Positions 1-64,000 of a DNA stretch of 64,000 nucleotides are shown in pieces. The stretch comes from Rossellomorea aquimaris TF-12. Its GTDB lineage: Bacteria; Bacillota; Bacilli; Bacillales; Bacillaceae_B. The stretch is from assembly GCF_001648555.1 (NCBI RefSeq), contig NZ_LQXM01000028.1, forward strand, positions 248,001 to 312,000, read 5' to 3'. Position 1 is the first letter of the stretch; every line of letters starts with the position of its first letter. The position numbers were made by a program, and so were the translations under genes. Under the pieces are notes generated by a model. It was not told where the DNA came from. It made no database searches and was given only the letters and a program-made list of their open reading frames with translations.

Positions 1-751
<751 letters not shown>

Positions 752-793
752 TTAGATAGTTAAGGATGATTTTTTTATATTTCAAAAGAGTGA

Positions 794-1816
794 TTACCCT
801 TTTAAAAGCGCTTTTGCTGCTCCCTCGTCTGTAATCAGAACCGTTTTCGGCGGAGCACTCTTCATGTACGCCCGAATGGCTTTTGCTTTCGAGCTGCCGC
901 CAGCAACGGCAATAACATGTTCGATGTTACTTAAATCCTCTAATTGTAGTCCAATGGTCGGCACTTTATGTACAACTTCACCCTCTTCATTGAAGTAGTA
1001 TCCAAATGCTTCCCCAACTGCAAGACCCCCCGTGATTTTCTCAAAATCTTTTTCAGAGGTTTTTCGTCTTTCAGCCATTGTAATAGCATCTCCAATACCA
1101 TGAAGAACCATGTTCGCTGAAGTGATTAAATTGAGTACTTCTTTAATCATTGGTTCCTTCAAGAAGGATTTGTACACTTCTTTACTAACTTGATCAGGAA
1201 CATATAAAACACGGTGACGCGTTCTGGTATGCTCGGCCATTTTCGCACAAATGGTGTTGGCTTGGTTTTTCACATCTTCTCCAATTCCACCTCGAGCAGG
1301 AACAAACAAGGTTTCAGTTTCAGAGAAGTCAGGTGTCAGCATTTCTGCTACCGCAGCCATTGTAGAGCCTCCAGTCACAGCGATGATAGTATTTCCTTTT
1401 AGGCGACGTTTCATACTAGATGCTGATGCACGTCCTAATTCTTCTTTTACCCAAGGAGACTCATCACTATTCCCGGGAACGATGACAATTTCATGAAGAT
1501 TTAGTAAAGACTTTAACTTTTTCTCCATTACATTAATTCCCGAAATTTCTCTCATCATGCTTTCAATTTTTCCCAGCAGCTGAATGCCATCCTCTGTAAT
1601 GATCATGCCAGAGGTTTTGATGTCGATGAGATCCTGATTATTCAAGAACTCTACTTCACTTCTCAACACTCGTTCTGTTAATCCTAAGCTACTGGCAAGA
1701 CTTCTCCTGCCAACTGGCTGCATATAACGAATCGAGCGAAGTATTTGATGCCTTTTTTGCATAACTTCAAGCAGGTCGGGTAATAATCGCTTTTGTATGT
1801 CAATGAAAGTGTCCAT
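794..1816 (-). CDS. cggR: Central glycolytic genes repressor CggR (SorC family)
   Basis: DNA-binding repressor of the glycolytic operon whose effector in Bacillus is fructose-1,6-bisphosphate. The N-terminus has a winged-helix region (PVGRRSLASSLGLTERVLR, about residues 35-53); the C-terminal two thirds are a sugar-isomerase-like effector domain with AVTGGST, VPARGG and AVAGGSSKA segments. The length, 340 residues, matches the family. I chose the ATG at 1816 (MDTFIDIQKRL) because a GAAGGAG site lies about 9 bases upstream; the in-frame TTG 18 bases earlier overlaps that site. It is the first gene of the operon with gapA and has a near-perfect operator between promoter and start. Confidence 0.95.
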   Translation of the reverse strand: MDTFIDIQKRLLPDLLEVMQKRHQILRSIRYMQPVGRRSLASSLGLTERVLRSEVEFLNNQDLIDIKTSGMIITEDGIQLLGKIESMMREISGINVMEKKLKSLLNLHEIVIVPGNSDESPWVKEELGRASASSMKRRLKGNTIIAVTGGSTMAAVAEMLTPDFSETETLFVPARGGIGEDVKNQANTICAKMAEHTRTRHRVLYVPDQVSKEVYKSFLKEPMIKEVLNLITSANMVLHGIGDAITMAERRKTSEKDFEKITGGLAVGEAFGYYFNEEGEVVHKVPTIGLQLEDLSNIEHVIAVAGGSSKAKAIRAYMKSAPPKTVLITDEGAAKALLKG

Positions 1817-1852
1817 AGATAAAAGCTCCTTCAACGGAAGTAAATGGTGTTG

Positions 1853-1888
1853 GACTATAAAAGTCCCACCTAGACATATTATGTCCCA
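1853..1888 (-). promoter_or_regulatory. CggR operator
   Basis: Read on the minus strand the 36 bases fit two tandem half-sites, TGGGAC-N6-TGTC then TAGG then TGGGAC-N6-AGTC. This agrees almost exactly with the CggR operator known from B. subtilis (CGGGAC-N6-TGTC-N4-CGGGAC-N6-TGTC). It sits downstream of the promoter at 1927-1955, the position from which CggR blocks elongating polymerase. Confidence 0.9.
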
Positions 1889-1926
1889 CTACCTCCAAAA
1901 AAAATTCATCCCTGCTTACAAATCTT

Positions 1927-1955
1927 ATTTTAGCAAGGTATGAATTCTAAATCAA
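1927..1955 (-). promoter_or_regulatory. SigA promoter of cggR-gapA
   Basis: On the minus strand, -35 TTGATT (1950-1955), a 17-base spacer and -10 TAAAAT (1927-1932). The transcription start is predicted near 1920, about 30 bases before the CggR operator. Confidence 0.7.
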
Positions 1956-1965
1956 CTAGAAACTA

Positions 1966-2208
1966 TCACGTTTTTTCATGTAAACGTTTACTAAGTGTAA
2001 AATAATCAATTTGCCCATATTGAACAATTTCTCCCTTGAATTCAACAACAGGAATCATAAGTCCGAAACGTTCCGTCAGTTCATCACTTTCATCGATGTT
2101 TTTTTCTTTGATGGAGAACCCTATTTCATCCTGGAGAAGTTTTAAGGTTATTTTTGCGTCCGTACATAAGCCGCACTTTTCTCTTGTATAGAAGATTACT
2201 TCTTTCAC
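1966..2208 (-). CDS. Small glutaredoxin-like protein (CxxC)
   Basis: An 80-residue thioredoxin-fold protein of the glutaredoxin/DUF836 type. It has the redox motif CGLC near residue 12 after a beta strand (VIFYTR) and the cis-proline segment IPVVEFKG near residue 50. The likely start is GTG at 2208; longer readings run into the repeat at 2239-2275 and add no recognisable sequence. It lies 77 bp after sigL on the same strand. Probable cytosolic dithiol oxidoreductase; the substrate is not known. Confidence 0.8.
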   Translation of the reverse strand: MKEVIFYTREKCGLCTDAKITLKLLQDEIGFSIKEKNIDESDELTERFGLMIPVVEFKGEIVQYGQIDYFTLSKRLHEKT

Positions 2209-2238
2209 GTCATGGCCTCGCTTTAGTATTTTTTGGGG

Positions 2239-2275
2239 GTGCCTGGCACTAAAGGGGAGTTCAGTGCCTGGCACT
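2239..2275. repeat. Pair of GTGCCTGGCAC palindromes (REP-like)
   Basis: Two copies of the near-palindrome GTGCCTGGCACT (2239-2250 and 2264-2275) are separated by 13 bases. They lie directly after the sigL stop and before the glutaredoxin-like start. I recall the GTGCCAGGCAC word as a recurrent intergenic repeat of Bacilli; this is a different family from the GAGGGACGGACC repeats elsewhere in the window. It could fold as a hairpin in the sigL transcript. Confidence 0.7.
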
Positions 2276-2285
2276 CAACTTTTGA

Positions 2286-3626
2286 TTATTCATATCGTTT
2301 CCTCATGGTAGAAGAAAGGATCCCTAATTGGTCACGGTACTTTGCAATGGTTCTTCGTGAAACTTCATACCCTTTTTCCTTTAAAAGGTTAACGATTTTT
2401 TGATCAGATAATGGTTTCTTTTTATCCTCTTCATCAATGAGCCGTTGAAGTTCATTCTTTACCGTTCTAGCTGATGCCACTTCATTGTCTTCAACATTAA
2501 CAGACTTAATCGCTGCTGTGAAAAAGTATTTCAGCTCATAGACTCCATAAGGGGTTTGCATATACTTCCCTTTAACCGCTCGGCTTATCGTTGATTCATG
2601 TACATTCATTTCATCCGCTACCTGCTTTAAGGTGAGTGGTTGAATAGCCGAAGGTCCTTTTAAGAAAAATAACCTCTGCCTTTCTGCAAGCATTTTTCCT
2701 ACTCTTAGAATGGTCTGCTTTCGTTGCCTAAGACTTTGCAGCAGCCACTCAAAGTCCTGCTTTTTTTCCTGAAGGTAATTCTGCACATCCTTTTCAGGGT
2801 GATCTTGAAGAAAATCTGTGTACTCGTCATTATATTTAACCTTAATGGTTGTGCCGTCATGCAAAGAGACGTTTATATCATGATCATCTCCCAATGACAC
2901 GACAAGCTCAGGAATAATATACTGAGACACATCCTGACAATAGGCTGCACCCGGTCGAGGATTGCACTGTTGAATGATGTCAGCTGTTGCTTGAACATCC
3001 CGTAATTCAACGTGTAAACTCTTTGCAATCCCTTTCCACTTTTTTTCAGCAAAGGGTTGAAAATAATCCTGAACAATCGTCATGACGAGAGGAGGAATAT
3101 CCTTCATTCGGTTGAGCTGGAGGAAAATACACTCCTGTAACGATCTCGCTCCCACCCCGACAGGCTCTAAATCCTGAAGTCTCTTAATATAGTGTTCTAG
3201 TTGATCACGTTCTAACTTATGGCTCTCGAGGAAAACTTCCTCATCTATTCTTAAATACCCGTTATCATCTAAGCTATATATTAATTCTTCTAAAATTCTC
3301 TTTTCTATATAAGTAAGCGATTTCATATTTAATTGAGTAAATAACGCCTCGCCTAGATTGGCCTTCGAAACCGACACGTTGTCATACCAATCAATGGTAT
3401 GCTGTCGACTACTCTGGTTGTTTTTTGTTGAGTAATACTGAGGTTTGTGTTGGTGAGGTGTGTCTTGCCTCGGTTGTTCTAATTGTATGAGAGGGTTCTC
3501 TAACGCTTTAGATTCTAAAAAAGCATTCAATTCCACAGTAGAGTATTGGAGGATGGTAATAGCTTGAGAAAGCTGTTGAGTCATTTGAAGCTGTTGTGAT
3601 TGCCAAAGTCCGACTTTCAAATTCAT
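2286..3626 (-). CDS. sigL: RNA polymerase sigma-54 factor (SigL/RpoN)
   Basis: Sigma-54, which recognises -24/-12 promoters and needs an AAA+ activator. Region I is the glutamine- and leucine-rich N-terminus (QSQQLQMTQQLSQAITILQ, residues 9-27). The core-binding domain follows, then a helix-turn-helix (LKQVADEMNVHESTISRAVKGK, about 305-326), and the C-terminal RpoN box is SRRTIAKYRDQ (about 423-433). The length of 446 is close to the family's usual 430-440. The ATG follows GGGAGG. In B. subtilis SigL drives amino-acid and levanase catabolism; no activator gene is visible here. Confidence 0.96.
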   Translation of the reverse strand: MNLKVGLWQSQQLQMTQQLSQAITILQYSTVELNAFLESKALENPLIQLEQPRQDTPHQHKPQYYSTKNNQSSRQHTIDWYDNVSVSKANLGEALFTQLNMKSLTYIEKRILEELIYSLDDNGYLRIDEEVFLESHKLERDQLEHYIKRLQDLEPVGVGARSLQECIFLQLNRMKDIPPLVMTIVQDYFQPFAEKKWKGIAKSLHVELRDVQATADIIQQCNPRPGAAYCQDVSQYIIPELVVSLGDDHDINVSLHDGTTIKVKYNDEYTDFLQDHPEKDVQNYLQEKKQDFEWLLQSLRQRKQTILRVGKMLAERQRLFFLKGPSAIQPLTLKQVADEMNVHESTISRAVKGKYMQTPYGVYELKYFFTAAIKSVNVEDNEVASARTVKNELQRLIDEEDKKKPLSDQKIVNLLKEKGYEVSRRTIAKYRDQLGILSSTMRKRYE

Positions 3627-3780
3627 GATTCTTAACCTCCCATCTCTCTATTCTACAATAAAATACGTTGTACGTTAATGGGAATAACTTGGTAGAGGAG
3701 TTCATTTGTACTAGTGGCATGTAGAAGGAATGGTTATGATGAGTTTGACAAAAGAAGTTTTTGAGGAAAAGAAATGGAAT

Positions 3781-3855
3781 TGGCGCCCTCGGAGGGAATC
3801 GAACCCCCATTTTAAGAACCGGAATCTTACGTGCTATCCGTTGCACCACGAGGGC
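3781..3855 (-). tRNA. tRNA-Arg (anticodon CCG)
   Basis: A 75-base cloverleaf on the minus strand. The acceptor stem pairs GCCCTCG with CGAGGGC, the anticodon stem pairs TAAGA with TCTTA around the loop TTCCGGT (anticodon CCG, reading CGG arginine codons), the T loop is GGTTCGATTCC, and CCA is encoded. A tRNA-Arg at this position next to clpP is also found in B. subtilis. Confidence 0.96.
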
Positions 3856-3994
3856 CAATGAGAAATAATCAATACGAATCTATATTATAAGTGAGAATAT
3901 CCGTGATTGCAATACGTTTTCATTGTTTAAAAAAGGAATGAATGGGTATGATGTAGAAAGGATTTAATTAGTGGAAAATCAACAGTGCGTTAGG

Positions 3995-4011
3995 TTTGAC
4001 CTTAATTGACC
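3995..4011 (+). promoter_or_regulatory. CtsR operator of clpP
   Basis: Tandem heptads TTTGACC-TTA-ATTGACC, one base off the CtsR consensus (GGTCAAA-NAN-GGTCAAA read on the other strand). It overlaps the -35 region of the clpP promoter, so CtsR binding should block polymerase under non-stress conditions. Confidence 0.88.
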
Positions 4012-4024
4012 AACAGTGTATGAT
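3996..4024 (+). promoter_or_regulatory. SigA promoter of clpP
   Basis: -35 TTGACC (3996-4001), a 17-base spacer and -10 TATGAT (4019-4024), about 60 bases before the clpP start and overlapped by the CtsR box. Confidence 0.8.
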
Positions 4025-4082
4025 TACAGTACAAAGTGAATAAGTAACCTAAAAAAATAAATGTTTTTAAGGAGGAACGAGG

Positions 4083-4679
4083 ATGAATTTAATTCCTACA
4101 GTAATTGAACAAACGAACCGCGGTGAGCGTGCGTATGACATTTATTCACGTCTATTGAAGGATCGAGTGATCATGCTCGGCAGCGCAATTGACGATAATG
4201 TTGCAAACTCCATTGTAGCACAACTTCTATTCCTAGAATCGGAAAACCCTGAGAAAGATATCTCAATCTATATCAACTCTCCTGGTGGAAGCATCACGGC
4301 AGGTATGGCAATTTACGATACAATCCAATACATCAAACCAGATGTTCAAACGATTTGTATCGGTATGGCAGCTTCAATGGGTGCGTTCCTTCTAGCAGCA
4401 GGTGCAAAAGGAAAACGTCTTGCACTACCTAATGCTGAAGTAATGATTCACCAACCACTTGGTGGAGCACAAGGTCAAGCAACGGAAATTGAAATTGCTG
4501 CAAAACGCATTCTTTTCCTTCGCGAAAAACTAAACCAAATTCTGGCTGATCGCACAGGTCAACCTTTAGAAGTTATTTCTAAGGATACTGATCGTGATAA
4601 CTTTATGACAGCTGAGCGAGCATTAGATTACGGATTAATTGACCGTATCATTACTCGTAATGATATGAATAATAAGTAA
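4083..4679 (+). CDS. clpP: ATP-dependent Clp protease proteolytic subunit ClpP
   Basis: Serine peptidase that forms the tetradecameric chamber used with ClpC, ClpX or ClpE. The catalytic triad is visible: Ser in GMAASMGAF (about 98), His in MIHQPLGG (about 123) and Asp in KDTDRDNF (about 172). At 198 residues it is full length. The start follows AAGGAGGAACG. The gene is alone on the plus strand, with its own CtsR-controlled promoter and a strong terminator, so it is monocistronic. It acts in protein quality control and regulated proteolysis. Confidence 0.98.
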
Positions 4680-4690
4680 TTTTTGATGAG

Positions 4691-4722
4691 AACCCCAATG
4701 GCCTTGCCATTGGGGTTTTTTG
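4691..4722 (+). terminator. Terminator of clpP
   Basis: Perfect inverted repeat AACCCCAATGGC-CTT-GCCATTGGGGTT followed by a T run, 12 bases after the clpP stop. Confidence 0.93.
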
Positions 4723-4792
4723 TTTGTGTTGGTTGGTAGTGTTGAGGTAGTGGTGGTGTGTCGATTTTCGACTGGTTGTGTCGGGTAATGGG

Positions 4793-5345
4793 TAGGTCGC
4801 TGATTAAATGGGAGATTGCGCCGATAAATGAATGAAATTTGTCGATATAATTGAAATTTCGCTAATAACCAATAGACTCCACATACCAGATGATCCTTAT
4901 TAAGAGGCGGGACATGTCACCACTTGTCGATAAATCCGTAGCTCGCAAATATATTCAAAATTCCGCTTGATATATTCCAGATATCGCAAATAAAATTGAC
5001 ATTTCACTCGATATAATTGAAATTTCGCAAATAACTTGTAGCCAGATGATCAATGTTAAGATCCGGACGGGTCATTGCTTGTCGATAAGTCGATAAATCC
5101 TTAGCTCGCTGATAAAAGTGAAGATTTCGCCGATTAAATGGAAGTTTCCGCTGATAAATGAATGATTATCGCCGATAACAAATAAAATGCACATACTAGG
5201 TGTTCATTATATAAAGGCGAAACGTGTCATCACTTGTCGATAAATCCGTAGCTCGCAAATATATTCAAAATTCCGCTTGATATATTCCAGATTTCGCAAA
5301 TAAAATTGACATTTCACTCGATATATTCGAAATATCGCAAATAAA
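4793..5345. repeat. Gene-free array of about 21-bp units with three long direct repeats
   Basis: No gene is visible between the clpP terminator and the crh terminator. The stretch consists of short units about 19-22 bp long built on words such as TCGCAAATA, TTCCGCTTGATATATT and GCCGATAAATG. Superimposed are three longer direct copies of roughly 120-170 bp, ending near 5038, 5180 and 5345. The first and third are almost identical over more than 60 bases, from the CACTTGTCGATAAATCC word onward. A related array occurs at 35800-35905. The function is unknown. Confidence 0.85.
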
Positions 5346-5371
5346 CTGCCAAGGAAGTTAAATCTCCACAC

Positions 5372-5408
5372 AAAAAAACTAGCAACCAATCTCAGGTTAC
5401 TAGTTTTT
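5372..5408 (-). terminator. Terminator of the crh operon
   Basis: Inverted repeat ACTAGTAACC / GGTTGCTAGT (one G-T pair) followed by a T run on the minus strand, just after the crh stop. Confidence 0.88.
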
Positions 5409-5415
5409 GACCACT

Positions 5416-5673
5416 TTATGCTTCTTTACTAACAAATTCCCCTAGAGCTACTAGTGCTTCTTCTTCATCGCTTCCTTCGGCTACCAGTGAGATGACTGAG
5501 CCGCTGCTGATGGCAAGGCTCATTAATCCCATGATGCTTTTGGCGTTGACTTTTTTTCCATCCTTCTCTAAGAAGATTTCAGATGAGAATCGGTTTGCCT
5601 CCTGAACAAATAAAGCGGCAGGACGTGCTTGAAGACCGGTTTTTAATTTTACTTCTACTTGTTTTTCCACCAT
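5416..5673 (-). CDS. crh: Catabolite repression HPr-like protein Crh
   Basis: An 85-residue HPr paralogue. It has glutamine where HPr has the PTS-phosphorylated His15 (GLQARPAALFV), and keeps the Ser46 phosphorylation site (NAKSIMGLM). It therefore cannot pass phosphate in the PTS but can be phosphorylated by HPr kinase and act as a CcpA corepressor. The kinase gene hprK is at 23917-24855 in this window. It is the last gene of the yvcI-rapZ-yvcK-whiA-crh cluster, 28 bp after whiA, as in B. subtilis. Confidence 0.97.
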   Translation of the reverse strand: MVEKQVEVKLKTGLQARPAALFVQEANRFSSEIFLEKDGKKVNAKSIMGLMSLAISSGSVISLVAEGSDEEEALVALGEFVSKEA

Positions 5674-5701
5674 GATTATTTCTCTCCCCTTTGCTTTTCG
5701 T

Positions 5702-6652
5702 TTACGTTTGGTTTATTCTTTCCCCCGCTCTGATTTTTTCAGCAAGCTGATCGATTTTCCGTAAGCGGTGATTAATGCCTGATTTACTTATTGTTCCCCC
5801 AGAAACCATTTCCCCAAGTTCCTTTAATGTTACATCTTGATAGTTGACTCTTAGCTCGGCAATTTCTCGTAATTTATCAGGTAGAACCTGTAATCCGACT
5901 TGTCTTTCAATGAATTTGATGTTTTCAACCTGTCTTAAAGCAGCCCCAATGGTTTTGTTTAAGTTAGCTGTTTCACAATTCACCAGACGGTTAACGGAAT
6001 TTCGCATATCACGAACAATTCTTACGTCCTCGAATCGAAGAAGGGCATTGTGTGCACCGATGATGTTTAAGAACTCGGTGATTTTCTCTGCTTCCTTCAA
6101 ATACGTAATGAAGCCTTTTTTTCGTTCGAGTGTTTTACTGTTTAGTCCAAAGGAGTTCATTAATTCGGACAACGCATCGTTGTGTTCAGGGTAAAGAGAA
6201 AATACTTCTAAATGATAGGATGAGGTTTCTGGATTATTAACAGAGCCTCCTGCAAGAAATGCCCCTCTTAAGTAAGACCTTCTACAACATTTTTTCTTAA
6301 TTAAATCTTCGGATATATTATGAATGAAGGTGAAGCCTTCTCCTAGGATTTTCAAGTCCTCTAAAATCTTCTTGGTGTCTTCTTTTATTCGAACAATGTA
6401 AACATTGTTTTTCTTTAAACGCATTTTCTTCCTTACTAAAAGCTCTACTGGGGTGTCGTATCCCTTTTTAATTAATGTATAGATCCTTCTAGCAATGGCG
6501 GCGTTTTCGGTTTGAATATTTACAACCAGCATTTGGTTGGAAAAGGATAATGAACCATTCATTCGTATGAGAGCTGATAGCTCAGAATTGGCACAGCATT
6601 CCTTAACTTCTATATTCGTAAGTTCTTTTTTTGTTTCTGACGCAAACGACAT
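5702..6652 (-). CDS. whiA: DNA-binding protein WhiA
   Basis: WhiA combines a LAGLIDADG-homing-endonuclease-like N-terminal domain with a C-terminal helix-turn-helix ([26 protein letters not shown], about 270-295). In Bacillus it influences cell division and chromosome segregation; in actinomycetes it controls sporulation. The ATG at 6652 ([11 protein letters not shown]) is preferred: it gives the usual 316 residues and lies 8 bases after AGGAGGTG. Other in-frame starts overlap that site. It is in one operon with yvcK (gap about 60 bp) and crh. Confidence 0.95.
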
Positions 6653-6712
6653 CCCCATCACCTCCTAGCAAACGCTTGCACAACCTTTTATAAAAGAAAT
6701 TTCTTTAGTAGA

Positions 6713-7678
6713 TTATGATTTTGTTGAATTTTTTAGGAACGTATAAATAATATCCGCTACCTTTTCTGTATTATGACGAACAAGATGGTTGTCATAGGAT
6801 AAAATGTCCTCTGCAATGACCTCAAGGCCCATGGAGGTTAGTTTTTCCACATCAAAATGGACTGGACTTGCTTGCTCTGCATCATATCGGGCTTGAACTG
6901 CTTCCGGAACCTGCTTATTGTTGACTAAAATGGAGTCAATGCATGGATAATCCAGATGATCAAAAAGTGCCTGAACATGATTGCTGGCAGAGTAATTCAA
7001 GGTCTCTCCTGCTTGAGTCATAATATTACAAATGTACATTTTCTTCGCCTTGGCTTTGCATACAGCATCTCCAATTCCAGGTACGAGAAGATTGGGTAAA
7101 ATACTAGTATAAAGACTTCCTGGCCCCATCACAATTAAATCGGCTTCCTTAATGGCTCTTAAGGTTTCGCCTAAGGGCTTAATAGTATCAGGGTATAAAA
7201 ATACTCGCTTAATCTTTTTACCTGCTTTTGGAATAGCTGATTCCCCTGTAACAAGGGTACCATCATCCATTTCTGCATTCAAAACAACGCTTTGATTTGC
7301 AGAAGGAAGCACCTTCCCTTTTACATTCAGAACTCTGCTCATCTCTTGAATGGCGTGAACGAAATCACCCGTGATGGAAGCTAGAGCAGCTATGATTAAA
7401 TTTCCCAGAGCATGACCGGACAGTTCGTTGGTCGTTTCAAATCGATGTTGAAACATTTGCTCTACCAGAGGCTCTACTTCTGAAAGAGCGGCAAGTACGT
7501 TTCGAATATCTCCAGGTGGAGGCATATCCAGGCTCGCTCGCAACCTTCCTGAGCTACCCCCATCATCTGCGACGGTGACAATGGCTGAAATATCAATAGG
7601 ATGTCGTTTTAATCCACGAAGAAGGACAGGCAAGCCTGTTCCTCCTCCGATGACGACAACCTTTGGCTTGTTTGTCAT
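6713..7678 (-). CDS. yvcK: Gluconeogenesis factor YvcK (MgfK), CofD-like
   Basis: UDP-sugar-binding protein of the CofD/UPF0052 family, required in B. subtilis for growth on gluconeogenic carbon sources and for normal cell shape. The glycine-rich start [18 protein letters not shown] (residues 7-24) and [12 protein letters not shown] (about 38-49) are family hallmarks, as is the [14 protein letters not shown] segment (about 182-195). The start overlaps the rapZ stop by 4 bp (ATGA), so translation is probably coupled. The length of 321 is normal. Confidence 0.95.
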
Positions 7679-8568
7679 GTTGTTTGACCCTTTCTCTTCT
7701 GAATATCACGATGAGAAATTTTGGTTGAGTAGTCATTTTCAAAATGATGTCCAATATATTCTGCTAATGCAACGGAGCGATGCTGTCCACCTGTACAGCC
7801 AATCGCCACTACCAACTGGCTTTTCCCTTCCCGTTTGTAATGAGGAAGCATGAAGGAAAGTAAATCCGTTACCTTTTCAATAAATTTATTCGTTTCGCTC
7901 CACTTCAAGACATAGGTCGAAACTTCTTCATCAAGTCCTGTCTTTGGCCGCATGTGATCAATATAGTGAGGATTCGGCAGGAAGCGCACATCTAATACTA
8001 AATCAGCATCGATGGGGATTCCGTGCTTAAATCCAAACGATACAACGTTTACTGTGAAAATTGTTTTTTTGTTCACGGAGAATTCATTTAATATCTTTTC
8101 ACGAAGTTCTCTCGGTTTCATGGTAGACGTTGTATAAATTAATTGAGCGCGCCCTTTTAAATCTTCTAAAAGCTCTCTTTCCTGACGTATTCCTTCAAGA
8201 GGTAACCCTGAAGGAGCAAGAGGATGAGAACGGCGTGTTTCCTTGTATCGTCTTACGAGGGCAGAATCATCGGCATCTAAGTATAAAACCTGTGGAGTAA
8301 CCCAAGAAGTTTCTGCTAATTCATCCAATGCTTTAAACAGATGATCGAAAAATTCTCTTCCGCGAAGGTCCATGACCAATGCGACCTTATTCATTTTATT
8401 ACCAGACTCTTTCATCAGTTCCAAAAATTTCGGCAGAAGAGTGGGTGGTAAATTATCTACGCAGAAAAAACCTAAATCCTCAAAGCTTTGAATGGCCACT
8501 GTTTTTCCAGCACCAGACATTCCTGTTATGATTACTAATTGAACATCATTTGTAGAACCTGTACTCAT
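7675..8568 (-). CDS. rapZ: RNase adapter/nucleotide-binding protein RapZ (YvcJ)
   Basis: P-loop NTPase of the RapZ family, which binds nucleotides and, in enterobacteria, the small RNA GlmZ; in B. subtilis it affects competence. The Walker A motif GMSGAGKT is at about residues 14-21 and [13 protein letters not shown] near 36. The C-terminal half holds FGFKHG and [11 protein letters not shown]. The chosen ATG ([11 protein letters not shown]) follows a GGGGGAAG site and gives 297 residues, against about 295 in B. subtilis. It lies between yvcI and yvcK. Confidence 0.93.
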
Positions 8569-8596
8569 GCTCTTCCCCCACTTTTTTATTATGTCT

Positions 8597-9055
8597 TTAA
8601 CTCGGATCCAATCGATACGATAGTAGTTTAAAATCAGGAGTATAGGTGAATGTCCCATAAATCATATTCTTCCCATGTAATAAATAGTCTAGAATATGAT
8701 AATCTCCTTCAGCCATAGCTAAATCCTTTATGTCTTGAATTGGATGCCACTTGATTTTACCTTCTTCTGATTCCTGAAGATTAACTCCATCAGCTTCAGT
8801 TGCAAAGAAAGAAAACATCATCCATTCCGAAATGATTTCGTTGTCCTCTTTGATGATAAACGTAAAGACACCTTTCAAGTCAGGGTTTTTCAAATAGATG
8901 CCTGTCTCCTCACGGTATTCGCGGATGACAGCATCTCGAATGGATTCTCCAGATTCCATCTTCCCACCTGGAGCGACCCACCAATTTCTTCTCGGCTTTT
9001 GGAGAAGGAGTACTTTATCTTCATGTAGATATAGGCAATTTGTGACACGTTGCAC
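8597..9055 (-). CDS. yvcI: Nudix hydrolase YvcI
   Basis: Nudix hydrolase that probably cleaves nucleoside-diphosphate derivatives. The Nudix box is complete: [14 protein letters not shown] followed by [11 protein letters not shown] prefer the GTG at 9055 ([11 protein letters not shown]): a GAGGTG site precedes it by 6 bases, and a TATAAT box at 9101-9106 would place the transcript start after the ATG at 9097. The ATG at 9079 is the other option, giving 160 residues. It is the first gene of the yvcI-rapZ-yvcK-whiA-crh operon. Confidence 0.9.
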
Positions 9056-9100
9056 TGCCTTCACCTCAATCTGCTTCATTAAGTCATTCTCATTCATTAT

Positions 9101-9129
9101 ATTATACTATGATTAAAGACAAGCCACAA
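9101..9129 (-). promoter_or_regulatory. Candidate SigA promoter of yvcI operon
   Basis: On the minus strand TTGTGG, a 17-base spacer and a perfect TATAAT at 9101-9106. The -35 is weak, so the call rests on the -10 and the position upstream of the operon. Confidence 0.5.
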
Positions 9130-9233
9130 TGTCTCTGCCGGCTATGAAAAAAATGTCGATTTTTAGGAAGGATTAAAGGACAAGATTCAACAATTACAAT
9201 AGATACAGAAGGTACTACAACAGCAAAAATAGA
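9130..9233. other. Intergenic stretch, no gene recognised
   Basis: Between yvcI and the lipase terminator. One plus-strand frame reads QDSTITIDTEGTTTAKID (about 9180-9235), which looks protein-like but has no start and soon becomes meaningless. It may be a gene remnant. Confidence 0.3.
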
Positions 9234-9265
9234 CAAAAAAAATAGACACAGGCGAGTCCTGTGTC
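9234..9265 (-). terminator. Terminator downstream of the SGNH hydrolase gene
   Basis: Hairpin GACACAGG-ACTCG-CCTGTGTC followed on the minus strand by TATTTTTTTTG. It is about 160 bp beyond the stop of the minus-strand gene ending at 9426. Confidence 0.75.
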
Positions 9266-9425
9266 TTCTACGGGATTTATTACTTAAAAGGGGGTCAATT
9301 TCTTATTTTCTATATTACCCTAAAATTGTTTCACTAGTGTTACAACAGATTTAAAACGGTATTACGGAATTGTTAATGTTTAACACAGAATTAGTCGATA
9401 CCTGTTGAAGACTGTCTTTTCCGTA

Positions 9426-10142
9426 TTAAAATTCATATTTTTTCATAATTTGATTTGTCATTAACTCATACCCTTTTCCATTTGGGTGAAGGGAATCATG
9501 AAAATACTGTTCCTTCGATTTCCCTTTAAAAAGCGGATTCGTCGATACATACATGGTGTTCTCATGTTTCTTTACTTCTTTCATCATCGAGTTGTTCCAA
9601 TCATCTACGTAGGCTTCAATTTTATCGCTATCCTTATCTGGATAGGGATTGTAAAGCCCTAATACGATAATATCTGCTTCTTTATTTGCTGTTCCAACGA
9701 TATTTAAGATTTTATCCAGATTATCGATATAATCTTTTTTGGCTTCTACAATTTTATCATGATGAAGTGGAAAGAGATCTCCACCATTATTTTTAATTAA
9801 ATCATTGGTTCCTATATTTATGATAAATACATCTGCTTCACTTAAATCCTCTGCTACTTTAGGTTTTACAATCTGGTTCAACAGTTTATCCGATTGTTGC
9901 CCTGGTACTCCCAGGTTTTGAAAATGATAAGATATCTTTGTATGTTTCTTATTCACTTCTTCTTCTAGACGACCAATATATCCTGAATCTTTTTTGTCTC
10001 CATACCCGTATGTGAGAGAATCCCCTAAAGCAATGACTCGTTTGTTTGAAGCAGACTCTCCTTCTTTTGCAAAAAAACTAAAATAAACAATGGGTATTAG
10101 TGCAAAAACAGCTAGAGCAGATAGTATTTTCCATTTTTTCAT
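9426..10142 (-). CDS. SGNH/GDSL-type esterase, membrane-anchored or secreted
   Basis: A 238-residue hydrolase. The N-terminus (KKWKILSALAVFALIPIVYF) is a signal peptide or anchor without a lipobox. Block I is ALGDSLTYGYGD with the catalytic Ser (about 44), block III is IGTNDL (about 120), and block V is DSLHPNGKGY with catalytic Asp and His (about 217-220). It resembles the YpmR-type acylhydrolases of Bacillus. The ATG at 10142 puts the signal peptide at the N-terminus; longer readings add 33 residues with no support. The physiological substrate is unknown. It is monocistronic, with a terminator at 9234-9265. Confidence 0.85.
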   Translation of the reverse strand: MKKWKILSALAVFALIPIVYFSFFAKEGESASNKRVIALGDSLTYGYGDKKDSGYIGRLEEEVNKKHTKISYHFQNLGVPGQQSDKLLNQIVKPKVAEDLSEADVFIINIGTNDLIKNNGGDLFPLHHDKIVEAKKDYIDNLDKILNIVGTANKEADIIVLGLYNPYPDKDSDKIEAYVDDWNNSMMKEVKKHENTMYVSTNPLFKGKSKEQYFHDSLHPNGKGYELMTNQIMKKYEF

Positions 10143-10273
10143 TGATGATCCGACCTTCCGATATAGACTAGGATGACTTACATAACACTCTTTATTCCCT
10201 TTTGGTTCAAAAGTAACCCTGTTTATTTTTGGAATTTCCATTAAGATTAAACTTTGCTGCTATGTAAAAATCT

Positions 10274-10355
10274 AGAAGTGGTTGATTTTCGCTCCAGGTG
10301 CTCGTCGCTTTCCGCGGGGCGTGAGTTGAGCACCTTTCGCTCCAATCAACTTTCT
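10274..10355 (+). repeat. MITE-like Bacillaceae repeat, short copy
   Basis: Starts AGTGGTTGATTTTCGCTCC and ends GCTCCAATCAACTTTCT, which are inverted relative to each other, around a core containing TTTCCGCGGGGCGTGAG. It is a shortened version of the elements at 39333-39527 and 53690-53872. It fills most of the gene-free stretch between the SGNH hydrolase and tnrA. Confidence 0.75.
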
Positions 10356-10446
10356 GTTTATGAATTTCATCAAGCACATACTATTCAACAGGGACATAGG
10401 TTAAAAATAATTTAATAAAACAACTATCTTTGCGAAATGAGCCAAT

Positions 10447-10486
10447 ACAAAAAAACGAACCCTGACACAACAAAGGTTCGTTTTTT
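10447..10486 (-). terminator. Terminator of tnrA
   Basis: AAAAAACGAACC and GGTTCGTTTTTT flank a 13-base loop. It lies 13 bp after the tnrA stop and can work in both directions. Confidence 0.88.
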
Positions 10487-10498
10487 CAAGTTAAATAT

Positions 10499-10813
10499 TT
10501 ATTTCTTCTGTATCCCAAACTGTGCATTCAGTTGGCCCCTTATCATTTTTTGCTTCTGTTCTTTTCTCTCTTTTTTAGATAATTCCTGCTTAATTTCTTT
10601 CGTAGTGACGCCCTCTTCTCGCTGGTCCGCTATATCCATCAAGCGTTCTACATCACCAAAGGAGTATTTTCTGTATCCTCCTTTGGAACGCTTGGGAAAG
10701 ATCAGGTTTTTCTCTTCGTAATAACGGATTTTCCTTTCAGTCAAACCTGTTAATTCACTGACTACACCGATTGAAATGACTTTTTTATCCTTATAGGAAG
10801 GCTCATTGTCCAC
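10499..10813 (-). CDS. tnrA: Nitrogen regulator TnrA (MerR/GlnR family)
   Basis: A 104-residue MerR-family regulator matching TnrA, the global activator and repressor active in nitrogen limitation. The DNA-binding part contains [28 protein letters not shown] (residues 7-34). The C-terminus, [10 protein letters not shown], resembles the TnrA tail bound by feedback-inhibited glutamine synthetase; GlnR has a different, longer tail. The start is GTG after AGGAGGAGGAAAGC. Two TnrA boxes lie in the divergent promoter region, one centred 50 bp upstream of the predicted start point, implying autoactivation. The divergent small gene copies the B. subtilis tnrA/ykzB layout. Confidence 0.92.
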
Positions 10814-10848
10814 GCTTTCCTCCTCCTCCTAAGCAGGGAATACATTAG

Positions 10849-10854
10849 ATTATA
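10849..10854 (-). promoter_or_regulatory. -10 element of tnrA promoter
   Basis: Perfect TATAAT on the minus strand, 36 bp upstream of the GTG start, with no good -35 hexamer, as expected for an activator-dependent promoter. Its predicted start point (about 10842) is 50 bp from the centre of the TnrA box at 10884-10900. Confidence 0.65.
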
Positions 10855-10883
10855 CATGTCTTCCTCGCAAAATTGGACAGTTA

Positions 10884-10900
10884 TGTAAGAAAACCTCACA
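10884..10900. promoter_or_regulatory. TnrA/GlnR box 1
   Basis: TGTAAGAAAACCTCACA matches TGTNANAWWWTMTNACA at 16 of 17 positions. It is placed to activate tnrA. Confidence 0.88.
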
Positions 10901-10913
10901 AAGAACTCTGAAT

Positions 10914-10930
10914 TGTAAGAAAAGTTTACA
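10914..10930. promoter_or_regulatory. TnrA/GlnR box 2
   Basis: TGTAAGAAAAGTTTACA, a symmetric TGTAA-N7-TTACA site exactly 30 bp from box 1. Its centre is about 47 bp upstream of the start point predicted from TATTAC at 10957-10962, the position for activating the plus-strand gene. Confidence 0.86.
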
Positions 10931-10996
10931 AACTAGAGGAAATTAACCTTCTCTCCTATTACACTTTTGAATAAGAACAAAAAGGAGTGAACATTT

Positions 10997-11149
10997 ATGC
11001 CATTTTTACGTGAAGCAGTTGAACGAAAACGGGAGCAATTTATTCGTCTGTTAGTAGAAGCTGGTGTTTATAAGGAAAGTGATGAATGGGTCAAAAATCT
11101 GACGTTGAGTGAACTGGTGTACGTTTTTAACAAACATAAAAGTGAGTAA
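10997..11149 (+). CDS. 50-aa basic protein (FbpA/YkzB-like), TnrA-controlled
   Basis: The 50-residue ORF begins MPFLREAVERKREQFIRLL and contains GVYKESDEWVKNLTLSEL, the layout of the Fur-regulated basic protein A family of Bacillus (short helix, GVYK..D, LTLSEL). The ATG follows AAAGGAG by 9 bases. It is divergent from tnrA across two TnrA boxes. In B. subtilis the TnrA-activated gene at this place is ykzB, so this is probably its counterpart, but I cannot confirm orthology. No Fur box is visible. Molecular function unknown. Confidence 0.78.
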   Translation: MPFLREAVERKREQFIRLLVEAGVYKESDEWVKNLTLSELVYVFNKHKSE

Positions 11150-11151
11150 AA

Positions 11152-11190
11152 CAAAAAAGCATTAGGAAAAGATTTCCCTTTTCCCAATGC
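11152..11190 (-). terminator. Terminator of trxB
   Basis: GCATTGGGAAAA / TTTTCCTAATGC hairpin followed by TTTTTTG on the minus strand, 10 bp after the trxB stop. It also lies right after the convergent 50-aa gene. Confidence 0.85.
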
Positions 11191-11200
11191 CTACATAGAA

Positions 11201-12178
<978 letters not shown>

Positions 12179-12297
12179 TCACATGATGTGTCTGTATTGA
12201 AATACGATGAAGTGAAAGAGTGTGATGTTTCCCTTCATAGTATTAACTTCCTACATCTATCCTATAAAAAATAGGGTCACATCGTCCAAAAATATGC

Positions 12298-13809
12298 TCA
12301 TGGAAGATAGCTTTCGACAACAGTGATATATTTAGTCAAGGTGCTTGGGGAAAGGTTGTAACGATCGCACAGTTCTTTCTTTGTCACCTTATCATTTCGT
12401 AAGTGATTCCATACGAATTCTACAGCAGCAGCAAAGGCTTTTGTATTTTTAAACGTTTCTCTTTCTTTAATCCCTCGGTAAGCAATCGTAAACCAAGTAA
12501 GAAATAAACCTGACTCTACACTTGTAATGGGTTGGTGATATTCATAAAGGTTCAGAGCCACTTCATGCATGTTTTTAATTTCCAGATTTACTTTAATAGC
12601 ACTTTCTCCGTTGCTGTTTAACACTTGTGCTAAATAAACTTTTTCAACTATGGACAAGTCTTCTACTTCACAGAAATCCCCGTGAGTGAGGATGGCCCTT
12701 TGTTGATCTGATATAGAAGTCAGAAACAAACCAAATAATTTTTCTTCTGTATATTCACTTTGAAGTTTTTTTAATATGGACGTGACATGGTTTTCAAAGC
12801 CATCTGCCTTCAGGTTTTCATTCCAAGGCTCAAGCCCCTCTTTTTCAGGGTTAAATTCCACGACTTTCTTCCACGCATTACGAGCAGTTTGCTCATGTCC
12901 TGTTTCATAAGCAGAATAAGACAGCCAGTAATAAAAACTGCCGTCTCCCTCAAACCCAATCTTTTGCAGGGACTTCAGCCACTCATACGCCTTCCTTGAA
13001 TGACCAATCAAAGCAAACGTAGCCCCAAGCTTAAATCGGTGCTCATGCAGCAAGGGACGGACCTTCTCTAAACCATCAATTAGATGCTGAAGGTCTTCAT
13101 GGCGTTTTTGGTAAAAGTAAAATACAGCTGTGTTGCATAAGGCATGTAGATTTCCAGGGTTCTTCTCCAGTACCTCTTCTAAAGTAGCAGACGCTTCGTC
13201 AATGTTTCCTAGATAGAAGTATGCCAGTGCCAGATTGTTATAGGCTGACCAAAACTCCGGGTACTCCTCAATGACCTTTTGCAGAATATCAACGGCTTTT
13301 TGAAAATGTCCTGATTCCAGTAAATCTTTCGCTTTTTCCTGCTGTGCCATAAGATCATCGTGTTCGTATAAATCGTCTACGATTAGATCTGAATCAAGTT
13401 CAAGAAGCTCCACCAAATCTTCTGCGTCTTCAACAAATTCCCCATGCTCCTCTTTTTCTAAATAAGAAGTAACATGGTCATACGCCTCTTTAAATAACCC
13501 TAAATGAGCGTAGTTGTTTGCTAAGAAATAATGACATTCACTCATACGGGGATCCAGCTCGTTCAAAATCTCATGTAATAAATCATTTGCATTCTTGTAT
13601 TCACCAAGCTCTGTATACACAATCGATAATTGACAGGCAATCATCGGCTCTAATGGCTCTAATTGAAACGCTCTATTTAAATATTTTAATGATCTTTTCA
13701 GCTCTCGACGCTGGTAGGCTTTCATCCCTTTAGTATAGTAATACTCTCCAGTAGGGACAAAAGACAAAACCTTCGCTTGCTCACTTAATAATTTTGACCC
13801 TTTTCTCAT
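12298..13809 (-). CDS. yvcD: TPR-repeat protein YvcD
   Basis: A 503-residue soluble protein with tandem tetratricopeptide repeats across the first 300 residues (for example YQRRELKRSLKYLNRAFQLE at 33-52, AYNNLALAYFYLGNIDEA near 190) and a less regular C-terminal half ending in a helix-turn-helix-like segment (TKKELCDRYNLSPSTLTKYI). It sits between hisI and trxB, exactly as yvcD does in B. subtilis. The start ATG follows GGAGG by 6 bases. Probably a scaffold or regulator; no function is established. Confidence 0.85.
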   Translation of the reverse strand: MRKGSKLLSEQAKVLSFVPTGEYYYTKGMKAYQRRELKRSLKYLNRAFQLEPLEPMIACQLSIVYTELGEYKNANDLLHEILNELDPRMSECHYFLANNYAHLGLFKEAYDHVTSYLEKEEHGEFVEDAEDLVELLELDSDLIVDDLYEHDDLMAQQEKAKDLLESGHFQKAVDILQKVIEEYPEFWSAYNNLALAYFYLGNIDEASATLEEVLEKNPGNLHALCNTAVFYFYQKRHEDLQHLIDGLEKVRPLLHEHRFKLGATFALIGHSRKAYEWLKSLQKIGFEGDGSFYYWLSYSAYETGHEQTARNAWKKVVEFNPEKEGLEPWNENLKADGFENHVTSILKKLQSEYTEEKLFGLFLTSISDQQRAILTHGDFCEVEDLSIVEKVYLAQVLNSNGESAIKVNLEIKNMHEVALNLYEYHQPITSVESGLFLTWFTIAYRGIKERETFKNTKAFAAAVEFVWNHLRNDKVTKKELCDRYNLSPSTLTKYITVVESYLP

Positions 13810-13886
13810 CAAAGTCCTCCGAAACGTTCATAGTATAACTACCGTAGTATACCATACATAGCTCATGTACTAAACTACCATATTTT

Positions 13887-13926
13887 GAGGGACGGACCTT
13901 TGCACGAGTGCAAAGGTCCGTCCCTC
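13887..13926. repeat. REP hairpin (GAGGGACGGACC family) after hisI
   Basis: Two inverted arms GAGGGACGGACCTTTGCA around CGA form a nearly perfect 18-bp stem. It lies 7 bp after the hisI stop and may end or protect the his transcript. Confidence 0.9.
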
Positions 13927-13932
13927 TTCTAG

Positions 13933-14571
13933 TTATTTATTATGACGTTCCACCAGTACTTCAAGAATATCCTGGAGTGGAAGTTTTTGTTCTCTTAACA
14001 GGACAAGGGTATGATAGAAAAGGTCCGCTACTTCCCATTTTAATTCTTCTTTGTCTCGGTTTTTAGCTGCGATGATTACTTCCGAAGCCTCTTCCCCTAC
14101 TTTTTTGAGGATTTTGTCTACACCCTCTTCAAAAAGGTAGGTTGTATAGGCTCCTTCTGGTCTTTCTTCTTCGCGACTCTTTATGAGTTGTTCAAGTGTT
14201 AACAGAATGTTTTCAGTTGATAATTCTTTCTGACTTCCCTCACCATAAACACTTTCATAAAAGCAGCTTTCTTCCCCTGTATGACATGCTGGCCCTTTTT
14301 TATCCACCAGTACGAGAAGAGCGTCTTTATCACAGTCCCATGTAATGTTTTTAACCCTTTGTGTGTTCCCACTGCTTTCTCCCTTATGCCATAGCTCCTG
14401 GCGAGATCGAGAGTAAAACCACGTCTCCCCTGTTTCTAACGTTTTGGCAAGGGACGTTTCGTTCATGTAAGCAAGGGTTAGCACATCCTTGGTAGTGGCA
14501 TCCTGGACGATGGCTGGCACGAGGCCCTTTTCATCATATTTCACCGAAGCAACCCAATCTTTATTCTTCAT
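13933..14571 (-). CDS. hisI: Bifunctional phosphoribosyl-AMP cyclohydrolase/phosphoribosyl-ATP pyrophosphatase HisIE
   Basis: Steps 2 and 3 of histidine synthesis. The cyclohydrolase domain (residues 1-115) has [19 protein letters not shown], the zinc- and magnesium-binding segment DCDKDAL, and [12 protein letters not shown]. The pyrophosphohydrolase domain (about 120-212) has [16 protein letters not shown] and [12 protein letters not shown]. Length 212. It overlaps hisF by 4 bp (ATGA) and is the last gene of the operon. Confidence 0.97.
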
Positions 14572-15326
14572 CGTACATGCACCTCCTGTTCTCTTAAGTA
14601 ACTCTTCACTTCTTCCACACTCGTTTCTTTATAGTGGAAAATAGAAGCAGCGAGTGCAGCATCTGCTTTCCCATCGGTAAATACGTCTTTAAAATGCTCA
14701 GCGTTTCCGGCTCCACCAGACGCAATGACAGGAATCGAGACTGCCTCACTAATGGCTTTTGTAAGTGGTAGATTAAACCCTTTTTTCTCTCCGTCACTAT
14801 CCATACTGGTTACGAGGAGCTCCCCTGCTCCCAAGGCCTCTACTTCTTTGGCCCAATCCACAGCATCTAAAGGCGTGAGCTTTCTCCCACCGTGAGTATA
14901 AACCTTCCACCCGCTACTTTCTTCATCATATTTCGCATCAATTGCCACCACAATGCATTGTGAACCGAAATAGTCAGCACCTTCACGAACTAATTCGGGA
15001 CGCAAAACCGCTGCTGTGTTTAATGAAACCTTATCAGCACCTGCCCGTAAAATAGCTTTCATGTCCTCAACAGAGTTAATGCCGCCTCCAACGGTAAAAG
15101 GAATCGCTAATTCAGCAGCAACATGCTTGACCATTTCCACCATGGTTTTGCGACCTTCGTGAGAAGCTGAAATATCTAAAAATACAAGCTCATCTGCTCC
15201 TTGTTGATCATACACTTTTGCCAGCTCAACAGGATCACCTGCATCACGCAGCTCAACAAATTGAATTCCTTTGACTACCCGTCCATCCTTTACATCGAGG
15301 CAAGGAACGATTCGTTTTGTTAGCAT
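14568..15326 (-). CDS. hisF: Imidazole glycerol phosphate synthase subunit HisF
   Basis: The TIM-barrel cyclase half of the synthase; with HisH it makes imidazole glycerol phosphate and AICAR. It shows the catalytic aspartates in [16 protein letters not shown] (Asp11) and [15 protein letters not shown] (Asp130 region), plus [10 protein letters not shown] and VIASGGAG phosphate-binding loops. Length 252, normal. It overlaps both neighbours by a few bases (hisA end 15320, hisI start 14571). Confidence 0.98.
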
Positions 15327-16054
15327 TCTCTCACCTCATTTATTGCCTGTTCTACGGTGAATTTTCCCGTATAAAGGGATTTCCCACAGATTGCGCCAGA
15401 AACTCCTTTGTTTTTATATTTCTTTAAGGTGGCTAAATCATCTAAGGAGCTAATGCCTCCAGACGCAATGACTGACTTTCCTGTTTCAACCGCCAGATTT
15501 ACAACAGCGTCTACATTCGGACCAGATAGCATTCCGTCTGTGGCAATATCAGTAAAAATAAAGGTTTCTGCTCCAGCCTCAGCCAGCTCTTTTCCTAGAT
15601 CAACTGCTTTCAAGGAAGAGGTTTCAATCCACCCATGAGTAGCCACATATCCGTCCTTGGCATCCAGTCCAATGGCGATTTTATCTCCATATTTTCTGAG
15701 CCAGGATTTCACTAATTCTGGGTTAGAAACGGCTATACTCCCGATGATAACTCTGTCGACACCATGGTTAAGATAATGCTCAATATCCTCTTCTGAACGA
15801 ATACCTCCACCAATTTGCACCTTAGCATTTAATCTTTCAGCAACGGCGAGAACGAATTCATCGTTTACTCTTGACCCTTCCTTTGCTCCGTCAAGGTCAA
15901 CCATATGAATCCATTCGGCCCCTTCATCGGCAAACTTTTTTGCCATATCAAAAGGTGAATCTCCATAAACCGTTTCTTGGTTATAATCACCCTGAATTAA
16001 TCGTACGCATTTCCCTCCACGCATATCGATGGCAGGGTAGATCGTAAAGCTCAT
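15320..16054 (-). CDS. hisA: ProFAR isomerase HisA
   Basis: TIM-barrel isomerase converting ProFAR to PRFAR. The catalytic pair is visible as Asp8 in [19 protein letters not shown] and the Asp near 129 in [26 protein letters not shown] and VIASGGISS are the phosphate loops. Length 244. It overlaps hisH by 4 bp and hisF by 7 bp, consistent with coupled translation. Confidence 0.97.
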
Positions 16055-16692
16055 GAGATTACCTCCGATTCTTTCACTTTTTTTGTGAAGTTTTCTAGTA
16101 GCTTCATTCCTAAGTCCCCGCTTTTTTCAGGATGAAATTGCATGCCGTAAATATTCTTTCGGCTAACCACAGCTGGAATTTCAACACCCGCATAGTCAGC
16201 TGATGCGATTACCACGTCCTTCTCGCCTTCACGAACGTAATAGGAGTGAACGAAATATACATACCCCTCTTTTAACCCCTCTAATAAAGAGGAGGACGTT
16301 TGATAACGGAGAAGGTTCCAGCCCATATGAGGAACCTTGTAAGGAGTTCCTTTTTCATCTTCTTTTGGGATGTGAACTACTTTTCCAGGAAGCAACCCCA
16401 GTCCCGCTGTTGAGCCGTTCTCTTCACTATTTTCAAAAAGTAATTGCATACCTAAACAAATGCCTAATAACGGTTTCCCACTGCTTGCAAACGTTCCAAT
16501 AGTTTCTTTTAAGTGCGTCGTTTCAAGAAGGTTCATAGCGTCTTTGTATGCTCCAACTCCCGGTAAAATCAATCCGTCTGCATGGCGGAGTTTTTCTTGA
16601 TCATCACTTATAAAATAAGGAACATTCAATCGTTCGAGCGCCTTACTAACACTAAAGAGGTTCCCCATTCCATAGTCTACGATGCCGATCAT
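16051..16692 (-). CDS. hisH: Imidazole glycerol phosphate synthase glutaminase subunit HisH
   Basis: Class I glutamine amidotransferase that delivers ammonia to HisF. The oxyanion strand is LILPGVGAY, the nucleophile Cys is in [17 protein letters not shown] (about residue 81), and the His-Glu pair is in MQFHPEKSG (about 187-189). Length 213. The gene is 3 bp from hisB and overlaps hisA. Confidence 0.97.
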
Positions 16693-16695
16693 AAT

Positions 16696-17283
16696 CTATA
16701 ACATCCCTTTCGTAGACGGAATTCCTTTGACACGAGGATCAATCGTTGACGCTTCATCAATTGCCCGCCCTAGAGCTTTAAAAATAGCTTCGATAATATG
16801 GTGCGTGTTGTGACCATAGTGAACAATTACATGAAGATTCATTCTTGCTTCGATTGCCAGCTTCCAAAGGAATTCGTGAACTAATTCTGTATCGAATGTG
16901 CCGACCTTTTGACTCGGAAGATCAGCTCTAAACTCCAGATGAGGTCGGTTACTCAGATCAACCACTACTTGTGCAAGAGCTTCATCCATGGGAACCATGG
17001 CAGAACCGTAGCGTTTGATTCCTTTCTTGTCCCCAAGGGCTGTAAGTAGAGCTTGTCCTAAGCAGATTCCGATATCTTCCGTCGTATGGTGATCATCCAC
17101 CTCTGTATCTCCATTTGCTACGATCTTGCAGTCAAACTGGCCATGCTTTGTAAACAAATCCAGCATATGACTCATAAAAGGTACACCGGTCTCCATATCC
17201 GATTGCCCCTCACCATCTATACCAAAACTCAATGTAATATCCGTCTCATTCGTCTTCCTAACAATCTCTGCTCTTCTCTCCAT
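16696..17283 (-). CDS. hisB: Imidazoleglycerol-phosphate dehydratase HisB
   Basis: Mn-dependent dehydratase of step 7. It shows the metal-binding histidine signatures FMSHMLDLFTKHGQFD, DDHHTTEDIGICLGQA and HYGHNTHHIIEAIFKALGRA. It is the monofunctional 195-residue form without a phosphatase domain, as in other Bacilli. The start follows AAAGGAGG. A REP hairpin separates it from hisD. Confidence 0.97.
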   Translation of the reverse strand: MERRAEIVRKTNETDITLSFGIDGEGQSDMETGVPFMSHMLDLFTKHGQFDCKIVANGDTEVDDHHTTEDIGICLGQALLTALGDKKGIKRYGSAMVPMDEALAQVVVDLSNRPHLEFRADLPSQKVGTFDTELVHEFLWKLAIEARMNLHVIVHYGHNTHHIIEAIFKALGRAIDEASTIDPRVKGIPSTKGML

Positions 17284-17299
17284 GATGGACCTCCTTTTT

Positions 17300-17334
17300 G
17301 AGGGACGGACCTCCTTTTTGGAGGTCCGTCCCTC
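17300..17334. repeat. REP hairpin between hisD and hisB
   Basis: GAGGGACGGACCTCC and its exact inverse GGAGGTCCGTCCCTC around TTTTT. It begins immediately after the hisD stop (17336) in transcription order. The hairpin stem also contains GGAGG but the hisB site is separate. Confidence 0.92.
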
Positions 17335-17335
17335 T

Positions 17336-18604
17336 TCATTTTTTAAATCGAGCTTCTACGGCTCGGGCGTGGGCTTCTAATCCCTCAAGTCTTGCGAGTT
17401 TGGCAATTTTTTTATAGTTGTTTTTTAAGGATGTTTCGCTATATGAAATAACACTTGTTTTTTTCATAAATTCATCTACATTCAGAGGACTTGAAAATCG
17501 AGCCGTTCCGTTCGTGGGAAGGACATGATTCGGTCCTGCGAAATAATCCCCAACAGGCTCTGAGCTGTACCGCCCTAGAAAGATAGCCCCTGCATGGCGA
17601 ATTTTACCCATGGTTTCAAAGGGGTTTTCCGTTAAAATCTCCAAATGTTCTGGAGCCAGCTGGTTTACAACCTCTATTCCTTCTTCTAGGGTGTCTACTA
17701 CATATATTGCCCCAAAATCGTTAATTGACTGACGAGCAATCTCTTCACGTGGAAGAGATGATAGTTGCTCCTCCACTTCCGCTGCAACCTTTTCAGCCAG
17801 GATGCTTGAAGGCGTGACGAGCACGGATGATGCATACATGTCATGCTCAGCTTGTGAAAGCAGGTCAGCTGCGATCTCGTTAGGGTGTTGTTCTCCATCT
17901 GCCAGGATGACAATCTCACTTGGACCGGCAATCATATCAATGTCCACATCACCGAATACCTCCCGTTTCGCCAGAGCTACAAAGATATTTCCAGGCCCTG
18001 TGATTTTATCAACAGGAGACATTGTTTCCGTACCATAAGCTAAACTTGCTACCGCTTGGGCTCCACCTACCTTATAGATCTCCTCTACTCCCGCAATCTT
18101 TGCTGCTACTAATACACTCGGAGACAGCTTTCCATCCTTACCAGGAGGGGAAACCATTGTAATTCGTTTTACCCCGGCAACCTTAGCCGGAAGGACATTC
18201 ATTAATACGGATGAAGGATAGGCTGCTGTGCCCCCTGGAACATACACACCGACTGAATCAAGTGGAGTCAGCTTTTGACCGAGGATCGTTCCGTTCTCCT
18301 CTGTTGTAAACCATGAGGACTGCTTTTGATTCTCATGAAAGGCGCGAATATTTTCTGCCGCTTCCTTCATAATCGCTACCATCTCTGAATCAATTACTTC
18401 GAAGGCTTCTTCAATTTCTAAGATTGAAACCTTGTTGCTCTCTAAAAATACGCCATCGAATTTTTCTGTATATTCTCTAACAGCGGAGTCTCCATTTTTT
18501 CGAACAGTCTTAATAATTTGTTGAACGATTTTTCTTTGTTCTTCGGTTCCGCTGTCGACTGAGCGCTTAATCGACGCCCCTTGATTACCCTGAATAATCT
18601 TCAT
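17336..18604 (-). CDS. hisD: Histidinol dehydrogenase HisD
   Basis: Zn-dependent four-electron oxidation of histidinol to histidine. The family signature [20 protein letters not shown] (about 222-241), the catalytic EHLEIL segment (about 322-327) and [18 protein letters not shown] (about 357-374) are all present. Length 422. It lies in the his operon, but is separated from hisG by a 104-bp REPIN and from hisB by a REP hairpin. Confidence 0.97.
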
Positions 18605-18624
18605 CTATTTCCACCAACCTTTTG

Positions 18625-18728
18625 GAGGGACGGACCTTGCTTATCCATAACTAGTCCAAATCCCTACTCTTTATTATCCATGTGTTGTCTTGCAACGGAT
18701 CGAACCACACTTGCAAGGTCCGTCCCTC
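18625..18728. repeat. REPIN (two inverted REP arms) between hisG and hisD
   Basis: Inverted arms GAGGGACGGACCTTGC (18625-18640) and GCAAGGTCCGTCCCTC (18713-18728) flank about 70 bp of unrelated sequence. The right arm overlaps the hisG stop: the TGA of hisG is the first codon of TGAGGGACGGACC. It accounts for almost all of the unusually long hisG-hisD gap. Confidence 0.9.
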
Positions 18729-19350
18729 ATCCAATAATTTTTGTTAGTCTTGTGACGAGGTCGTGTATTTTTTCGTCTTTCATTCGATAGCTGACGGGAT
18801 TGACGATGAGTCTGGATGTAATATCTACGATGGTTTCGTACTCCACGAGGCCGTTTTCTTTAAGGGTTCGACCGGAGGAGACAATGTCGACAATGCGATC
18901 TGCTAAACCAATTAATGGCGCAAGTTCAATGGATCCGTTTAATTTTATAACCTCAACCTGCTCTCCTTGTTCACGGAAATACGAGGAGGCTACATTCGGA
19001 TACTTAGTTGCAATTTTCGGTGCCACATCACTCATCTTTGTCCCAGGTAGTCCTGCAACGGCTAAATAACATTCGCTAATTCGTAAGTCTAGGAGCTCAT
19101 AGACGTCCCGCTCTTCTTCGAGCATGACGTCCTTCCCTGCAATCCCTAAATCCGCTACTCCATGTTCCACATACGTAGGAACATCCATGGGTTTCGCTAA
19201 AATAAAACGTAAATTTTCTTCCGGGACTTCGATGATCAGCTTTCTGGAATCATCAAATTCAGGAGGCAGCTTGTAATCCGCTTTTCTAAGAAGATCAACC
19301 GCTTCTTCAAAAATACGGCCTTTCGGCATGGCGATTGTTAAACTACTCAT
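18727..19350 (-). CDS. hisG: ATP phosphoribosyltransferase catalytic subunit, short form HisG
   Basis: First committed step of histidine synthesis (ATP plus PRPP). It is the short form of 207 residues without a C-terminal regulatory domain and therefore needs HisZ, encoded directly upstream with a 4-bp overlap. [30 protein letters not shown] and the PRPP-binding loop [18 protein letters not shown] are seen. The stop codon is contributed by a REP arm; a few C-terminal residues could have been altered by that insertion. Confidence 0.96.
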
Positions 19351-20540
19351 ATACTGTCACCGCCATTTCTATTACGATCCTGCCCTACTACAAAATGAAC
19401 ATTACTGAATCCCTTCGTAAACTCATCCACGTCGCCTACACCCTTCCAGTTTTGAAGCACAACCTCAATTCCTTCTCCTCGCAATTCATGAGCTAAGTTA
19501 ATAGCCTCTTTCCGACGTTCATCACTAAACAGGACACACTGCTGAAGAGTTGAAGACAATTCTACTTCCATTGCTTCAAGAACATAATCCAGTCGTAAAC
19601 CAAACCCCGTCGCTCCTGAATTTTTACCGAATTTTTCAAGAAGCTTGTTGTAACGGCCACCATTACCAATGGCAAACCCTACGTTTTCTCCATACACTTC
19701 AAACAAAATCCCTGAATAATAGCTCATATGACTGACTAGACTTAAATCAAATTTAATATATTCATCGACTTCATAATCCTTTAAAATATTCCATAATTCC
19801 TGTAGCTGTTTTAACGCCTGCAACCCTTGGTTTTCTTCTAACAGAGCATGGGCTTCCTCTAGTACATTCTCAGAGCCTCGAAGCTGCAAAAAGCTGAACA
19901 ATCTCTGTTTATCAATGGAGGATAAAGCTAAATCATCGACATGCTGACGATAGCCAACATAGTTTTTCTCATACAAATACCGTCTTAGGATGTTGGCTCT
20001 TTCTGCCGTTCCAACGATTTGAGTGAACAGATCTTGTACAAATCCAATATGACCGATTGAAATTTTGAAATTTTCGAGTCCCGCATCCTTCAAGACGGAA
20101 ATCATTAATGCTATGACCTCAGCATCGGCACTCACCGAATCATCACCAATGCATTCAATTCCCACTTGTTCAAACTCGGCTGGACGGCCTCCTTCTCGCT
20201 GCTGTGCTCGAAACACGCTATTGCTATAAGCTAACCGCAAAGGAGCCTCGTCCTTTAACAATTTTGAAGCAGCAATACGGGCAATCGGTGCCGTCATGTC
20301 TGGTCTTAGTACAAGGGTGTGACCTTGCTGATCTAACAGTTTAAATAGCTGTTGGTCTAAAATCGCTGACGCGTCTCCAACGGTTTCGTAATATTCCAAG
20401 GTCGGTGTTTCAATAAATCTGTAGCCCCACAGCTTCATCTCTTGTTCCATTCTTTTTTTCGTTTTAGCTTTTATTTCGTATAAATCAGGAAAGGTATCTC
20501 TCATTCCCAATGGCTTTTCAAACATGAATAGATTAGTCAT
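19347..20540 (-). CDS. hisZ: ATP phosphoribosyltransferase regulatory subunit HisZ
   Basis: Histidyl-tRNA-synthetase-like protein that activates short-form HisG and confers feedback control by histidine. It retains class II synthetase motifs ([57 protein letters not shown]) but is short of a complete anticodon-binding domain. The ATG at 20540 follows AAGGTGG; length 397. It is the first gene of the his operon. Confidence 0.95.
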
Positions 20541-20662
20541 ATAAACCACCTTTGGCTAATTAGTTATTGGTCTATTTTCCCCTAGAAAAGGGTTACTACT
20601 AATTGTGGATTATTCAGAATTCCTTTAGTTCGCTAATGTGCTAATAAAATAAAGTTACATGT

Positions 20663-20691
20663 AGTGTAGCGTTTCTTTTTTTATTCGTCAA
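20663..20691 (-). promoter_or_regulatory. SigA promoter of the his operon
   Basis: On the minus strand TTGACG (20686-20691), 17-base spacer, TACACT (20663-20668). The leader of about 115 bases contains no T-box or terminator that I can see; control may be at the DNA level. Confidence 0.75.
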
Positions 20692-20740
20692 CCGTTTAAG
20701 TTGATATGGTTAAAGCATGAAAAAGGAGCCAATTTTTACT

Positions 20741-20826
20741 AAATCAAACGTAAAAATGAAAGTGACATGCAAATTTGGAAAGTCACATGTAAATCATAAA
20801 AATCATATGCAAAATCATTAAATCGA
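20741..20826. repeat. About 20-bp periodic array (ACATGCAAA type)
   Basis: Three successive units: AAAGTGACATGCAAATTTGG, AAAGTCACATGTAAATCATA, AAAATCATATGCAAAATCAT. The core word is ATGNAAA. It lies between the his promoter and the yvoF terminator and has the same design as the arrays at 4793, 29071, 35800, 50600 and 56325. Confidence 0.7.
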
Positions 20827-20834
20827 TACAACAC

Positions 20835-20876
20835 AAAAAAGGCAAAGATAGATTACTCTCTATCTTTGCCTTTTCC
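20835..20876 (-). terminator. Terminator of the hprK-yvoF operon
   Basis: GGCAAAGATAGA / TCTATCTTTGCC with TTTTTTGTG on the minus strand, directly after the yvoF stop. Confidence 0.92.
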
Positions 20877-20877
20877 C

Positions 20878-21417
20878 TTATCTTTCTGTTTTCAATCCGT
20901 ATATTTCATCTTCTTGCCAGCGTTCAGCCAGTTCTTCTTTTGAATAGATGATTCTCATTGGGTTTCCACCGACAAATGCTCCAGCTGGAACATCTTTATG
21001 TACAAGTGTACCTGCTGAAATGATGGCTCCGTCACCAATCTGAATTCCCGGTAAAATCGTGGTGTTTGCACCAATCATGACTTCAGAGCCAATCTCTACG
21101 TTGCCCAGACGATATTCTTTGATTAAATATTCATGGGCAAGGATGGTGGTGTTGTAGCCAATAACCGTGTTTCTCCCCACGGATATTTTTTCTGGAAACA
21201 TGACATCAAGCATGACCATTAGAGCAAATGACGTTTGATCACCAATGTTCATTCGTAAAAATGTCTTATACAGCCAGTTTTTCATCCCAAGAAAGGGAGT
21301 GTAACGAGCCAGTTGAATCACGATGAAGTTTTTAACAACCTTCCAAAACGGAACGGTCTTGTAAACATGCCACAAAGAATTCCCTCCACTTACCGGGTAG
21401 CGGGTCGTTCTTCTCAT
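20878..21417 (-). CDS. yvoF: Left-handed beta-helix acetyltransferase YvoF
   Basis: A 179-residue hexapeptide-repeat acyltransferase. The repeats run from about residue 75 ([19 protein letters not shown]) to 145 ([39 protein letters not shown]), and [12 protein letters not shown] is the usual end. The acceptor is unknown. It overlaps ppaX by 4 bp and ends the hprK-lgt-yvoD-ppaX-yvoF operon, with the same order as B. subtilis. Confidence 0.9.
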
Positions 21418-22064
21418 GTAGCTGAAACTCCCACTACCTCTAGTAAATCAGGCATGGTCTCAAGCATCACATCTGGTTCATAGTGAGCTAAATATTCTCG
21501 GCCCTTTGCACTCCATGCCACTCCAGCTGATAAGACACCAGCATTTTTCCCGGCTAAAATATCATGGTGATTGTCTCCTACCATGATCGCTTCTTGTGGA
21601 GTAGACTCCAGTGCCAATAGAGCTTTTTCAATGGGTTCCGGATGAGGTTTCGCATGCTCCACTTCATCCAGGGTAATCACCACATCAAAGAATGGTCTTA
21701 GTTTCATTAAGTCTAAACCTCTTAAAACGACATCTCGAATCTTCGTTGATACGATGGCTAATTTATATCCCTGATCATGTAGTGTTTGAACGGTTTCATA
21801 GACGCCTTCAAATTCTGTAACCAGCTCATCATGATGCTCATGGTTGAAAGCACGGTAATGAGCGCACATTTCCTCGATGCGATCAGGATTTAACTTTCCG
21901 AAAGATTCCTCTAGTGGAGGTCCCATAAAAGGAAGTACGTCCTTTTCTGTATATTGATTTGGATAATAGTGATTTAATGTGTGTAAAAAGGACGAAATGA
22001 TAAGGTCGTTTGTATTAATCAGCGTTCCGTCCAGGTCAAATAATATGGTTGTAATCTTGCTCAT
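21414..22064 (-). CDS. ppaX: Pyrophosphatase PpaX (HAD superfamily)
   Basis: HAD hydrolase that removes pyrophosphate made when HPr kinase/phosphorylase dephosphorylates Ser-P-HPr. Motif I is [12 protein letters not shown] (residues 6-17), motif II is VSTK, motif III and IV are [11 protein letters not shown] and [16 protein letters not shown]. The ATG at 22064 gives 216 residues, the B. subtilis length, and follows AAGGAAG. It overlaps the end of yvoD. Its location downstream of hprK supports the role. Confidence 0.94.
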
Positions 22065-23001
22065 AATGTCGCTTCCTTTCTTTATTTGCATCGACTCGAT
22101 TCCAGACAAATGCCACCACCATGGTCAAGAAGATGGCGGTTACTAATCGAATCAGTAATAGAGGGAGAACGGGAATTCCGAGTGGGATAAAGATTAACGT
22201 ATCCTCCACTACGGCATGACAGGCTACTAAAAAGAGAAAGGCAATGGTCACGTCCTTTTTGCTTACCCCATCTTCTTTTACTGCTTGTATCATCACTCCT
22301 GCACCGTAAGCTAGGCCGATGACTAATCCTGCAACCATTGTCGTAGAAGTATTTTCATTCATCCCAAGCGCGCGGGTTGCAGGGGACATCCATCTTGAAA
22401 AGACTTCCATCCATTTCAAGTCCTTCATCACTTGAATGACCATCATGAGAGGGATAACAATGAGGGCAAGCTGGAGGACTCCAAACCCTGCTTTTTCTAA
22501 ACCTAATACCAGAATTTCTCCCCATCCATTAGGTTCTGCTTGCTGAGGCGGCATCATTCCATAACGAGCCATTTCAGAACCACCGCTCCATACAAGATTA
22601 ATGACAATGGCTGATATAAGAGCCAGGCCGATTCGCACCGCAACAATCAACCAAATCTTCACGCCAACTTTTGCCGCTACAGTAGACTCAATGAGCAGGT
22701 TATGAGAGAAGGATAACATGACCGCAACGATGAAAACCTCTTTCACTGTTAAATCTAAGGATAAAATTCCACCAATTCCTGCATACAGATTTAAAAAATT
22801 CCCTAAAACGAGGGGAATGGCAGCATCTCCAGACAGACCAAGAAGCTTCATAAAAGGAGAAATTTTCTCCATTACCCACGGAAGGACAGGAGTGTATTGA
22901 AGCAAAACAACAATAAGAGTGATGGGAAAAATCACTTTCCCAAGGGACCAGGTTGTTTTTAGCCCAACTAAGCCGCCGTTCTTCAAAGATGTTCCAACCA
23001 T
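22036..23001 (-). CDS. yvoD: Membrane protein YvoD (nucleoside-recognition/Gate domain)
   Basis: A polytopic protein of about 321 residues with hydrophobic helices around 25-45, 60-80, 85-105, 120-140, 175-200, 235-260 and 265-300. [12 protein letters not shown] and two Gate-like halves are seen. The ATG at 23001 is preferred on spacing from GGGGAG; ATG 23007 is too close to that site. It lies between lgt and ppaX in the conserved operon. Transport substrate unknown. Confidence 0.85.
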
Positions 23002-23028
23002 TCTCATTTCTCCCCTACTCAAAAAATA

Positions 23029-23865
23029 TTAAGCATTCACATTTTGATTCGTTTGTTCATCATAAGCGTATCGAGCATGACCAGAAATCCTTCTATATAC
23101 CATGATGGCAATGGCCATAACAATCAAGACAATTGAAATCACCTGTGCCATTCTCAAATACTCCGTCAGCATTAGACTATCGGTTCTTAATCCCTCTACA
23201 AAGAAGCGACCGATTGAATACCAAATAACGTAGGATAAAAACAGTTCTCCACGACGAATATTCACTTTTCGTCTGATGATAAGCAGAAGAATAAAGCCTG
23301 CGATATTCCACAGTGATTCATATAAGAAGGTAGGATGATAATAAGTACCATTAATGTACATTTGATCAATAATAAACTTAGGAAGCATAAGGTTTTCCAG
23401 AAAAGCTCGTGTCACTTCTCCACCATGAGCCTCTTGGTTAATAAAGTTTCCCCAGCGACCAATCGCTTGGCCTAAAATGATACTGGGGGCCGCAATATCT
23501 GTCAGCTTCCAAAAGGAAATACCTTTTATTTTTGCAAAAACAAAGGTAGTGGCTACTGAACCGATTAATGCTCCATGAATGGCAATACCGCCATTCCATA
23601 CCTTGATGATGTCTCCAGGGTTTTGAGCATAGTAATCCCATTCAAAGATGACATAATAGATTCTTGCAGAAATGATGGCAATCGGAATCGCCCAAACGAG
23701 CAAATCCACAAATGTATCAGGGTGTAGTCCTAAACGTTTACTTTCTTGAATCACAAGGTAAAGTCCTAATGCGATCCCTAGTCCGATAATAACTCCATAC
23801 CAATGCACTTGGAAGGGTCCGAGTTGGAAAGCAATAGGATCAATAGGGGTGATATTCTGGTTCAT
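23029..23865 (-). CDS. lgt: Prolipoprotein diacylglyceryl transferase Lgt
   Basis: Transfers diacylglycerol from phosphatidylglycerol to the lipobox cysteine of prolipoproteins in the membrane. It has the family signature [13 protein letters not shown] (about 137-149), the HGALIG segment (about 97-102), and seven predicted membrane helices. Length 278. The ATG follows AAAGGAG. A degenerate Lgt-like protein is encoded at 54988-55596. Confidence 0.97.
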
Positions 23866-23916
23866 TTTGTCGCTCCTTTAGTTCAACATATTTTTGAAAA
23901 ATGTTCTACTTCTAGA

Positions 23917-24855
23917 TCAATCGATATCTTCATTTTCTCCATCTTCAATTACATCAGACAGTCGATTCGTAAATTGTTCTGCTGCGTTTACACCCATGCG
24001 CTTTAAGCGGAAGTTCATGGCAGCCACTTCAATAATAACGGCTAGATTTCGTCCAGGTCGTACAGGTACCGTTAGTTTGGTGATATCTGTATCAATAATT
24101 CTCATCTTCTCTTCTTCAAGTCCAAGACGATCATATTGTTTCGTTTTATCCCATAGTTCAAGGTTAATGCATAAAGTAATTCTCTTATAGCTGCGGACTG
24201 CCCCAGCACCAAAGAGAGTCATAACGTTAATAATTCCTAATCCACGAATTTCAAGAAGGTGCTCGATTAATTCAGGAGAACTACCTATTAACGTATCCAT
24301 ATCCTCTTGACGAATTTCTACGCAATCATCAGCGACAAGTCGATGTCCCCTTTTTACCAGTTCAAGAGCAGTTTCGCTTTTTCCTACTCCACTTTTACCT
24401 GTTATCATGACCCCTACACCATAAATATCGACTAAGACACCATGAATCGCAGTCGTAGGAGCAAGCTTACTCTCAAGATAATTGGTCAGTCTCGAGGAAA
24501 AGCGAGTTGTTTTCATAGAAGATCGCATAACAGGCACATCATAACGGTCAGCTGCTTTAACAAGCTGAGGCGGAATCTCTAAATCTCTGGAAATGATAAT
24601 CCCAGGTGTGATATCCGTACAAAGAGCTTCCATCCTGCGCTTGCGTTCCGCTTCATCAAGCAGCTCTAAAAAAGATAATTCCGTTTTCCCTAATAACTGA
24701 ATTCGTTCAGCTGGATAATAGTTAAAATACCCCGCCATCTCTAAACCAGGACGTGAAATATCACTTGTTGTGATCGGTCTATGTAAGCCTTCTTCTCCAC
24801 CTACAAGCTCCAAATTAAACTTCTCAACTATATCTTTAGTGCGAACTTTTGCCAC
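23917..24855 (-). CDS. hprK: HPr kinase/phosphorylase HprK
   Basis: Bifunctional sensor that phosphorylates Ser46 of HPr and Crh or removes the phosphate, controlling CcpA-dependent repression. The P-loop GKSGVGKSE is at about 154-162, and the second signature [21 protein letters not shown] at about 202-222. I chose the GTG at 24855 (translated [13 protein letters not shown]), 6 bases after AAGGAGGAG, giving 313 residues. It is the first gene of the operon with lgt, yvoD and ppaX. Confidence 0.97.
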
Positions 24856-24924
24856 AACTAGCTCCTCCTTCAAATCCTTCAACTTCGTTCCATACATACT
24901 CTTCCCTATTTTAGCAATTATCAC

Positions 24925-25069
24925 GAAAAGCGCAAGCGGCTTGATCAGGCCCGACAAGCATAAGGCAAGCTTACCTAAAAGGCGTTCTTTGCCTTTTTGG
25001 TGAGGTTGACTTATGACCTCGAGGGCCTAGCCGCTGGAGCTAGACAAATCGAAAAGCGCAAGGTGCCTG
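24925..25069. repeat. Dispersed Bacillaceae repeat bounded by GAAAAGCGCAAG
   Basis: About 145 bp beginning GAAAAGCGCAAGCGGCTTGA and ending GAAAAGCGCAAGGTGCC, with TTATGACCTCGAGGGCCTAG and CGCTGGAGCTAGAC inside. I recognise it as a common intergenic element of Bacillus relatives; it has no settled name or function that I know. It lies about 70 bp upstream of hprK. Confidence 0.75.
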
Positions 25070-25087
25070 ATTATCGGCGGTTTGTAT

Positions 25088-25247
25088 TGAGGGACGGACC
25101 TCGAATGTCATCCTTCTGAGTGACACCGTTTTTCCTGTCCCCCCCACCTTGATTGATTCCACACGCATTACAGCTGCCAAATTCATTCTCAATGGATACT
25201 TCTTCATAAAAAAGCACCTGCACACAAAAGTAGAGGTCCGTCCCTCA
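25088..25247. repeat. REPIN of 160 bp
   Basis: TGAGGGACGGACCTC (25088-25102) and its inverse GAGGTCCGTCCCTCA (25233-25247) bound about 130 bp. A short minus-strand frame crosses it but resembles nothing I know. Together with the preceding repeat it fills the gene-free gap between hprK and the amidase gene. Confidence 0.88.
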
Positions 25248-25334
25248 AATTTCAACTAGCCGTGACCAAAGGACTAGAGGCTCCGTATGTTAGTAGTGTA
25301 CAAGCATATTTTTATAGGAAGGAGGTTATAGGTG

Positions 25335-26009
25335 ATGAAGTTTATGTTGGATGCGGGGCATGGGTACAGTACTCCTGGGAAAAGGACACCTGATGGGATG
25401 AGGGAGTATGAGTTCAATCGGGAAGCAGCCAGGTATGCGAGGGAAGAATTAAAGAAATATGAAAATGTGGAGGTTTACTTTTCCCATTCGGATGAGAGAG
25501 ATGTTCCCTTAACAGAAAGAACAAACAAAGGAAATAGTCTCAATGTGGATGCATTTGTTTCGATTCATGCGAATGCTTTTGGGAGTGGAGGATGGAATAA
25601 TGCAGAGGGAATTGAAACGTATGCTTATTCTTCACAACCATCTCGCAGTACTGCTTTGGCAAAAGCAATTCAGAGACAAATGGTTGCTTCTACAAAAAGA
25701 CTTGATCGAGGTGTAAAGTTTGCCAACTTTCATGTTCTAAGAGAGACCACCATGACTGCTGTTTTAGTAGAATGTGGTTTCATGACCAATAGAGAAGAAG
25801 CAGCTCTGTTAAAGACCGATAGCTATCGGAAAACATGTGGACAAGCCATAGGAAGAGCCATCGCTTCCTATTATGGATTAACATTGAAAACCACTTCTGG
25901 TCTTTACAAAGTTCAGGTTGGCGCTTTTAAAAAGAAAGAAAACGCGGATGAATTGGTAAAGCAATTAAAAAAAGCAGGATTCTCTCCTTTTATTTATTTT
26001 GATAAGTAA
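25335..26009 (+). CDS. N-acetylmuramoyl-L-alanine amidase with SPOR domain
   Basis: A 224-residue amidase_3 enzyme cutting between MurNAc and L-Ala. Zinc and catalytic residues are seen: His in LDAGHG (about 10), Glu in REYEFNREA (about 27), His in VSIHANAFG (about 76) and Glu in AVLVECGFMTN (about 144). The C-terminal 40 residues (LYKVQVGAFKKKENADELVKQL) are one SPOR-type repeat. No signal peptide is present, as in the cytosolic mother-cell or phage-type amidases. The start follows GGAGG. It lies next to REP elements but no phage genes surround it. Confidence 0.92.
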   Translation: MKFMLDAGHGYSTPGKRTPDGMREYEFNREAARYAREELKKYENVEVYFSHSDERDVPLTERTNKGNSLNVDAFVSIHANAFGSGGWNNAEGIETYAYSSQPSRSTALAKAIQRQMVASTKRLDRGVKFANFHVLRETTMTAVLVECGFMTNREEAALLKTDSYRKTCGQAIGRAIASYYGLTLKTTSGLYKVQVGAFKKKENADELVKQLKKAGFSPFIYFDK

Positions 26010-26040
26010 AAGCTGTCCTGCTAAATATTAACAGACCTTA

Positions 26041-26072
26041 ATAAAAAAGAAGCGTAGCACTGCCTACGCTTC
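26041..26072 (-). terminator. Terminator overlapping the hydrolase stop codon
   Basis: GAAGCGTAG / CTACGCTTC with TTTTTTAT on the minus strand. The stop TAG of the minus-strand gene (26064-26066) is inside the stem. It also ends the amidase transcript from the other side. Confidence 0.88.
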
Positions 26073-26714
26073 AATAAATTGTTCTATGACCTTTATTATT
26101 TCTTGTTGAACCCCGATAGAGTCTACTACATTGAAATCAAACTCCAAGCTGTGATTGACACCGTTTATTAAATGAAGATCTAGATAAGGATTTAACTTTA
26201 ACATGGAAAAACGTTCCTCATCATAATGTCGATCTATACTGCCGATTATACATAGTCCCTGTTGTGTGCTATTTATCATAGCCTGTAGAACACCATCTTC
26301 TTTTATTAGAGGTGTCAACCAGATTGCTTTCGCTTCATTAAAGTAATTTCTTTTCAATTCACTGCTCAAAGCAATAGTACCCACTGATTTCGCCACAAAA
26401 TAAATCTTACTATAAGACTTTTCTGATAGGACCTTCTCAATAATGCTCCTTGAGTCACTGATTAATGCTTCATCTAGTTCCTCTATAGAAAAATCTCGGT
26501 ACTTTTTAGAATTATATTGATAATTCACATGTAAAACTTCAAAGCCCTTATGTAAAAAGAGCCCCGTAGAATAATGTAGCAAAGGAGCCTGCACAGTATA
26601 TCCCATTCCTGGGAGCATAATGACAATACCTTCAGCGTTCTCCTTTAAACTTAACAGGTTGTAAGAAACCTCATTATCTCTATATCCTCGAATTGATTCC
26701 GATTTTACGTTCAC
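26064..26714 (-). CDS. Alpha/beta-hydrolase fold protein
   Basis: A 216-residue protein with the hydrolase layout: VIMLPGMGYT oxyanion strand (about 31-40), nucleophile elbow VAKSVGTIAL in which the first glycine of GxSxG is replaced (A-K-S-V-G, Ser near 110), and His in GVNHSLEF (about 188). GTG start after GGGGAGTGG. It has no signal peptide. Possibly an esterase or thioesterase; I cannot assign a substrate. It stands alone with its own terminator. Confidence 0.75.
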   Translation of the reverse strand: MNVKSESIRGYRDNEVSYNLLSLKENAEGIVIMLPGMGYTVQAPLLHYSTGLFLHKGFEVLHVNYQYNSKKYRDFSIEELDEALISDSRSIIEKVLSEKSYSKIYFVAKSVGTIALSSELKRNYFNEAKAIWLTPLIKEDGVLQAMINSTQQGLCIIGSIDRHYDEERFSMLKLNPYLDLHLINGVNHSLEFDFNVVDSIGVQQEIIKVIEQFIEA

Positions 26715-26779
26715 TGTTCATCCACTCCCCGTAATAAATTTTTCTCCGCCCCGAAAGAAAAAACCTTTATTTTCCACAA

Positions 26780-26817
26780 AAAAAACTCTAGTCCATAAAT
26801 GACTAGAGTTTTTTGAC
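26780..26817 (-). terminator. Terminator of the yvlABCD operon
   Basis: AAACTCTAGTC / GACTAGAGTTT hairpin with a T run on the minus strand, just after the yvlD stop. Confidence 0.92.
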
Positions 26818-26818
26818 C

Positions 26819-27175
26819 TTATTTTTCTTTCATTGGGTCTAGGACAGCTTTTTGAATCACGATATTCGCTATTGAAAGAATGATCGATGCTAAAAAGGCC
26901 ATCGCAAATCCTGATAGTTCAAAGCTGCTTCCCATTAAGCCATCTGTTAGAAGTAGAGTAATGGCATTGATCACAAACAGAAATAGTCCCAAGGTTAAAA
27001 TAGTGACGGGTAAGGTTAACAGAATAAGAATCGGTCGAACCAATACGTTTAAGATTGATAGGATGAAGCTTGCTCCAATGGCTGCCCCAATCCCTGTTAC
27101 TTCAAACCCTTCAAAAAATCCTGCTAATGCAATAAAAATGACTGCATTGATTAAAATTCCTATAATCCATCTCAT
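26819..27175 (-). CDS. yvlD: Phage-holin-4-like membrane protein YvlD
   Basis: A 118-residue protein of four hydrophobic helices (residues 2-22, 28-48, 55-76, 88-108) of the Phage_holin_4_2/YvlD family. Last gene of a four-gene operon controlled by SigW in B. subtilis, which responds to cell-envelope stress. Its start overlaps the yvlC stop (TAATG). Exact function not known. Confidence 0.88.
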   Translation of the reverse strand: MRWIIGILINAVIFIALAGFFEGFEVTGIGAAIGASFILSILNVLVRPILILLTLPVTILTLGLFLFVINAITLLLTDGLMGSSFELSGFAMAFLASIILSIANIVIQKAVLDPMKEK

Positions 27176-27378
27176 TATCTGATGGCTTCCTCCTCATTTG
27201 GCAGCACGAAGGCTAATAAAGCATACACGACGACCAGGGGAAAAAATCCTGTCGGGATCAAGAGAATGATAAATATAACCCTTAGAATGGTTGAATCGAT
27301 CCCAACAAAGCGAGATAACCCTCCTATCACACCTGCAAGCTTTCGATTAGACCTTGATCGTGCTAATTGTTTTTTCAT
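27175..27378 (-). CDS. yvlC: PspC-domain membrane protein YvlC
   Basis: A 67-residue PspC protein: a basic N-terminus (KKQLARSRSNRKLAGVIGG), then IDSTILRVIFIILL and a membrane helix ending in FVLPNEEE. PspC domains belong to membrane-stress systems. Located between yvlB and yvlD. Confidence 0.9.
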   Translation of the reverse strand: MKKQLARSRSNRKLAGVIGGLSRFVGIDSTILRVIFIILLIPTGFFPLVVVYALLAFVLPNEEEAIR

Positions 27379-27399
27379 TGATATACCCTCTTTCTCATC

Positions 27400-28527
27400 T
27401 TATGCGTTGTCCTTATTAACATTCTTCTCCACGTGCTTTTTTATGAGGACAGAACCTGTTTTTGTTTCCGCAAAAAGATGAAGCTTTTCTAAAGAGTCTG
27501 TTTTTCGGTTAAAACGAATATGTTTTTGCACCACATCATTCTTTTCTTCTAATACATCAATACCCTGAAGCTCCAGCTTAAAACCGCCCAAATTGGACTT
27601 AGCCTCACCAGCTATATTGATGTTTTCCGGAACAAACAAATCCACATTACCCGTAACGGTTTTCGCATGAAGAGTATCTGCTTTTTCACCTGTTAAAGCA
27701 CAAACAATATTTCCATTTAGAGATTGAACATCACTGTACAGTACATCTCCCTCAACATGAACCTTTCCATTGATGGATTCCGCTTCAACACGTTCAGCTT
27801 TTACATTCAGAATGGAAATAGCACCATTTGACGTTTCGATTTCTGCTTTTTTCGCAGCCAGGTGATCGATACGAATTTTCCCATTGGCTGCTTTCGCTCT
27901 TAAGTCCTCTACATTTAAATGGTTTGCGATTAAACCACCATTAAATAATCGGATAGATATTCTTTTATAGTGATGCTTTGGAATATATAATTTCGAATCC
28001 ACTTTCATCCATTTTAACTGAGTGGAATAGTACATTGTATCACCGTCGACGGCAAATGATGTATTCTCCATAAACTGCTTACGGGCTTCTTCCCGGTCTT
28101 CCGTGCGATACACTTTTGCACTACACTCAACCCTTACTTCCTCACCATCCCATGGGATAAGCTCCACTTTACCATTTGCCACATCAATATCAATTTTTTC
28201 AAAATTAGTATTGGCTTGTTGAAACACATGTGATAGCTCAACGGATTGATTCCATTGAAAATCAAAATCAAAATTCTTTATTTTATTTAAAGCAGTGTTC
28301 ATGAAATCCAATAGCTTATCCTTCGGTTTCCCTGTCTCATAGGAACCATCTTTGTCACTTTTCTTTTCATCCTGAAAGATCGATACAAATTCATCCAGAA
28401 AATCTTTACTCTTTTCTTGAGAAGAATCCGGCTTTTTGTCTAAAGCCTCCAACAATGTCAATGCTTCCTGTGCTGTTAAGGTTCCTTTTTCCACCATATC
28501 TAAAATTCGTTTGCGTTCTTCATTCAT
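27400..28527 (-). CDS. yvlB: DUF4097 putative adhesin-like protein YvlB
   Basis: A 375-residue protein. The N-terminal 35 residues form a helical SHOCT-like segment (ERKRILDMVEKGTLTAQEAL). From about residue 110 the protein is repetitive beta structure (DIDVANGKVELIPWDG; IRIDHLAAKKAEIETSNGAISI; VEAESINGKVHVEG), typical of DUF4097. No signal peptide. The ATG at 28527 is best spaced from AAAGGGG. It is the second gene of the SigW operon and may partner with YvlC or YvlD at the membrane. Confidence 0.88.
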   Translation of the reverse strand: MNEERKRILDMVEKGTLTAQEALTLLEALDKKPDSSQEKSKDFLDEFVSIFQDEKKSDKDGSYETGKPKDKLLDFMNTALNKIKNFDFDFQWNQSVELSHVFQQANTNFEKIDIDVANGKVELIPWDGEEVRVECSAKVYRTEDREEARKQFMENTSFAVDGDTMYYSTQLKWMKVDSKLYIPKHHYKRISIRLFNGGLIANHLNVEDLRAKAANGKIRIDHLAAKKAEIETSNGAISILNVKAERVEAESINGKVHVEGDVLYSDVQSLNGNIVCALTGEKADTLHAKTVTGNVDLFVPENINIAGEAKSNLGGFKLELQGIDVLEEKNDVVQKHIRFNRKTDSLEKLHLFAETKTGSVLIKKHVEKNVNKDNA

Positions 28528-28551
28528 CCTTCGCATCCCCTTTAAATTAGA

Positions 28552-28866
28552 TTATAAAAGCACCTTGATACCCTTATACACATTCCAAATGACAACGACA
28601 ACACTGATTAATATTGATAAACCTGCCATCATAATGAAAAAGAATGGCATGCCAGATCCTCCTGCAAAAATTCCAATATCTAAAAATATACCTGCAAGTA
28701 TGAGAGGTATTGTTATGACTGGCAGCAAATGAGAAAGAAAAGCCGCTTTTGCATCCTTCTTCACATGAGGGTTATCTGATAAGAAATAGACTATAATCGG
28801 TAAAATAAATCCTGCAAAAAATATACTAAAATAGCAAAGTGCTGATAATACCTTATTCGTCTCCAT
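28552..28866 (-). CDS. yvlA: DUF4870-type membrane protein YvlA
   Basis: A 104-residue protein with three or four hydrophobic helices (7-28, 42-62, 70-98) and the DUF4870 features PIIVYFLSDNPHVKKDAKAA. First gene of the yvlABCD operon, directly after a perfect SigW promoter. The ATG follows AAAGGAG. Confidence 0.85.
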   Translation of the reverse strand: METNKVLSALCYFSIFFAGFILPIIVYFLSDNPHVKKDAKAAFLSHLLPVITIPLILAGIFLDIGIFAGGSGMPFFFIMMAGLSILISVVVVIWNVYKGIKVLL

Positions 28867-28891
28867 CTACATCATCTCCTTTCCTATTATC

Positions 28892-28917
28892 TACGATACG
28901 TGAAAGAAAAGGTTTCA
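28892..28917 (-). promoter_or_regulatory. SigW promoter of yvlABCD
   Basis: On the minus strand TGAAAC (28912-28917), 16-base spacer, CGTA (28892-28895). This is the exact consensus for the envelope-stress sigma factor SigW, and the B. subtilis operon is also SigW-dependent. Confidence 0.9.
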
Positions 28918-29018
28918 ATACATGGGAAGAAATCCTTCTTCTCATCTATTTTCACACACGCGGCCCTTTTCTTACTCCATCTTAAGGCTGAATTTTAGTA
29001 GGTATAGAGTGGTGTTTT

Positions 29019-29070
29019 GGTTCGGGTTCGGGTTCGGGTTCGGGTTCGGGTTCGGGTTCGGGTTCGGGTT
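29019..29070. repeat. Hexamer tandem repeat (GGTTCG), about 8.7 copies
   Basis: Fifty-two bases of uninterrupted GGTTCG. It lies in the gene-free stretch between yvlA and uvrA (28918-29360) and immediately precedes the periodic array. It is prone to slippage and encodes nothing credible. Confidence 0.95.
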
Positions 29071-29240
29071 GATAATAAAATAAAGTTGTTGAAAGTAAAT
29101 TCAGTTAGTTGGTTATTTAATGCTAAAGTTAATAATAAAATTGATGTAGTTTTATAAGTTGAAAATAAAATGCTCAATGTTGAAAATAAAGTCTGCGTTC
29201 TCGATAATAAATCCTTGATTGTCGATAATAAAAGCTTCCG
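29071..29240. repeat. About 21-bp periodic array (GATAATAAA type)
   Basis: Units such as GTTGATAATAAAATAAA, AATGTTGAAAATAAAGTCTGC, GTTCTCGATAATAAATCCTTG and ATTGTCGATAATAAAAGC recur about every 19-24 bp; the centre is degenerate. Same design as the other arrays in the window. Confidence 0.65.
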
Positions 29241-29360
29241 CACACGTTCAAAGTGGTGTTTCATTCCTCTATTTATCCCAATAATTCACCATAAAACATT
29301 AGAATATGATTTCAAACGAAAAAAAGTGCATGTATTTTACATAAAAACCGCCTTTTCACA

Positions 29361-29390
29361 TAAAAAAGAGGTGCCAATAAGCACCTCTCT
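29361..29390 (-). terminator. Terminator of uvrBA
   Basis: AGAGGTGC / GCACCTCT around six bases, with TTTTTTA on the minus strand just after the uvrA stop. Confidence 0.92.
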
Positions 29391-29394
29391 ACGA

Positions 29395-32271
29395 TCAATT
29401 AGTCACTTCTTCTTTTTCACGAATCTTTTTCTTCATACGTTCCCGGTCTCGTTCTAGTACTGGCTTTAAGTATTTACCAGTGTATGAGCCTGAGACTTCC
29501 GCAACTTTTTCCGGTGTACCGCTGGCGATAACCATTCCGCCTTTGTCTCCGCCTTCTGGGCCTAGATCGACGATGTAATCGGATGCTTTAATGACATCAA
29601 GATTATGTTCAATGACGAGAACCGTATCCCCATTTTCTACTAATCGCTGTAATACGACAAGGAGACGAGCGATATCATCAACATGAAGTCCCGTGGTCGG
29701 CTCATCTAAAATATAGAGAGAGCGTCCCGTTGAGCGACGATGTAACTCTGAAGCTAATTTTACCCGCTGTGCTTCTCCCCCTGATAAGGTAGTGGCAGGC
29801 TGACCGAGTGTGATATAGCCTAACCCTACATCGTAAATGGTTTGTAGCTTACGTTTTATTTTAGGAATGTTTTCGAAGAATTTTACTGCATCCTCTACTG
29901 TCATTTCTAAAACATCTGCGATATTTTTATCCTTGTATTTCACTTCTAATGTTTCACGGTTGTATCGTTTGCCATGACAGACTTCACAAGGAACATACAC
30001 ATCCGGAAGGAAATGCATTTCAATTTTAATGATTCCGTCTCCACGGCAAGCTTCACATCTTCCACCTTTAACATTAAAGCTGAATCGTCCTTTTTTGTAC
30101 CCACGAACCTTTGCTTCATTGGTTGTGGCAAACACATCACGAATATCGTCAAAAACACCTGTATAGGTTGCCGGATTGGATCTTGGTGTTCGACCGATAG
30201 GAGACTGATCGATATCAATGACCTTATCGAGATAGTCAATACCTTTTACTTCCTTATGCAAGCCTGGTTTTGATTTGGCATTATGGAGCTTTTGAGCAAG
30301 AGACTTATGAAGGATTTCATTAATAAGGGTACTCTTTCCTGAACCTGAGACTCCTGTAACAGCCGTAAACACTCCAAGCGGCAGTTTTACTTTGACATTG
30401 TTTAAGTTATTTTCCTTCGCTCCAATAATTTCGATATATCTTCCGTCAGGCTTTCTTCTCTCCTGTGGAAGAGGAATGAATTTTTTACCTGAGAGATATT
30501 GACCCGTTAACGAGTTGGAATCGTCCATTACTTGTTGAGGGGTACCGGCAGAAACGACCTCACCACCGTGAACTCCTGCTCCAGGACCAATATCTATGAG
30601 ATAATCAGCTGCCAGCATCGTATCCTCGTCATGTTCCACGACAATTAACGTGTTGCCTATTTCACGCATGTTTTTTAAAGTATCAATCAGGCGGTCATTG
30701 TCTCTTTGGTGTAGACCGATGGAGGGTTCATCCAGAATATAAAGAACCCCCGTTAAGCGTGAACCGATTTGAGTTGCTAGCCGGATTCGTTGTGCTTCTC
30801 CTCCAGATAGAGTACCTGCGGCCCTGCTTAAGGTTAAGTATTCAAGTCCTACATTCACTAAGAACCCAAGACGTTCCCGAATCTCCCTTAGTATGAGGTT
30901 TGCAATCTTCATATCTTTCTCTGATAGCTCTAGCTTCAAGAAAAATTGTTCTGCTTCTTCTATTGAAAAGGCCGTCACTTCCCCAATATGGAGAGAATCT
31001 ACTTTAACGGATAAGCTTTCTTGCTTTAAACGATGCCCATGACACGATGGACAATCCTGTTGGGCCATGTATTTTTCCATCTGCTCCCGGATATAGTCTG
31101 AGCTTGTTTCACGATAGCGACGCTCAATATTCGTCATAACTCCTTCAAAACGAAGGTAGTTTTCACGAACCTGGCCAAAGTCATTTTCATAACGGAAATA
31201 AACTTCATCTTTGCCGGACCCGTATAAAATCTTATCAAGCTGATGCTTTGGAATATCCTTTATTGGAATATCCATCGGAATTTCATAATGGTCACAAACA
31301 GCTTTTAATAGGGATGGATAATATTGAGAACTTGTTGGTTCCCAAGGTGCAATGGCGTGTTCATTTAGACTTTTATCCCAGTTTGGAATTACTAGCTCCT
31401 TATCCACTTCCAGTTTGGTACCTAACCCATCACAGCTTGGACATGCGCCGTAAGGACTGTTGAAAGAGAACATTCTTGGCTCTAATTCTGTAATGGAGAA
31501 GCCACAATAAGGACAAGCATGGTGTTCACTGAATAGCAGCTCTTCCTCACCGATGACATCAATAATGACCTGCCCTTCAGCTAATCGCAGGGCGGTTTCA
31601 AGTGAATCGGAAAGACGAGCTGCAACCCCATCCTTCACAACGATACGGTCGATGATGACTTCAATGGAATGTTTTTTGTTCTTTTCTAAGGAGATTTCTT
31701 CGCTTAGATCTTGAACCTCTCCGTTGATTCGAACCCGAACATATCCTTGTTTCTTAATATCTTCAAGAGTCTTAGCGTGTGTCCCTTTACGTCCTGAGAC
31801 AATTGGAGCTAATACTTGTAGCTTTGTTCTTTCAGGGTACTCTACAATACGGTCCACCATTTGTTCGATAGTTTGAGACGAAATTTCAATTCCATGATTG
31901 GGACAGATTGGTTTCCCGACCCTTGCAAACAATAGTCTAAGGTAGTCATAGATTTCTGTTACGGTCCCAACCGTTGATCGAGGGTTTCGACTCGTGGTTT
32001 TCTGGTCAATTGAAATGGCTGGTGATAACCCTTCAATTGCATCCACGTCGGGTTTATCCATTTGTCCTAAAAATTGACGGGCATAGGCAGAAAGAGATTC
32101 TACATATCTTCTTTGTCCTTCAGCGTAGATGGTATCAAAGGCAAGGGATGACTTACCTGAACCTGAGAGTCCTGTTAAAACAACCAGCTGATCTCTTGGA
32201 ATGTTGATATCAATATTTTTTAAATTATGAGCTCTTGCTCCTTGAACGATTATTTGATCTCTCTTTGCCAT
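29395..32271 (-). CDS. uvrA: Excinuclease ABC subunit A (UvrA)
   Basis: DNA damage-sensing ATPase of nucleotide excision repair. It has two ABC modules: Walker [10 protein letters not shown] (about 34-42) and GVSGSGKST (about 640-648), each with a signature LSGGEAQR (residues about 487-494 and 828-835). Zinc-finger cysteines CPYCG...CPSC and CEACRGDG...CEVC are complete. Length 958, normal. It is 5 bp after uvrB and shares its LexA-controlled promoter. Confidence 0.99.
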
Positions 32272-32276
32272 TCAAT

Positions 32277-34259
32277 TCATCCTTCCGCCTTTAGCTCAAG
32301 AATCGTATCACGAAGCTGTGCAGCTCTTTCGAAATCTAATGCTTTGGCTGCTTCCTTCATTTCTACTTCTAAGCTAGCAATAAGTTTTTGTCTCTCCGGT
32401 TTAGACATTTTCGAAACCTTTGTCTGTTCTCCTTCATAAATCCCTTCGTCCTCTGCGACTCTTGTTGCTCTAATCACATCACGAATGTCTTTTTGTATTG
32501 TTGTTGGAGTGATGCCATGCTTTTCATTGTGTTCAATTTGTATCGTTCGACGACGCTGGGTCTCGTCGATGGCTTTTTTCATAGAATCGGTCATTTTATC
32601 AGCGTACATGATTACTTTCCCATTACTATTGCGGGCAGCACGACCAATCGTTTGAATGAGGGAGCGCTCAGAACGCAAGAAGCCCTCTTTATCCGCATCT
32701 AAAATAGTCACTAACGATACTTCAGGAATATCTAATCCTTCACGAAGTAAGTTAATTCCAACTAATACATCGAATTTTCCTAAACGAAGGTCTCGAATGA
32801 TTTCGATACGCTCCAACGTTTTTATTTCTGAGTGTAAATATTGAACTTTGATGCCAATTTCTTTTAAATAGGCTGATAAGTCCTCGGACATTTTTTTTGT
32901 TAAGGTGGTCACAAGAACGCGCTCATTCTTTTCTATGCGTTCATTGATTTCTCCAATAAGATCATCTATTTGACCTTCGATTGGTCGAATTTCAATAACA
33001 GGGTCTAGTAAACCGGTTGGTCGAATAATTTGCTCTACCATCTCAGGACTATGTTCCAGTTCAAAAGGTCCTGGTGTGGCAGATACATATAATAATTGCT
33101 GGGTTTTCTTTTCAAATTCTTCAAATCGTAGCGGGCGATTGTCCAGGGCAGATGGAAGACGGAATCCGTGGTCAACCAGCACCTTTTTACGTGCCTGGTC
33201 TCCGTTAAACATCCCACGAATCTGCGGCAATGTGACATGTGATTCATCTACGACAATTAAGAAGTCATCAGGAAAATAGTCTAAAAGCGTATAAGGCGTG
33301 GAACCAGATGGTCTCAACGTTAAATGACGGGAATAGTTTTCGATTCCCGAACAAAAGCCCATTTCTCTCATCATCTCAAGGTCATATCGAGTACGCTGTT
33401 CTAACCGTTGTGCCTCAAGTAACTTATTTTCCTCCTTCATAATTGCCAGCTGCTCTTCTAATTCTTTTTCAATATTTTTAATCGCCACTTGCAGCTTTTC
33501 TTCTCGGGTTACGAAGTGAGAGGCTGGAAATATGGCGATATGGTCTAAATCGCCTTTTATTTCACCTGTTAAGGCATCTACTTCACGGATTCTGTCTATT
33601 TCGTCTCCAAAAAATTCAACCCGGACACAGTGTTCATCTCTTGATGCAGGGAAAATTTCCACCACATCACCTCGTACACGGAAGGTCCCACGTTTGAAGT
33701 CAATATCATTTCGTTCATATTGGATATCCACAAGCTTGCGGAGTAACTGATTTCGTTCGATTTCCATTCCTACACGTAAAGATAGAACAAGTTCACGGTA
33801 TTCCTCTGGATTACCTAAACCATAAATACATGAAACACTGGCAATGATAATGACATCTCTTCGTTCAAATAGTGAAGAGGTCGCAGAGTGTCGTAATTTA
33901 TCTATTTCATCATTAATGCTTGAATCTTTTTCAATGAATGTATCCGTTTGAGGAACATATGCTTCAGGCTGATAATAGTCATAAAAACTCACAAAATATT
34001 CAACGGCGTTATCAGGGAAAAACTCTTTAAATTCACTGTAAAGCTGTCCAGCCAGAGTTTTATTGTGAGCAATGATTAGGGTCGGTTTTTCCACCTCTTT
34101 AATGACATTTGATACTGTGAATGTCTTTCCTGTACCTGTTGCTCCAAGTAAAGTTTGATGGCGCTTTCCCTCTTGAATACCCTCTACTAATTTTTTTATT
34201 GCTAAGGGCTGATCACCCTCTGGTTTGTATTTAGATTTAAGCTGGAATTGTTCGTTCAC
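32277..34259 (-). CDS. uvrB: Excinuclease ABC subunit B (UvrB)
   Basis: DEAD-box-like helicase that verifies damage and loads UvrC. Walker [10 protein letters not shown] (39-47), the beta-hairpin region [13 protein letters not shown] (about 89-101), DESHVTLPQ (about 336), QTIGRAARN (about 540), and a C-terminal UVR motif ([18 protein letters not shown]) for UvrC contact. Length 660. GTG start after AGGAGG. It is the first gene of uvrBA, with a LexA box about 120 bp upstream. Confidence 0.99.
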
Positions 34260-34381
34260 CGTGAAACCTCCTATAATAAAGCTTCCGTACCTTGTATTTA
34301 CCTATTTATACACATACTAAACAATGTAAATTCATTTATACACATTCTACCACAAATCACATAAAATTAACCAACAATAAG

Positions 34382-34395
34382 CGAACAAAAGTTCG
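34382..34395. promoter_or_regulatory. LexA (DinR) SOS box of uvrBA
   Basis: CGAAC-AAAA-GTTCG, the perfect Bacillus SOS operator CGAAC-N4-GTTCG, upstream of uvrB. Confidence 0.94.
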
Positions 34396-34405
34396 TTTTT
34401 CAATT

Positions 34406-34419
34406 AGGGACGGACCTCC
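34406..34419. repeat. Single REP arm
   Basis: AGGGACGGACCTCC, a solitary half of the REP family, inside the DnaA-box cluster and next to the LexA box. Confidence 0.7.
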
Positions 34420-34724
34420 AAATGATTTATCTGTGGATAAGTTGGAGTGGAAGGAGGAGAATTGGACTTAAGATGTTTTTCGACAATTTTCAACTATTCA
34501 CAGCTATATGTCGACAAAAAACGGGGAGTTTCTACTAACATTTGTGTATAAACCTGTGTGTAACTATGGAATCCTTGTGGAAAACAGGTTTAATTATTCA
34601 CATTTTACTATTTTCATTGTGAATATAATCAATAAATACGAATTCGCCTTGTGGATAACTGGATTTCCTGACAAGTTATCCACGATATTATTCACTTATA
34701 CACATACAGGAATGCTACAGAGAA

Positions 34725-34764
34725 CAAAAAAACCTAAGTACATGGGTTGTCCACAATACTTAGG
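34725..34764 (-). terminator. Terminator of csbA
   Basis: CCTAAGTA / TACTTAGG with TTTTTTTG on the minus strand. The csbA stop codon lies within the stem, and the loop contains a DnaA-like nonamer. Confidence 0.88.
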
Positions 34765-34990
34765 CACTTCTTTTTGTTTTTTTCATCATTAAATTACTAT
34801 ACCAAAATCCGATGGTTAAGGAAGCTGCATCAGCGATCATCAATAACCATGAGTCCGTATAACCTTTATAAACAGAGGCAGCAATCAAAGCCACTGTTAA
34901 GATTAATCCTACATAATGATTGTAGGTTACTCTAGTAAAAAGGATGACAAGCAACCCTGGCAGTAAAATAGCTAACATTATTTTGGACAC
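34760..34990 (-). CDS. csbA: Small membrane protein CsbA
   Basis: A 76-residue protein with three hydrophobic helices (5-20, 27-45, 52-69) and the family segment LFTRVTYNHYVGLILTVALI. CsbA is SigB-controlled in B. subtilis and lies upstream of uvrB there too. I prefer the GTG at 34990, eight bases after GAGGAG; the TTG 6 bases earlier overlaps it. No good SigB promoter is visible here. Confidence 0.88.
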   Translation of the reverse strand: MSKIMLAILLPGLLVILFTRVTYNHYVGLILTVALIAASVYKGYTDSWLLMIADAASLTIGFWYSNLMMKKTKRSA

Positions 34991-35056
34991 GTTCAACTCT
35001 CCTCAAATAAGGGAATACACATATTTTACCGAAGATTCCTCTCTGTGGAAAGACAT

Positions 35057-35695
35057 TTATTCCTCTTCGTCAATAAGTCTTTGAGTTCTTTCCTTTAGCT
35101 CACTGTGAGGAAGGAACTTTTCAGAAAGCATGTCTGGAAGAATAAATTCTAAGAAGTATTGAACACAATCCATATCCTTAAATTTCACAATTGTTGAAAG
35201 AGCACCTTGATAAATTTCAATAAAAAGAGGCTCAGGATTCCCCTTTTGAATTTCCCCAAAGGATTCGTATAGGAGATCGATTTTATCTGCCACAGACAAT
35301 ATCCTGCCTTCTAACGTGTCATCCTTTCCTTCTTTAAAGCGGCCTCTGTATACCTCTTGAAATTGAGGAGGAAATTCTGTTGTAATAAATTTCTTAACCA
35401 TCTCATCTTCCACCTGACTAAATAACTCCCTTAGCTCAACGGAAGCATATTTGACTGGTGTTTTAATATCCCCCGTAAACAATTCTGCATAATCATGGTT
35501 TAAAGCTTTCTCATATAGGGATCGCCAATCAATCTCTTTTCCATTCTGCTCCTCCACGGTTCCGAGAAACTGAGCAATTTTTGTCACTTTAAAGGAATGA
35601 CTGGCGACATTATGTTCGTGATATTTAAATCGGCCCGGACATCGGTAAAGATTTTCAAGATCGGACAAGCTTTTAAAATAATGATGAATTCCCAT
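35057..35695 (-). CDS. HD-domain phosphohydrolase, YfbR-like
   Basis: A 212-residue HD-domain protein. Metal ligands are visible as His in HNVASHSFKV (about 33), the His-Asp pair in LNHDYAELFTGD (about 67-68) and Asp in SVADKIDLLYE (about 135). This arrangement is like the 5'-deoxynucleotidase YfbR of E. coli, which hydrolyses dNMPs. The start follows GAGAGGAG. It stands alone; the activity is inferred from the family. Confidence 0.8.
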   Translation of the reverse strand: MGIHHYFKSLSDLENLYRCPGRFKYHEHNVASHSFKVTKIAQFLGTVEEQNGKEIDWRSLYEKALNHDYAELFTGDIKTPVKYASVELRELFSQVEDEMVKKFITTEFPPQFQEVYRGRFKEGKDDTLEGRILSVADKIDLLYESFGEIQKGNPEPLFIEIYQGALSTIVKFKDMDCVQYFLEFILPDMLSEKFLPHSELKERTQRLIDEEE

Positions 35696-35799
35696 AAAAA
35701 TCTCCTCTCATAAGAAAATACTTTATTAAAATAGTAGCAATGGAAGAGGCAAGGTGCAAAGAATAGGGATTAAAATGAATCCGTGTTTGTCTAAAAATC

Positions 35800-35905
35800 G
35801 GTAGCTCGCACATACATTGGTAATTTCGCTTGATATAATTTAAATTTCGCAAATATATTTAGGATTTCGCTTGATATATTAATTATTTCGCAAATATATC
35901 TTCAA
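35800..35905. repeat. About 20-bp periodic array (TTTCGC type)
   Basis: Five units: TAGCTCGCACATACATTGGTAA, TTTCGCTTGATATAATTTAAA, TTTCGCAAATATATTTAGGA, TTTCGCTTGATATATTAATTA, TTTCGCAAATATATC. They alternate CTTGATATA and AAATATA after TTTCGC. It is clearly related to 4925-5345, more than 30 kb away. Confidence 0.88.
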
Positions 35906-36657
35906 TTCCTTATTTCACCTAACAAAATATTATTTAATGCATCATGATAACGTGTAGGAATTTGATGGGTGGCTCCTGGAATCATATATACTTTTTTAGG
36001 AAAGCAATTGTTGTAGCATTTCAGCTGGTTATTAATCCAATCAGATTTTTCACCATATACGAGGAGAATGGGGATCGAAAGCTTTTCAACCTCCTCTACC
36101 CCTCTATAATACAAGGATTGCTTGTAATAGTGATACCATATTTCAGGGTTGGTTTTTTTCATATGATGAAGAAGTTCTTCACGATCTGCTTTGTTGGTCG
36201 TGTGGACTTTTGAAATGATGGCTGCCAATCTGTCAGGATGACGTCTTACCATTTTCATACCCATTAAATGCATCACCTTTAATCGAGGATCTGTGACTTC
36301 TGAATAACCTCCAATTAAAATCAAGGTTGATACCCTGTTTTGATAGAGACTTGCAAATTTTTGTGCAATGACTCCACCTGCGGAATAACCAATTAATACA
36401 CATGTGGATAACTCCAAATAATCGATTATCTCTTTCATTTCCTCTACATAGGTATCCACACTTATAAATCTCTCTTCGGATATGGAGTCTCCATGCCCTG
36501 ATAAATCAGGCAGTATCAGACGAAAATGTTTGGCAAGAACATGCTGTTTCTTAAAAGTGACTCGTCCCATTCCTGGGGGATGTATAAATAAAAGAGGGAT
36601 TCCTTCCCCCATATCATCAAACACTAATGTTCTCGATCTGAATAAAAGACTTTTCAT
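35902..36657 (-). CDS. Alpha/beta hydrolase
   Basis: A 251-residue hydrolase with LLFIHPPGMGRVTF (oxyanion loop, 22-35), DLSGHGDS (50-57), the nucleophile elbow LIGYSAGGVIAQ (Ser about 92), acid in VYGEKSDWI (about 206) and catalytic His in IPGATHQIPT (about 233). It resembles the MhpC/BioH-like group; substrate unknown. ATG after AAAGGAG. Downstream of serA with a hairpin between, so probably independently transcribed. Confidence 0.82.
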   Translation of the reverse strand: MKSLLFRSRTLVFDDMGEGIPLLFIHPPGMGRVTFKKQHVLAKHFRLILPDLSGHGDSISEERFISVDTYVEEMKEIIDYLELSTCVLIGYSAGGVIAQKFASLYQNRVSTLILIGGYSEVTDPRLKVMHLMGMKMVRRHPDRLAAIISKVHTTNKADREELLHHMKKTNPEIWYHYYKQSLYYRGVEEVEKLSIPILLVYGEKSDWINNQLKCYNNCFPKKVYMIPGATHQIPTRYHDALNNILLGEIRN

Positions 36658-36667
36658 ATATAAAATG

Positions 36668-36715
36668 CTCCTTTAACTCGAGTATCTATTAGACATTGTT
36701 CTCGGGTTAAAGGAG
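36668..36715 (-). terminator. Hairpin between serA and the hydrolase gene
   Basis: CTCCTTTAACCCGAG / CTCGAGTTAAAGGAG with an 18-base loop. The following T run is weak, so it may only attenuate; the stem also contains the hydrolase ribosome site AAAGGAG and could hide it. Confidence 0.55.
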
Positions 36716-36761
36716 TTTTACTCACTTCTTATGATTTTACTTGGCTAAAAGTATCCACTAT

Positions 36762-37940
36762 TTATATAAGTCGAACGGATACCACTCCGTCAATGGATTT
36801 CAATTTCCTCTTCACATCATTTTGTTCTTCTTCTGGCAATTTTTGATCTGAATCAATCATGGTATATGCCCAGTTGTTCTTACTTCGATTGATCATATCG
36901 GCAATGTTTACGGAATAGCCAGAGAGAACAGTGGCAATCTGGCTCACCATATTGGGAATATTTTGATGCATGACGGTGACCCTCATTTTTCCGCTGTAAG
37001 GCAGCTCAACGTCAGGCAAGTTGACAGCATGCTTGATGTTTCCTGTTTCTAAATAAGTCTTTAGCTGTTTAGTTGCCATCACTGCACAGTTTTCTTCTGA
37101 TTCTACGGTTGAGGCACCGAGGTGAGGAACAGGAATAACGTTTTTCATACTTAGCACATTCTTGTTAGGAAAGTCCGTAACATATTTCCCTACAACCCCT
37201 GCGTCCAAGGCATTCTTCAATGCTTCCTCCTCTACTAATTCTCCCCTTGAAAAATTTAATATCTTCATGCCTTTTTTCATTTTTTGAAATCCTTCTTCGT
37301 TAACGAAACCAGTTGTCTTTTCAGTTAACGGAATATGCAGGGTGACAAAGTCACATTCTGACCACACCTCTTCCAATTGATGAGCACGCTGAACGTCTTG
37401 GGATAATCTCCAAGCAGCATCGACTGAAATAAAGGGATCATACGCAACTACTTCCATTCCCAGGGAAAGAGCATCATTGGCCACGAGAACACCAATGGCT
37501 CCCAGTCCGACAACTCCGAGTTTTTTTCCTTTTATTTCACTTCCTACGAACTCTTTTTTTCTTGCTTCCACTAAACCCGGTACATCCTCGTCCCTGCTCC
37601 CTTTAAGGGTTTCCGTCCATCCCACAGCAGAATAGAGATTGCGTGAGGATGCGATTAGATTTGCCAGCACAAGCTCTTTTACGGCATTCGCATTCGCTCC
37701 TGGTGTATTAAATACAACAATTCCCTGCTCTGTACAGTAATCGATAGGGATATTGTTTACACCAGCACCTGCCCTGGCTACCGCCTTGACTGAAGATGGA
37801 AATTTGAAATCATGAAGATTTTTGGACCGAACCAATAATCCATCAGGATCTCCGTTTCCGTTCAAATGATAATTCAAGTCATCCTCAATAAGTGATAGAC
37901 CACTTTTGCTAATTGCATTGTACGTATTGATGGAAAGCAT
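36762..37940 (-). CDS. serA: D-3-phosphoglycerate dehydrogenase with ACT domain
   Basis: First step of serine synthesis. It has VKAVARAGAGVNNIPID (51-67), the NAD motif VVGLGAIGVLVAND (about 144-157), the catalytic Arg-Glu-His set (FSRGELVEEEAL and PHLGASTVESEENC) and a C-terminal ACT domain (VTVMHQNIPNMVSQIATVLS). At 392 residues it is a shorter form than the 525-residue B. subtilis SerA, lacking the intervening domain. It follows serC by 12 bp. Confidence 0.93.
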   Translation of the reverse strand: MLSINTYNAISKSGLSLIEDDLNYHLNGNGDPDGLLVRSKNLHDFKFPSSVKAVARAGAGVNNIPIDYCTEQGIVVFNTPGANANAVKELVLANLIASSRNLYSAVGWTETLKGSRDEDVPGLVEARKKEFVGSEIKGKKLGVVGLGAIGVLVANDALSLGMEVVAYDPFISVDAAWRLSQDVQRAHQLEEVWSECDFVTLHIPLTEKTTGFVNEEGFQKMKKGMKILNFSRGELVEEEALKNALDAGVVGKYVTDFPNKNVLSMKNVIPVPHLGASTVESEENCAVMATKQLKTYLETGNIKHAVNLPDVELPYSGKMRVTVMHQNIPNMVSQIATVLSGYSVNIADMINRSKNNWAYTMIDSDQKLPEEEQNDVKRKLKSIDGVVSVRLI

Positions 37941-37952
37941 CCTAATCCCCCT

Positions 37953-39014
37953 CTATTTCTGTTTGGATTCAAAGTTTTTCATAAAATGAACCAATGCTTT
38001 TACACCTTCATAAGGCATGGCATTATATAAACTGGCCCGCATTCCTCCAACGGATCTGTGTCCTTTTAAAAATTGAAGACCTTCAGTTTCTGCTTCTTTT
38101 AAAAAGCATTGGTTTAGGTCATCATTATTTGTAGAAAAGGGTATGTTCATAAGAGATCGATATTCAGCTTCAACCCCATTATGAAATAAAGTTGAGTTGT
38201 CGATAAAATCATATAAAAGAGCGGCTTTCTTTTTATTACGGTCCTCCATCCCGTCTACTCCTCCATTCTCTTTCACCCACTCCAGAACAAGCTTCATAAC
38301 GTAGATAGAGAAGGTCGGTGGAGTATTAAAAAGAGAACCATGCTTCGCATACGTTTCATAATTCAGCATGGTTGGACAAGAGGTTGGGGCTTTCCCTATT
38401 AAATCTTTATGAATAATGGCCACCGTAACACCAGATGGACCTAAATTTTTTTGGGCCCCGGCATAAATTAATCCGAACCTAGACACATCGATTTTCTCTG
38501 AAAGAATATGGGAAGACATATCAGCCACTAAAGGTACCCCTCCTGCATCCGGCCATTCAGCGTAACGCGTTCCTTCAATCGTGTTATTGGAAGTGATGTG
38601 TATGTAGCGAGCTTCATTTTGTGAAGTATAGGAAGGTATCGACGTATGATTTCCTAGAATAGTTCGGATTTCCCCTATCTTTCCCGCTTCTTTTACGGCT
38701 TTCTTCGACCAACTGCCGGTGACGATGTAATCAGCTGCTTCACCTGGACCTAAAAGATTAAGTGGAATCATGGAGAACTGCAGAGACGCTCCTCCTTGCA
38801 TAAATAGCACATGATAATCGTCTGGAATAGATAGGAGTTCTCTAAATAATTCTTCTGTTTCTTTTATTATATTTTGAAAGGGCAGAGATCGATGACTTAA
38901 TTCCATAACAGACATGCCTGTATTTTTATAATTCAGCAATTCCTTTTGAACTTTTTTCAATACAGGCTGAGGTAAAACCCCTGGACCTGCTGAAAAGTTG
39001 TACACTTCCTTCAA
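37953..39014 (-). CDS. serC: Phosphoserine aminotransferase
   Basis: PLP enzyme converting 3-phosphohydroxypyruvate to phosphoserine. YNFSAGPGVLP (start), GMSVMELSHRS, LFMQGGASLQFSM, the PLP lysine in YAGAQKNLGPSG (about 192) and GHRSVGGMRASLYNAMP are family blocks. The start is uncertain: TTG at 39014 (MKEVYNFSAGP) is 8 bases after AGGTGG and fits the family N-terminus; GTG at 39026 would add four residues. Operon with serA. Confidence 0.94.
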   Translation of the reverse strand: MKEVYNFSAGPGVLPQPVLKKVQKELLNYKNTGMSVMELSHRSLPFQNIIKETEELFRELLSIPDDYHVLFMQGGASLQFSMIPLNLLGPGEAADYIVTGSWSKKAVKEAGKIGEIRTILGNHTSIPSYTSQNEARYIHITSNNTIEGTRYAEWPDAGGVPLVADMSSHILSEKIDVSRFGLIYAGAQKNLGPSGVTVAIIHKDLIGKAPTSCPTMLNYETYAKHGSLFNTPPTFSIYVMKLVLEWVKENGGVDGMEDRNKKKAALLYDFIDNSTLFHNGVEAEYRSLMNIPFSTNNDDLNQCFLKEAETEGLQFLKGHRSVGGMRASLYNAMPYEGVKALVHFMKNFESKQK

Positions 39015-39052
39015 TATCTTCACCACCTGTTAAAAGTTCAGAATTTTTCAAC

Positions 39053-39081
39053 AGTATAAAGAACACCTGCTTAATAGTCAA
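39053..39081 (-). promoter_or_regulatory. SigA promoter of serCA
   Basis: TTGACT (39076-39081), 17-base spacer, TATACT (39053-39058) on the minus strand, about 40 bp before serC. Confidence 0.82.
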
Positions 39082-39332
39082 TGCAATCTACCTTACAAGA
39101 AAACGTTTACCTATAGTTTTTTTAAACAAATGCATACGTATGGAGGATTTTTTGTTGTTTTAATAAAAGGGGGATTCGTAATTCGCAGGCTCTCTCGAAC
39201 GATTGCTGAAAGTGGAGCGGTTCCTCTAACCATCTGGCACATACTGGTGGACAGAGCTATTAGCAGACCTCGAAAAGATAGTTTCCTAAAAAACAGAATT
39301 CTTCCTCCTTCAAAGGAAATCAACTTAAAAAA

Positions 39333-39527
39333 GGTGTTTTACTAAAGATTTTTTGTAACTTTTCAAAACACGCTGAAAAAGTTGATTGGAGCAAAAAGTG
39401 TTCGACTCCTACGAATAGCTGGACAGGTGAGATACCAGTCTTGTCGTGGAAAGCGAGCCCTGCAGCGGAAATCAACTATTATTTCTTTTTTAAAAATAGC
39501 CATAAACTTTACGAAAAGAGCCTTTAA
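39333..39527 (+). repeat. MITE-like Bacillaceae repeat
   Basis: About 195 bp. The left end (TTTTACTAAAGATTTTTTGTA) is an imperfect inverse of the right end (TAGCCATAAACTTTACGAAAA), and the core reads AAGTTGATTGGAGC ... GGAAAGCGAGCCCTGCAGCGGAAATCAAC. No transposase is encoded. Between here and the serC promoter (39082-39332) I see no gene. Confidence 0.75.
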
Positions 39528-39531
39528 ATAA

Positions 39532-39570
39532 ATAAAAAAAACTAGCCCCAAACATAGCAAGGACTAGGCT
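39532..39570 (-). terminator. Terminator of ktrAB
   Basis: CCTAGTCC / GGGGCTAG with TTTTTTTTA on the minus strand, just after the ktrB stop. Confidence 0.82.
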
Positions 39571-39581
39571 TTTACGGATAT

Positions 39582-40904
39582 TTAACCAGTGAGAATATCT
39601 TCTTTTGGATACCGAATTTTTTCTTTGTCTGGTCTGGATAATGAGAAAGCGAGTGTTAGGGGTCCAAGTTTCCCTGAGAACATCACAATTATGATCACCC
39701 ATTTTCCAATTGCTGTGAGTGACGCTGTGAGACCCATGGATAATCCAACTGTTCCAAAGGCTGAAACGACTTCAAAAAGGATGGATAGGAAAGACGCTTC
39801 CTTTTCTGTAATATTTAATACGAACAGTGCACCAAACACTAACAGTACAGAAATCATACACACGGCTAATGCTTTAAAGATATAATTTTGGTCAATGGTA
39901 CGTCGGAAAATACGAATCTCTTTTTTCTCCCTTAGAAAAGCCAATGAGCTTAGCACAATGACGAAGAAGGTAGTTAATTTGATTCCGCCACCCGTTGAAG
40001 CACTTCCTGCTCCAATAAACATAAGTAATATGGTCAGAAGCAGGGTCGAGCTTTCCATATTTCCATAATCTAACGTGTTAAATCCTGCTGTTCGTGGCGT
40101 TACGCCTTGAAAATATGACCCTAAGAGTTTATCAAATAAAGATAAATCTCCTAATGTATGAGGATTATTGAACTCTAGTAAAAAAAACATCATCATGGCA
40201 AAAAAGTTAATAATCAATGTACCGACAATCATAATTTTCGTGTGTAGGGAAAGCTTTCGAATACTAGTTGACTTCCATAAATCAACCAGGACAGTAAACC
40301 CTATTCCTCCTATTATAAATAAGATAGAAATGGTGAGATTTACAATCGGACTTCCCATATACCCCATTAAACTATCTGACCAAATGGAAAATCCCGCATT
40401 ATTAAAAGCGGAAATAGAGTGAAATAAGCTCACGTATAATCCTCTTTTCCAGCCAAATTCAGGAACCCATTCGAAGGATAACAGAATGACAGCGAAGGCT
40501 TCTACAATAAACGAAAAAACAAATAAATATTGTACAAGTTTGATGACTCCACCGACAGACGTCTGATTTAAAGCCTGTTGAAGAAGCAATCGCTCTTTAA
40601 ATCCAATTTTCTTACCAATCATCATAAAGATTAAGACAGCAAAGGACATAATACCTAGTCCACCAATTTGAATTAAAAGCATGACGACCGTTTCACCAAA
40701 GAGGGTAAATACGCTTCCAGTATCGACTACAACTAATCCTGTTACGGTCATAGCTGAGGTAGTCGTAAATAAAGCATCTAACCAAGAAATCGATTCGGTT
40801 GTAGCAAAAGGAAGCTTAAGCAGCAGCATCCCAACGATGATAAAAAAGAGAAACGTCACCACCAACAGTTGAGGTGGACTTAAACGAATCACTTTATCAT
40901 TCAT
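39582..40904 (-). CDS. ktrB: Potassium uptake channel subunit KtrB
   Basis: Trk/Ktr-family K+ channel of 440 residues with four pore loops carrying the selectivity glycines TVTGLVV, NNAGFS, TAGFNTL and GTVGLSMG, each between two membrane helices. It forms a complex with the cytosolic ring protein KtrA, encoded 2 bp upstream. The ktrAB transcript begins with a c-di-AMP riboswitch, so high c-di-AMP should switch off uptake. Confidence 0.94.
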   Translation of the reverse strand: MNDKVIRLSPPQLLVVTFLFFIIVGMLLLKLPFATTESISWLDALFTTTSAMTVTGLVVVDTGSVFTLFGETVVMLLIQIGGLGIMSFAVLIFMMIGKKIGFKERLLLQQALNQTSVGGVIKLVQYLFVFSFIVEAFAVILLSFEWVPEFGWKRGLYVSLFHSISAFNNAGFSIWSDSLMGYMGSPIVNLTISILFIIGGIGFTVLVDLWKSTSIRKLSLHTKIMIVGTLIINFFAMMMFFLLEFNNPHTLGDLSLFDKLLGSYFQGVTPRTAGFNTLDYGNMESSTLLLTILLMFIGAGSASTGGGIKLTTFFVIVLSSLAFLREKKEIRIFRRTIDQNYIFKALAVCMISVLLVFGALFVLNITEKEASFLSILFEVVSAFGTVGLSMGLTASLTAIGKWVIIIVMFSGKLGPLTLAFSLSRPDKEKIRYPKEDILTG

Positions 40905-40906
40905 TT

Positions 40907-41563
40907 TTATACACCTTCTTTTTCAAATCGATTGATATCACGGTTATGGCCAATCACAATTAACAGATCATCGATGTTAATGATTTCTTCTGCTGAAGGA
41001 GAAACGATGACTTCTTCACCACGGTGAATGGCGATAATATTACAGCCGAATTTTGCCCGTACATCTAAATCATTCAATGTTTTATTTGCTACCTTTTTAG
41101 AAGCGTACACCTCTACGATACTGTGTTCCTTTGAAAGCTCAATATAATCGATAATTTTTTCCGAGGTTATATGATGTGCAATTCTTCTTGCCATATCACG
41201 TTCAGGATGAATCACTTTATCGGCTCCTATACGATCAAGCACTTTTTGGTGATAGGCATTCGATGCCTTCACCCATACCTCCTTCACCCCTAATTCCTTA
41301 AGCAGGAGGGTTGTCAAAATACTGGCTTCGATATTTTCACCGAAAGAAACAATCACATGATCAAAGTTTCGTAACCCCAGTGATTTCAATACAGATTCAT
41401 CCATTGCATTGGCTTGTACAGCATGAGTCGCAATATCAATAAATTTCTGAACGACATCATGATGAATATCTATGGCTAACACTTCAACATCTAATGCTGA
41501 TAATTCCTGCACTAGATTTCCTCCAAATCTTCCTAATCCAATCACTGCAAATTGCTTTTTCAT
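40907..41563 (-). CDS. ktrA: Potassium uptake regulatory subunit KtrA (RCK)
   Basis: A 218-residue RCK protein. The Rossmann part begins KKQFAVIGLGRFGGNLVQEL (nucleotide motif GLGRFG) and the RCK_C part ends LLIVIGHNRDINRFEKEG, which binds c-di-AMP in KtrA proteins. The ATG at 41563 follows GGAGG. Its sequence is between KtrA and KtrC of B. subtilis; adjacency to ktrB and the riboswitch favour KtrA. Confidence 0.9.
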   Translation of the reverse strand: MKKQFAVIGLGRFGGNLVQELSALDVEVLAIDIHHDVVQKFIDIATHAVQANAMDESVLKSLGLRNFDHVIVSFGENIEASILTTLLLKELGVKEVWVKASNAYHQKVLDRIGADKVIHPERDMARRIAHHITSEKIIDYIELSKEHSIVEVYASKKVANKTLNDLDVRAKFGCNIIAIHRGEEVIVSPSAEEIINIDDLLIVIGHNRDINRFEKEGV

Positions 41564-41661
41564 GTTGCTTTCCTCCAAAACCTTTTTTATAGCTTAACCA
41601 TCTTATACTGGTTCATTATTAATAAGTAGTTCTTCTTTTCCACTTCCCTCAAAAATGAAAC

Positions 41662-41695
41662 CACAAAAAAACCACCAGGAACTAAGCCCTGTGGT
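41662..41695 (-). terminator. Riboswitch-controlled terminator before ktrA
   Basis: CCACAGGG / CCTGGTGG hairpin followed by TTTTTTTG on the minus strand, between the c-di-AMP aptamer and ktrA. Confidence 0.88.
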
Positions 41696-41727
41696 CAAAA
41701 CATTCGATCACAAGTATCATCCACTCC

Positions 41728-41848
41728 CAAGACGCTTTCGAGGTTAGCTGACGGATTCGGGCTATGGAAGTAGCCCTACCTAATGAAAGGATTCACCCCA
41801 ATGAAACAATTGGGTCCCCCGATTCAAACATGAATTAAGCGTATCTAA
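41728..41848 (-). promoter_or_regulatory. c-di-AMP riboswitch (ydaO/yuaA type)
   Basis: The minus strand carries the conserved ydaO core: ACGCTTAATTC, GAATCGGGGGACCCAATT, TTGGGGTGAATC, TAGGGCTAC, and CCGTCAGCTAACCTCG. ACGCTT and AAGCGT close the P1 stem. It precedes a terminator and ktrA, so ligand binding should stop transcription. The same riboswitch class controls ktrAB in B. subtilis. Confidence 0.95.
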
Positions 41849-41869
41849 TCTATTCGTTTGATGATAGAT

Positions 41870-41898
41870 ATAATACTCCTCTCCTAATTCATTGTAAA
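41870..41898 (-). promoter_or_regulatory. SigA promoter of ktrAB
   Basis: TTTACA (41893-41898), 17-base spacer, TATTAT (41870-41875) on the minus strand, directly upstream of the riboswitch. Confidence 0.72.
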
Positions 41899-41967
41899 TA
41901 GCCTTTTTGTAAAATTTCCTATTAACAGGGTTGGGATTTCATCCATTATTTACTCCATGTAAAATAG

Positions 41968-41993
41968 GTTTTCTTTTCGTAAATACAGGGAAT
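41968..41993 (+). promoter_or_regulatory. Candidate SigB promoter of the DUF1206 gene
   Basis: GTTTTC, 14-base spacer, GGGAAT; compare the SigB consensus GTTTAA-N12-15-GGGTAT. It ends about 50 bp before the start codon. Confidence 0.55.
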
Positions 41994-42042
41994 AGCATAC
42001 ATAAGTATTACGAATTTAGTACTAGAAGGAGAGAAGAATCTT

Positions 42043-42903
42043 ATGGCAGATTTTCCGTCCATGACATCATCTAATAAATTGAGTCCAACCAAAAGTGATT
42101 CATCATCTGATATAAAACCCTGGATAAAAGGCTTTGCTCGTGTGGGGTATGTTTCAAGAGGACTTGTTTATATGCTCATTGGGGCTTTATCCGTGATGGC
42201 TGCTTTAGGTATAGGTGGAAGCACATCCGATTCAAGCGGTGCATTCTCAGCCGTTGCAAGCAAACCCTTTGGCGAGGTACTCCTGTGGATATTAGGAGTC
42301 GGATTAATTGGTATCGTTATGTGGAGAGTGATTCAAGTCATAATGGATCCTGAACATGTTAAAAACGGTGGAAAGTCCATGTTCAGAAGACTCACAAGCC
42401 TCATTAGCGGTATTGCTTATGGAATTTTAACTTACAAGGCATTTTCCATCGCTATGCACGCTGGAAGCAGCTCAGGATCAGGCTCAAAACAAACGTTATC
42501 TGCGAAATTATTAGCACAACCATTTGGACAATGGATTGTAGGTATCATCGGACTCATTATTATTGGATTTGCATTACATGAAATTTATAAAGCATACACA
42601 GAAAAATATACAGATAAGTTTAAACGACATGAAATGTCAGAGAAAGAGTGGGAATTAGGTCGGAAGTCCGGAAAACTTGGTTTCTATGCTCGTGGCATCG
42701 TCTTTTTAATTATCGGTTATTTCTTTATCCAAACGGCCATTACGGCAGATCCCGAAAAAACAAAAGGACTGGACGGGGCTCTATCGGAAATTGCACAACA
42801 GCCATTTGGACAATGGATTCTGGGCGTTGTGGCAGTTGGATTATTCCTATATGGTGTTTTCCAGATTCTTAAGGGTAAGAATCGTCATATGAATATTTAT
42901 TAA
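42043..42903 (+). CDS. DUF1206 membrane protein (three repeats)
   Basis: A 286-residue protein with a polar N-terminus (1-30) and six membrane helices arranged as three DUF1206 repeats, each with an aromatic-glycine start (FARVGYVSRGLVYMLIGAL; LTSLISGIAYGILTYKA; GFYARGIVFLIIGYFF) and a QPFGQWIxGxxG-type second helix. Function unknown; the family is often found in stress regulons. It has a SigB-like promoter and its own terminator. Confidence 0.85.
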   Translation: MADFPSMTSSNKLSPTKSDSSSDIKPWIKGFARVGYVSRGLVYMLIGALSVMAALGIGGSTSDSSGAFSAVASKPFGEVLLWILGVGLIGIVMWRVIQVIMDPEHVKNGGKSMFRRLTSLISGIAYGILTYKAFSIAMHAGSSSGSGSKQTLSAKLLAQPFGQWIVGIIGLIIIGFALHEIYKAYTEKYTDKFKRHEMSEKEWELGRKSGKLGFYARGIVFLIIGYFFIQTAITADPEKTKGLDGALSEIAQQPFGQWILGVVAVGLFLYGVFQILKGKNRHMNIY

Positions 42904-42943
42904 GATAACATCAACAATAAACAAAACATTAACAGAAAAAACC

Positions 42944-42973
42944 TGCGGAGTGGCTTAGCTGCTCCGTTTTTTT
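42944..42973 (+). terminator. Terminator of the DUF1206 gene
   Basis: CGGAG / CTCCG stem with a small inner helix, then TTTTTTTG. Confidence 0.8.
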
Positions 42974-43079
42974 GTATTTGTATTGTTGTTTTTTTTAAAA
43001 AAATAGGAGCCCTCTCTTTGACAGAATATGATAAGTGTTGTATTTTATTAAAATGTAATCCCTACTAAACTTATAAGAA

Positions 43080-43094
43080 TTATAATTATTATCA
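43080..43094. promoter_or_regulatory. Fur-box-like site
   Basis: TTATAATTATTATCA matches the 7-1-7 Fur box TGATAATNATTATCA at all but one position. It lies 46 bp upstream of the symporter start, in AT-rich sequence. Confidence 0.55.
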
Positions 43095-43140
43095 TTTCAT
43101 TTTTTTGGGGAATTCTACTATTAAAAAGGGAGGTTATCAT

Positions 43141-44364
43141 ATGAAGACTCTTTGGAGAGGCTACTTAGATACATCATTAATTATTAAAATTACAATTGCA
43201 CTTATTTTAGGAATACTTGTCGGCTTGCTATTTGGTGACGGGGCATCGACCTTGAAGCCTCTAGGAGATTTGCTTATCCGACTTCTTAAGTTTCTTATTC
43301 TTCCCCTTATCTTTTTCACGTTGATTGTTGGAGTAAATCAAACCAATGTCAATCGCTTAGGTCGAATGGGAGGAAAAACGTTTTTATACTATCTACTCAC
43401 ATCTGCTTTAGCGATTATGGTGGGAATAACCGTAGCAAGTATTTTTAACCCCGGTAAGGGGATGACACTGGATACGACAGAAAGTTTTAAGGTACCAGAA
43501 AACCCTGGTCTGACAAATGTTTTACTAAACATTGTCCCAGATAACATTCTACTGGCATTCACGGAATTCAACTTACTTGGAATTATTTTTACAGCCATCG
43601 TTTTTGGAATTGCGATTTCATACTTGCGGTCTTCGAAGGAATATCATGATCTGGGAGAGAATGTTTACACATTCATCAATGGATTGAATGAGGCAACATT
43701 AGCCATCATGAAGGTGGTTTTACAATATGTACCGATTGGAATCTTTGCGATTATCGCCAATACAGTGGGCAGTCAAGGAGTTGACACTTTATTATCACTT
43801 GGTAATATGATCGGCGTCTTGTATATTGCATTGTTTGTTCAAATTGCGATCTATATTGGTTTCTTGATTGTCTTTAAGATTAGTCCAAGAAAATTTTTCA
43901 AAGAAGCCCGGACACCAATGATTACAGCATTCGTTACTCAAAGCAGTTCAGGGACCTTGCCCCTTACCCTAAATGCAGCGAAAAACCTGGGACTTTCAAA
44001 AAGTTTATACGGGTTCAGCTTACCATTAGGGGCTACCATCAACATGGATGGAGCCGCTATTCGAATTGCCGTTTCTGCTGTGTTTGCTGCAAATGTTATA
44101 GGCGATCCATTAAGCTTATCAGATATGCTGGTCGTCGTATTAATTGGGACACTTGCCTCTATCGGAACGGCGGGAGTGCCTGGTGCAGGCATTATTATGA
44201 TTGCCACCGTTTTTGCCCAGCTTGGTCTGCCTATGGAAGCCGTTGCTCTTCTCACCGCTATTGATGCATTGGTTGGAATGGGCTGTACAGCTCTGAACGT
44301 AACTGGTGACTTAGTTGGTACGTCGGTTATTCAAAAAACGGAGAAGGAAACCCCCTCTCTTTAA
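43141..44364 (+). CDS. Dicarboxylate/amino acid:cation symporter (DAACS family)
   Basis: A 407-residue transporter of the GltP/DctA family moving glutamate, aspartate or C4-dicarboxylates with H+ or Na+. The family core is visible: re-entrant loop with QSSSGTLPLTL (about 270), NMDGAAIRIAVS (about 301-312), the second hairpin GTAGVPGAGIIMI (about 342-354), and MGCTALNVTGD (about 381). The ATG at 43141 follows GGGAGG; the upstream in-frame start is unlikely. Closest family member cannot be chosen from sequence inspection. Confidence 0.9.
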   Translation: MKTLWRGYLDTSLIIKITIALILGILVGLLFGDGASTLKPLGDLLIRLLKFLILPLIFFTLIVGVNQTNVNRLGRMGGKTFLYYLLTSALAIMVGITVASIFNPGKGMTLDTTESFKVPENPGLTNVLLNIVPDNILLAFTEFNLLGIIFTAIVFGIAISYLRSSKEYHDLGENVYTFINGLNEATLAIMKVVLQYVPIGIFAIIANTVGSQGVDTLLSLGNMIGVLYIALFVQIAIYIGFLIVFKISPRKFFKEARTPMITAFVTQSSSGTLPLTLNAAKNLGLSKSLYGFSLPLGATINMDGAAIRIAVSAVFAANVIGDPLSLSDMLVVVLIGTLASIGTAGVPGAGIIMIATVFAQLGLPMEAVALLTAIDALVGMGCTALNVTGDLVGTSVIQKTEKETPSL

Positions 44365-44375
44365 TCATTAAAAAA

Positions 44376-44407
44376 ATCCCCAGAGAAGAAATGCTTCTCT
44401 GGGGATT
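44376..44407. terminator. Bidirectional terminator between symporter and amidotransferase genes
   Basis: AATCCCCAGAGAAG / CTTCTCTGGGGATT around AAATG, flanked by A and T runs; serves both convergent genes. Confidence 0.92.
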
Positions 44408-44412
44408 TCATT

Positions 44413-45111
44413 TTAACTAAAAGGTCTAGAATTTACTAATAAGAATCTATTTAGCAGTCCACTTAAAACTTTCTTGGATTCTTCAAAATATTGATCTTGA
44501 GAAAGAATAAATGCCGGATCTTGTATATACGGTCCGCTAGAAAGTTCTCCCTCATTCTCTGCTACCATTCGGACTATATCCCTCGTAAACTCAAGGTGAA
44601 ATTGTAAGCAAAGTACATGTTTTTGATACAGAAATGCTTGATGTGGGCATGCTTCACTTTCTGCCAGTAGCAAGGTGCCTTGTGGAAGGTCAAATGTATC
44701 TGAGTGCCATTGCATAGCCAGGAATTCTTTTGAGCCAGTCAAAAAAGGCCAGTGCTCTTTTTTCAATTTAATAGTATGCCATCCAATTTCCTCAGAAGGA
44801 CTTTTATATACCCGGGCTCCTAATAAGGAGGCAATTAGCTGAGCGCCCATACAAATACCAATTACTTTTATATTAGCTTTTATGGCAGAATGAATAAATT
44901 CTTTTTCTTCTTTCATCCAAGGAAAATCGGTTTCATTACATACACTCATTGGTCCTCCTAACACGATTAAAACGTCAATATGATCTAAAGTAGGAAATGC
45001 TTCTCCATTAAAGACAGCTGTTTTTGTCGTTGTGCATTCGTTTTCATCAGCCCAGTCGTTAATAAAGCCTAAATTCTCAAAGGGTACATGCTGCAAATAA
45101 TGAATTCTCAT
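44413..45111 (-). CDS. Class I glutamine amidotransferase-like protein
   Basis: A 232-residue protein of the GMP-synthase-like amidotransferase group. It has LIVLGGPMSV (about 49), nucleophile Cys in VIGICMGAQLIASLLG (about 87), and the His-x-Glu pair in CLQFHLEFTRD (about 171-173). ATG at 45111 follows GGAGG. No synthetase domain is attached; the homologues often act in gamma-glutamyl hydrolysis or are uncharacterised. Confidence 0.85.
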   Translation of the reverse strand: MRIHYLQHVPFENLGFINDWADENECTTTKTAVFNGEAFPTLDHIDVLIVLGGPMSVCNETDFPWMKEEKEFIHSAIKANIKVIGICMGAQLIASLLGARVYKSPSEEIGWHTIKLKKEHWPFLTGSKEFLAMQWHSDTFDLPQGTLLLAESEACPHQAFLYQKHVLCLQFHLEFTRDIVRMVAENEGELSSGPYIQDPAFILSQDQYFEESKKVLSGLLNRFLLVNSRPFS

Positions 45112-45221
45112 GTTTCTTTCCTCCATTGTGTAGGGTTGTTTTTAATTAGGTTTTGTGAAAGCAAAGCTTTGATAAGAAATGGGATTGAAGCGGAAATTAA
45201 CAAAAAGCATTAGGTAAATAA

Positions 45222-45258
45222 GAAAGTCCGGAAACAGATATATTCCTGGGCTTTTTTC
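45222..45258 (+). terminator. Orphan terminator-like hairpin
   Basis: AAGTCCGGAA / TTCCTGGGCTT stem (one bulge) followed by TTTTTTC on the plus strand. No plus-strand gene precedes it: the stretch 45112-45547 contains no ORF that I can support. It might end a small RNA starting near 45130. Confidence 0.5.
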
Positions 45259-45547
45259 TCTCTGTGTACACAGTCTTTCTGTGCATTTTCTTATGGTTCA
45301 AGTTTATTGAAGAATCCTGGAACACCTAAAAAGGATGAATAATTGAAAATAGTATAAACATAGTCATTAGTACTGTCAAAAAACGTTTTCTTGCTTCTCA
45401 TTGCTGCTAATCGTCGGTTTTGTTTTGAAATTACACACTACTATTATCGACGATTCGTGTGCAATAAGAAGGTTTTTTTAAAAACGAATGGAATAAGTGT
45501 AAAGAAAAGGTATTGAAGAACCGAAAATTGATCAATAAAAAGGGGAA

Positions 45548-46441
45548 ATGGAAGTGGGACAAACCATCTTAAATAAATCAACAAAGAAACCAATGTTACT
45601 AAAAATAAGTTTAGGTATCATTTTCTTCTTTCTAATCTTAATGGTTATTGGTATTGCTTTATTAAATGGATATATTAATGACAAGTCCATCACGGTAGAA
45701 GAAACGCTTATTTCAAAAGGAGACCCTCAAAAACTTCTAGCCATTTTCGCACATCCCGATGATGAGATTATGGTTGCAGGGACACTACATAAGTTAGCAG
45801 AAGATGGAGTCGACATTACTTCATTATACTTAACACGAGGGGAAGCAGGTCCAACTGGTAATCTTGTTCCTCAAGAAAAGTTAGGTGCAGAACGTACCAA
45901 AGAAATGAAGGAAGTTGCTAAAATATTAGAAATTAACCAGCTTCAGATATTTGATTACCCCGATGGTGGTTTACAGAATGAAGACCCTGCCGTTATAAAG
46001 AAGACGATTACGAAAGCTATCCAAAAAAGTAAGCCTTCTATCATTATTACATTTGACGATAAACTTGGGCTTTATGGACATTCAGACCATCTTCTTACAG
46101 GGAAATACGTAAAAGAAGTATTGGTAGATGATGCTTATACAGTTAGGCACCTTTATCAAATGACCTTACCTCAACCGATGATTGATACGGCTCTAAAAAT
46201 CTCAACGACATTCAAAGAACGATATCCGAAAAACCCTGAAGATGGGTTACCAAAACCGACTGTAGCCATAAAAATGGCTAGTGAAGCAAAAGAAAAGAAG
46301 GCAGTTGTTGAGGCTCATAAAACACAGTGGCAAGTAACAGGTGATGTACAGCCCCTGCATGACAAAATTCCTTATTGGTTATATTATCGTATTTTTGACA
46401 GGGAATATTTTACTAAGGTTGAACTCAATTCAACTCCATGA
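45548..46441 (+). CDS. PIG-L/LmbE-family N-deacetylase, membrane-anchored
   Basis: A 297-residue zinc deacetylase. A single N-terminal membrane helix (LLKISLGIIFFFLILMVIGI, about 17-36) anchors an extracytoplasmic domain. The zinc/catalytic motif is AIFAHPDDEIM (His-Pro-Asp-Asp-Glu, about 68-73) and the third ligand is in GLYGHSDH (about 179-182). Such enzymes deacetylate N-acetyl sugars; BshB of bacillithiol synthesis is a soluble relative, so this one is not BshB. A GTG at 45554 is better spaced from AAGGGG and may be the real start. Confidence 0.85.
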   Translation: MEVGQTILNKSTKKPMLLKISLGIIFFFLILMVIGIALLNGYINDKSITVEETLISKGDPQKLLAIFAHPDDEIMVAGTLHKLAEDGVDITSLYLTRGEAGPTGNLVPQEKLGAERTKEMKEVAKILEINQLQIFDYPDGGLQNEDPAVIKKTITKAIQKSKPSIIITFDDKLGLYGHSDHLLTGKYVKEVLVDDAYTVRHLYQMTLPQPMIDTALKISTTFKERYPKNPEDGLPKPTVAIKMASEAKEKKAVVEAHKTQWQVTGDVQPLHDKIPYWLYYRIFDREYFTKVELNSTP

Positions 46442-46448
46442 ATAAGAA

Positions 46449-46486
46449 ACGCCTGGAAAACCTATGTACATAGGTTTTCCAGGCGT
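46449..46486. terminator. Bidirectional terminator
   Basis: Perfect 18-bp inverted repeat ACGCCTGGAAAACCTATG around TA, between the convergent PIG-L and minJ genes. T-rich on the plus side only weakly (TTTGTC). Confidence 0.8.
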
Positions 46487-46501
46487 TTGTCATTATGAAA
46501 T

Positions 46502-47698
46502 TCAAGACACTTTATGTCTTCCCATTCGTGTTTCATCGTCGGCAAAGATAATCCCCAATTCATGATGATCTCCCTCATACAAAGCTCCTTGAGTGAAGCG
46601 ATTTTCATGATTGGTCCCCTTTACCTCCAACTTACAGTAGGCACCGTTTTTTTGCAGTGCTTCATAGAAGCTTCTTTCGTTATTTACTTCTACTCCATTT
46701 GCCTTTAAAATGACCTCTCCGACTTTAAGAGATAATTTTTCAGCTGGAGAGTCAGGAAGAATACCGAGAATCATCATACCCTTCTCTTGCCTTGAATAAA
46801 AATACGGCTTTGAATCATCCTGTGTACGATGACGATAACCTATCCATGCGCGACCAAAAATAGCGATGGCACCGGCAAACACAGAAAACATTGGTGCCCA
46901 AAAACCAGTGACAGCAAGAGTTAATACAAATGCTCCCAGCCAAAAAATCTGTGCTCCCGCTTTTGTGATGACTGCATGTGGAAGGGAACTTCTTACAAGT
47001 TGCTGAAACCCGAGTAAGAAGGGGATACAAAGTAATGTGTAGCTTTGTGTTCCTAATGTAAAAACCGGCCACCATTCAAACGGTAGCGCTAAAGGTCCCG
47101 TCGGGAGAAGGACAAACATTGGTACGAGCCACAGTTTTTTACTGAGGTGGGCACCTACTTTTAATCCTCTTGTACTGTTAATTAAACGTGGAGATGTGTT
47201 TTTCCATCCATTCATTCGAATTAAGAGTCCTTCTACGATCATCAGCAATCCTAGTAAAACTACCACAGAACTTAATAATCCCAAATTCAATTCTTCTAAG
47301 TATGTATTTACATAAGGAATGTTCCAATTGAAATAGTGGATGGTTACTAAAATGAAGTACGAAAATCCGATACTCATGGCAGCTGACAACAGTTGAAAGC
47401 GGCCTGTTAACCCAAATAAAATAGTCATGATTCCAATCATTAAGACGGCAGCCATCGGAATTACGACTCCTGCCCCTATCATTACAAAGGAAAAGATCAG
47501 TCCAAGCCATAGTCCTTTTGAGAACATCACTCTCAAATCATGATATCCATCTAGTAACCTAGTATTGAAATCTCGTCTTTCTCGCTTCACACGATAATAT
47601 CCTGTTAAAATAGCAAACAGTACAGACATGTACAAAACAGGATGTAAAAATAGCTTTCCTAACCCTTTCAATGCTTCTAATAACCAAAGCTCGATCAA
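46502..47698 (-). CDS. minJ: Cell-division topology protein MinJ (PDZ, polytopic)
   Basis: A 398-residue membrane protein: about eight helices over residues 15-300, then a PDZ domain (GMMILGILPDSPAEKLSLKVGEVILKANG, about 311-340). This is the architecture of MinJ, which bridges DivIVA and MinD at the poles and septum of B. subtilis. The location next to ctpB matches B. subtilis. ATG after GAGGGTGG. Confidence 0.88.
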   Translation of the reverse strand: MIELWLLEALKGLGKLFLHPVLYMSVLFAILTGYYRVKRERRDFNTRLLDGYHDLRVMFSKGLWLGLIFSFVMIGAGVVIPMAAVLMIGIMTILFGLTGRFQLLSAAMSIGFSYFILVTIHYFNWNIPYVNTYLEELNLGLLSSVVVLLGLLMIVEGLLIRMNGWKNTSPRLINSTRGLKVGAHLSKKLWLVPMFVLLPTGPLALPFEWWPVFTLGTQSYTLLCIPFLLGFQQLVRSSLPHAVITKAGAQIFWLGAFVLTLAVTGFWAPMFSVFAGAIAIFGRAWIGYRHRTQDDSKPYFYSRQEKGMMILGILPDSPAEKLSLKVGEVILKANGVEVNNERSFYEALQKNGAYCKLEVKGTNHENRFTQGALYEGDHHELGIIFADDETRMGRHKVS

Positions 47699-47872
47699 TC
47701 ATGTCACCACCCTCTTGTAGAAATTTTCTATTACCTTCTATTTTAGCAAATTACTCTAGCAAAACCTATTGCATTTTTTTTCGATTGTTTTACGGATTGA
47801 TTTCATGCTCGACAGTAATCATCATTTTTTCCCGGGAAATGATGTCGTAGAAAATCAGGAAATGTCGCAGAA

Positions 47873-47913
47873 CAAAAAAAGGTGGATGGATGTGACAATC
47901 ACATTCATCCACT
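47873..47913 (-). terminator. Terminator of ctpB
   Basis: GTGGATGAATGTGA / TCACATCCATCCAC hairpin with TTTTTTTG on the minus strand. Confidence 0.9.
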
Positions 47914-47920
47914 TTATCGT

Positions 47921-49375
47921 TTATTTTTTAATCACACGTTCCATATATTCCAATGCTGCTTGAAGCTGTAAATCATTACTCTCATCTTTAATGGATTCGG
48001 TAATTTCCTGTTGTAACCTTTCAGCAGTCGTAACATCGATGATTCCGTTGACTGGAACGTTGTACTTCATTTGGAATTTCTTCACCACTTTTTCTGTTTC
48101 CTTACTAAAATAACCATCTACTCGATCCAATTTAAAGCCTAATCCTTGAAGCATTTCCTGTGCATTCTTCACTTGTTCATTATTCATCTCGTATTTAAGC
48201 GGCTTCTCAATTTGAAGAGGATGGGCATAGAAATACGATGGTTGACGTACTGGAATGTCTGGAGTGATCCCCTTCTTGTGTATCCAGTTTCCATTCGGTG
48301 TTAACCACTTAAACATGGTGAGCTTGATATTGCTGCCATCTCCCATTGGCACAGCCTGTTGCACTGTACCTTTCCCAAAGCTTTTCGTCCCCACCAATGG
48401 ATATCCTTCTGCCTCTTTCAACGCACCTGCCAGAATTTCTGATGCAGAAGCACTTCCCTCATCAATGAGCACGGCGATAGGATACGCTTTCTTTTCTTTG
48501 CTGGTTGAAAATGTTTTGAGAACCTCTCCACTGCGCTCTTGAATTTGAACGTAAGGCTTCTTCTCGGTGACAAACTCCTGAAGAATCTGATCAACACTTT
48601 TTAAAAGCCCACCAGGATTTCCTCTAACATCGATGACAAGCCCTTCAATCTTTTTCTTTTCTAATTCTGAGAGTTGTTTTTTGAAGTCTATAGCTGTATT
48701 TTCCGAGAACGTTGTGATCTGTATATACCCTGTTTTCTTTCCATTCACTTCTTTTACATCTGAGTGAATGGTTTCAACAGGAATTTCATCGCGTTTAACC
48801 GATACTTGAATGGGATTTGAAAGACCTTCTCTTAAAATCTCTAACTTTACCTGAGTGCCTTTTTTCCCTCTAATTTTTAAAGTAGCTTCATAGAGGTCCA
48901 ACCCTTCAACACTATTTCCATCCACTTTAATAATACGATCATTCGGCTTCAGCCCCGCCTTTTCTGCAGGAGAATTTTTAAAAGGGGCCACAATGATGAG
49001 CTTCCCTTCCATCACAGTTACTTCAGCTCCTATTCCTTCAAATGACGAATCAAGAGCGTCATTAAATTGAGAAGCTGTTTCTGCATCCATATACACAGAA
49101 TATGGATCATCTAAAGTTTTCAGCATTCCTTGGATGGCTCCTGCTACCAGCTCTCCTTTGTTAACATCTTGAAAGAATTTTTCACTAATGAGATCGTAAG
49201 CTACCTCAACCTTATGTAGCTTGTCATTTATTTCCCCTTTTCCTTCATATTGAGTAAGCTCAGTGGAAGAATCTCCAATATAACCTGTCCATTGTAGCCC
49301 CCCATACATTCCACCAGCACCGATGAGCATACTTATGATCACCGTTATGATGAGCTTTCTGCCATTCCACTCCAT
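47921..49375 (-). CDS. ctpB: Carboxy-terminal processing protease CtpB
   Basis: S41 serine protease of 484 residues. A signal anchor (KLIITVIISMLIGAGGMYGG, 7-26), a PDZ domain (AEVTVMEGKLIIVAPFKNSPAEKAGLKPNDRI, about 117-148), the catalytic Ser in LIDEGSASASEI (about 310) and Lys in GTKSFGKGTVQ (about 335), and a C-terminal peptidoglycan-binding domain (AQEMLQGLGFKLDRVDGYFS). In B. subtilis CtpB cleaves SpoIVFA, tuning SigK activation during sporulation. Confidence 0.93.
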   Translation of the reverse strand: MEWNGRKLIITVIISMLIGAGGMYGGLQWTGYIGDSSTELTQYEGKGEINDKLHKVEVAYDLISEKFFQDVNKGELVAGAIQGMLKTLDDPYSVYMDAETASQFNDALDSSFEGIGAEVTVMEGKLIIVAPFKNSPAEKAGLKPNDRIIKVDGNSVEGLDLYEATLKIRGKKGTQVKLEILREGLSNPIQVSVKRDEIPVETIHSDVKEVNGKKTGYIQITTFSENTAIDFKKQLSELEKKKIEGLVIDVRGNPGGLLKSVDQILQEFVTEKKPYVQIQERSGEVLKTFSTSKEKKAYPIAVLIDEGSASASEILAGALKEAEGYPLVGTKSFGKGTVQQAVPMGDGSNIKLTMFKWLTPNGNWIHKKGITPDIPVRQPSYFYAHPLQIEKPLKYEMNNEQVKNAQEMLQGLGFKLDRVDGYFSKETEKVVKKFQMKYNVPVNGIIDVTTAERLQQEITESIKDESNDLQLQAALEYMERVIKK

Positions 49376-49412
49376 ATATCCCCCTCCAACTTACTTGTCT
49401 TGGTTGTTTTCC

Positions 49413-49461
49413 GAAAAAAAGACACCACACAAAAACGCGCTTTAGGCGGTGCGATGTCTTT
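49413..49461 (-). terminator. Terminator of metYX
   Basis: AAGACATCGCAC / GTGTGGTGTCTT (two G-T pairs) with a T run on the minus strand, 39 bp after the metX stop. Confidence 0.8.
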
Positions 49462-49499
49462 GCTTATCTAACTATATGCTTACGGGGGACAAGTTATGA

Positions 49500-50528
49500 T
49501 TATCCATTCATGAGTTTCGGAATTAGCTGTGGTTTTAGATGAGTAGAAATGATCCCCCCCCACTTCTCAAACTCTACTAGAAATCCATCATGACCAAAGG
49601 CAGTAGAGACGAAATAATGATGACTTCTCGATACTTGCTGGGAGAACTCCTTCAGCTTACTTGGTGAATAGATGATGTCACCTTCGTAGCTAACCGTAAT
49701 GAGCTCGCATTGATAATCCCTAGCAACGTTCGTGATCCCTCCTCGTTTTCTACCAATATCATGAGAATTCATGGCTTTTAAGAGAGTAAGATAGCTATTC
49801 GGATCAAACCGTTGAGCAAGCTTTTCTCCTTGATATTCCAGGTAGCTTTCCACATTGAAGGTGGTATTTACCTGCTCCCGCTTGAAACGATGATCAAAAA
49901 GCTCGGGTGTTCGATAAGTCACCATTCCAATCATTCTAGCAATTTCTAATCCTTTCTCTTTATTAGTGTGATTTTCTTCGATCGCTTTAATCCCAATATG
50001 ATTGAAAGCAATTCCATAATCACTCAATACGGGAGTTACTGCCAGGGCAAATACCTTATCTACAAATCTTGGGTAAAGGGTGCCCCATTCTAATGCCTGC
50101 ATTCCTCCTAAAGAACCTCCAATAACTGCATGAAGATGGTGAATAGAAAGCTCCTTCAATCCCTCATATTGAGCATTTACCATATCTCGAATGGTTATTA
50201 CAGGAAAAGTTCCTCCGTAAGGAACTCCTGTCTTCGGGTTAATAGACGTTGGCCCCGTACTACCATCACATCCTCCTAACACATTAAAAGAAATGACGTT
50301 GAAGTGATTCGTATCAATGGAATCATTCGGTCCGATGAGTTCAGACCACCATCCCTTTTCTTCATCTGTGCCCTTCACGATATGGTTTCCAGTAAGGGCA
50401 TGACAGACGAGGATTACCGGCCCTTTTGTGTTTCCCGTTCGCTCATAGATGAGTTCCACATCTTGTAGAGTGTTTCCACATTCAAGTGATAGGGAAGGGA
50501 TCGCAATTGTGTTGATTTCGGTTTGCAT
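49500..50528 (-). CDS. metX: Homoserine O-acetyltransferase MetX
   Basis: Alpha/beta-hydrolase-fold transferase making O-acetylhomoserine for direct sulfhydrylation. LVCHALTGNHIV, NVLGGCDGSTGPTSINP, the nucleophile elbow IGGSLGGMQALEWG (Ser about 139) and the catalytic His in FGHDGFLVE (about 318) are present. Length 342. It lies downstream of metY, which makes use of its product; both are after the SAM riboswitch. Confidence 0.95.
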   Translation of the reverse strand: MQTEINTIAIPSLSLECGNTLQDVELIYERTGNTKGPVILVCHALTGNHIVKGTDEEKGWWSELIGPNDSIDTNHFNVISFNVLGGCDGSTGPTSINPKTGVPYGGTFPVITIRDMVNAQYEGLKELSIHHLHAVIGGSLGGMQALEWGTLYPRFVDKVFALAVTPVLSDYGIAFNHIGIKAIEENHTNKEKGLEIARMIGMVTYRTPELFDHRFKREQVNTTFNVESYLEYQGEKLAQRFDPNSYLTLLKAMNSHDIGRKRGGITNVARDYQCELITVSYEGDIIYSPSKLKEFSQQVSRSHHYFVSTAFGHDGFLVEFEKWGGIISTHLKPQLIPKLMNG

Positions 50529-50599
50529 GGGTTTACCTCCTTCTCTTCAGATTAGCGGCGTTTACCCATTGTGGTAAAAATAGATGACATTGCACATTT

Positions 50600-50720
50600 G
50601 TTTGGTTTTTTCACACATTAATTGTGTTTTTCGCACATTCATCCGATGATTTCACACATTAATTGTGTTTTTCGCACATTCTTATGTGTTTTTCGCACAT
50701 TCTCACATGTATTTCGCTCA
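50600..50720. repeat. About 21-bp periodic array (TTTCGCACATT type)
   Basis: Six units in the metY-metX gap: TTTTTCACACATTAATTGTGT, TTTTCGCACATTCATCCGATGA, TTTCACACATTAATTGTGT, TTTTCGCACATTCTTATGTGT, TTTTCGCACATTCTCACATGTA, TTTCGCTCATTTAC. Inside an operon, hence transcribed. Confidence 0.85.
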
Positions 50721-50752
50721 TTTACAAAATCAGATCGTGACAGTACCTTACA

Positions 50753-52048
50753 TTACACTGGTGATTTTGCCAGTGCTGCCTCTATAGCTTGATCTAAATC
50801 GTGAATTAAGTCCTTCGCAGATTCTAATCCAACGGATAGTCTCACTAATTCCTCCGTTACTCCTGTTGCCTTCAATTCCTGTTCGTTTAATTGTTGGTGA
50901 GTGGTTGATGCCGGATGAATAATTAGCGATTTAGCATCTCCTACGTTTGCCACATGTGACCAAAGGGAAATATTGTCCACCACTTTCCGACCGGAATCTC
51001 TGCCCCCTTTAATTCCGAAGACCACGATAGAACCGGCACCTTTTTTCAAATATTTTTGTGTGAGGGTATGAGATGGGTGCTGGTCAAGTCCTGGATAGGA
51101 GACCCAAGCTACCCCGCTGTGCTGTTCTAAATGCTCGGCGATTTTTAATGCATTCTCAGTGTGACGGTCGATTCTGAGATGCAACGTTTCTAATCCCTGC
51201 AGCAAAAGAAAAGCATTTTGAGGACTTAAGCAGGCACCTAGATCTCGCAGCAGCTGCACTCTCAATTTTGTGATAAAAGCAGCAGACCCTACATCGATGG
51301 CATACCGCAATCCATTGTAGCTACGATCCTCTTCCGTAAAGCCTGGAAATTTTTCATGATTCCAATCAAATTTCCCACCATCAACAACAATTCCTCCGAT
51401 GGCTGTTCCATGACCACCAATCCACTTAGTTGCTGAATGAATGACTATATCAGCTCCCCATTCTATGGGCTTGCATAAGTATGGAGTGGCAAAAGTATTG
51501 TCGATGATGAGTGGAATGTGATTGTCATGAGCCACCTTTGCAACCGCCTCGATATCTAACACATGGAGACTCGGATTCCCGATTGTTTCTGCGAATACCG
51601 CTTTCGTTTTAGGGGTAATGGCTTTCCGGAAGTTCTCCGGATCACTCGGATCAACAAAATGAACCTTGATTCCATATTTCGGAAGTGTCACTGCAAAAAG
51701 ATTGTAGGTGCCTCCATATAAATTGGTAGCTGCTACAATTTCATCTCCTGCTCCCGCAATATTTAAGATTGATAAAGAAATGGCGGCCATTCCAGAAGAT
51801 ACCCCTAGGGCACCGATACCACCTTCTAAAAGTGCAAGGCGTTTTTCAAGAACGTCCACAGTTGGATTCATTATACGGGTGTAAATGTTACCCGGTTCCT
51901 CAAGAGCAAACAGTTTGGCCGCATGGTCCGTGCTATCAAACACATAGGAAGTCGTCTGGTAAATCGGGACTGCTCGAGAACCTGTTGCTGGATCCGGCTC
52001 TTGGCCACCGTGAAGAAGTAACGTGTCGATTTCAAATGAATTTGTCAT
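50753..52048 (-). CDS. metY: O-acetylhomoserine sulfhydrylase MetY
   Basis: PLP enzyme of the Cys/Met metabolism family that makes homocysteine from O-acetylhomoserine and sulfide. The 431-residue length and the long insert after the PLP site are typical of the sulfhydrylase rather than the gamma-synthase branch. [31 protein letters not shown], and the PLP lysine in [16 protein letters not shown] (about 209) are visible. ATG follows AAAGGAGG. First gene after the SAM riboswitch. Confidence 0.95.
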
Positions 52049-52179
52049 AATTTGTTCCTCCTTTAGATTGTTTTTGAATGAGTAAATCTGTTCGTGACAA
52101 GGTTTCAGCTACTGATTTTCAGTTTTTCTGCAGCTGACATTTCACATCTGGGAAGATTTTTTTGAAGATAGAAGAGGGA

Positions 52180-52210
52180 AAAATAAAAAACCCTCTTCCT
52201 AAGAAGAGGG
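52180..52210 (-). terminator. SAM-riboswitch terminator
   Basis: ACCCTCTTC / GAAGAGGGT with TTTTTTAT on the minus strand between aptamer and metY. It is the off-state hairpin. Confidence 0.93.
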
Positions 52211-52230
52211 TCTATTGAAATAGGGTCCTC

Positions 52231-52347
52231 CTCTTATCTTTCAGGCATAAAGCTGCCTGCAGGAATTAGCACCTTTTCATGTACAAAATGCACATGAAGG
52301 TTGCCGGGTTTCATCGGGCCTAGTCCCTCCACCTCTCTGGATAAGAG
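52231..52347 (-). promoter_or_regulatory. SAM-I riboswitch (S-box)
   Basis: On the minus strand CTCTTATC pairs with GATAAGAG (P1); the core contains AGAGAGGTGGAGGGACTAGG, CCCGATGAAACCCGGCAACC, GGTGCTAATTCCTGC and TGAAAGATAAGAG. All S-box conserved blocks are present. Binding of S-adenosylmethionine should favour the terminator and reduce metYX. Confidence 0.97.
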
Positions 52348-52400
52348 CATTAAGTTGTCAATGTGTAGCCGTTGTGTTCAGCTGCTGATGCTTGAGATGA

Positions 52401-52430
52401 ATTATAAAGGCTATCCAACCTCATCGTCAA
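52401..52430 (-). promoter_or_regulatory. SigA promoter of metYX
   Basis: TTGACG (52425-52430), 18-base spacer, TATAAT (52401-52406) on the minus strand; the start point falls about 45 bases before the S-box P1. Confidence 0.83.
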
Positions 52431-52452
52431 GACTATTTTTAGAATATTTACA

Positions 52453-53589
52453 TTATTTAACGCTGGCTTCAATTGCTTTACAGAATTGATCTACAATATC
52501 CTCCGCGTCTTCAATACCTAACGATATGCGGACCACATGCGTATTTATGCCTAATTTTTCTTGAGCTTCTTTAGGAAGTGCCCTGTGGGATGTTCCAAGT
52601 GGATAGGATACGGTTGTTTCCACTCCTGCTAAGGACGGTACGATTTTAACCCACCCAAGGGACGTGAAAAAAGTGCTGATATTACAGTGTTTCTCTAGCT
52701 CAATGGTGACAATGGCTCCGTGGCCCTTTTCTGATAAATATTTAGGATAGTAGACGTTTTTCACCTGTTTATTAGTGTGAAGTTCTTTTGCTAAAACTTC
52801 TGCATTTTTTGCTTGGGTACCCATTCGAAGGGCAAGAGTTTTGGCACCACGACAGGTTAACCATGCTTCAAAAGGACTTAGGTTCGATCCCATGTTCACC
52901 ACTCTTTGTCTCGCTTTTTGAATTAGTTCTTCCTTACCAACGACAACACCTGCCGTAATATCGCTGTGACCACCTATGTATTTGGTTGCACTGTGAGCCA
53001 CCAAATCTACCCCTTTTAGATAAGGCTGAGATAATAATGGAGTGGCAAAACTATTGTCTATCATCGTTTTCAAGCTATGCTGTTCACCAAGCTCAGTCAT
53101 CATTGAAATGTTTTCTACTCTCATGAAAGGGTTAGTGACCGTTTCACTATAAAGAAGCTTGGTTTGAGGCAGGATGGCACCTTCGACTTCTTCTTGACGT
53201 GTAAAATCGACAAATGACGTAGAAATGCCAAGGGTTTTTAGCTCTTCATTTAGCATATGAAAGGTTCCACCATACACATCTTCTGCAGCGACAATATGGT
53301 CACCCGCTTCCACCACAGCAAGGATACCCGCAAGTATGGCCGATAATCCGGAAGAAGTGGCCACGCCTGCTGGTGCCCCTTCCAGGTCCGCCACCATTTT
53401 TCCTAATTCATCCGTATTGGGATTTCCTGTTCTAGTGTATAAGTAAGGGGACTTTCCTTCGTAAAAACCTTCTAACTCTTCTAAAGATGTAAAGGAAAAA
53501 GCGGATGTTTGGTAAATGGGAGTAGCTTTACTATGTATGCCTTCTGTGCCCTTCAGCTGACTATGAACGACTTTCGTAGTGAACTTCAT
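52453..53589 (-). CDS. Trans-sulfuration PLP enzyme (cystathionine synthase/lyase family)
   Basis: A 378-residue Cys/Met metabolism PLP enzyme: TPIYQTSAFSF, YTRTGNPNTDEL, TSSGLSAILAG, and PLP lysine in HSATKYIGGHSDITAG (about 199). The length and the GTSHRALP ending fit cystathionine gamma-synthase or lyase, or methionine gamma-lyase; these are not separable by eye. The ATG at 53589 is best spaced from GAGAGAGG. It ends just upstream of the metYX promoter and has no S-box of its own. Confidence 0.85.
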   Translation of the reverse strand: MKFTTKVVHSQLKGTEGIHSKATPIYQTSAFSFTSLEELEGFYEGKSPYLYTRTGNPNTDELGKMVADLEGAPAGVATSSGLSAILAGILAVVEAGDHIVAAEDVYGGTFHMLNEELKTLGISTSFVDFTRQEEVEGAILPQTKLLYSETVTNPFMRVENISMMTELGEQHSLKTMIDNSFATPLLSQPYLKGVDLVAHSATKYIGGHSDITAGVVVGKEELIQKARQRVVNMGSNLSPFEAWLTCRGAKTLALRMGTQAKNAEVLAKELHTNKQVKNVYYPKYLSEKGHGAIVTIELEKHCNISTFFTSLGWVKIVPSLAGVETTVSYPLGTSHRALPKEAQEKLGINTHVVRISLGIEDAEDIVDQFCKAIEASVK

Positions 53590-53689
53590 GACTTTCATCC
53601 TCTCTCGAATTCAAGTATTTAGAAGAGTGTATCATATTCTGAAGATTGTGAGGAGGATTATGTTCTTTTATAAGGAGCTTGTCTTATAT

Positions 53690-53872
53690 TTAAAAGTCTC
53701 TTTTCGCAAAGATTGTTGTTCTATAACATGTTCTCTTAATAATTTCTGTCAACCAGTATGTGCAGGAACCGAGGAGGCCCAACTCACGCCCGCGGAAAGC
53801 GAGTATCTGTAGCGGAAATCTACCACCACTTTCTCCTCTAAAATAGCAACAACCTTTACGAGAACAGCCATT
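53690..53872 (+). repeat. MITE-like Bacillaceae repeat with inverted ends
   Basis: The left end (CTCTTTTCGCAAAGATTGTTG) is the imperfect inverse of the right end (CAACAACCTTTACGAGAACAG), about 180 bp apart; the core has ACGCCCGCGGAAAGCGAG and GCGGAAATC. It matches 39333-39527 in layout. No ORF. Confidence 0.75.
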
Positions 53873-53905
53873 AAAAAGCACTAGCTACTATCTAGTAGCT
53901 AGTGC
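53872..53905 (-). terminator. Terminator of the DUF302 gene
   Basis: GCACTAGCTACTA / TAGTAGCTAGTGC with two-base loop and TTTTTA on the minus strand. Confidence 0.87.
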
Positions 53906-53916
53906 CAGTTTCTTGG

Positions 53917-54297
53917 TTATACGTTATCCATACAAGCGATCAGTCGATTTTCGATGTCCAATGCAATGCTTTTCAGCTCATCATTATCTACAAGTTCGAT
54001 TAATTTGCTTGGTTTAGCCATACCGATTTTCGTTGTTCCGTTTTCAGTATAGACGGTGATTTTACACGGTAAGAAGTAGCTGACCAGCATGCTCTGTTCT
54101 AATACCTTCTTTGCTTCATGAGGGTTGCATACTTCAAGAACCACCACCTCTTCGTTAAAATCCAGGCCTTTGTCTTGCAGCTTTTGGGCAAGGTCTAAAT
54201 TCCATAAGACGCCAAAGCTTTCTTCCTTAAGGGCAGATTCCACTTTTTCTACTGCCTCTTTCACACTCATCGAAACTTCCTTTGTGTAATGAAACAT
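53917..54297 (-). CDS. DUF302 protein
   Basis: A 126-residue DUF302 protein: FHYTKEVSMSVKEAVEKVESALKEE at the start, then FGVLWNLDLAQKLQDKGL, and the family segment VLEVCNPHEAKKVLEQ. No signal peptide. The family occurs near sulfur and thioredoxin genes in other bacteria; here the next upstream gene is a thioredoxin-like protein. Function unknown. Confidence 0.85.
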   Translation of the reverse strand: MFHYTKEVSMSVKEAVEKVESALKEESFGVLWNLDLAQKLQDKGLDFNEEVVVLEVCNPHEAKKVLEQSMLVSYFLPCKITVYTENGTTKIGMAKPSKLIELVDNDELKSIALDIENRLIACMDNV

Positions 54298-54396
54298 TTG
54301 AAAACTCCTCCTTTTATTTTTTAGGTTCTCTTACTTAAACGATGACATACTTACTTTATACCTTGTGGTGTATAGGAGTAAACATTGAAATCGGAT

Positions 54397-54412
54397 AGAG
54401 GTCCGTCCCTCA
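54397..54412. repeat. Single REP arm providing a stop codon
   Basis: GAGGTCCGTCCCTCA on the plus strand; on the minus strand TGAGGGACGGACCTC, whose first three bases are the TGA stop of the thioredoxin-like gene. Confidence 0.85.
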
Positions 54413-54991
54413 ATTCATTCCTTCGACCATTTTCTTCATCATGTCTTCGTTCATGGGGCCGACGATTTTGTGTTGGATTTCTCCTTTTGTGTCGATCATG
54501 TAGGTGGTTGGGATGGTGAAGGCTCGGTATTCTTCTCCGATTTCACCCTCTTCGTCCAGTAATATTGGGAAGGTTAGTTTGTAGCCGTCGACGAATTGCC
54601 GTACGGCTCTTTCACCTTCATCCTGGCTCGTTAGATTAACGGCGAGAATTTCGACGTTTTCTTTTTCAGCATTTTTTTCGTAATATTTTTGCATATGAGG
54701 CATTTCTGCTTTACACGGAGGGCACCATGTTGCCCAAAAATTCAAGATGACTTTTTTACCTTTATAATCAGATAAGCTCACGTCTTTGCCTTTAAGATTT
54801 GTCAGCTTAAAGTCTGGGGCGCGATCTCCTTTTGATAAACCATTCTTAGCATCTGAGAGGTCCATGGATTCATTCGCCAGCTCTGCAGCCTCTTCTTTTG
54901 CTTTCTTTTCTTGTTGACCCTGAACAAAGTTAACTAGAAATATACCAATAAGTAATGCGACAATAACCAATGCAAAATTCCGTTTATTCAT
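54410..54991 (-). CDS. ResA-like membrane-anchored thiol-disulfide oxidoreductase
   Basis: A 193-residue thioredoxin-fold protein. An N-terminal helix (FALVIVALLIGIFLVNFV, 6-23) anchors it outside the membrane. The redox motif is FWATWCPPCKAEMP (Cys about 102 and 105), and the cis-proline loop is AFTIPTTYMID. Such proteins reduce apocytochrome c haem-binding cysteines (ResA) or act in spore cortex formation (StoA). The ATG at 54991 follows GGGAGG and overlaps the upstream gene by 4 bp. The stop lies in a REP arm. Confidence 0.88.
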   Translation of the reverse strand: MNKRNFALVIVALLIGIFLVNFVQGQQEKKAKEEAAELANESMDLSDAKNGLSKGDRAPDFKLTNLKGKDVSLSDYKGKKVILNFWATWCPPCKAEMPHMQKYYEKNAEKENVEILAVNLTSQDEGERAVRQFVDGYKLTFPILLDEEGEIGEEYRAFTIPTTYMIDTKGEIQHKIVGPMNEDMMKKMVEGMN

Positions 54992-55596
54992 TGAGTTTCC
55001 TCCCTGCTTTTGAGCAAATAAATCAGAGATGTCATGATAATAAGGTTTGTCCAAAAGCTGATGTTCAACTCAATTCCACGGAATGCTTGAAAAAGAATCT
55101 GACCTAAGGTAAAAAGAATCAACAGCTGGAATGCCCATTCTTTTTTTCTTGGAAGCTTTATCCCTTTTATCAATATGAAGAGAAGGCTAAGGTTTACCAG
55201 AAGCTGAATTCCTCCTAGTATATACTCCTCCTGTAATAGTTGCATGACAGTCTCATAGACAAGGGCTGTGGTGACCCATCCAACGATTACGTAATATGGA
55301 TTTTCTTTTTTGAAAAATGTATACAGCAATACCGCTAGAATGCCAAGCGCATAACCAATCACTCCTCCATGAAAATATAGGATGGTAATGGGATGAGCAA
55401 GTACGGTTTGAAAATCGACGAGAATGACGCTAAGCTTCCAGACAAGAATAAAATAAAAGATAGCGTTGGAATACCAGTCGCTTGCTTTTCTATTCCAGAA
55501 ATAGAGAAATAAAAAAGTGATGACAAACGAGATGATAATGGCTGCCCATGATGCTGGAAACGTGAATGATCCTATGGTGTACCATTGTTGATTCAT
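54988..55596 (-). CDS. Polytopic membrane protein, degenerate Lgt-like
   Basis: A 202-residue protein of about seven hydrophobic helices. The N-terminus and the segment ILYFHGGVIGYALGIL (about 74-89) resemble the start and HGALIG region of Lgt. It lacks the GRxGNFxNxExxG signature, so lipoprotein transferase activity is unlikely. Translationally coupled to the ResA-like gene (ATGA overlap). It may be a membrane partner of that redox protein. Function unknown. Confidence 0.7.
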   Translation of the reverse strand: MNQQWYTIGSFTFPASWAAIIISFVITFLFLYFWNRKASDWYSNAIFYFILVWKLSVILVDFQTVLAHPITILYFHGGVIGYALGILAVLLYTFFKKENPYYVIVGWVTTALVYETVMQLLQEEYILGGIQLLVNLSLLFILIKGIKLPRKKEWAFQLLILFTLGQILFQAFRGIELNISFWTNLIIMTSLIYLLKSREETQ

Positions 55597-55632
55597 TGTA
55601 TATCTCCTGTGTTCATTTTCATATGTACCAGG

Positions 55633-56208
55633 TTACCGATTATTTTTTCTCACTACAATAAAATAAACCGACGGGTGTAAATGTCCTACTGATGTTTGAA
55701 AACCTGCTGCTTTCAGTTGTTGAGCCAGCTCCTCAGACGGGATTCGTTCATGTAACGGAGGTCCCATTTCAGATTCGACTGCTTCCCAATCGAGGATGAC
55801 CCAAAGACCGTCTTCTTTTAACATCTCATTCAAATCTTGAAAAACCTTGACGAGGTCCGGTACCTCGTGAAGAACAAAAGCTGAGATGATTTTATCCAAT
55901 GTGCCTTTGTTAAAGCTTAAGTATTCTAAGGATGATTTTTCATACGTAATATTCTCTATTCCGGCTTCTTTCGCTCTGTGTTGAAGATACTCAAGCATCT
56001 CCTGCTGAAGATCGACTGCTTGGACTTTCGTTTCGACTACCTCGGCGATTGGTAAGGTTAAGTAACCATTACCACATCCTAAGTCAGCAACAATATCATC
56101 TTTTTGGAGCTGAAGAAGTTCCAGTACTCTTTCTACCGGTACAATTTGTTGTCGTTTTGGATCCAATAGCTTTGATGCTTTGTGGTGTTCGAAGAGATGT
56201 CCAGTCAT
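55633..56208 (-). CDS. Class I SAM-dependent methyltransferase
   Basis: A 191-residue methyltransferase. Motif I is VADLGCGNGYLTLPIAE (about 40-56), motif II is VQAVDLQQEML, motif III/IV is DKIISAFVLHEVPD. It resembles the UbiE/YrrT-like small-molecule methyltransferases. ATG follows AAGGAG. Substrate unknown; 36 bp upstream of the Lgt-like gene, so probably in one operon with it and the ResA-like gene. Confidence 0.85.
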   Translation of the reverse strand: MTGHLFEHHKASKLLDPKRQQIVPVERVLELLQLQKDDIVADLGCGNGYLTLPIAEVVETKVQAVDLQQEMLEYLQHRAKEAGIENITYEKSSLEYLSFNKGTLDKIISAFVLHEVPDLVKVFQDLNEMLKEDGLWVILDWEAVESEMGPPLHERIPSEELAQQLKAAGFQTSVGHLHPSVYFIVVRKNNR

Positions 56209-56324
56209 GATTTCGCTCCTTCGTAATATGGATTTGTTTGGTTCTATTATATACCTATGCGCGTATGTTTTGAAGTATTGTGATTTTTGTGTTTATATTC
56301 ATTATAAACGTTCACAATTATACG

Positions 56325-56440
56325 GAAAAATTGGTGGTTTTCACGCATAATTTCGTGTGTGTTACGTATAAACCCCCTTACTTTACGGATAAACTCGGAT
56401 TTCTAACGAATAACTTCTCCTAACCTACGCATAACCCATA
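56325..56440. repeat. About 21-bp periodic array (ACGNATAA type)
   Basis: Units TTTTCACGCATAATTTCGTGT, TTACGTATAAACCCCCTTACT, TTACGGATAAACTCGGATTTC, TAACGAATAACTTCTCCTAAC, CTACGCATAACCC. The period is 21 bp with the core ACGNATAA. It fills the gap between the methyltransferase and the amylopullulanase terminator. Confidence 0.85.
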
Positions 56441-56470
56441 AAAATAGGATTCCCCCAAGAAGGGAATCCC
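56440..56470 (-). terminator. Terminator of the amylopullulanase gene
   Basis: GGGATTCCC / GGGGAATCC hairpin with TATTTTTA on the minus strand, directly after the stop. Confidence 0.8.
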
Positions 56471-56477
56471 ATCAAAA

Positions 56478-59400
56478 TCATTGCTTATTAACGCTCATCT
56501 TTATTTTTTCTAAATTATGAGCTACTTTCTTCTCTGCTTTATCCATTTCCTTGTCTTTTTTTGCGTTCTTTTTCTCAAGTTCTTTTTGAAGTTTCTCCAG
56601 GTCCCGCTGTATTCCATCTGTGAATTCATTTACCTGCTTTTGAGTAGCGGATTTCATTTCATCAGCTACAACACTTGCTAGTAGTAGCTCCTTCACTTCC
56701 TTTGGAGTATAGTCTTCACTTAATACAAGCTCGACCATTAGTTCCGAAGCTTTTTCAGCTGTAGTGTCATCAAGTAAGAATTCTTCAATTACAACGGTGA
56801 CGGCTGATTTAGGCGTAACGGTTACTGAGTTGGATTTCACTTCATTTCCTGCTTGATCTTTCAGGACAAGTTGATAGGTATACTCTGTTCCATTTTCAAC
56901 ATTTTCATCAACATATCCGACAGCATCCGCGTTTTCTATCGTATGATAGCTTTCACCGTTACGAAGAAGCGTTAAGCTATGAGCATCCTTTTTATCTAGA
57001 TCTTCAAAGCTCCAGTTTAGTGAAACCTTACCTTCTTCTTGAACCGGCTGTTTCAGCTCGATAGATGTTGCTGGTGGAGTTTTATCCACTCTTATGACGT
57101 TTAACACATAATCCTTTGTATTTTTACCGATGGCACCACCATCGCTCTTAAAAATGTCTGTTTTATTTTGTTCTGATGGCTCAATATGAATGTTTAGTTT
57201 ATTTTCACCTTGTTTCAGTTGAACTTCATGAGAAAAGCTCATGTCGTCTGCGATGGTTACTGTCTCGCCATTAATCGTTAATACTCCTTCTTTAATGGCG
57301 TTACCTGTAACAGTTACAGAATCTTTTTCTGTTTCAAGTCCTTCTTTTGGAGACGTGATGACGACTGGCCTGTCAATCCAGCGAAGAATTTTATCCTCCA
57401 CCACCATCCTGTTGTTTCCTTGGTTTTTGACGACTACTTTGAGGTCCGTCCCTGGAGCTCCGTAGCCGTATAGACTGATGTCATCGTCTGTTTTGTCGTA
57501 TGGGGTGTGGTCGGATAGACCTTCCTGGTCCCATGAGTTCGATTTGACGTATTTGTAGGTGATTTCGGTTCCTTCTTGGACTTCTGTTGTGTATTCCCAG
57601 TCAGCTGTAACGGCACCGTTACGGGACATTTCCCACGCACCCGTGTTCCACCCATTCACGCTGCCCGGCATGCTGATGGTTGTATTAAGTGGCGTATAAT
57701 CAGGTGCGTGTACCTTGAAGGTTACCTCTACCATAACAATTTCAGGTGTAATCTTCACTTCATTAGATGTAACAGTATTCCCAGCTTGATCAAACAGCTT
57801 GACTTGGTACCCATAGGTTTTACCATTTGAGACCTCGTAATCTCGATACGTTGTTTTGGAGAGATCATAGATTTTTTTAATGATGTTCCCATTGCGAACA
57901 ATGGCCATCATATAAGCATCTTCTGCTACATTTTCAATATTCCAGCTTAGATTCACCTGACCGGATTCTTTCGTCGGCTGCTCAAGGGTTACTCCATCGG
58001 CTGGGGCAGTCACATCATCGCTTTGTATAAATTCTACAGAGTTCGTATTATCTGTATAGATCCAGCTTTGACCCAGGTCACTAGAGAAAGCCATCCGATA
58101 TTCATAAACACCCACTTCAAAAGGTGTAAAAGAAGCTTTGTACACATTGTTATTGCCTTCTTGACCTGTATAAACCGCTTTTGTATCTGTCCAGTGTTCT
58201 TCAGTAGACTTCTTCATTTGAAGCTTTGTAAGGATTCCTTCTGCTTGTCCAATTTCAGTTGCTCCAGCAATATATAGCTGTGCTGCAATTTCATATGTTT
58301 TCGTTAAATCCAGAGTCGCATCAGCTAAGTCCGATAAGTTGCCAGCCCATGCTGATGTTAAATCATAATGAGGGACAAACCCTTTACTTTCTGCTTTTTT
58401 AGACAGGTTTCCGGATGGGTCCTTCGCTACTATCGCAAAATAATATTCTTTTCCATTCGTTAGGTTTTCAGCTGTAAAATGCGTATCGGTTGTTGTACCA
58501 ATCTCTTCGTAAAACGCACCTTGCAGGTTTGATTTGTAGACAACATACTCTACATCCGTAGTTTGTGAAGCACTCCATTGCAAGGAAACAGCTCCTTCAC
58601 TTGCTTCACCCGTAATGTTGGTCACTCCTCCAGGAAGCGCCGGCTTGTCATCAGCGATAAGCATACGACCACTCATTCCAGGAATCTCTACTTGTATTTG
58701 ACCAGACGCGGTTGTAACTCGGTAAGAATCGTCTAATTGATCAACAAATGCTGCACCATTTGGTAAGATATCTTTCACATCAATGGTGATGGTTTTCGCT
58801 GTTTCACCACGGTTAATGGCAACGATGGCACCTTGTTCATCATTGGTACGAGCATAGGCCATGACATCGCCATCTGCGTATACATGATGTAAGTCACCGT
58901 ATGCTAATAGATTGCTATACTTAGTACGAACATCCCCAACCTGTTGGTAATGCTGAACTAATTCTTGATCCTCTCCCCCCCATGGATAGGTTCTACGATC
59001 ATCTGGATCCTTAGAGCCCGTAACTCCTGCTTCATCTCCGTAGTAGATTGTAGGAGCACCAGGATAGCCCATTTGGAAGATGGCAGCCAGCTTCAAACGG
59101 TCTTTACCCAGTTCATAATTATATCCTTTATCGTATTCTGCACGCTCACTAGAGTCCGTCCCTCCTCCTAGAAGGAATACCGCTCTTGGGGTATCATGTG
59201 AGCCCATCAGGTTCATAAGGGCATGGAATGCTTCTGAAGGGTAATCTTCATGGACAGCCTTTAAGCTTGCTTCCTGCTGTGCTGCATTTCCGTTTTTCAA
59301 GAAGGTTTCCACCGCTCCACGGAAGCGATAGTTCATGACAGAATCATATTGATCTCCTAAAAAATATTTAGAAGCGTCGTCCCAAATTTCTCCGAGAATC

Positions 59401-61469
59401 AGAGGTTCTTCTCCTTCTTTCAATGTCGCCCCATCTCCAGAAATGGATGCTGCCTTCAACTCAGCTCGGAACTCTCTCCAAAACTCTGTATCTACTTCAT
59501 TCGCAACATCCAAACGCCAGCCTGATCCACCGTTTGTAATCCATGATTTTGCCACAGAGTCCTCATCATACATAATATAATTGGCAAAGCTCGTTTGATT
59601 TAATTCACTGTCGTAAGGTACTTCCTCACCAGGAATCGATTTGATTTCTGGTAAACTTGTGAAGCCCCACCACGCTTGATACTTGTAAATCTCTTGTCCC
59701 GAATCAGCTTCCTTCACTTTTTCATTGCTAATATTGAACCAGAGGTGAAAGCCATACGGGCTCAGGGTTTGTCCTTCTTTGGTGAAATCAGACTCTGCCT
59801 TTTCACGTGCCTCTTCCTCGGATAATCCATCGTTATTCATATAGTCATAAACTTTCGACCAATATTCATAGGCACCAACTGTGTCATATTTATTGTATCG
59901 GTCAAAATAAATGGAGTCGTCTCCAACATGATTAAATACTCCATCTAAAATAAGATGCATATCACGACTGGCCAGTTCATCGGTAAATGCCTTAAATTCT
60001 TCAGGGGATCCGAACATCGGGTCAACTGCTTTAAAGTCTGTCGCATCGTACTTATGGTTCGATGCAGCTTTTGCCACTGGATTTAAATAAAGAGTATTTA
60101 CACCTAAAGATTGGATATAATCAAGCTTTTCTTGAATCCCTTTAATATCCCCCCCAAAGAAATCGTTACTCCAAATCCCATCTCCATCGTAACCGGCGTC
60201 GTTTTGTAATCGTGGGTTATCAGGCAGCTCCTCCCAATCCTGATGCTCAATAGGTTCAGGGCCACGAGCTTTTGTTTTTGCCTCATCATTCTCACTGTTT
60301 CCGTTGTAGAAGCGGTCAGGGAAAATTTGATACACAACAGACTCCTTCATCCAATCCGGAGTTTTAAAGGCAGGGTCGTAAACGGTTAATTGAAATAACC
60401 CCCCATTACTATCAGCAGCTTTCCCTTCTCCTCCTTGCTCAGTATCTTCACCGTATTCAGCAACAGTATCTCCGTCACCTGCAATAAATTTGTATCCGTA
60501 TACACCCTTTTCTTCAGGAGTAAAGGAAGCTTCCCAGAAATCTGAATCTCCTATGGTTGCTTTTTTTACAAGGGGAACAACTTGAGACGTACCAGATTGA
60601 TAGTTTTTCATTTCAACGTTGGCACGTGTTAAATCATTCTTTTTGGAAGCAAGACGTAATCTTACTTCCTCCCCGGTTTTTATTGCGCCAAAAGGCTGTC
60701 GATACGTGTTATCCCATGTATTATGATAAAGCTTGTCCTTTTCAATAGCATTATCAGCTCCATTTAGTGAGTAATTGGTTGAAACCTCTTTCGTTTCGTT
60801 ATTAAAAAAGAAGGTAATCTCTGAGTCCTCTAAAACATTTAATATGGCGTTGGATCCAGGATATTCTTCTCCCCACTGACTCCCAAGAACCACTTTATAC
60901 TCGTAGCTTCCCTTTGGAACGATCGTGGTAAAGGTATAAATATTATCAAAATCATGATCGTAGAGTTTTGCTGTTGAGGTATCAGGAGACCATTCATCAC
61001 CAGCATTAATAGCAGGCTGAATATTCCCTACAAGTCGCGGACGTTTTTCTTCAGACAGTGGTGTATAGTACCGGGAATCTGTGACTCCGTGTGTACCATC
61101 GTGGTAGTAAAAGGTGATTTCTGTTTCTTCAGTGAGCTCTAATTTAATGTTCTCACCGCCTGGAGCACCATAAGCTCCGTAGTTTTCGTCCCAGCTTCCG
61201 TTAATGGCAATTTTGTACTCATAGTTACCAGCTGGTATTGTAGCTGTATAGGAATACAATTGATTACCCACGTGATTCATTTGTGTTGCAGTGGCGGCAG
61301 GATCCCAGTCCTTGTCATGCCCCAGTTCACTCTGCATGCTTCCTACCAACACAACGGATCGTTCGGTGCTTTCTTCTGCTTTTGCAAATGGAGTGAACGG
61401 TTGTGCAAACGATTGCAAAAATAATAAGAAAACAACAAGTACAGATAATGGCTGTAACTTCCTCCTCAT
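56478..61469 (-). CDS. Secreted multidomain amylopullulanase-type GH13 enzyme
   Basis: A 1,663-residue exoenzyme that should hydrolyse starch or pullulan. Signal peptide 1-32. Two N-terminal starch-binding-like modules (about 38-135 and 143-235; each with YSYTATIPAGNYEYK or YTFTTIVPKGSYEYK), then a CBM34-like module (about 245-370). The GH13 barrel follows: DGVFNHVG (about 511), GWRLDVANE with the nucleophile Asp (about 651), ILGEIW with the acid Glu (about 692), and MGSHDTPR (about 758). After it come fibronectin-type III domains, a CBM20-like module and a charged coiled-coil tail. No LPXTG or SLH anchor. Upstream cre indicates CcpA repression. Confidence 0.92.
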   Translation of the reverse strand: MRRKLQPLSVLVVFLLFLQSFAQPFTPFAKAEESTERSVVLVGSMQSELGHDKDWDPAATATQMNHVGNQLYSYTATIPAGNYEYKIAINGSWDENYGAYGAPGGENIKLELTEETEITFYYHDGTHGVTDSRYYTPLSEEKRPRLVGNIQPAINAGDEWSPDTSTAKLYDHDFDNIYTFTTIVPKGSYEYKVVLGSQWGEEYPGSNAILNVLEDSEITFFFNNETKEVSTNYSLNGADNAIEKDKLYHNTWDNTYRQPFGAIKTGEEVRLRLASKKNDLTRANVEMKNYQSGTSQVVPLVKKATIGDSDFWEASFTPEEKGVYGYKFIAGDGDTVAEYGEDTEQGGEGKAADSNGGLFQLTVYDPAFKTPDWMKESVVYQIFPDRFYNGNSENDEAKTKARGPEPIEHQDWEELPDNPRLQNDAGYDGDGIWSNDFFGGDIKGIQEKLDYIQSLGVNTLYLNPVAKAASNHKYDATDFKAVDPMFGSPEEFKAFTDELASRDMHLILDGVFNHVGDDSIYFDRYNKYDTVGAYEYWSKVYDYMNNDGLSEEEAREKAESDFTKEGQTLSPYGFHLWFNISNEKVKEADSGQEIYKYQAWWGFTSLPEIKSIPGEEVPYDSELNQTSFANYIMYDEDSVAKSWITNGGSGWRLDVANEVDTEFWREFRAELKAASISGDGATLKEGEEPLILGEIWDDASKYFLGDQYDSVMNYRFRGAVETFLKNGNAAQQEASLKAVHEDYPSEAFHALMNLMGSHDTPRAVFLLGGGTDSSERAEYDKGYNYELGKDRLKLAAIFQMGYPGAPTIYYGDEAGVTGSKDPDDRRTYPWGGEDQELVQHYQQVGDVRTKYSNLLAYGDLHHVYADGDVMAYARTNDEQGAIVAINRGETAKTITIDVKDILPNGAAFVDQLDDSYRVTTASGQIQVEIPGMSGRMLIADDKPALPGGVTNITGEASEGAVSLQWSASQTTDVEYVVYKSNLQGAFYEEIGTTTDTHFTAENLTNGKEYYFAIVAKDPSGNLSKKAESKGFVPHYDLTSAWAGNLSDLADATLDLTKTYEIAAQLYIAGATEIGQAEGILTKLQMKKSTEEHWTDTKAVYTGQEGNNNVYKASFTPFEVGVYEYRMAFSSDLGQSWIYTDNTNSVEFIQSDDVTAPADGVTLEQPTKESGQVNLSWNIENVAEDAYMMAIVRNGNIIKKIYDLSKTTYRDYEVSNGKTYGYQVKLFDQAGNTVTSNEVKITPEIVMVEVTFKVHAPDYTPLNTTISMPGSVNGWNTGAWEMSRNGAVTADWEYTTEVQEGTEITYKYVKSNSWDQEGLSDHTPYDKTDDDISLYGYGAPGTDLKVVVKNQGNNRMVVEDKILRWIDRPVVITSPKEGLETEKDSVTVTGNAIKEGVLTINGETVTIADDMSFSHEVQLKQGENKLNIHIEPSEQNKTDIFKSDGGAIGKNTKDYVLNVIRVDKTPPATSIELKQPVQEEGKVSLNWSFEDLDKKDAHSLTLLRNGESYHTIENADAVGYVDENVENGTEYTYQLVLKDQAGNEVKSNSVTVTPKSAVTVVIEEFLLDDTTAEKASELMVELVLSEDYTPKEVKELLLASVVADEMKSATQKQVNEFTDGIQRDLEKLQKELEKKNAKKDKEMDKAEKKVAHNLEKIKMSVNKQ
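57441..57453 (-). repeat. REP core word inside a coding region
   Basis: GAGGTCCGTCCCT inside the amylopullulanase gene, coding in frame for PGTDL. It is a 13-base match to the REP arms elsewhere, longer than expected by chance in 64 kb. Confidence 0.5.
61404..61417. promoter_or_regulatory. Internal cre-like site
   Basis: TGCAAACGATTGCA, a perfect palindrome fitting TGNAANCGNWNNCA, in the signal-peptide coding region of the amylopullulanase. Could act as a CcpA roadblock. Confidence 0.6.
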
Positions 61470-61540
61470 TTAGCAATTCCCCTTTTCTTTAAAAGATTAT
61501 TCCGTTAACATATTTTGATTAGAATTGTATGTTATGGAAA

Positions 61541-61554
61541 TGCAAACGGTTTCA
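61541..61554. promoter_or_regulatory. cre (CcpA operator) of the amylopullulanase
   Basis: TGCAAACGGTTTCA fits TGNAANCGNWNNCA. It lies 72 bp upstream of the start and overlaps a plausible -35 (TTGCAT) followed by TAATCA after 18 bases. Confidence 0.8.
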
Positions 61555-61629
61555 TACTAATTATTATTGAATACTCTGATTATTTCAATGAGTAAAAGGT
61601 CGTGAAACAATTTGAAGATTTTTGTCATA

Positions 61630-61658
61630 TTAACAGATTAAAAGGACTTTAATACTAT
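61630..61658 (+). promoter_or_regulatory. Promoter of the c-di-GMP riboswitch transcript
   Basis: TTAACA, 17-base spacer, TACTAT; start predicted near 61665, about 70 bases before the aptamer. Confidence 0.6.
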
Positions 61659-61734
61659 TAAAAAATATAGATAATTAGTTAAGATGTCTCAGTAATTGCC
61701 GATAGGAGAGGAAAGATTGATTTTTTTGATGGTT

Positions 61735-61826
61735 TCTGTTGAAAAAGGCAAACTTTTCGAAAGGGAAGGACGCAAAGCTCCCGGATCTAAGGTGAACTCA
61801 ACTAGGATGGCCGAGCTACCGACATT
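61735..61826 (+). promoter_or_regulatory. c-di-GMP-I riboswitch (GEMM), plus strand
   Basis: Diagnostic GEMM-I blocks in order: GGCAAAC, TTTTCGAAAGGGAAG (GAAA tetraloop hairpin), GGACGCAAAGC, the receptor helix with CCCGGATCTAAGG, then TAGGATGGCCGAGCTACCG. It ends 15 bases before the start of the 100-aa gene. No intrinsic terminator follows, so control may be at translation. Confidence 0.93.
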
Positions 61827-61840
61827 GGTTTAAAGGGGAA

Positions 61841-62143
61841 ATGAACGTGTTAAGAGAAGAGATTCATGTGATTAAACGGCATATTTGCCAGTTAAACGCT
61901 TTAGTAGAAATGTATGAAGACGAGCCTATACATTCTGAACCATTTATCAACCTCATTCACTCCATCCAGAATCTTCAAACACAATATACGGTTTCACCTG
62001 TAGTGGAAATGTTGACTGTCATTAAATACCAAAAGCCTTATATTTTTCATTCCTTAAGGCATCGTGGAGAAATCCCTTCAGCTGTCACTATGGATATACG
62101 AACTGCGGAAAAAAATTTGGATTCTTTACTTTTACAAAGATAA
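61841..62143 (+). CDS. Hypothetical 100-aa protein under c-di-GMP riboswitch control
   Basis: No homology I recognise. The protein is soluble, mostly helical by composition (VLREEIHVIKRHICQLNALVEMYEDE; PFINLIHSIQNLQTQYT; AEKNLDSLLLQR), slightly basic, and without signal peptide or membrane segment. The ATG follows AAAGGGGAA closely. The gene directly follows a c-di-GMP aptamer and ends in a strong terminator, so it is a single-gene riboswitch unit and probably a c-di-GMP effector or regulator. It is convergent with another riboswitch-controlled gene. Confidence 0.75.
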   Translation: MNVLREEIHVIKRHICQLNALVEMYEDEPIHSEPFINLIHSIQNLQTQYTVSPVVEMLTVIKYQKPYIFHSLRHRGEIPSAVTMDIRTAEKNLDSLLLQR

Positions 62144-62145
62144 AA

Positions 62146-62185
62146 AAACGGTGATCTGTTATTGCAGATCACCGTTTTTTTAACC
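62146..62185. terminator. Bidirectional terminator
   Basis: AAAAAACGGTGATCTG / CAGATCACCGTTTTTTT around TTATTG. Confidence 0.94.
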
Positions 62186-62271
62186 AAAGCCTCTCTCAGT
62201 AAGGTATGTGCTCGATGACAAAACTATACTAATACTACCCTCTTAACCGTTCTAGTAACAATCTTTAGGTA

Positions 62272-62547
62272 TTAACTAATTTCTTTTTTATGTGAGTCTG
62301 TTTTGCAATCTTTAAGAGCTTCTAATATATGTATAAAATAAAAAATGGCATTTCCTTTGCGTCGGTCTATTAAGGAAATATCATAAATCATTTTCGATAC
62401 TTCTTCTAACCCAAGTCTCTCTACTAGCATTTCACTAATCTCTTCAGCAGTATGGGTACCTACATAGGTATGTTTTAATGCCGTTCGATTTCTTCTACAA
62501 AAGCTTTTCATCTGATTCCTTATATCACTTTTTATTTTTTCTTCCAT
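62272..62547 (-). CDS. Hypothetical 91-aa protein under a second c-di-GMP riboswitch
   Basis: The protein begins MEEKIKSDIRNQMKSF; it is basic at the N-terminus (CRRNRTALKHT) and contains TAEEISEMLVERLGLEEVSKMIYDI, which might form a helix-turn-helix-like pair. No membrane helix and no family I recognise. The ATG at 62547 is preceded by AGGGTG. The leader contains a complete c-di-GMP-I aptamer about 90 bases upstream. The gene points toward the 100-aa gene. Confidence 0.72.
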   Translation of the reverse strand: MEEKIKSDIRNQMKSFCRRNRTALKHTYVGTHTAEEISEMLVERLGLEEVSKMIYDISLIDRRKGNAIFYFIHILEALKDCKTDSHKKEIS

Positions 62548-62639
62548 ACATTTCACCCTAACCCTCATGGAAAATAAATATAACCCACCAAAAAGAATGG
62601 CCGGTTATAAGTGAACAAGTTCATTTATCCATACTCTTT

Positions 62640-62720
62640 TTGGTAACCCGGCTATCAAGGTTGTCATAACCGTAGACCCGCGGCTTTGCGTCCCAGCCTT
62701 TCGACTAGTTTGCTATTATC
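62640..62720 (-). promoter_or_regulatory. c-di-GMP-I riboswitch (GEMM), minus strand
   Basis: On the minus strand: AGCAAACTAGTCGAAAGGCT, GGGACGCAAAGCC, GCGGGTCTACGG, then GATAGCCGGGTTACC. All GEMM-I landmarks are present. Downstream, ACCAAAAAGA of the aptamer end can pair with TCTTTTTGGT (62587-62596), a possible expression platform. Confidence 0.95.
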
Positions 62721-62881
62721 AAAGGAATATTTATTTTTTACAGTACTCGTACAATACTACCAATTTTTTCAGAAGATTGAAAGGAAAAATCTAATGTTTA
62801 CAAAAATGAAATGTTGTATAAAACCTTTAGAATTCGTGAATAATGGAAATTATCATATTTTTGAAAGGGGATATTCCCTCT

Positions 62882-63397
62882 ATGTATTTATTATTTGTTA
62901 TCATCGTATGGATATTATTCTCTATACGCTTTATTGATTGGAAGGAATTTTACAAACAGTACCCTACCATACTATTTTTTATTTTTATCAATTTCGCTTA
63001 TAACTATTTTTATTATGAGCATACACTATGGAGGTTTCAGGGGATAACAGCAGAATGGTTGAACCATACTATTATTAATGTTGGATTTACTTTTTTTATC
63101 TGTCCTGCCGCATTAACGATTTTCTTGCAGAGAATGCCTGAAAACAAACAAATTAAGGGAGCCTATTTTGGAATTTGGATTGCTTTTTTTACCATTTTAG
63201 AGTTTTTATTCTTTTTAAAAGGAATGTTTGTATACGAGAATGGATGGAACAACTGGCATAACGTTTGGTTAAATATTATCTTGTTTAGTGTGCTATACCT
63301 TCACTACCGTAAACCATTTTATGCGTACCTCGTATCCATTCCACTTGCTTTACTATTTTTTGTTCTATTTCCATTTCCCCTTTTATCTATGAAATAG
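62882..63397 (+). CDS. CBO0543-family membrane protein
   Basis: A 171-residue protein with five or six hydrophobic helices, starting MYLLFVIIVWILFSIRFIDW. The segment YPTILFFIFINFAYNYFYYEHTLW followed by NHTIINVGFTFFICPAALTIFL matches my memory of the CBO0543 family found in Bacillus. The ATG at 62882 starts directly with the first helix; an upstream ATG at 62843 would add 13 polar residues. Function unknown. Confidence 0.78.
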   Translation: MYLLFVIIVWILFSIRFIDWKEFYKQYPTILFFIFINFAYNYFYYEHTLWRFQGITAEWLNHTIINVGFTFFICPAALTIFLQRMPENKQIKGAYFGIWIAFFTILEFLFFLKGMFVYENGWNNWHNVWLNIILFSVLYLHYRKPFYAYLVSIPLALLFFVLFPFPLLSMK

Positions 63398-63418
63398 GCG
63401 AAATTAGAGGTGAATACA

Positions 63419-63505
63419 TTGTCTCATATGATCTTTGTTCTAGTATTAGTGCTTACCTATTCTTCTATGTGGTTTTATCTAAGAAAAAACACCACTTCTC
63501 AATGA
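63419..63505 (+). CDS. Possible 28-aa membrane peptide
   Basis: TTG start after AGAGGTG; the product MSHMIFVLVLVLTYSSMWFYLR plus a short tail is one hydrophobic helix. It lies 21 bp after the CBO0543-like gene and resembles the start of such proteins, so it may be a truncated paralogue or a small partner. The stop lies within the terminator stem region. Confidence 0.35.
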   Translation: MSHMIFVLVLVLTYSSMWFYLRKNTTSQ

Positions 63506-63523
63506 TGAGAAGTGGTGTTTTGA
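63486..63523. terminator. Bidirectional terminator
   Basis: ACACCACTTCTC / GAGAAGTGGTGT around AATGAT; TTTTTTC on the minus strand ends the M23 peptidase gene. Confidence 0.9.
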
Positions 63524-63528
63524 TAGTA

Positions 63529-64000
63529 TTAAAAGTTAATGTATTGACGTGGGTTTACAGCGTTTGATTTCGATGAATTCCAAGAACCTGCGTGAAGTTC
63601 AAAGTGTAAATGCTGACCGAAAGAATATCCTGTATTCCCCATGTATCCAATTTGTTGACCTTTATCAACTGGTTGTCCAGAACGAACAGAGGATGAAGCC
63701 ATATGTGCATATACTGTCGTAAAGGTCTTTCCGTTTACAGAGTGAGTAATGTACACAACATTTCCGTAGCTTGAGCTGTACTGACTTTTGATGACATATC
63801 CATCTGCCGCTGCTTTGATTGGTACACTGCCACCGGAAGCAACATCAATACCATAGTGATAACGAGGCTTACCATTTAGTGTATCCCAACCAAACTCAGT
63901 TGTAATAGAACCGTAAGCAGGGGCAGTCCAAGCCCCAGCGCTTACAGGAGCACTAAAGGAAGGTGCTGGTGCTGGTTCTGGTGCTGAAGAGCTTCCACCA
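63529..64000 (-). CDS. M23 peptidoglycan endopeptidase, C-terminal part (runs off window)
   Basis: The frame is open from the window edge to the stop at 63529, giving 157 residues. A proline/alanine linker (APEPAPAPSFSAP) leads to an M23 domain: GSITTEFGWDTLNGKPRYHYGIDVA with the first zinc ligands His and Asp, then VYAHM and the HLHFELH motif with the last zinc ligand. It is a LytM-type zinc metalloendopeptidase cutting peptide crosslinks. The N-terminus, probably a signal peptide with coiled coil, is outside the window. Confidence 0.92.
   Translation of the reverse strand, partial: GGSSSAPEPAPAPSFSAPVSAGAWTAPAYGSITTEFGWDTLNGKPRYHYGIDVASGGSVPIKAAADGYVIKSQYSSSYGNVVYITHSVNGKTFTTVYAHMASSSVRSGQPVDKGQQIGYMGNTGYSFGQHLHFELHAGSWNSSKSNAVNPRQYINF

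Follow-up and report, generated by a model that had tools for sequence, protein, structure and literature searches.

Intergenic arrays of short direct repeats with a 20-21-bp period and lineage-specific core words in Rossellomorea aquimaris TF-12 and other Bacillaceae

Arrays of short direct repeats with a period of 20-21 bp are a real feature of the gaps between genes in Rossellomorea aquimaris TF-12, and they extend far beyond the window, here the whole 64-kb stretch of DNA that was analysed. We tentatively read them as DNA-level multi-site elements that a protein recognizes, that serve at boundaries between transcription units, that are copied from gap to gap and that some insertion sequences (IS) exploit, an explanation to which, taken as a whole, we assign somewhat less than an even chance. 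The TF-12 genome comprises 4.04 Mb in 30 contigs, in an assembly listed with 9.56% contamination. An earlier note had described units repeating every ~19-22 bp at six gene-free loci of the window, and direct reading of the sequence locates such units at all six, the first of which contains four arrays:

Array A1, 4793..4868, + strand: units TCGCTGATT / GCGCCGATA / TGTCGATA / TCGCTAATA.
Array A2, 4924..5035, + strand: TTGTCGATAAATCCGTAGC, then TCGCAAATA / CCGCTTGATA units in alternation; ~110-bp block.
Array A3, 5102..5177, + strand: TCGCTGATA / TCGCCGATT / CCGCTGATA / TCGCCGATA; spacing 21,21,21 bp (run at 5106-5177).
Array A4, 5234..5345, + strand: second copy of the A2 block.
Array B, 20741..20826, + strand: three CAT(G/A)T(G)(C/T)AAA-like units in ~20 bp steps, read by eye.
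Array C, 29158..29232, + strand: GAAAATAAA, GAAAATAAA, GATAATAAA, GATAATAAA; spacing 21,21,21 bp.
Array D, 35805..35901, + strand: TTTCGCTTGATATA / TTTCGCAAATATA alternating; steps 21,20,21.
Array E, 50607..50722, + strand: six TTC(A/G)C(A/T)CATT units; steps 20,21,20,21,21.
Array F, 56343..56434, + strand: five ACGNATAA units; steps 21,21,21,21.

Four of the six loci (A, D, E and F) pass a strict array test, which requires at least four units, an 8-mer core with at most one mismatch and steps of 19-22 bp; the units of array C were read by hand and are absent from the rows of the automated scan, and array B is the weakest of the six (gap z = 5.2). Locus A (4793-5345) consists of two copies, 83% identical, of a ~246-bp block (A1+A2 and A3+A4), and its ~110-bp blocks occur, at 75-81% identity, in at least ten listed places of the genome, locus D among them; 41-bp higher-order repeats are also seen in the window. 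Array D ends within ~8 bp of the stop codon of the minus-strand gene at 35902-36657, and a terminator-like hairpin separates array F from the minus-strand gene at 56478-61469.

The periodicity exceeds chance. In 304 kb of the TF-12 genome, made up of the window and twelve stretches of 20 kb, there are 80 pairs of intergenic 6-mers at lag 20 against 11.5 after shuffling, 44 against 10.4 at lag 21, 55 against 9.6 at lag 40 and 85 against 9.8 at lag 41, with more peaks at 60-63 and 80/82. Eighty WhiA-neighbourhood regions of other Bacillaceae, representing a single chromosomal neighbourhood across relatives, yield 278 pairs against 52 at lag 20 and 326 against 51 at lag 21, together with a separate peak at 52 bp and a smaller one at 10-11. 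The earlier note had proposed a genome-wide search for this period and had staked its idea on an excess over shuffled sequence; the excess at 20-21 bp is present in these samples, which cover part of the genome of TF-12 and of its relatives. A loose detector demanding at least three units likewise reports 52 arrays at lags 19-22 in 704 kb of TF-12, where seven windows at other lags give 9-23 and five shuffled versions 11-20. These 704 kb of the 4.04 Mb are the TF-12 sample for the main counts and were partly chosen (L139, L142 and L143 include known hits), and five further TF-12 stretches, fetched for hits, enter only the strict-array and step statistics. The same detector finds 85 arrays in 544 kb of coding DNA, a per-kb rate which, compared as a rate alone and without a shuffle of its own, is about that of shuffled gaps. 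With the strict detector, 26 gaps of TF-12, G430 and G392 pass, versus none of 699 after one shuffle each, the stretches of the last two genomes having been selected around pattern matches. In the G392 sample (L164-L172), the lag window 36-39 holds 20 arrays versus 17 at 19-22, which suggests a further period.

The spacing rule is narrow. Across 58 strict arrays, which include orthologs (L019, L200 and the G033/G034/G019 set) and count one locus twice (L013 = L197), a tally restricted to steps of 19-22 gives 20 bp in 120/270 and 21 bp in 144/270, so that 264/270 are one or the other, and unrestricted nearest-neighbour distances between units are 20 or 21 in 277/302. The proposal that all cores lie on one face of the helix fails in its strict form: exact 20-bp steps persist for up to 12 in a row in some arrays, and such runs would rotate off one face at 10.5 bp per turn. 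A strict alternation of 20 and 21 that would keep the phase is not supported either (55 alternations vs 51.1 +/- 3.4 in shuffled order).

Each unit comprises a core of ~10 bp and a spacer of ~10-11 bp that is nearly free, and pairwise identity within arrays falls from mostly above 0.9 in the anchor, whose positions are biased by selection, to ~0.5 in the spacer. The core word had been thought specific to each locus; it is instead a property of the genome and of array subfamilies, for a genome has one or a few words, each at several loci. Most of the words read by eye in TF-12 (TTTCGCNNATA, GGCAGATAAAT, ACGGATAAA, GTTGATAATAAA, CGGCTCGATT and GGCATGTAAAT) occur at more than one locus, the word of array F (ACGNATAA) being found again at L140 and L153 and that of array C (GATAATAAA) at L146 and L148; a few of the 26 TF-12 arrays read for words (L087:8833, L147 and L150) look by eye like chance or another element. 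Other genomes have other words, namely TTTATTGGCGA in G430, where it is common to five species of the genus designated g6, TTTATGAGCC in G392, TTTATCAGCG in G511 and TTTATTAGCC in G498, and G005 has two, of which each listed array uses one. Solitary copies are few: the exact word occurs in arrays, alone between genes and alone in coding DNA, respectively, 22/0/1, 24/0/2 and 22/0/2 times in three samples. A fourth, for the TF-12 word TTTCGCAAATA, gives 2/8/4, an outlier that we ascribe to arrays alternating two unit types and hence missing the array criterion.

Since the cores often read TTTATNNGC, DnaA boxes were considered, and were rejected because the words appear to drift between lineages. 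As regards array ends, TTGTCG words stand at one end of some TF-12 arrays, and TTGTCGN lies within 45 bp outside arrays five times (0.8 expected), in 5/26 TF-12 arrays. The related TGTCGAA, which we take to be the Spo0A box, is about threefold enriched in TF-12 gaps generally (26 vs 9.1), and in view of this general enrichment a Spo0A-box leader is no more than a possibility.

In four of five samples, arrays of at least four units lie preferentially between convergent genes. Pooling TF-12, G430, G392 and the R. vietnamensis group, they occupy 22/122 convergent, 18/514 co-directional and 2/166 divergent gaps, whereas the WhiA set presents no convergent bias (3/71, 16/510 and 6/91, respectively); gap types derive from our own gene caller, based on longest open reading frames with a Shine-Dalgarno filter for short ones, and carry its error. 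As a control, three other lag windows together mark one gap in TF-12, two in G430 and one each in G392, the WhiA set and the R. vietnamensis group. The neighbours are ordinary genes, including, on our own reading, clpP, crh and uvrA, and also genes for YfbR-like proteins, alpha/beta hydrolases, a Cys/Met PLP enzyme, a pullulanase-like enzyme, ribosomal protein S9 (rpsI), Tyr-tRNA synthetase (tyrS) and phosphoglucose isomerase; rpsI and tyrS are among the genes that have an array downstream. A simple detector places a terminator-like hairpin beside at least one end in 20/35 arrays and none in 15/35. A dependence on replication polarity is not supported, array strands being mixed, by eye, among those listed for ~0.35 Mb of the one-contig genome G498.

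The anatomy of the arrays is clearest in genus g6, where a leader, AACTGGAAA-N13-TTTCCAGTT, is followed directly by CGCCAATAAA units. The leader has 16 hits in 15/20 loci examined, with 90 units in which core positions 1, 2, 3 and 5 (C, G, C, A) are invariant and 72/74 steps are 20 or 21, in a scan that favours the consensus by requiring TTCGC at the first unit and at most four mismatches later. The elements, copies of which lie at dozens of loci, have left ends fixed at the leader, which contains an inverted repeat, and right ends that shift by whole units, stopping at unit boundaries beyond which the sequences are unrelated and share nothing; in the L269 element units flank the leader on both sides. 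At one G564 locus the array is missing, with 18 bp in place of the 287 bp of G430, which also held a second repeat type, a difference that either insertion or loss would explain. One g6 array (L160), which lies past a trmB-like gene and its terminator-like hairpin, was recovered in 5/5 species searched with flanks 75-90% identical. Its 31 units have 7/310 core mismatches and a spacing of 20 or 21 in 26/26 steps, and spacer identity is 0.41 against 0.34 expected from composition; the nearest pair, G430-G538, exhibits little difference between core and spacer change.

These features bear on what is, in our view, the strongest alternative, that of parasitic dispersed repeats (MITE- or BOX-like) whose leader and cores are mobilized in trans, the core being kept for mobilization, and which persist where least harmful, in tolerant gaps downstream of genes. 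The fixed leader with its inverted repeat, the dozens of copies per g6 genome, the array-free G564 locus and the patchy presence within a genus all fit such an origin, as does the convergent bias, which is likewise expected of neutral parasitic repeats and therefore counts against the protein and boundary explanation. The BOX elements of Streptococcus pneumoniae, mobile repeats built of end modules and variable tandem inner units, are described in PMC3049150 as over-represented between convergent genes, and the arrays resemble them as modular dispersed elements with variable unit number and a convergent excess. On the other hand, boxA, boxB and boxC have a predicted RNA secondary structure and no two-turn design of core and spacer, and their boxA-boxB(n)-boxC layout, compared by description rather than by alignment, differs from that of g6, with a leader at one end only. 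As regards MITE features, the inverted repeat lies within the leader, the right ends vary and one array-free locus was aligned. An array retained in all five species with intact cores and nearly randomized spacers is unlike a decaying parasite, the right ends have no sequence in common and no trans-acting gene was found; we consequently regard the parasitic reading as rather unlikely, if the most serious competitor.

Gyrase-wrapping sites, in which phased composition would bend the DNA and draw gyrase downstream of operons, as in BIME-2 of E. coli, are a second alternative. G+C content is indeed phased at 20-21 bp in the arrays (autocorrelation 0.31-0.37), 31/35 arrays measured span 70-140 bp and some follow rpsI and tyrS; in E. 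coli, gyrase sites are phased in G+C at 10 bp and concentrate behind operons (PMC6379681), and their motif extends over 130 bp (PMC12393610). The likeness covers phased G+C and position behind transcribed operons. The gyrase pattern, however, is a 10-bp phasing over an extended motif with no conserved 10-bp word, whereas the half-period is weak here (0.04-0.08 at lags 10-11), the spacers are almost free and the exact conservation of a 10-bp word exceeds what bending needs, so that this alternative appears improbable.

Orthologous arrays reveal which part of the unit is retained. For the six-unit array between clpP and crh in G034, G033 and G019, core versus spacer changes amount to 1/60 vs 11/54, 4/60 vs 17/54 and 3/60 vs 18/54. 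In a second gap (ortholog gap A), two comparisons give 1/30 vs 7/23 and 5/58 vs 27/55, and one misaligned pair gives little contrast (13/52 vs 22/55); in a third (ortholog gap B) core and spacer differ only slightly (2/50 vs 3/44, 5/50 vs 7/44 and 9/60 vs 9/54). Six of these nine comparisons, picked by pair label, pool to 26/302 in cores against 67/274 in spacers. Core variants specific to units 3 and 5 are kept in three species at clpP-crh, which argues against homogenization and for purifying selection, and as judged from these alignments the cores and their spacing would be under purifying selection, rather than homogenized, at most loci compared. Of the local amplification and gene conversion that had been suggested for the arrays, the former agrees with the gain and loss of whole units (in L224 exactly one 21-bp unit is missing); the latter is not seen in the clpP-crh ortholog set, where it could be judged. 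Whole-unit gains and losses, the duplication at locus A and the 41-bp higher-order repeats could also be products of functionless replication slippage or local tandem duplication. Slippage, however, copies spacer and core alike, and it is the core that is constrained at most loci compared, with the same 20/21 rule governing unrelated words in several genera, all of which renders a purely slippage-based origin quite improbable.

Transposons provide a further view of the arrays. G635 harbors ten copies of a ~1.4-kb IS encoding a Mutator/IS256-family transposase (PF00872, 5.7e-101), the ends of which came to light at five contig starts chosen for their array hits and were then searched for genome-wide. 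All ten (10/10) lie inside arrays with matching 8-bp duplications, two of them with an identical octamer and an ambiguous pairing. At least one more core stands beyond the duplication in 19/20 flanks (none in the L280 flank), and in 9/10 copies the duplication follows directly on the core letters CGC (5) or CGCN (4), one copy being offset. Related insertions were found elsewhere: a single G430 copy with a five-unit array on one side, two of the G659 copies, whose duplications (ATATATTT and AATATAAT) have the same core phase as in G635, one G392 copy whose duplication, CATAAATG, falls within AGCTCATAAATG, and, from G671, a more distant relative whose duplication, GTTTTCGA, falls in GGAAAATAA arrays. 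Another copy in G392 and one in G662 are next to an array, outside the core. The elements located in arrays are L271-L292 (G635), L272/L283 (G430), L303 (G392), L313/L329 (G659) and L330 (G671), and target duplications were read for all listed insertions except the G430 copy. Among 34 IS256-like loci checked (two more were skipped), an array lies within 700 bp in 10, of which L316 and L331 are doubtful, and each of the 24 loci with no array either is a fragment or has no more than 54% identity to the query; none of the shuffled flanks passed the array test, and strict arrays make up 0.4% of the sampled G430 DNA and 2.8% of its gaps.

This transposase has no match in 6/9 genomes searched, array-rich ones included (TF-12, G538, G511 and G498). 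The idea that IS256 elements make the arrays was accordingly rejected, and these elements appear to exploit arrays rather than to create them. Hosts might conversely keep arrays as decoy landing pads that divert IS256-type elements from genes, as the insertions in G635, G430, G659, G392 and G671, most of them at a fixed place in the core, would allow; yet arrays persist in the genomes where no related transposase was found and selection for decoys would be weak, making such a function very improbable. The insertions offer a natural, base-resolution readout of word recognition, and may by analogy represent a case of safe-site targeting comparable to that of REP-targeting transposons. REP are palindromes of 20-40 bp (PMC3733652) and attract insertion sequences from five families, among them the IS256-family ISRm5 (5/7; PMC1525189). 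Like REP/BIME, the arrays are numerous short intergenic repeats of high copy number targeted by insertion sequences; they differ in being direct, unstructured repeats with a 20/21-bp ruler and lineage-specific words rather than palindromic hairpins. Finally, a role at the RNA level, as structures or binding sites within 3' UTRs (the transcribed structures that the earlier note had allowed for), was rejected as extremely improbable in spite of the frequent location of arrays downstream of genes, given that 17 arrays show no folding signal on either strand (z-scores between -1.94 and +1.9), that array orientation is, by eye, mixed relative to co-directional neighbour genes and that a spacing rule of two helical turns makes no evident sense for single-stranded RNA.

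A constrained word at a two-turn distance, free spacers, the absence of an RNA signal and the scarcity of solitary sites point to clustered protein recognition, so that protein-binding arrays, one of the possibilities raised beforehand, are a plausible reading. Under the explanation favoured here, a DNA-binding protein would read clustered ~10-bp cores when neighbours lie two helical turns (20 or 21 bp) apart, and arrays would probably serve as roadblocks or boundary platforms that separate transcription units, for instance to limit read-through or to take up supercoiling. New arrays would arise when the leader and first units are copied into another gap, and would then grow and shrink by whole units; words would drift between lineages as recognizer and site change together, and some IS256-family transposons would use the same recognition to reach harmless insertion sites. 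We infer that a host protein binds and does so cooperatively, in which direction copying runs and, from position only, the function at boundaries. Several words per genome count against this reading, since one sequence-specific protein would not read them all, and the transposase alone might supply the recognition. A broader proposal, in which the arrays are genome-wide boundary marks of the Bacillaceae, read through lineage-specific words by a family of fast-diverging proteins that gauge two helical turns from core to core, placed by copying into the gaps between transcription units and parasitized by IS256-type elements reading the same code, is possible but doubtful. With core and spacing kept at most loci while the rest drifts, the arrays look functional, outside genes and promoters, and their lineage-specific words suggest a co-evolving recognizer.

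In architecture the closest known system is that of plasmid iterons, and in position and behaviour REP/BIME and BOX. Iterons are direct repeats about two helical turns apart with a conserved core and a lineage-specific word, present as one array per replicon adjoining the origin. The arrays share with them direct repeats of 20-22 bp and a conserved core, and differ in occupying many chromosomal gaps per genome rather than a single origin; no rep gene was found among 18 array-flanking proteins searched. CRISPR repeats measure ~23-47 bp and alternate with unique spacers, as opposed to the ~10-bp core and 10-11-bp spacers seen here. The TAACTGA direct repeats of Beggiatoaceae and cyanobacteria differ in consisting of one heptamer, particularly upstream of start codons, with no word change described in the part of the source available. 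The array design spans several Bacillaceae genera, yet neither Rfam nor the literature searched (titles and abstract openings, subscription papers being mostly outside reach) contains a named family or published description of it. In agreement with the earlier note, which knew of no named element of this kind, plasmid, phage and Rfam searches returned no known mobile element matching the arrays. In particular, a blastn search with the array-A sequence through 72,556 records of plasmids and 50,697 of phages gives no match, and a plasmid or phage origin of this sequence was rejected on these grounds. The Rfam search of the window gives five matches at gathering score, none at an array; the riboswitches of the window are c-di-AMP (41717-41851), SAM (52231-52347) and two c-di-GMP-I (61737-61823 and 62639-62724), the latter two on opposite strands.

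The TTTATNNGC-type word belongs to the sampled Bacillales order, within which alone other words were surveyed. A three-unit pattern matched two of 398 genomes of the phylum and the control pattern gave one match in another genome, both genomes with the array pattern belonging to one order of which seven genomes, TF-12 included, were sampled. Of 219 genomes from this order, 143 matched a two-unit pattern, which detects only TTTATNNGC-type words and was judged per genome by eye; in many of them the 1-3 matches are at chance level. Several genomes have 20-140 matches against 0-6 for the reversed control, among them G511 (81+59), G440 (59+62) and G538 (49+64); the reversed control reaches 8-15 in G463, G528, G574 and G603, possibly through other words. 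Arrays are patchy even at close range, being recognizable in 6/35 Rossellomorea clpP regions (each at most 20 kb), in a listing where 8/18 rows are another dispersed element. That element, TTTCCGCTCCAGGTGCTCGCTTTCCGCGGGG...GAGCCTCCTCGGGCT..., seen by eye in gaps of Rossellomorea and Neobacillus, is found at L173:4047, L174:8930, L181:10632, L182:9150, L185:8599, L186:10615, L187:7712 and L189:10630, and also in L006, L015 and L022.

Three further repeats were observed. A perfect GGTTCG hexanucleotide repeat (x 8.7) occupies window positions 29019-29070, adjoining array C, and a dispersed short word, (GA)GGTCCGTCCCTC / GAGGGACGGACCTC, was seen by eye in gaps of the TF-12 genome (window 18605-18726 and 54298-54409; L096 3792-4083 and 8223-8584; L090 574-1072). 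A second family of intergenic arrays has a period of 51-53 bp, or about five helical turns, with species-specific sequences and, where read (L016 and L021), inverted repeats inside the unit. Its members lie at L016:9385-10089, L040:9240-10520, L057:9233-10070, L155:642-1172, L158:1022-2066, L160:2960-3549 and L226:17595-18590; orthologs counted, they occupy six gaps in G430, nine in the WhiA set, nine in the R. vietnamensis group and none in TF-12 or G392, and at L157 one copy shares a single gap with a 21-bp array.
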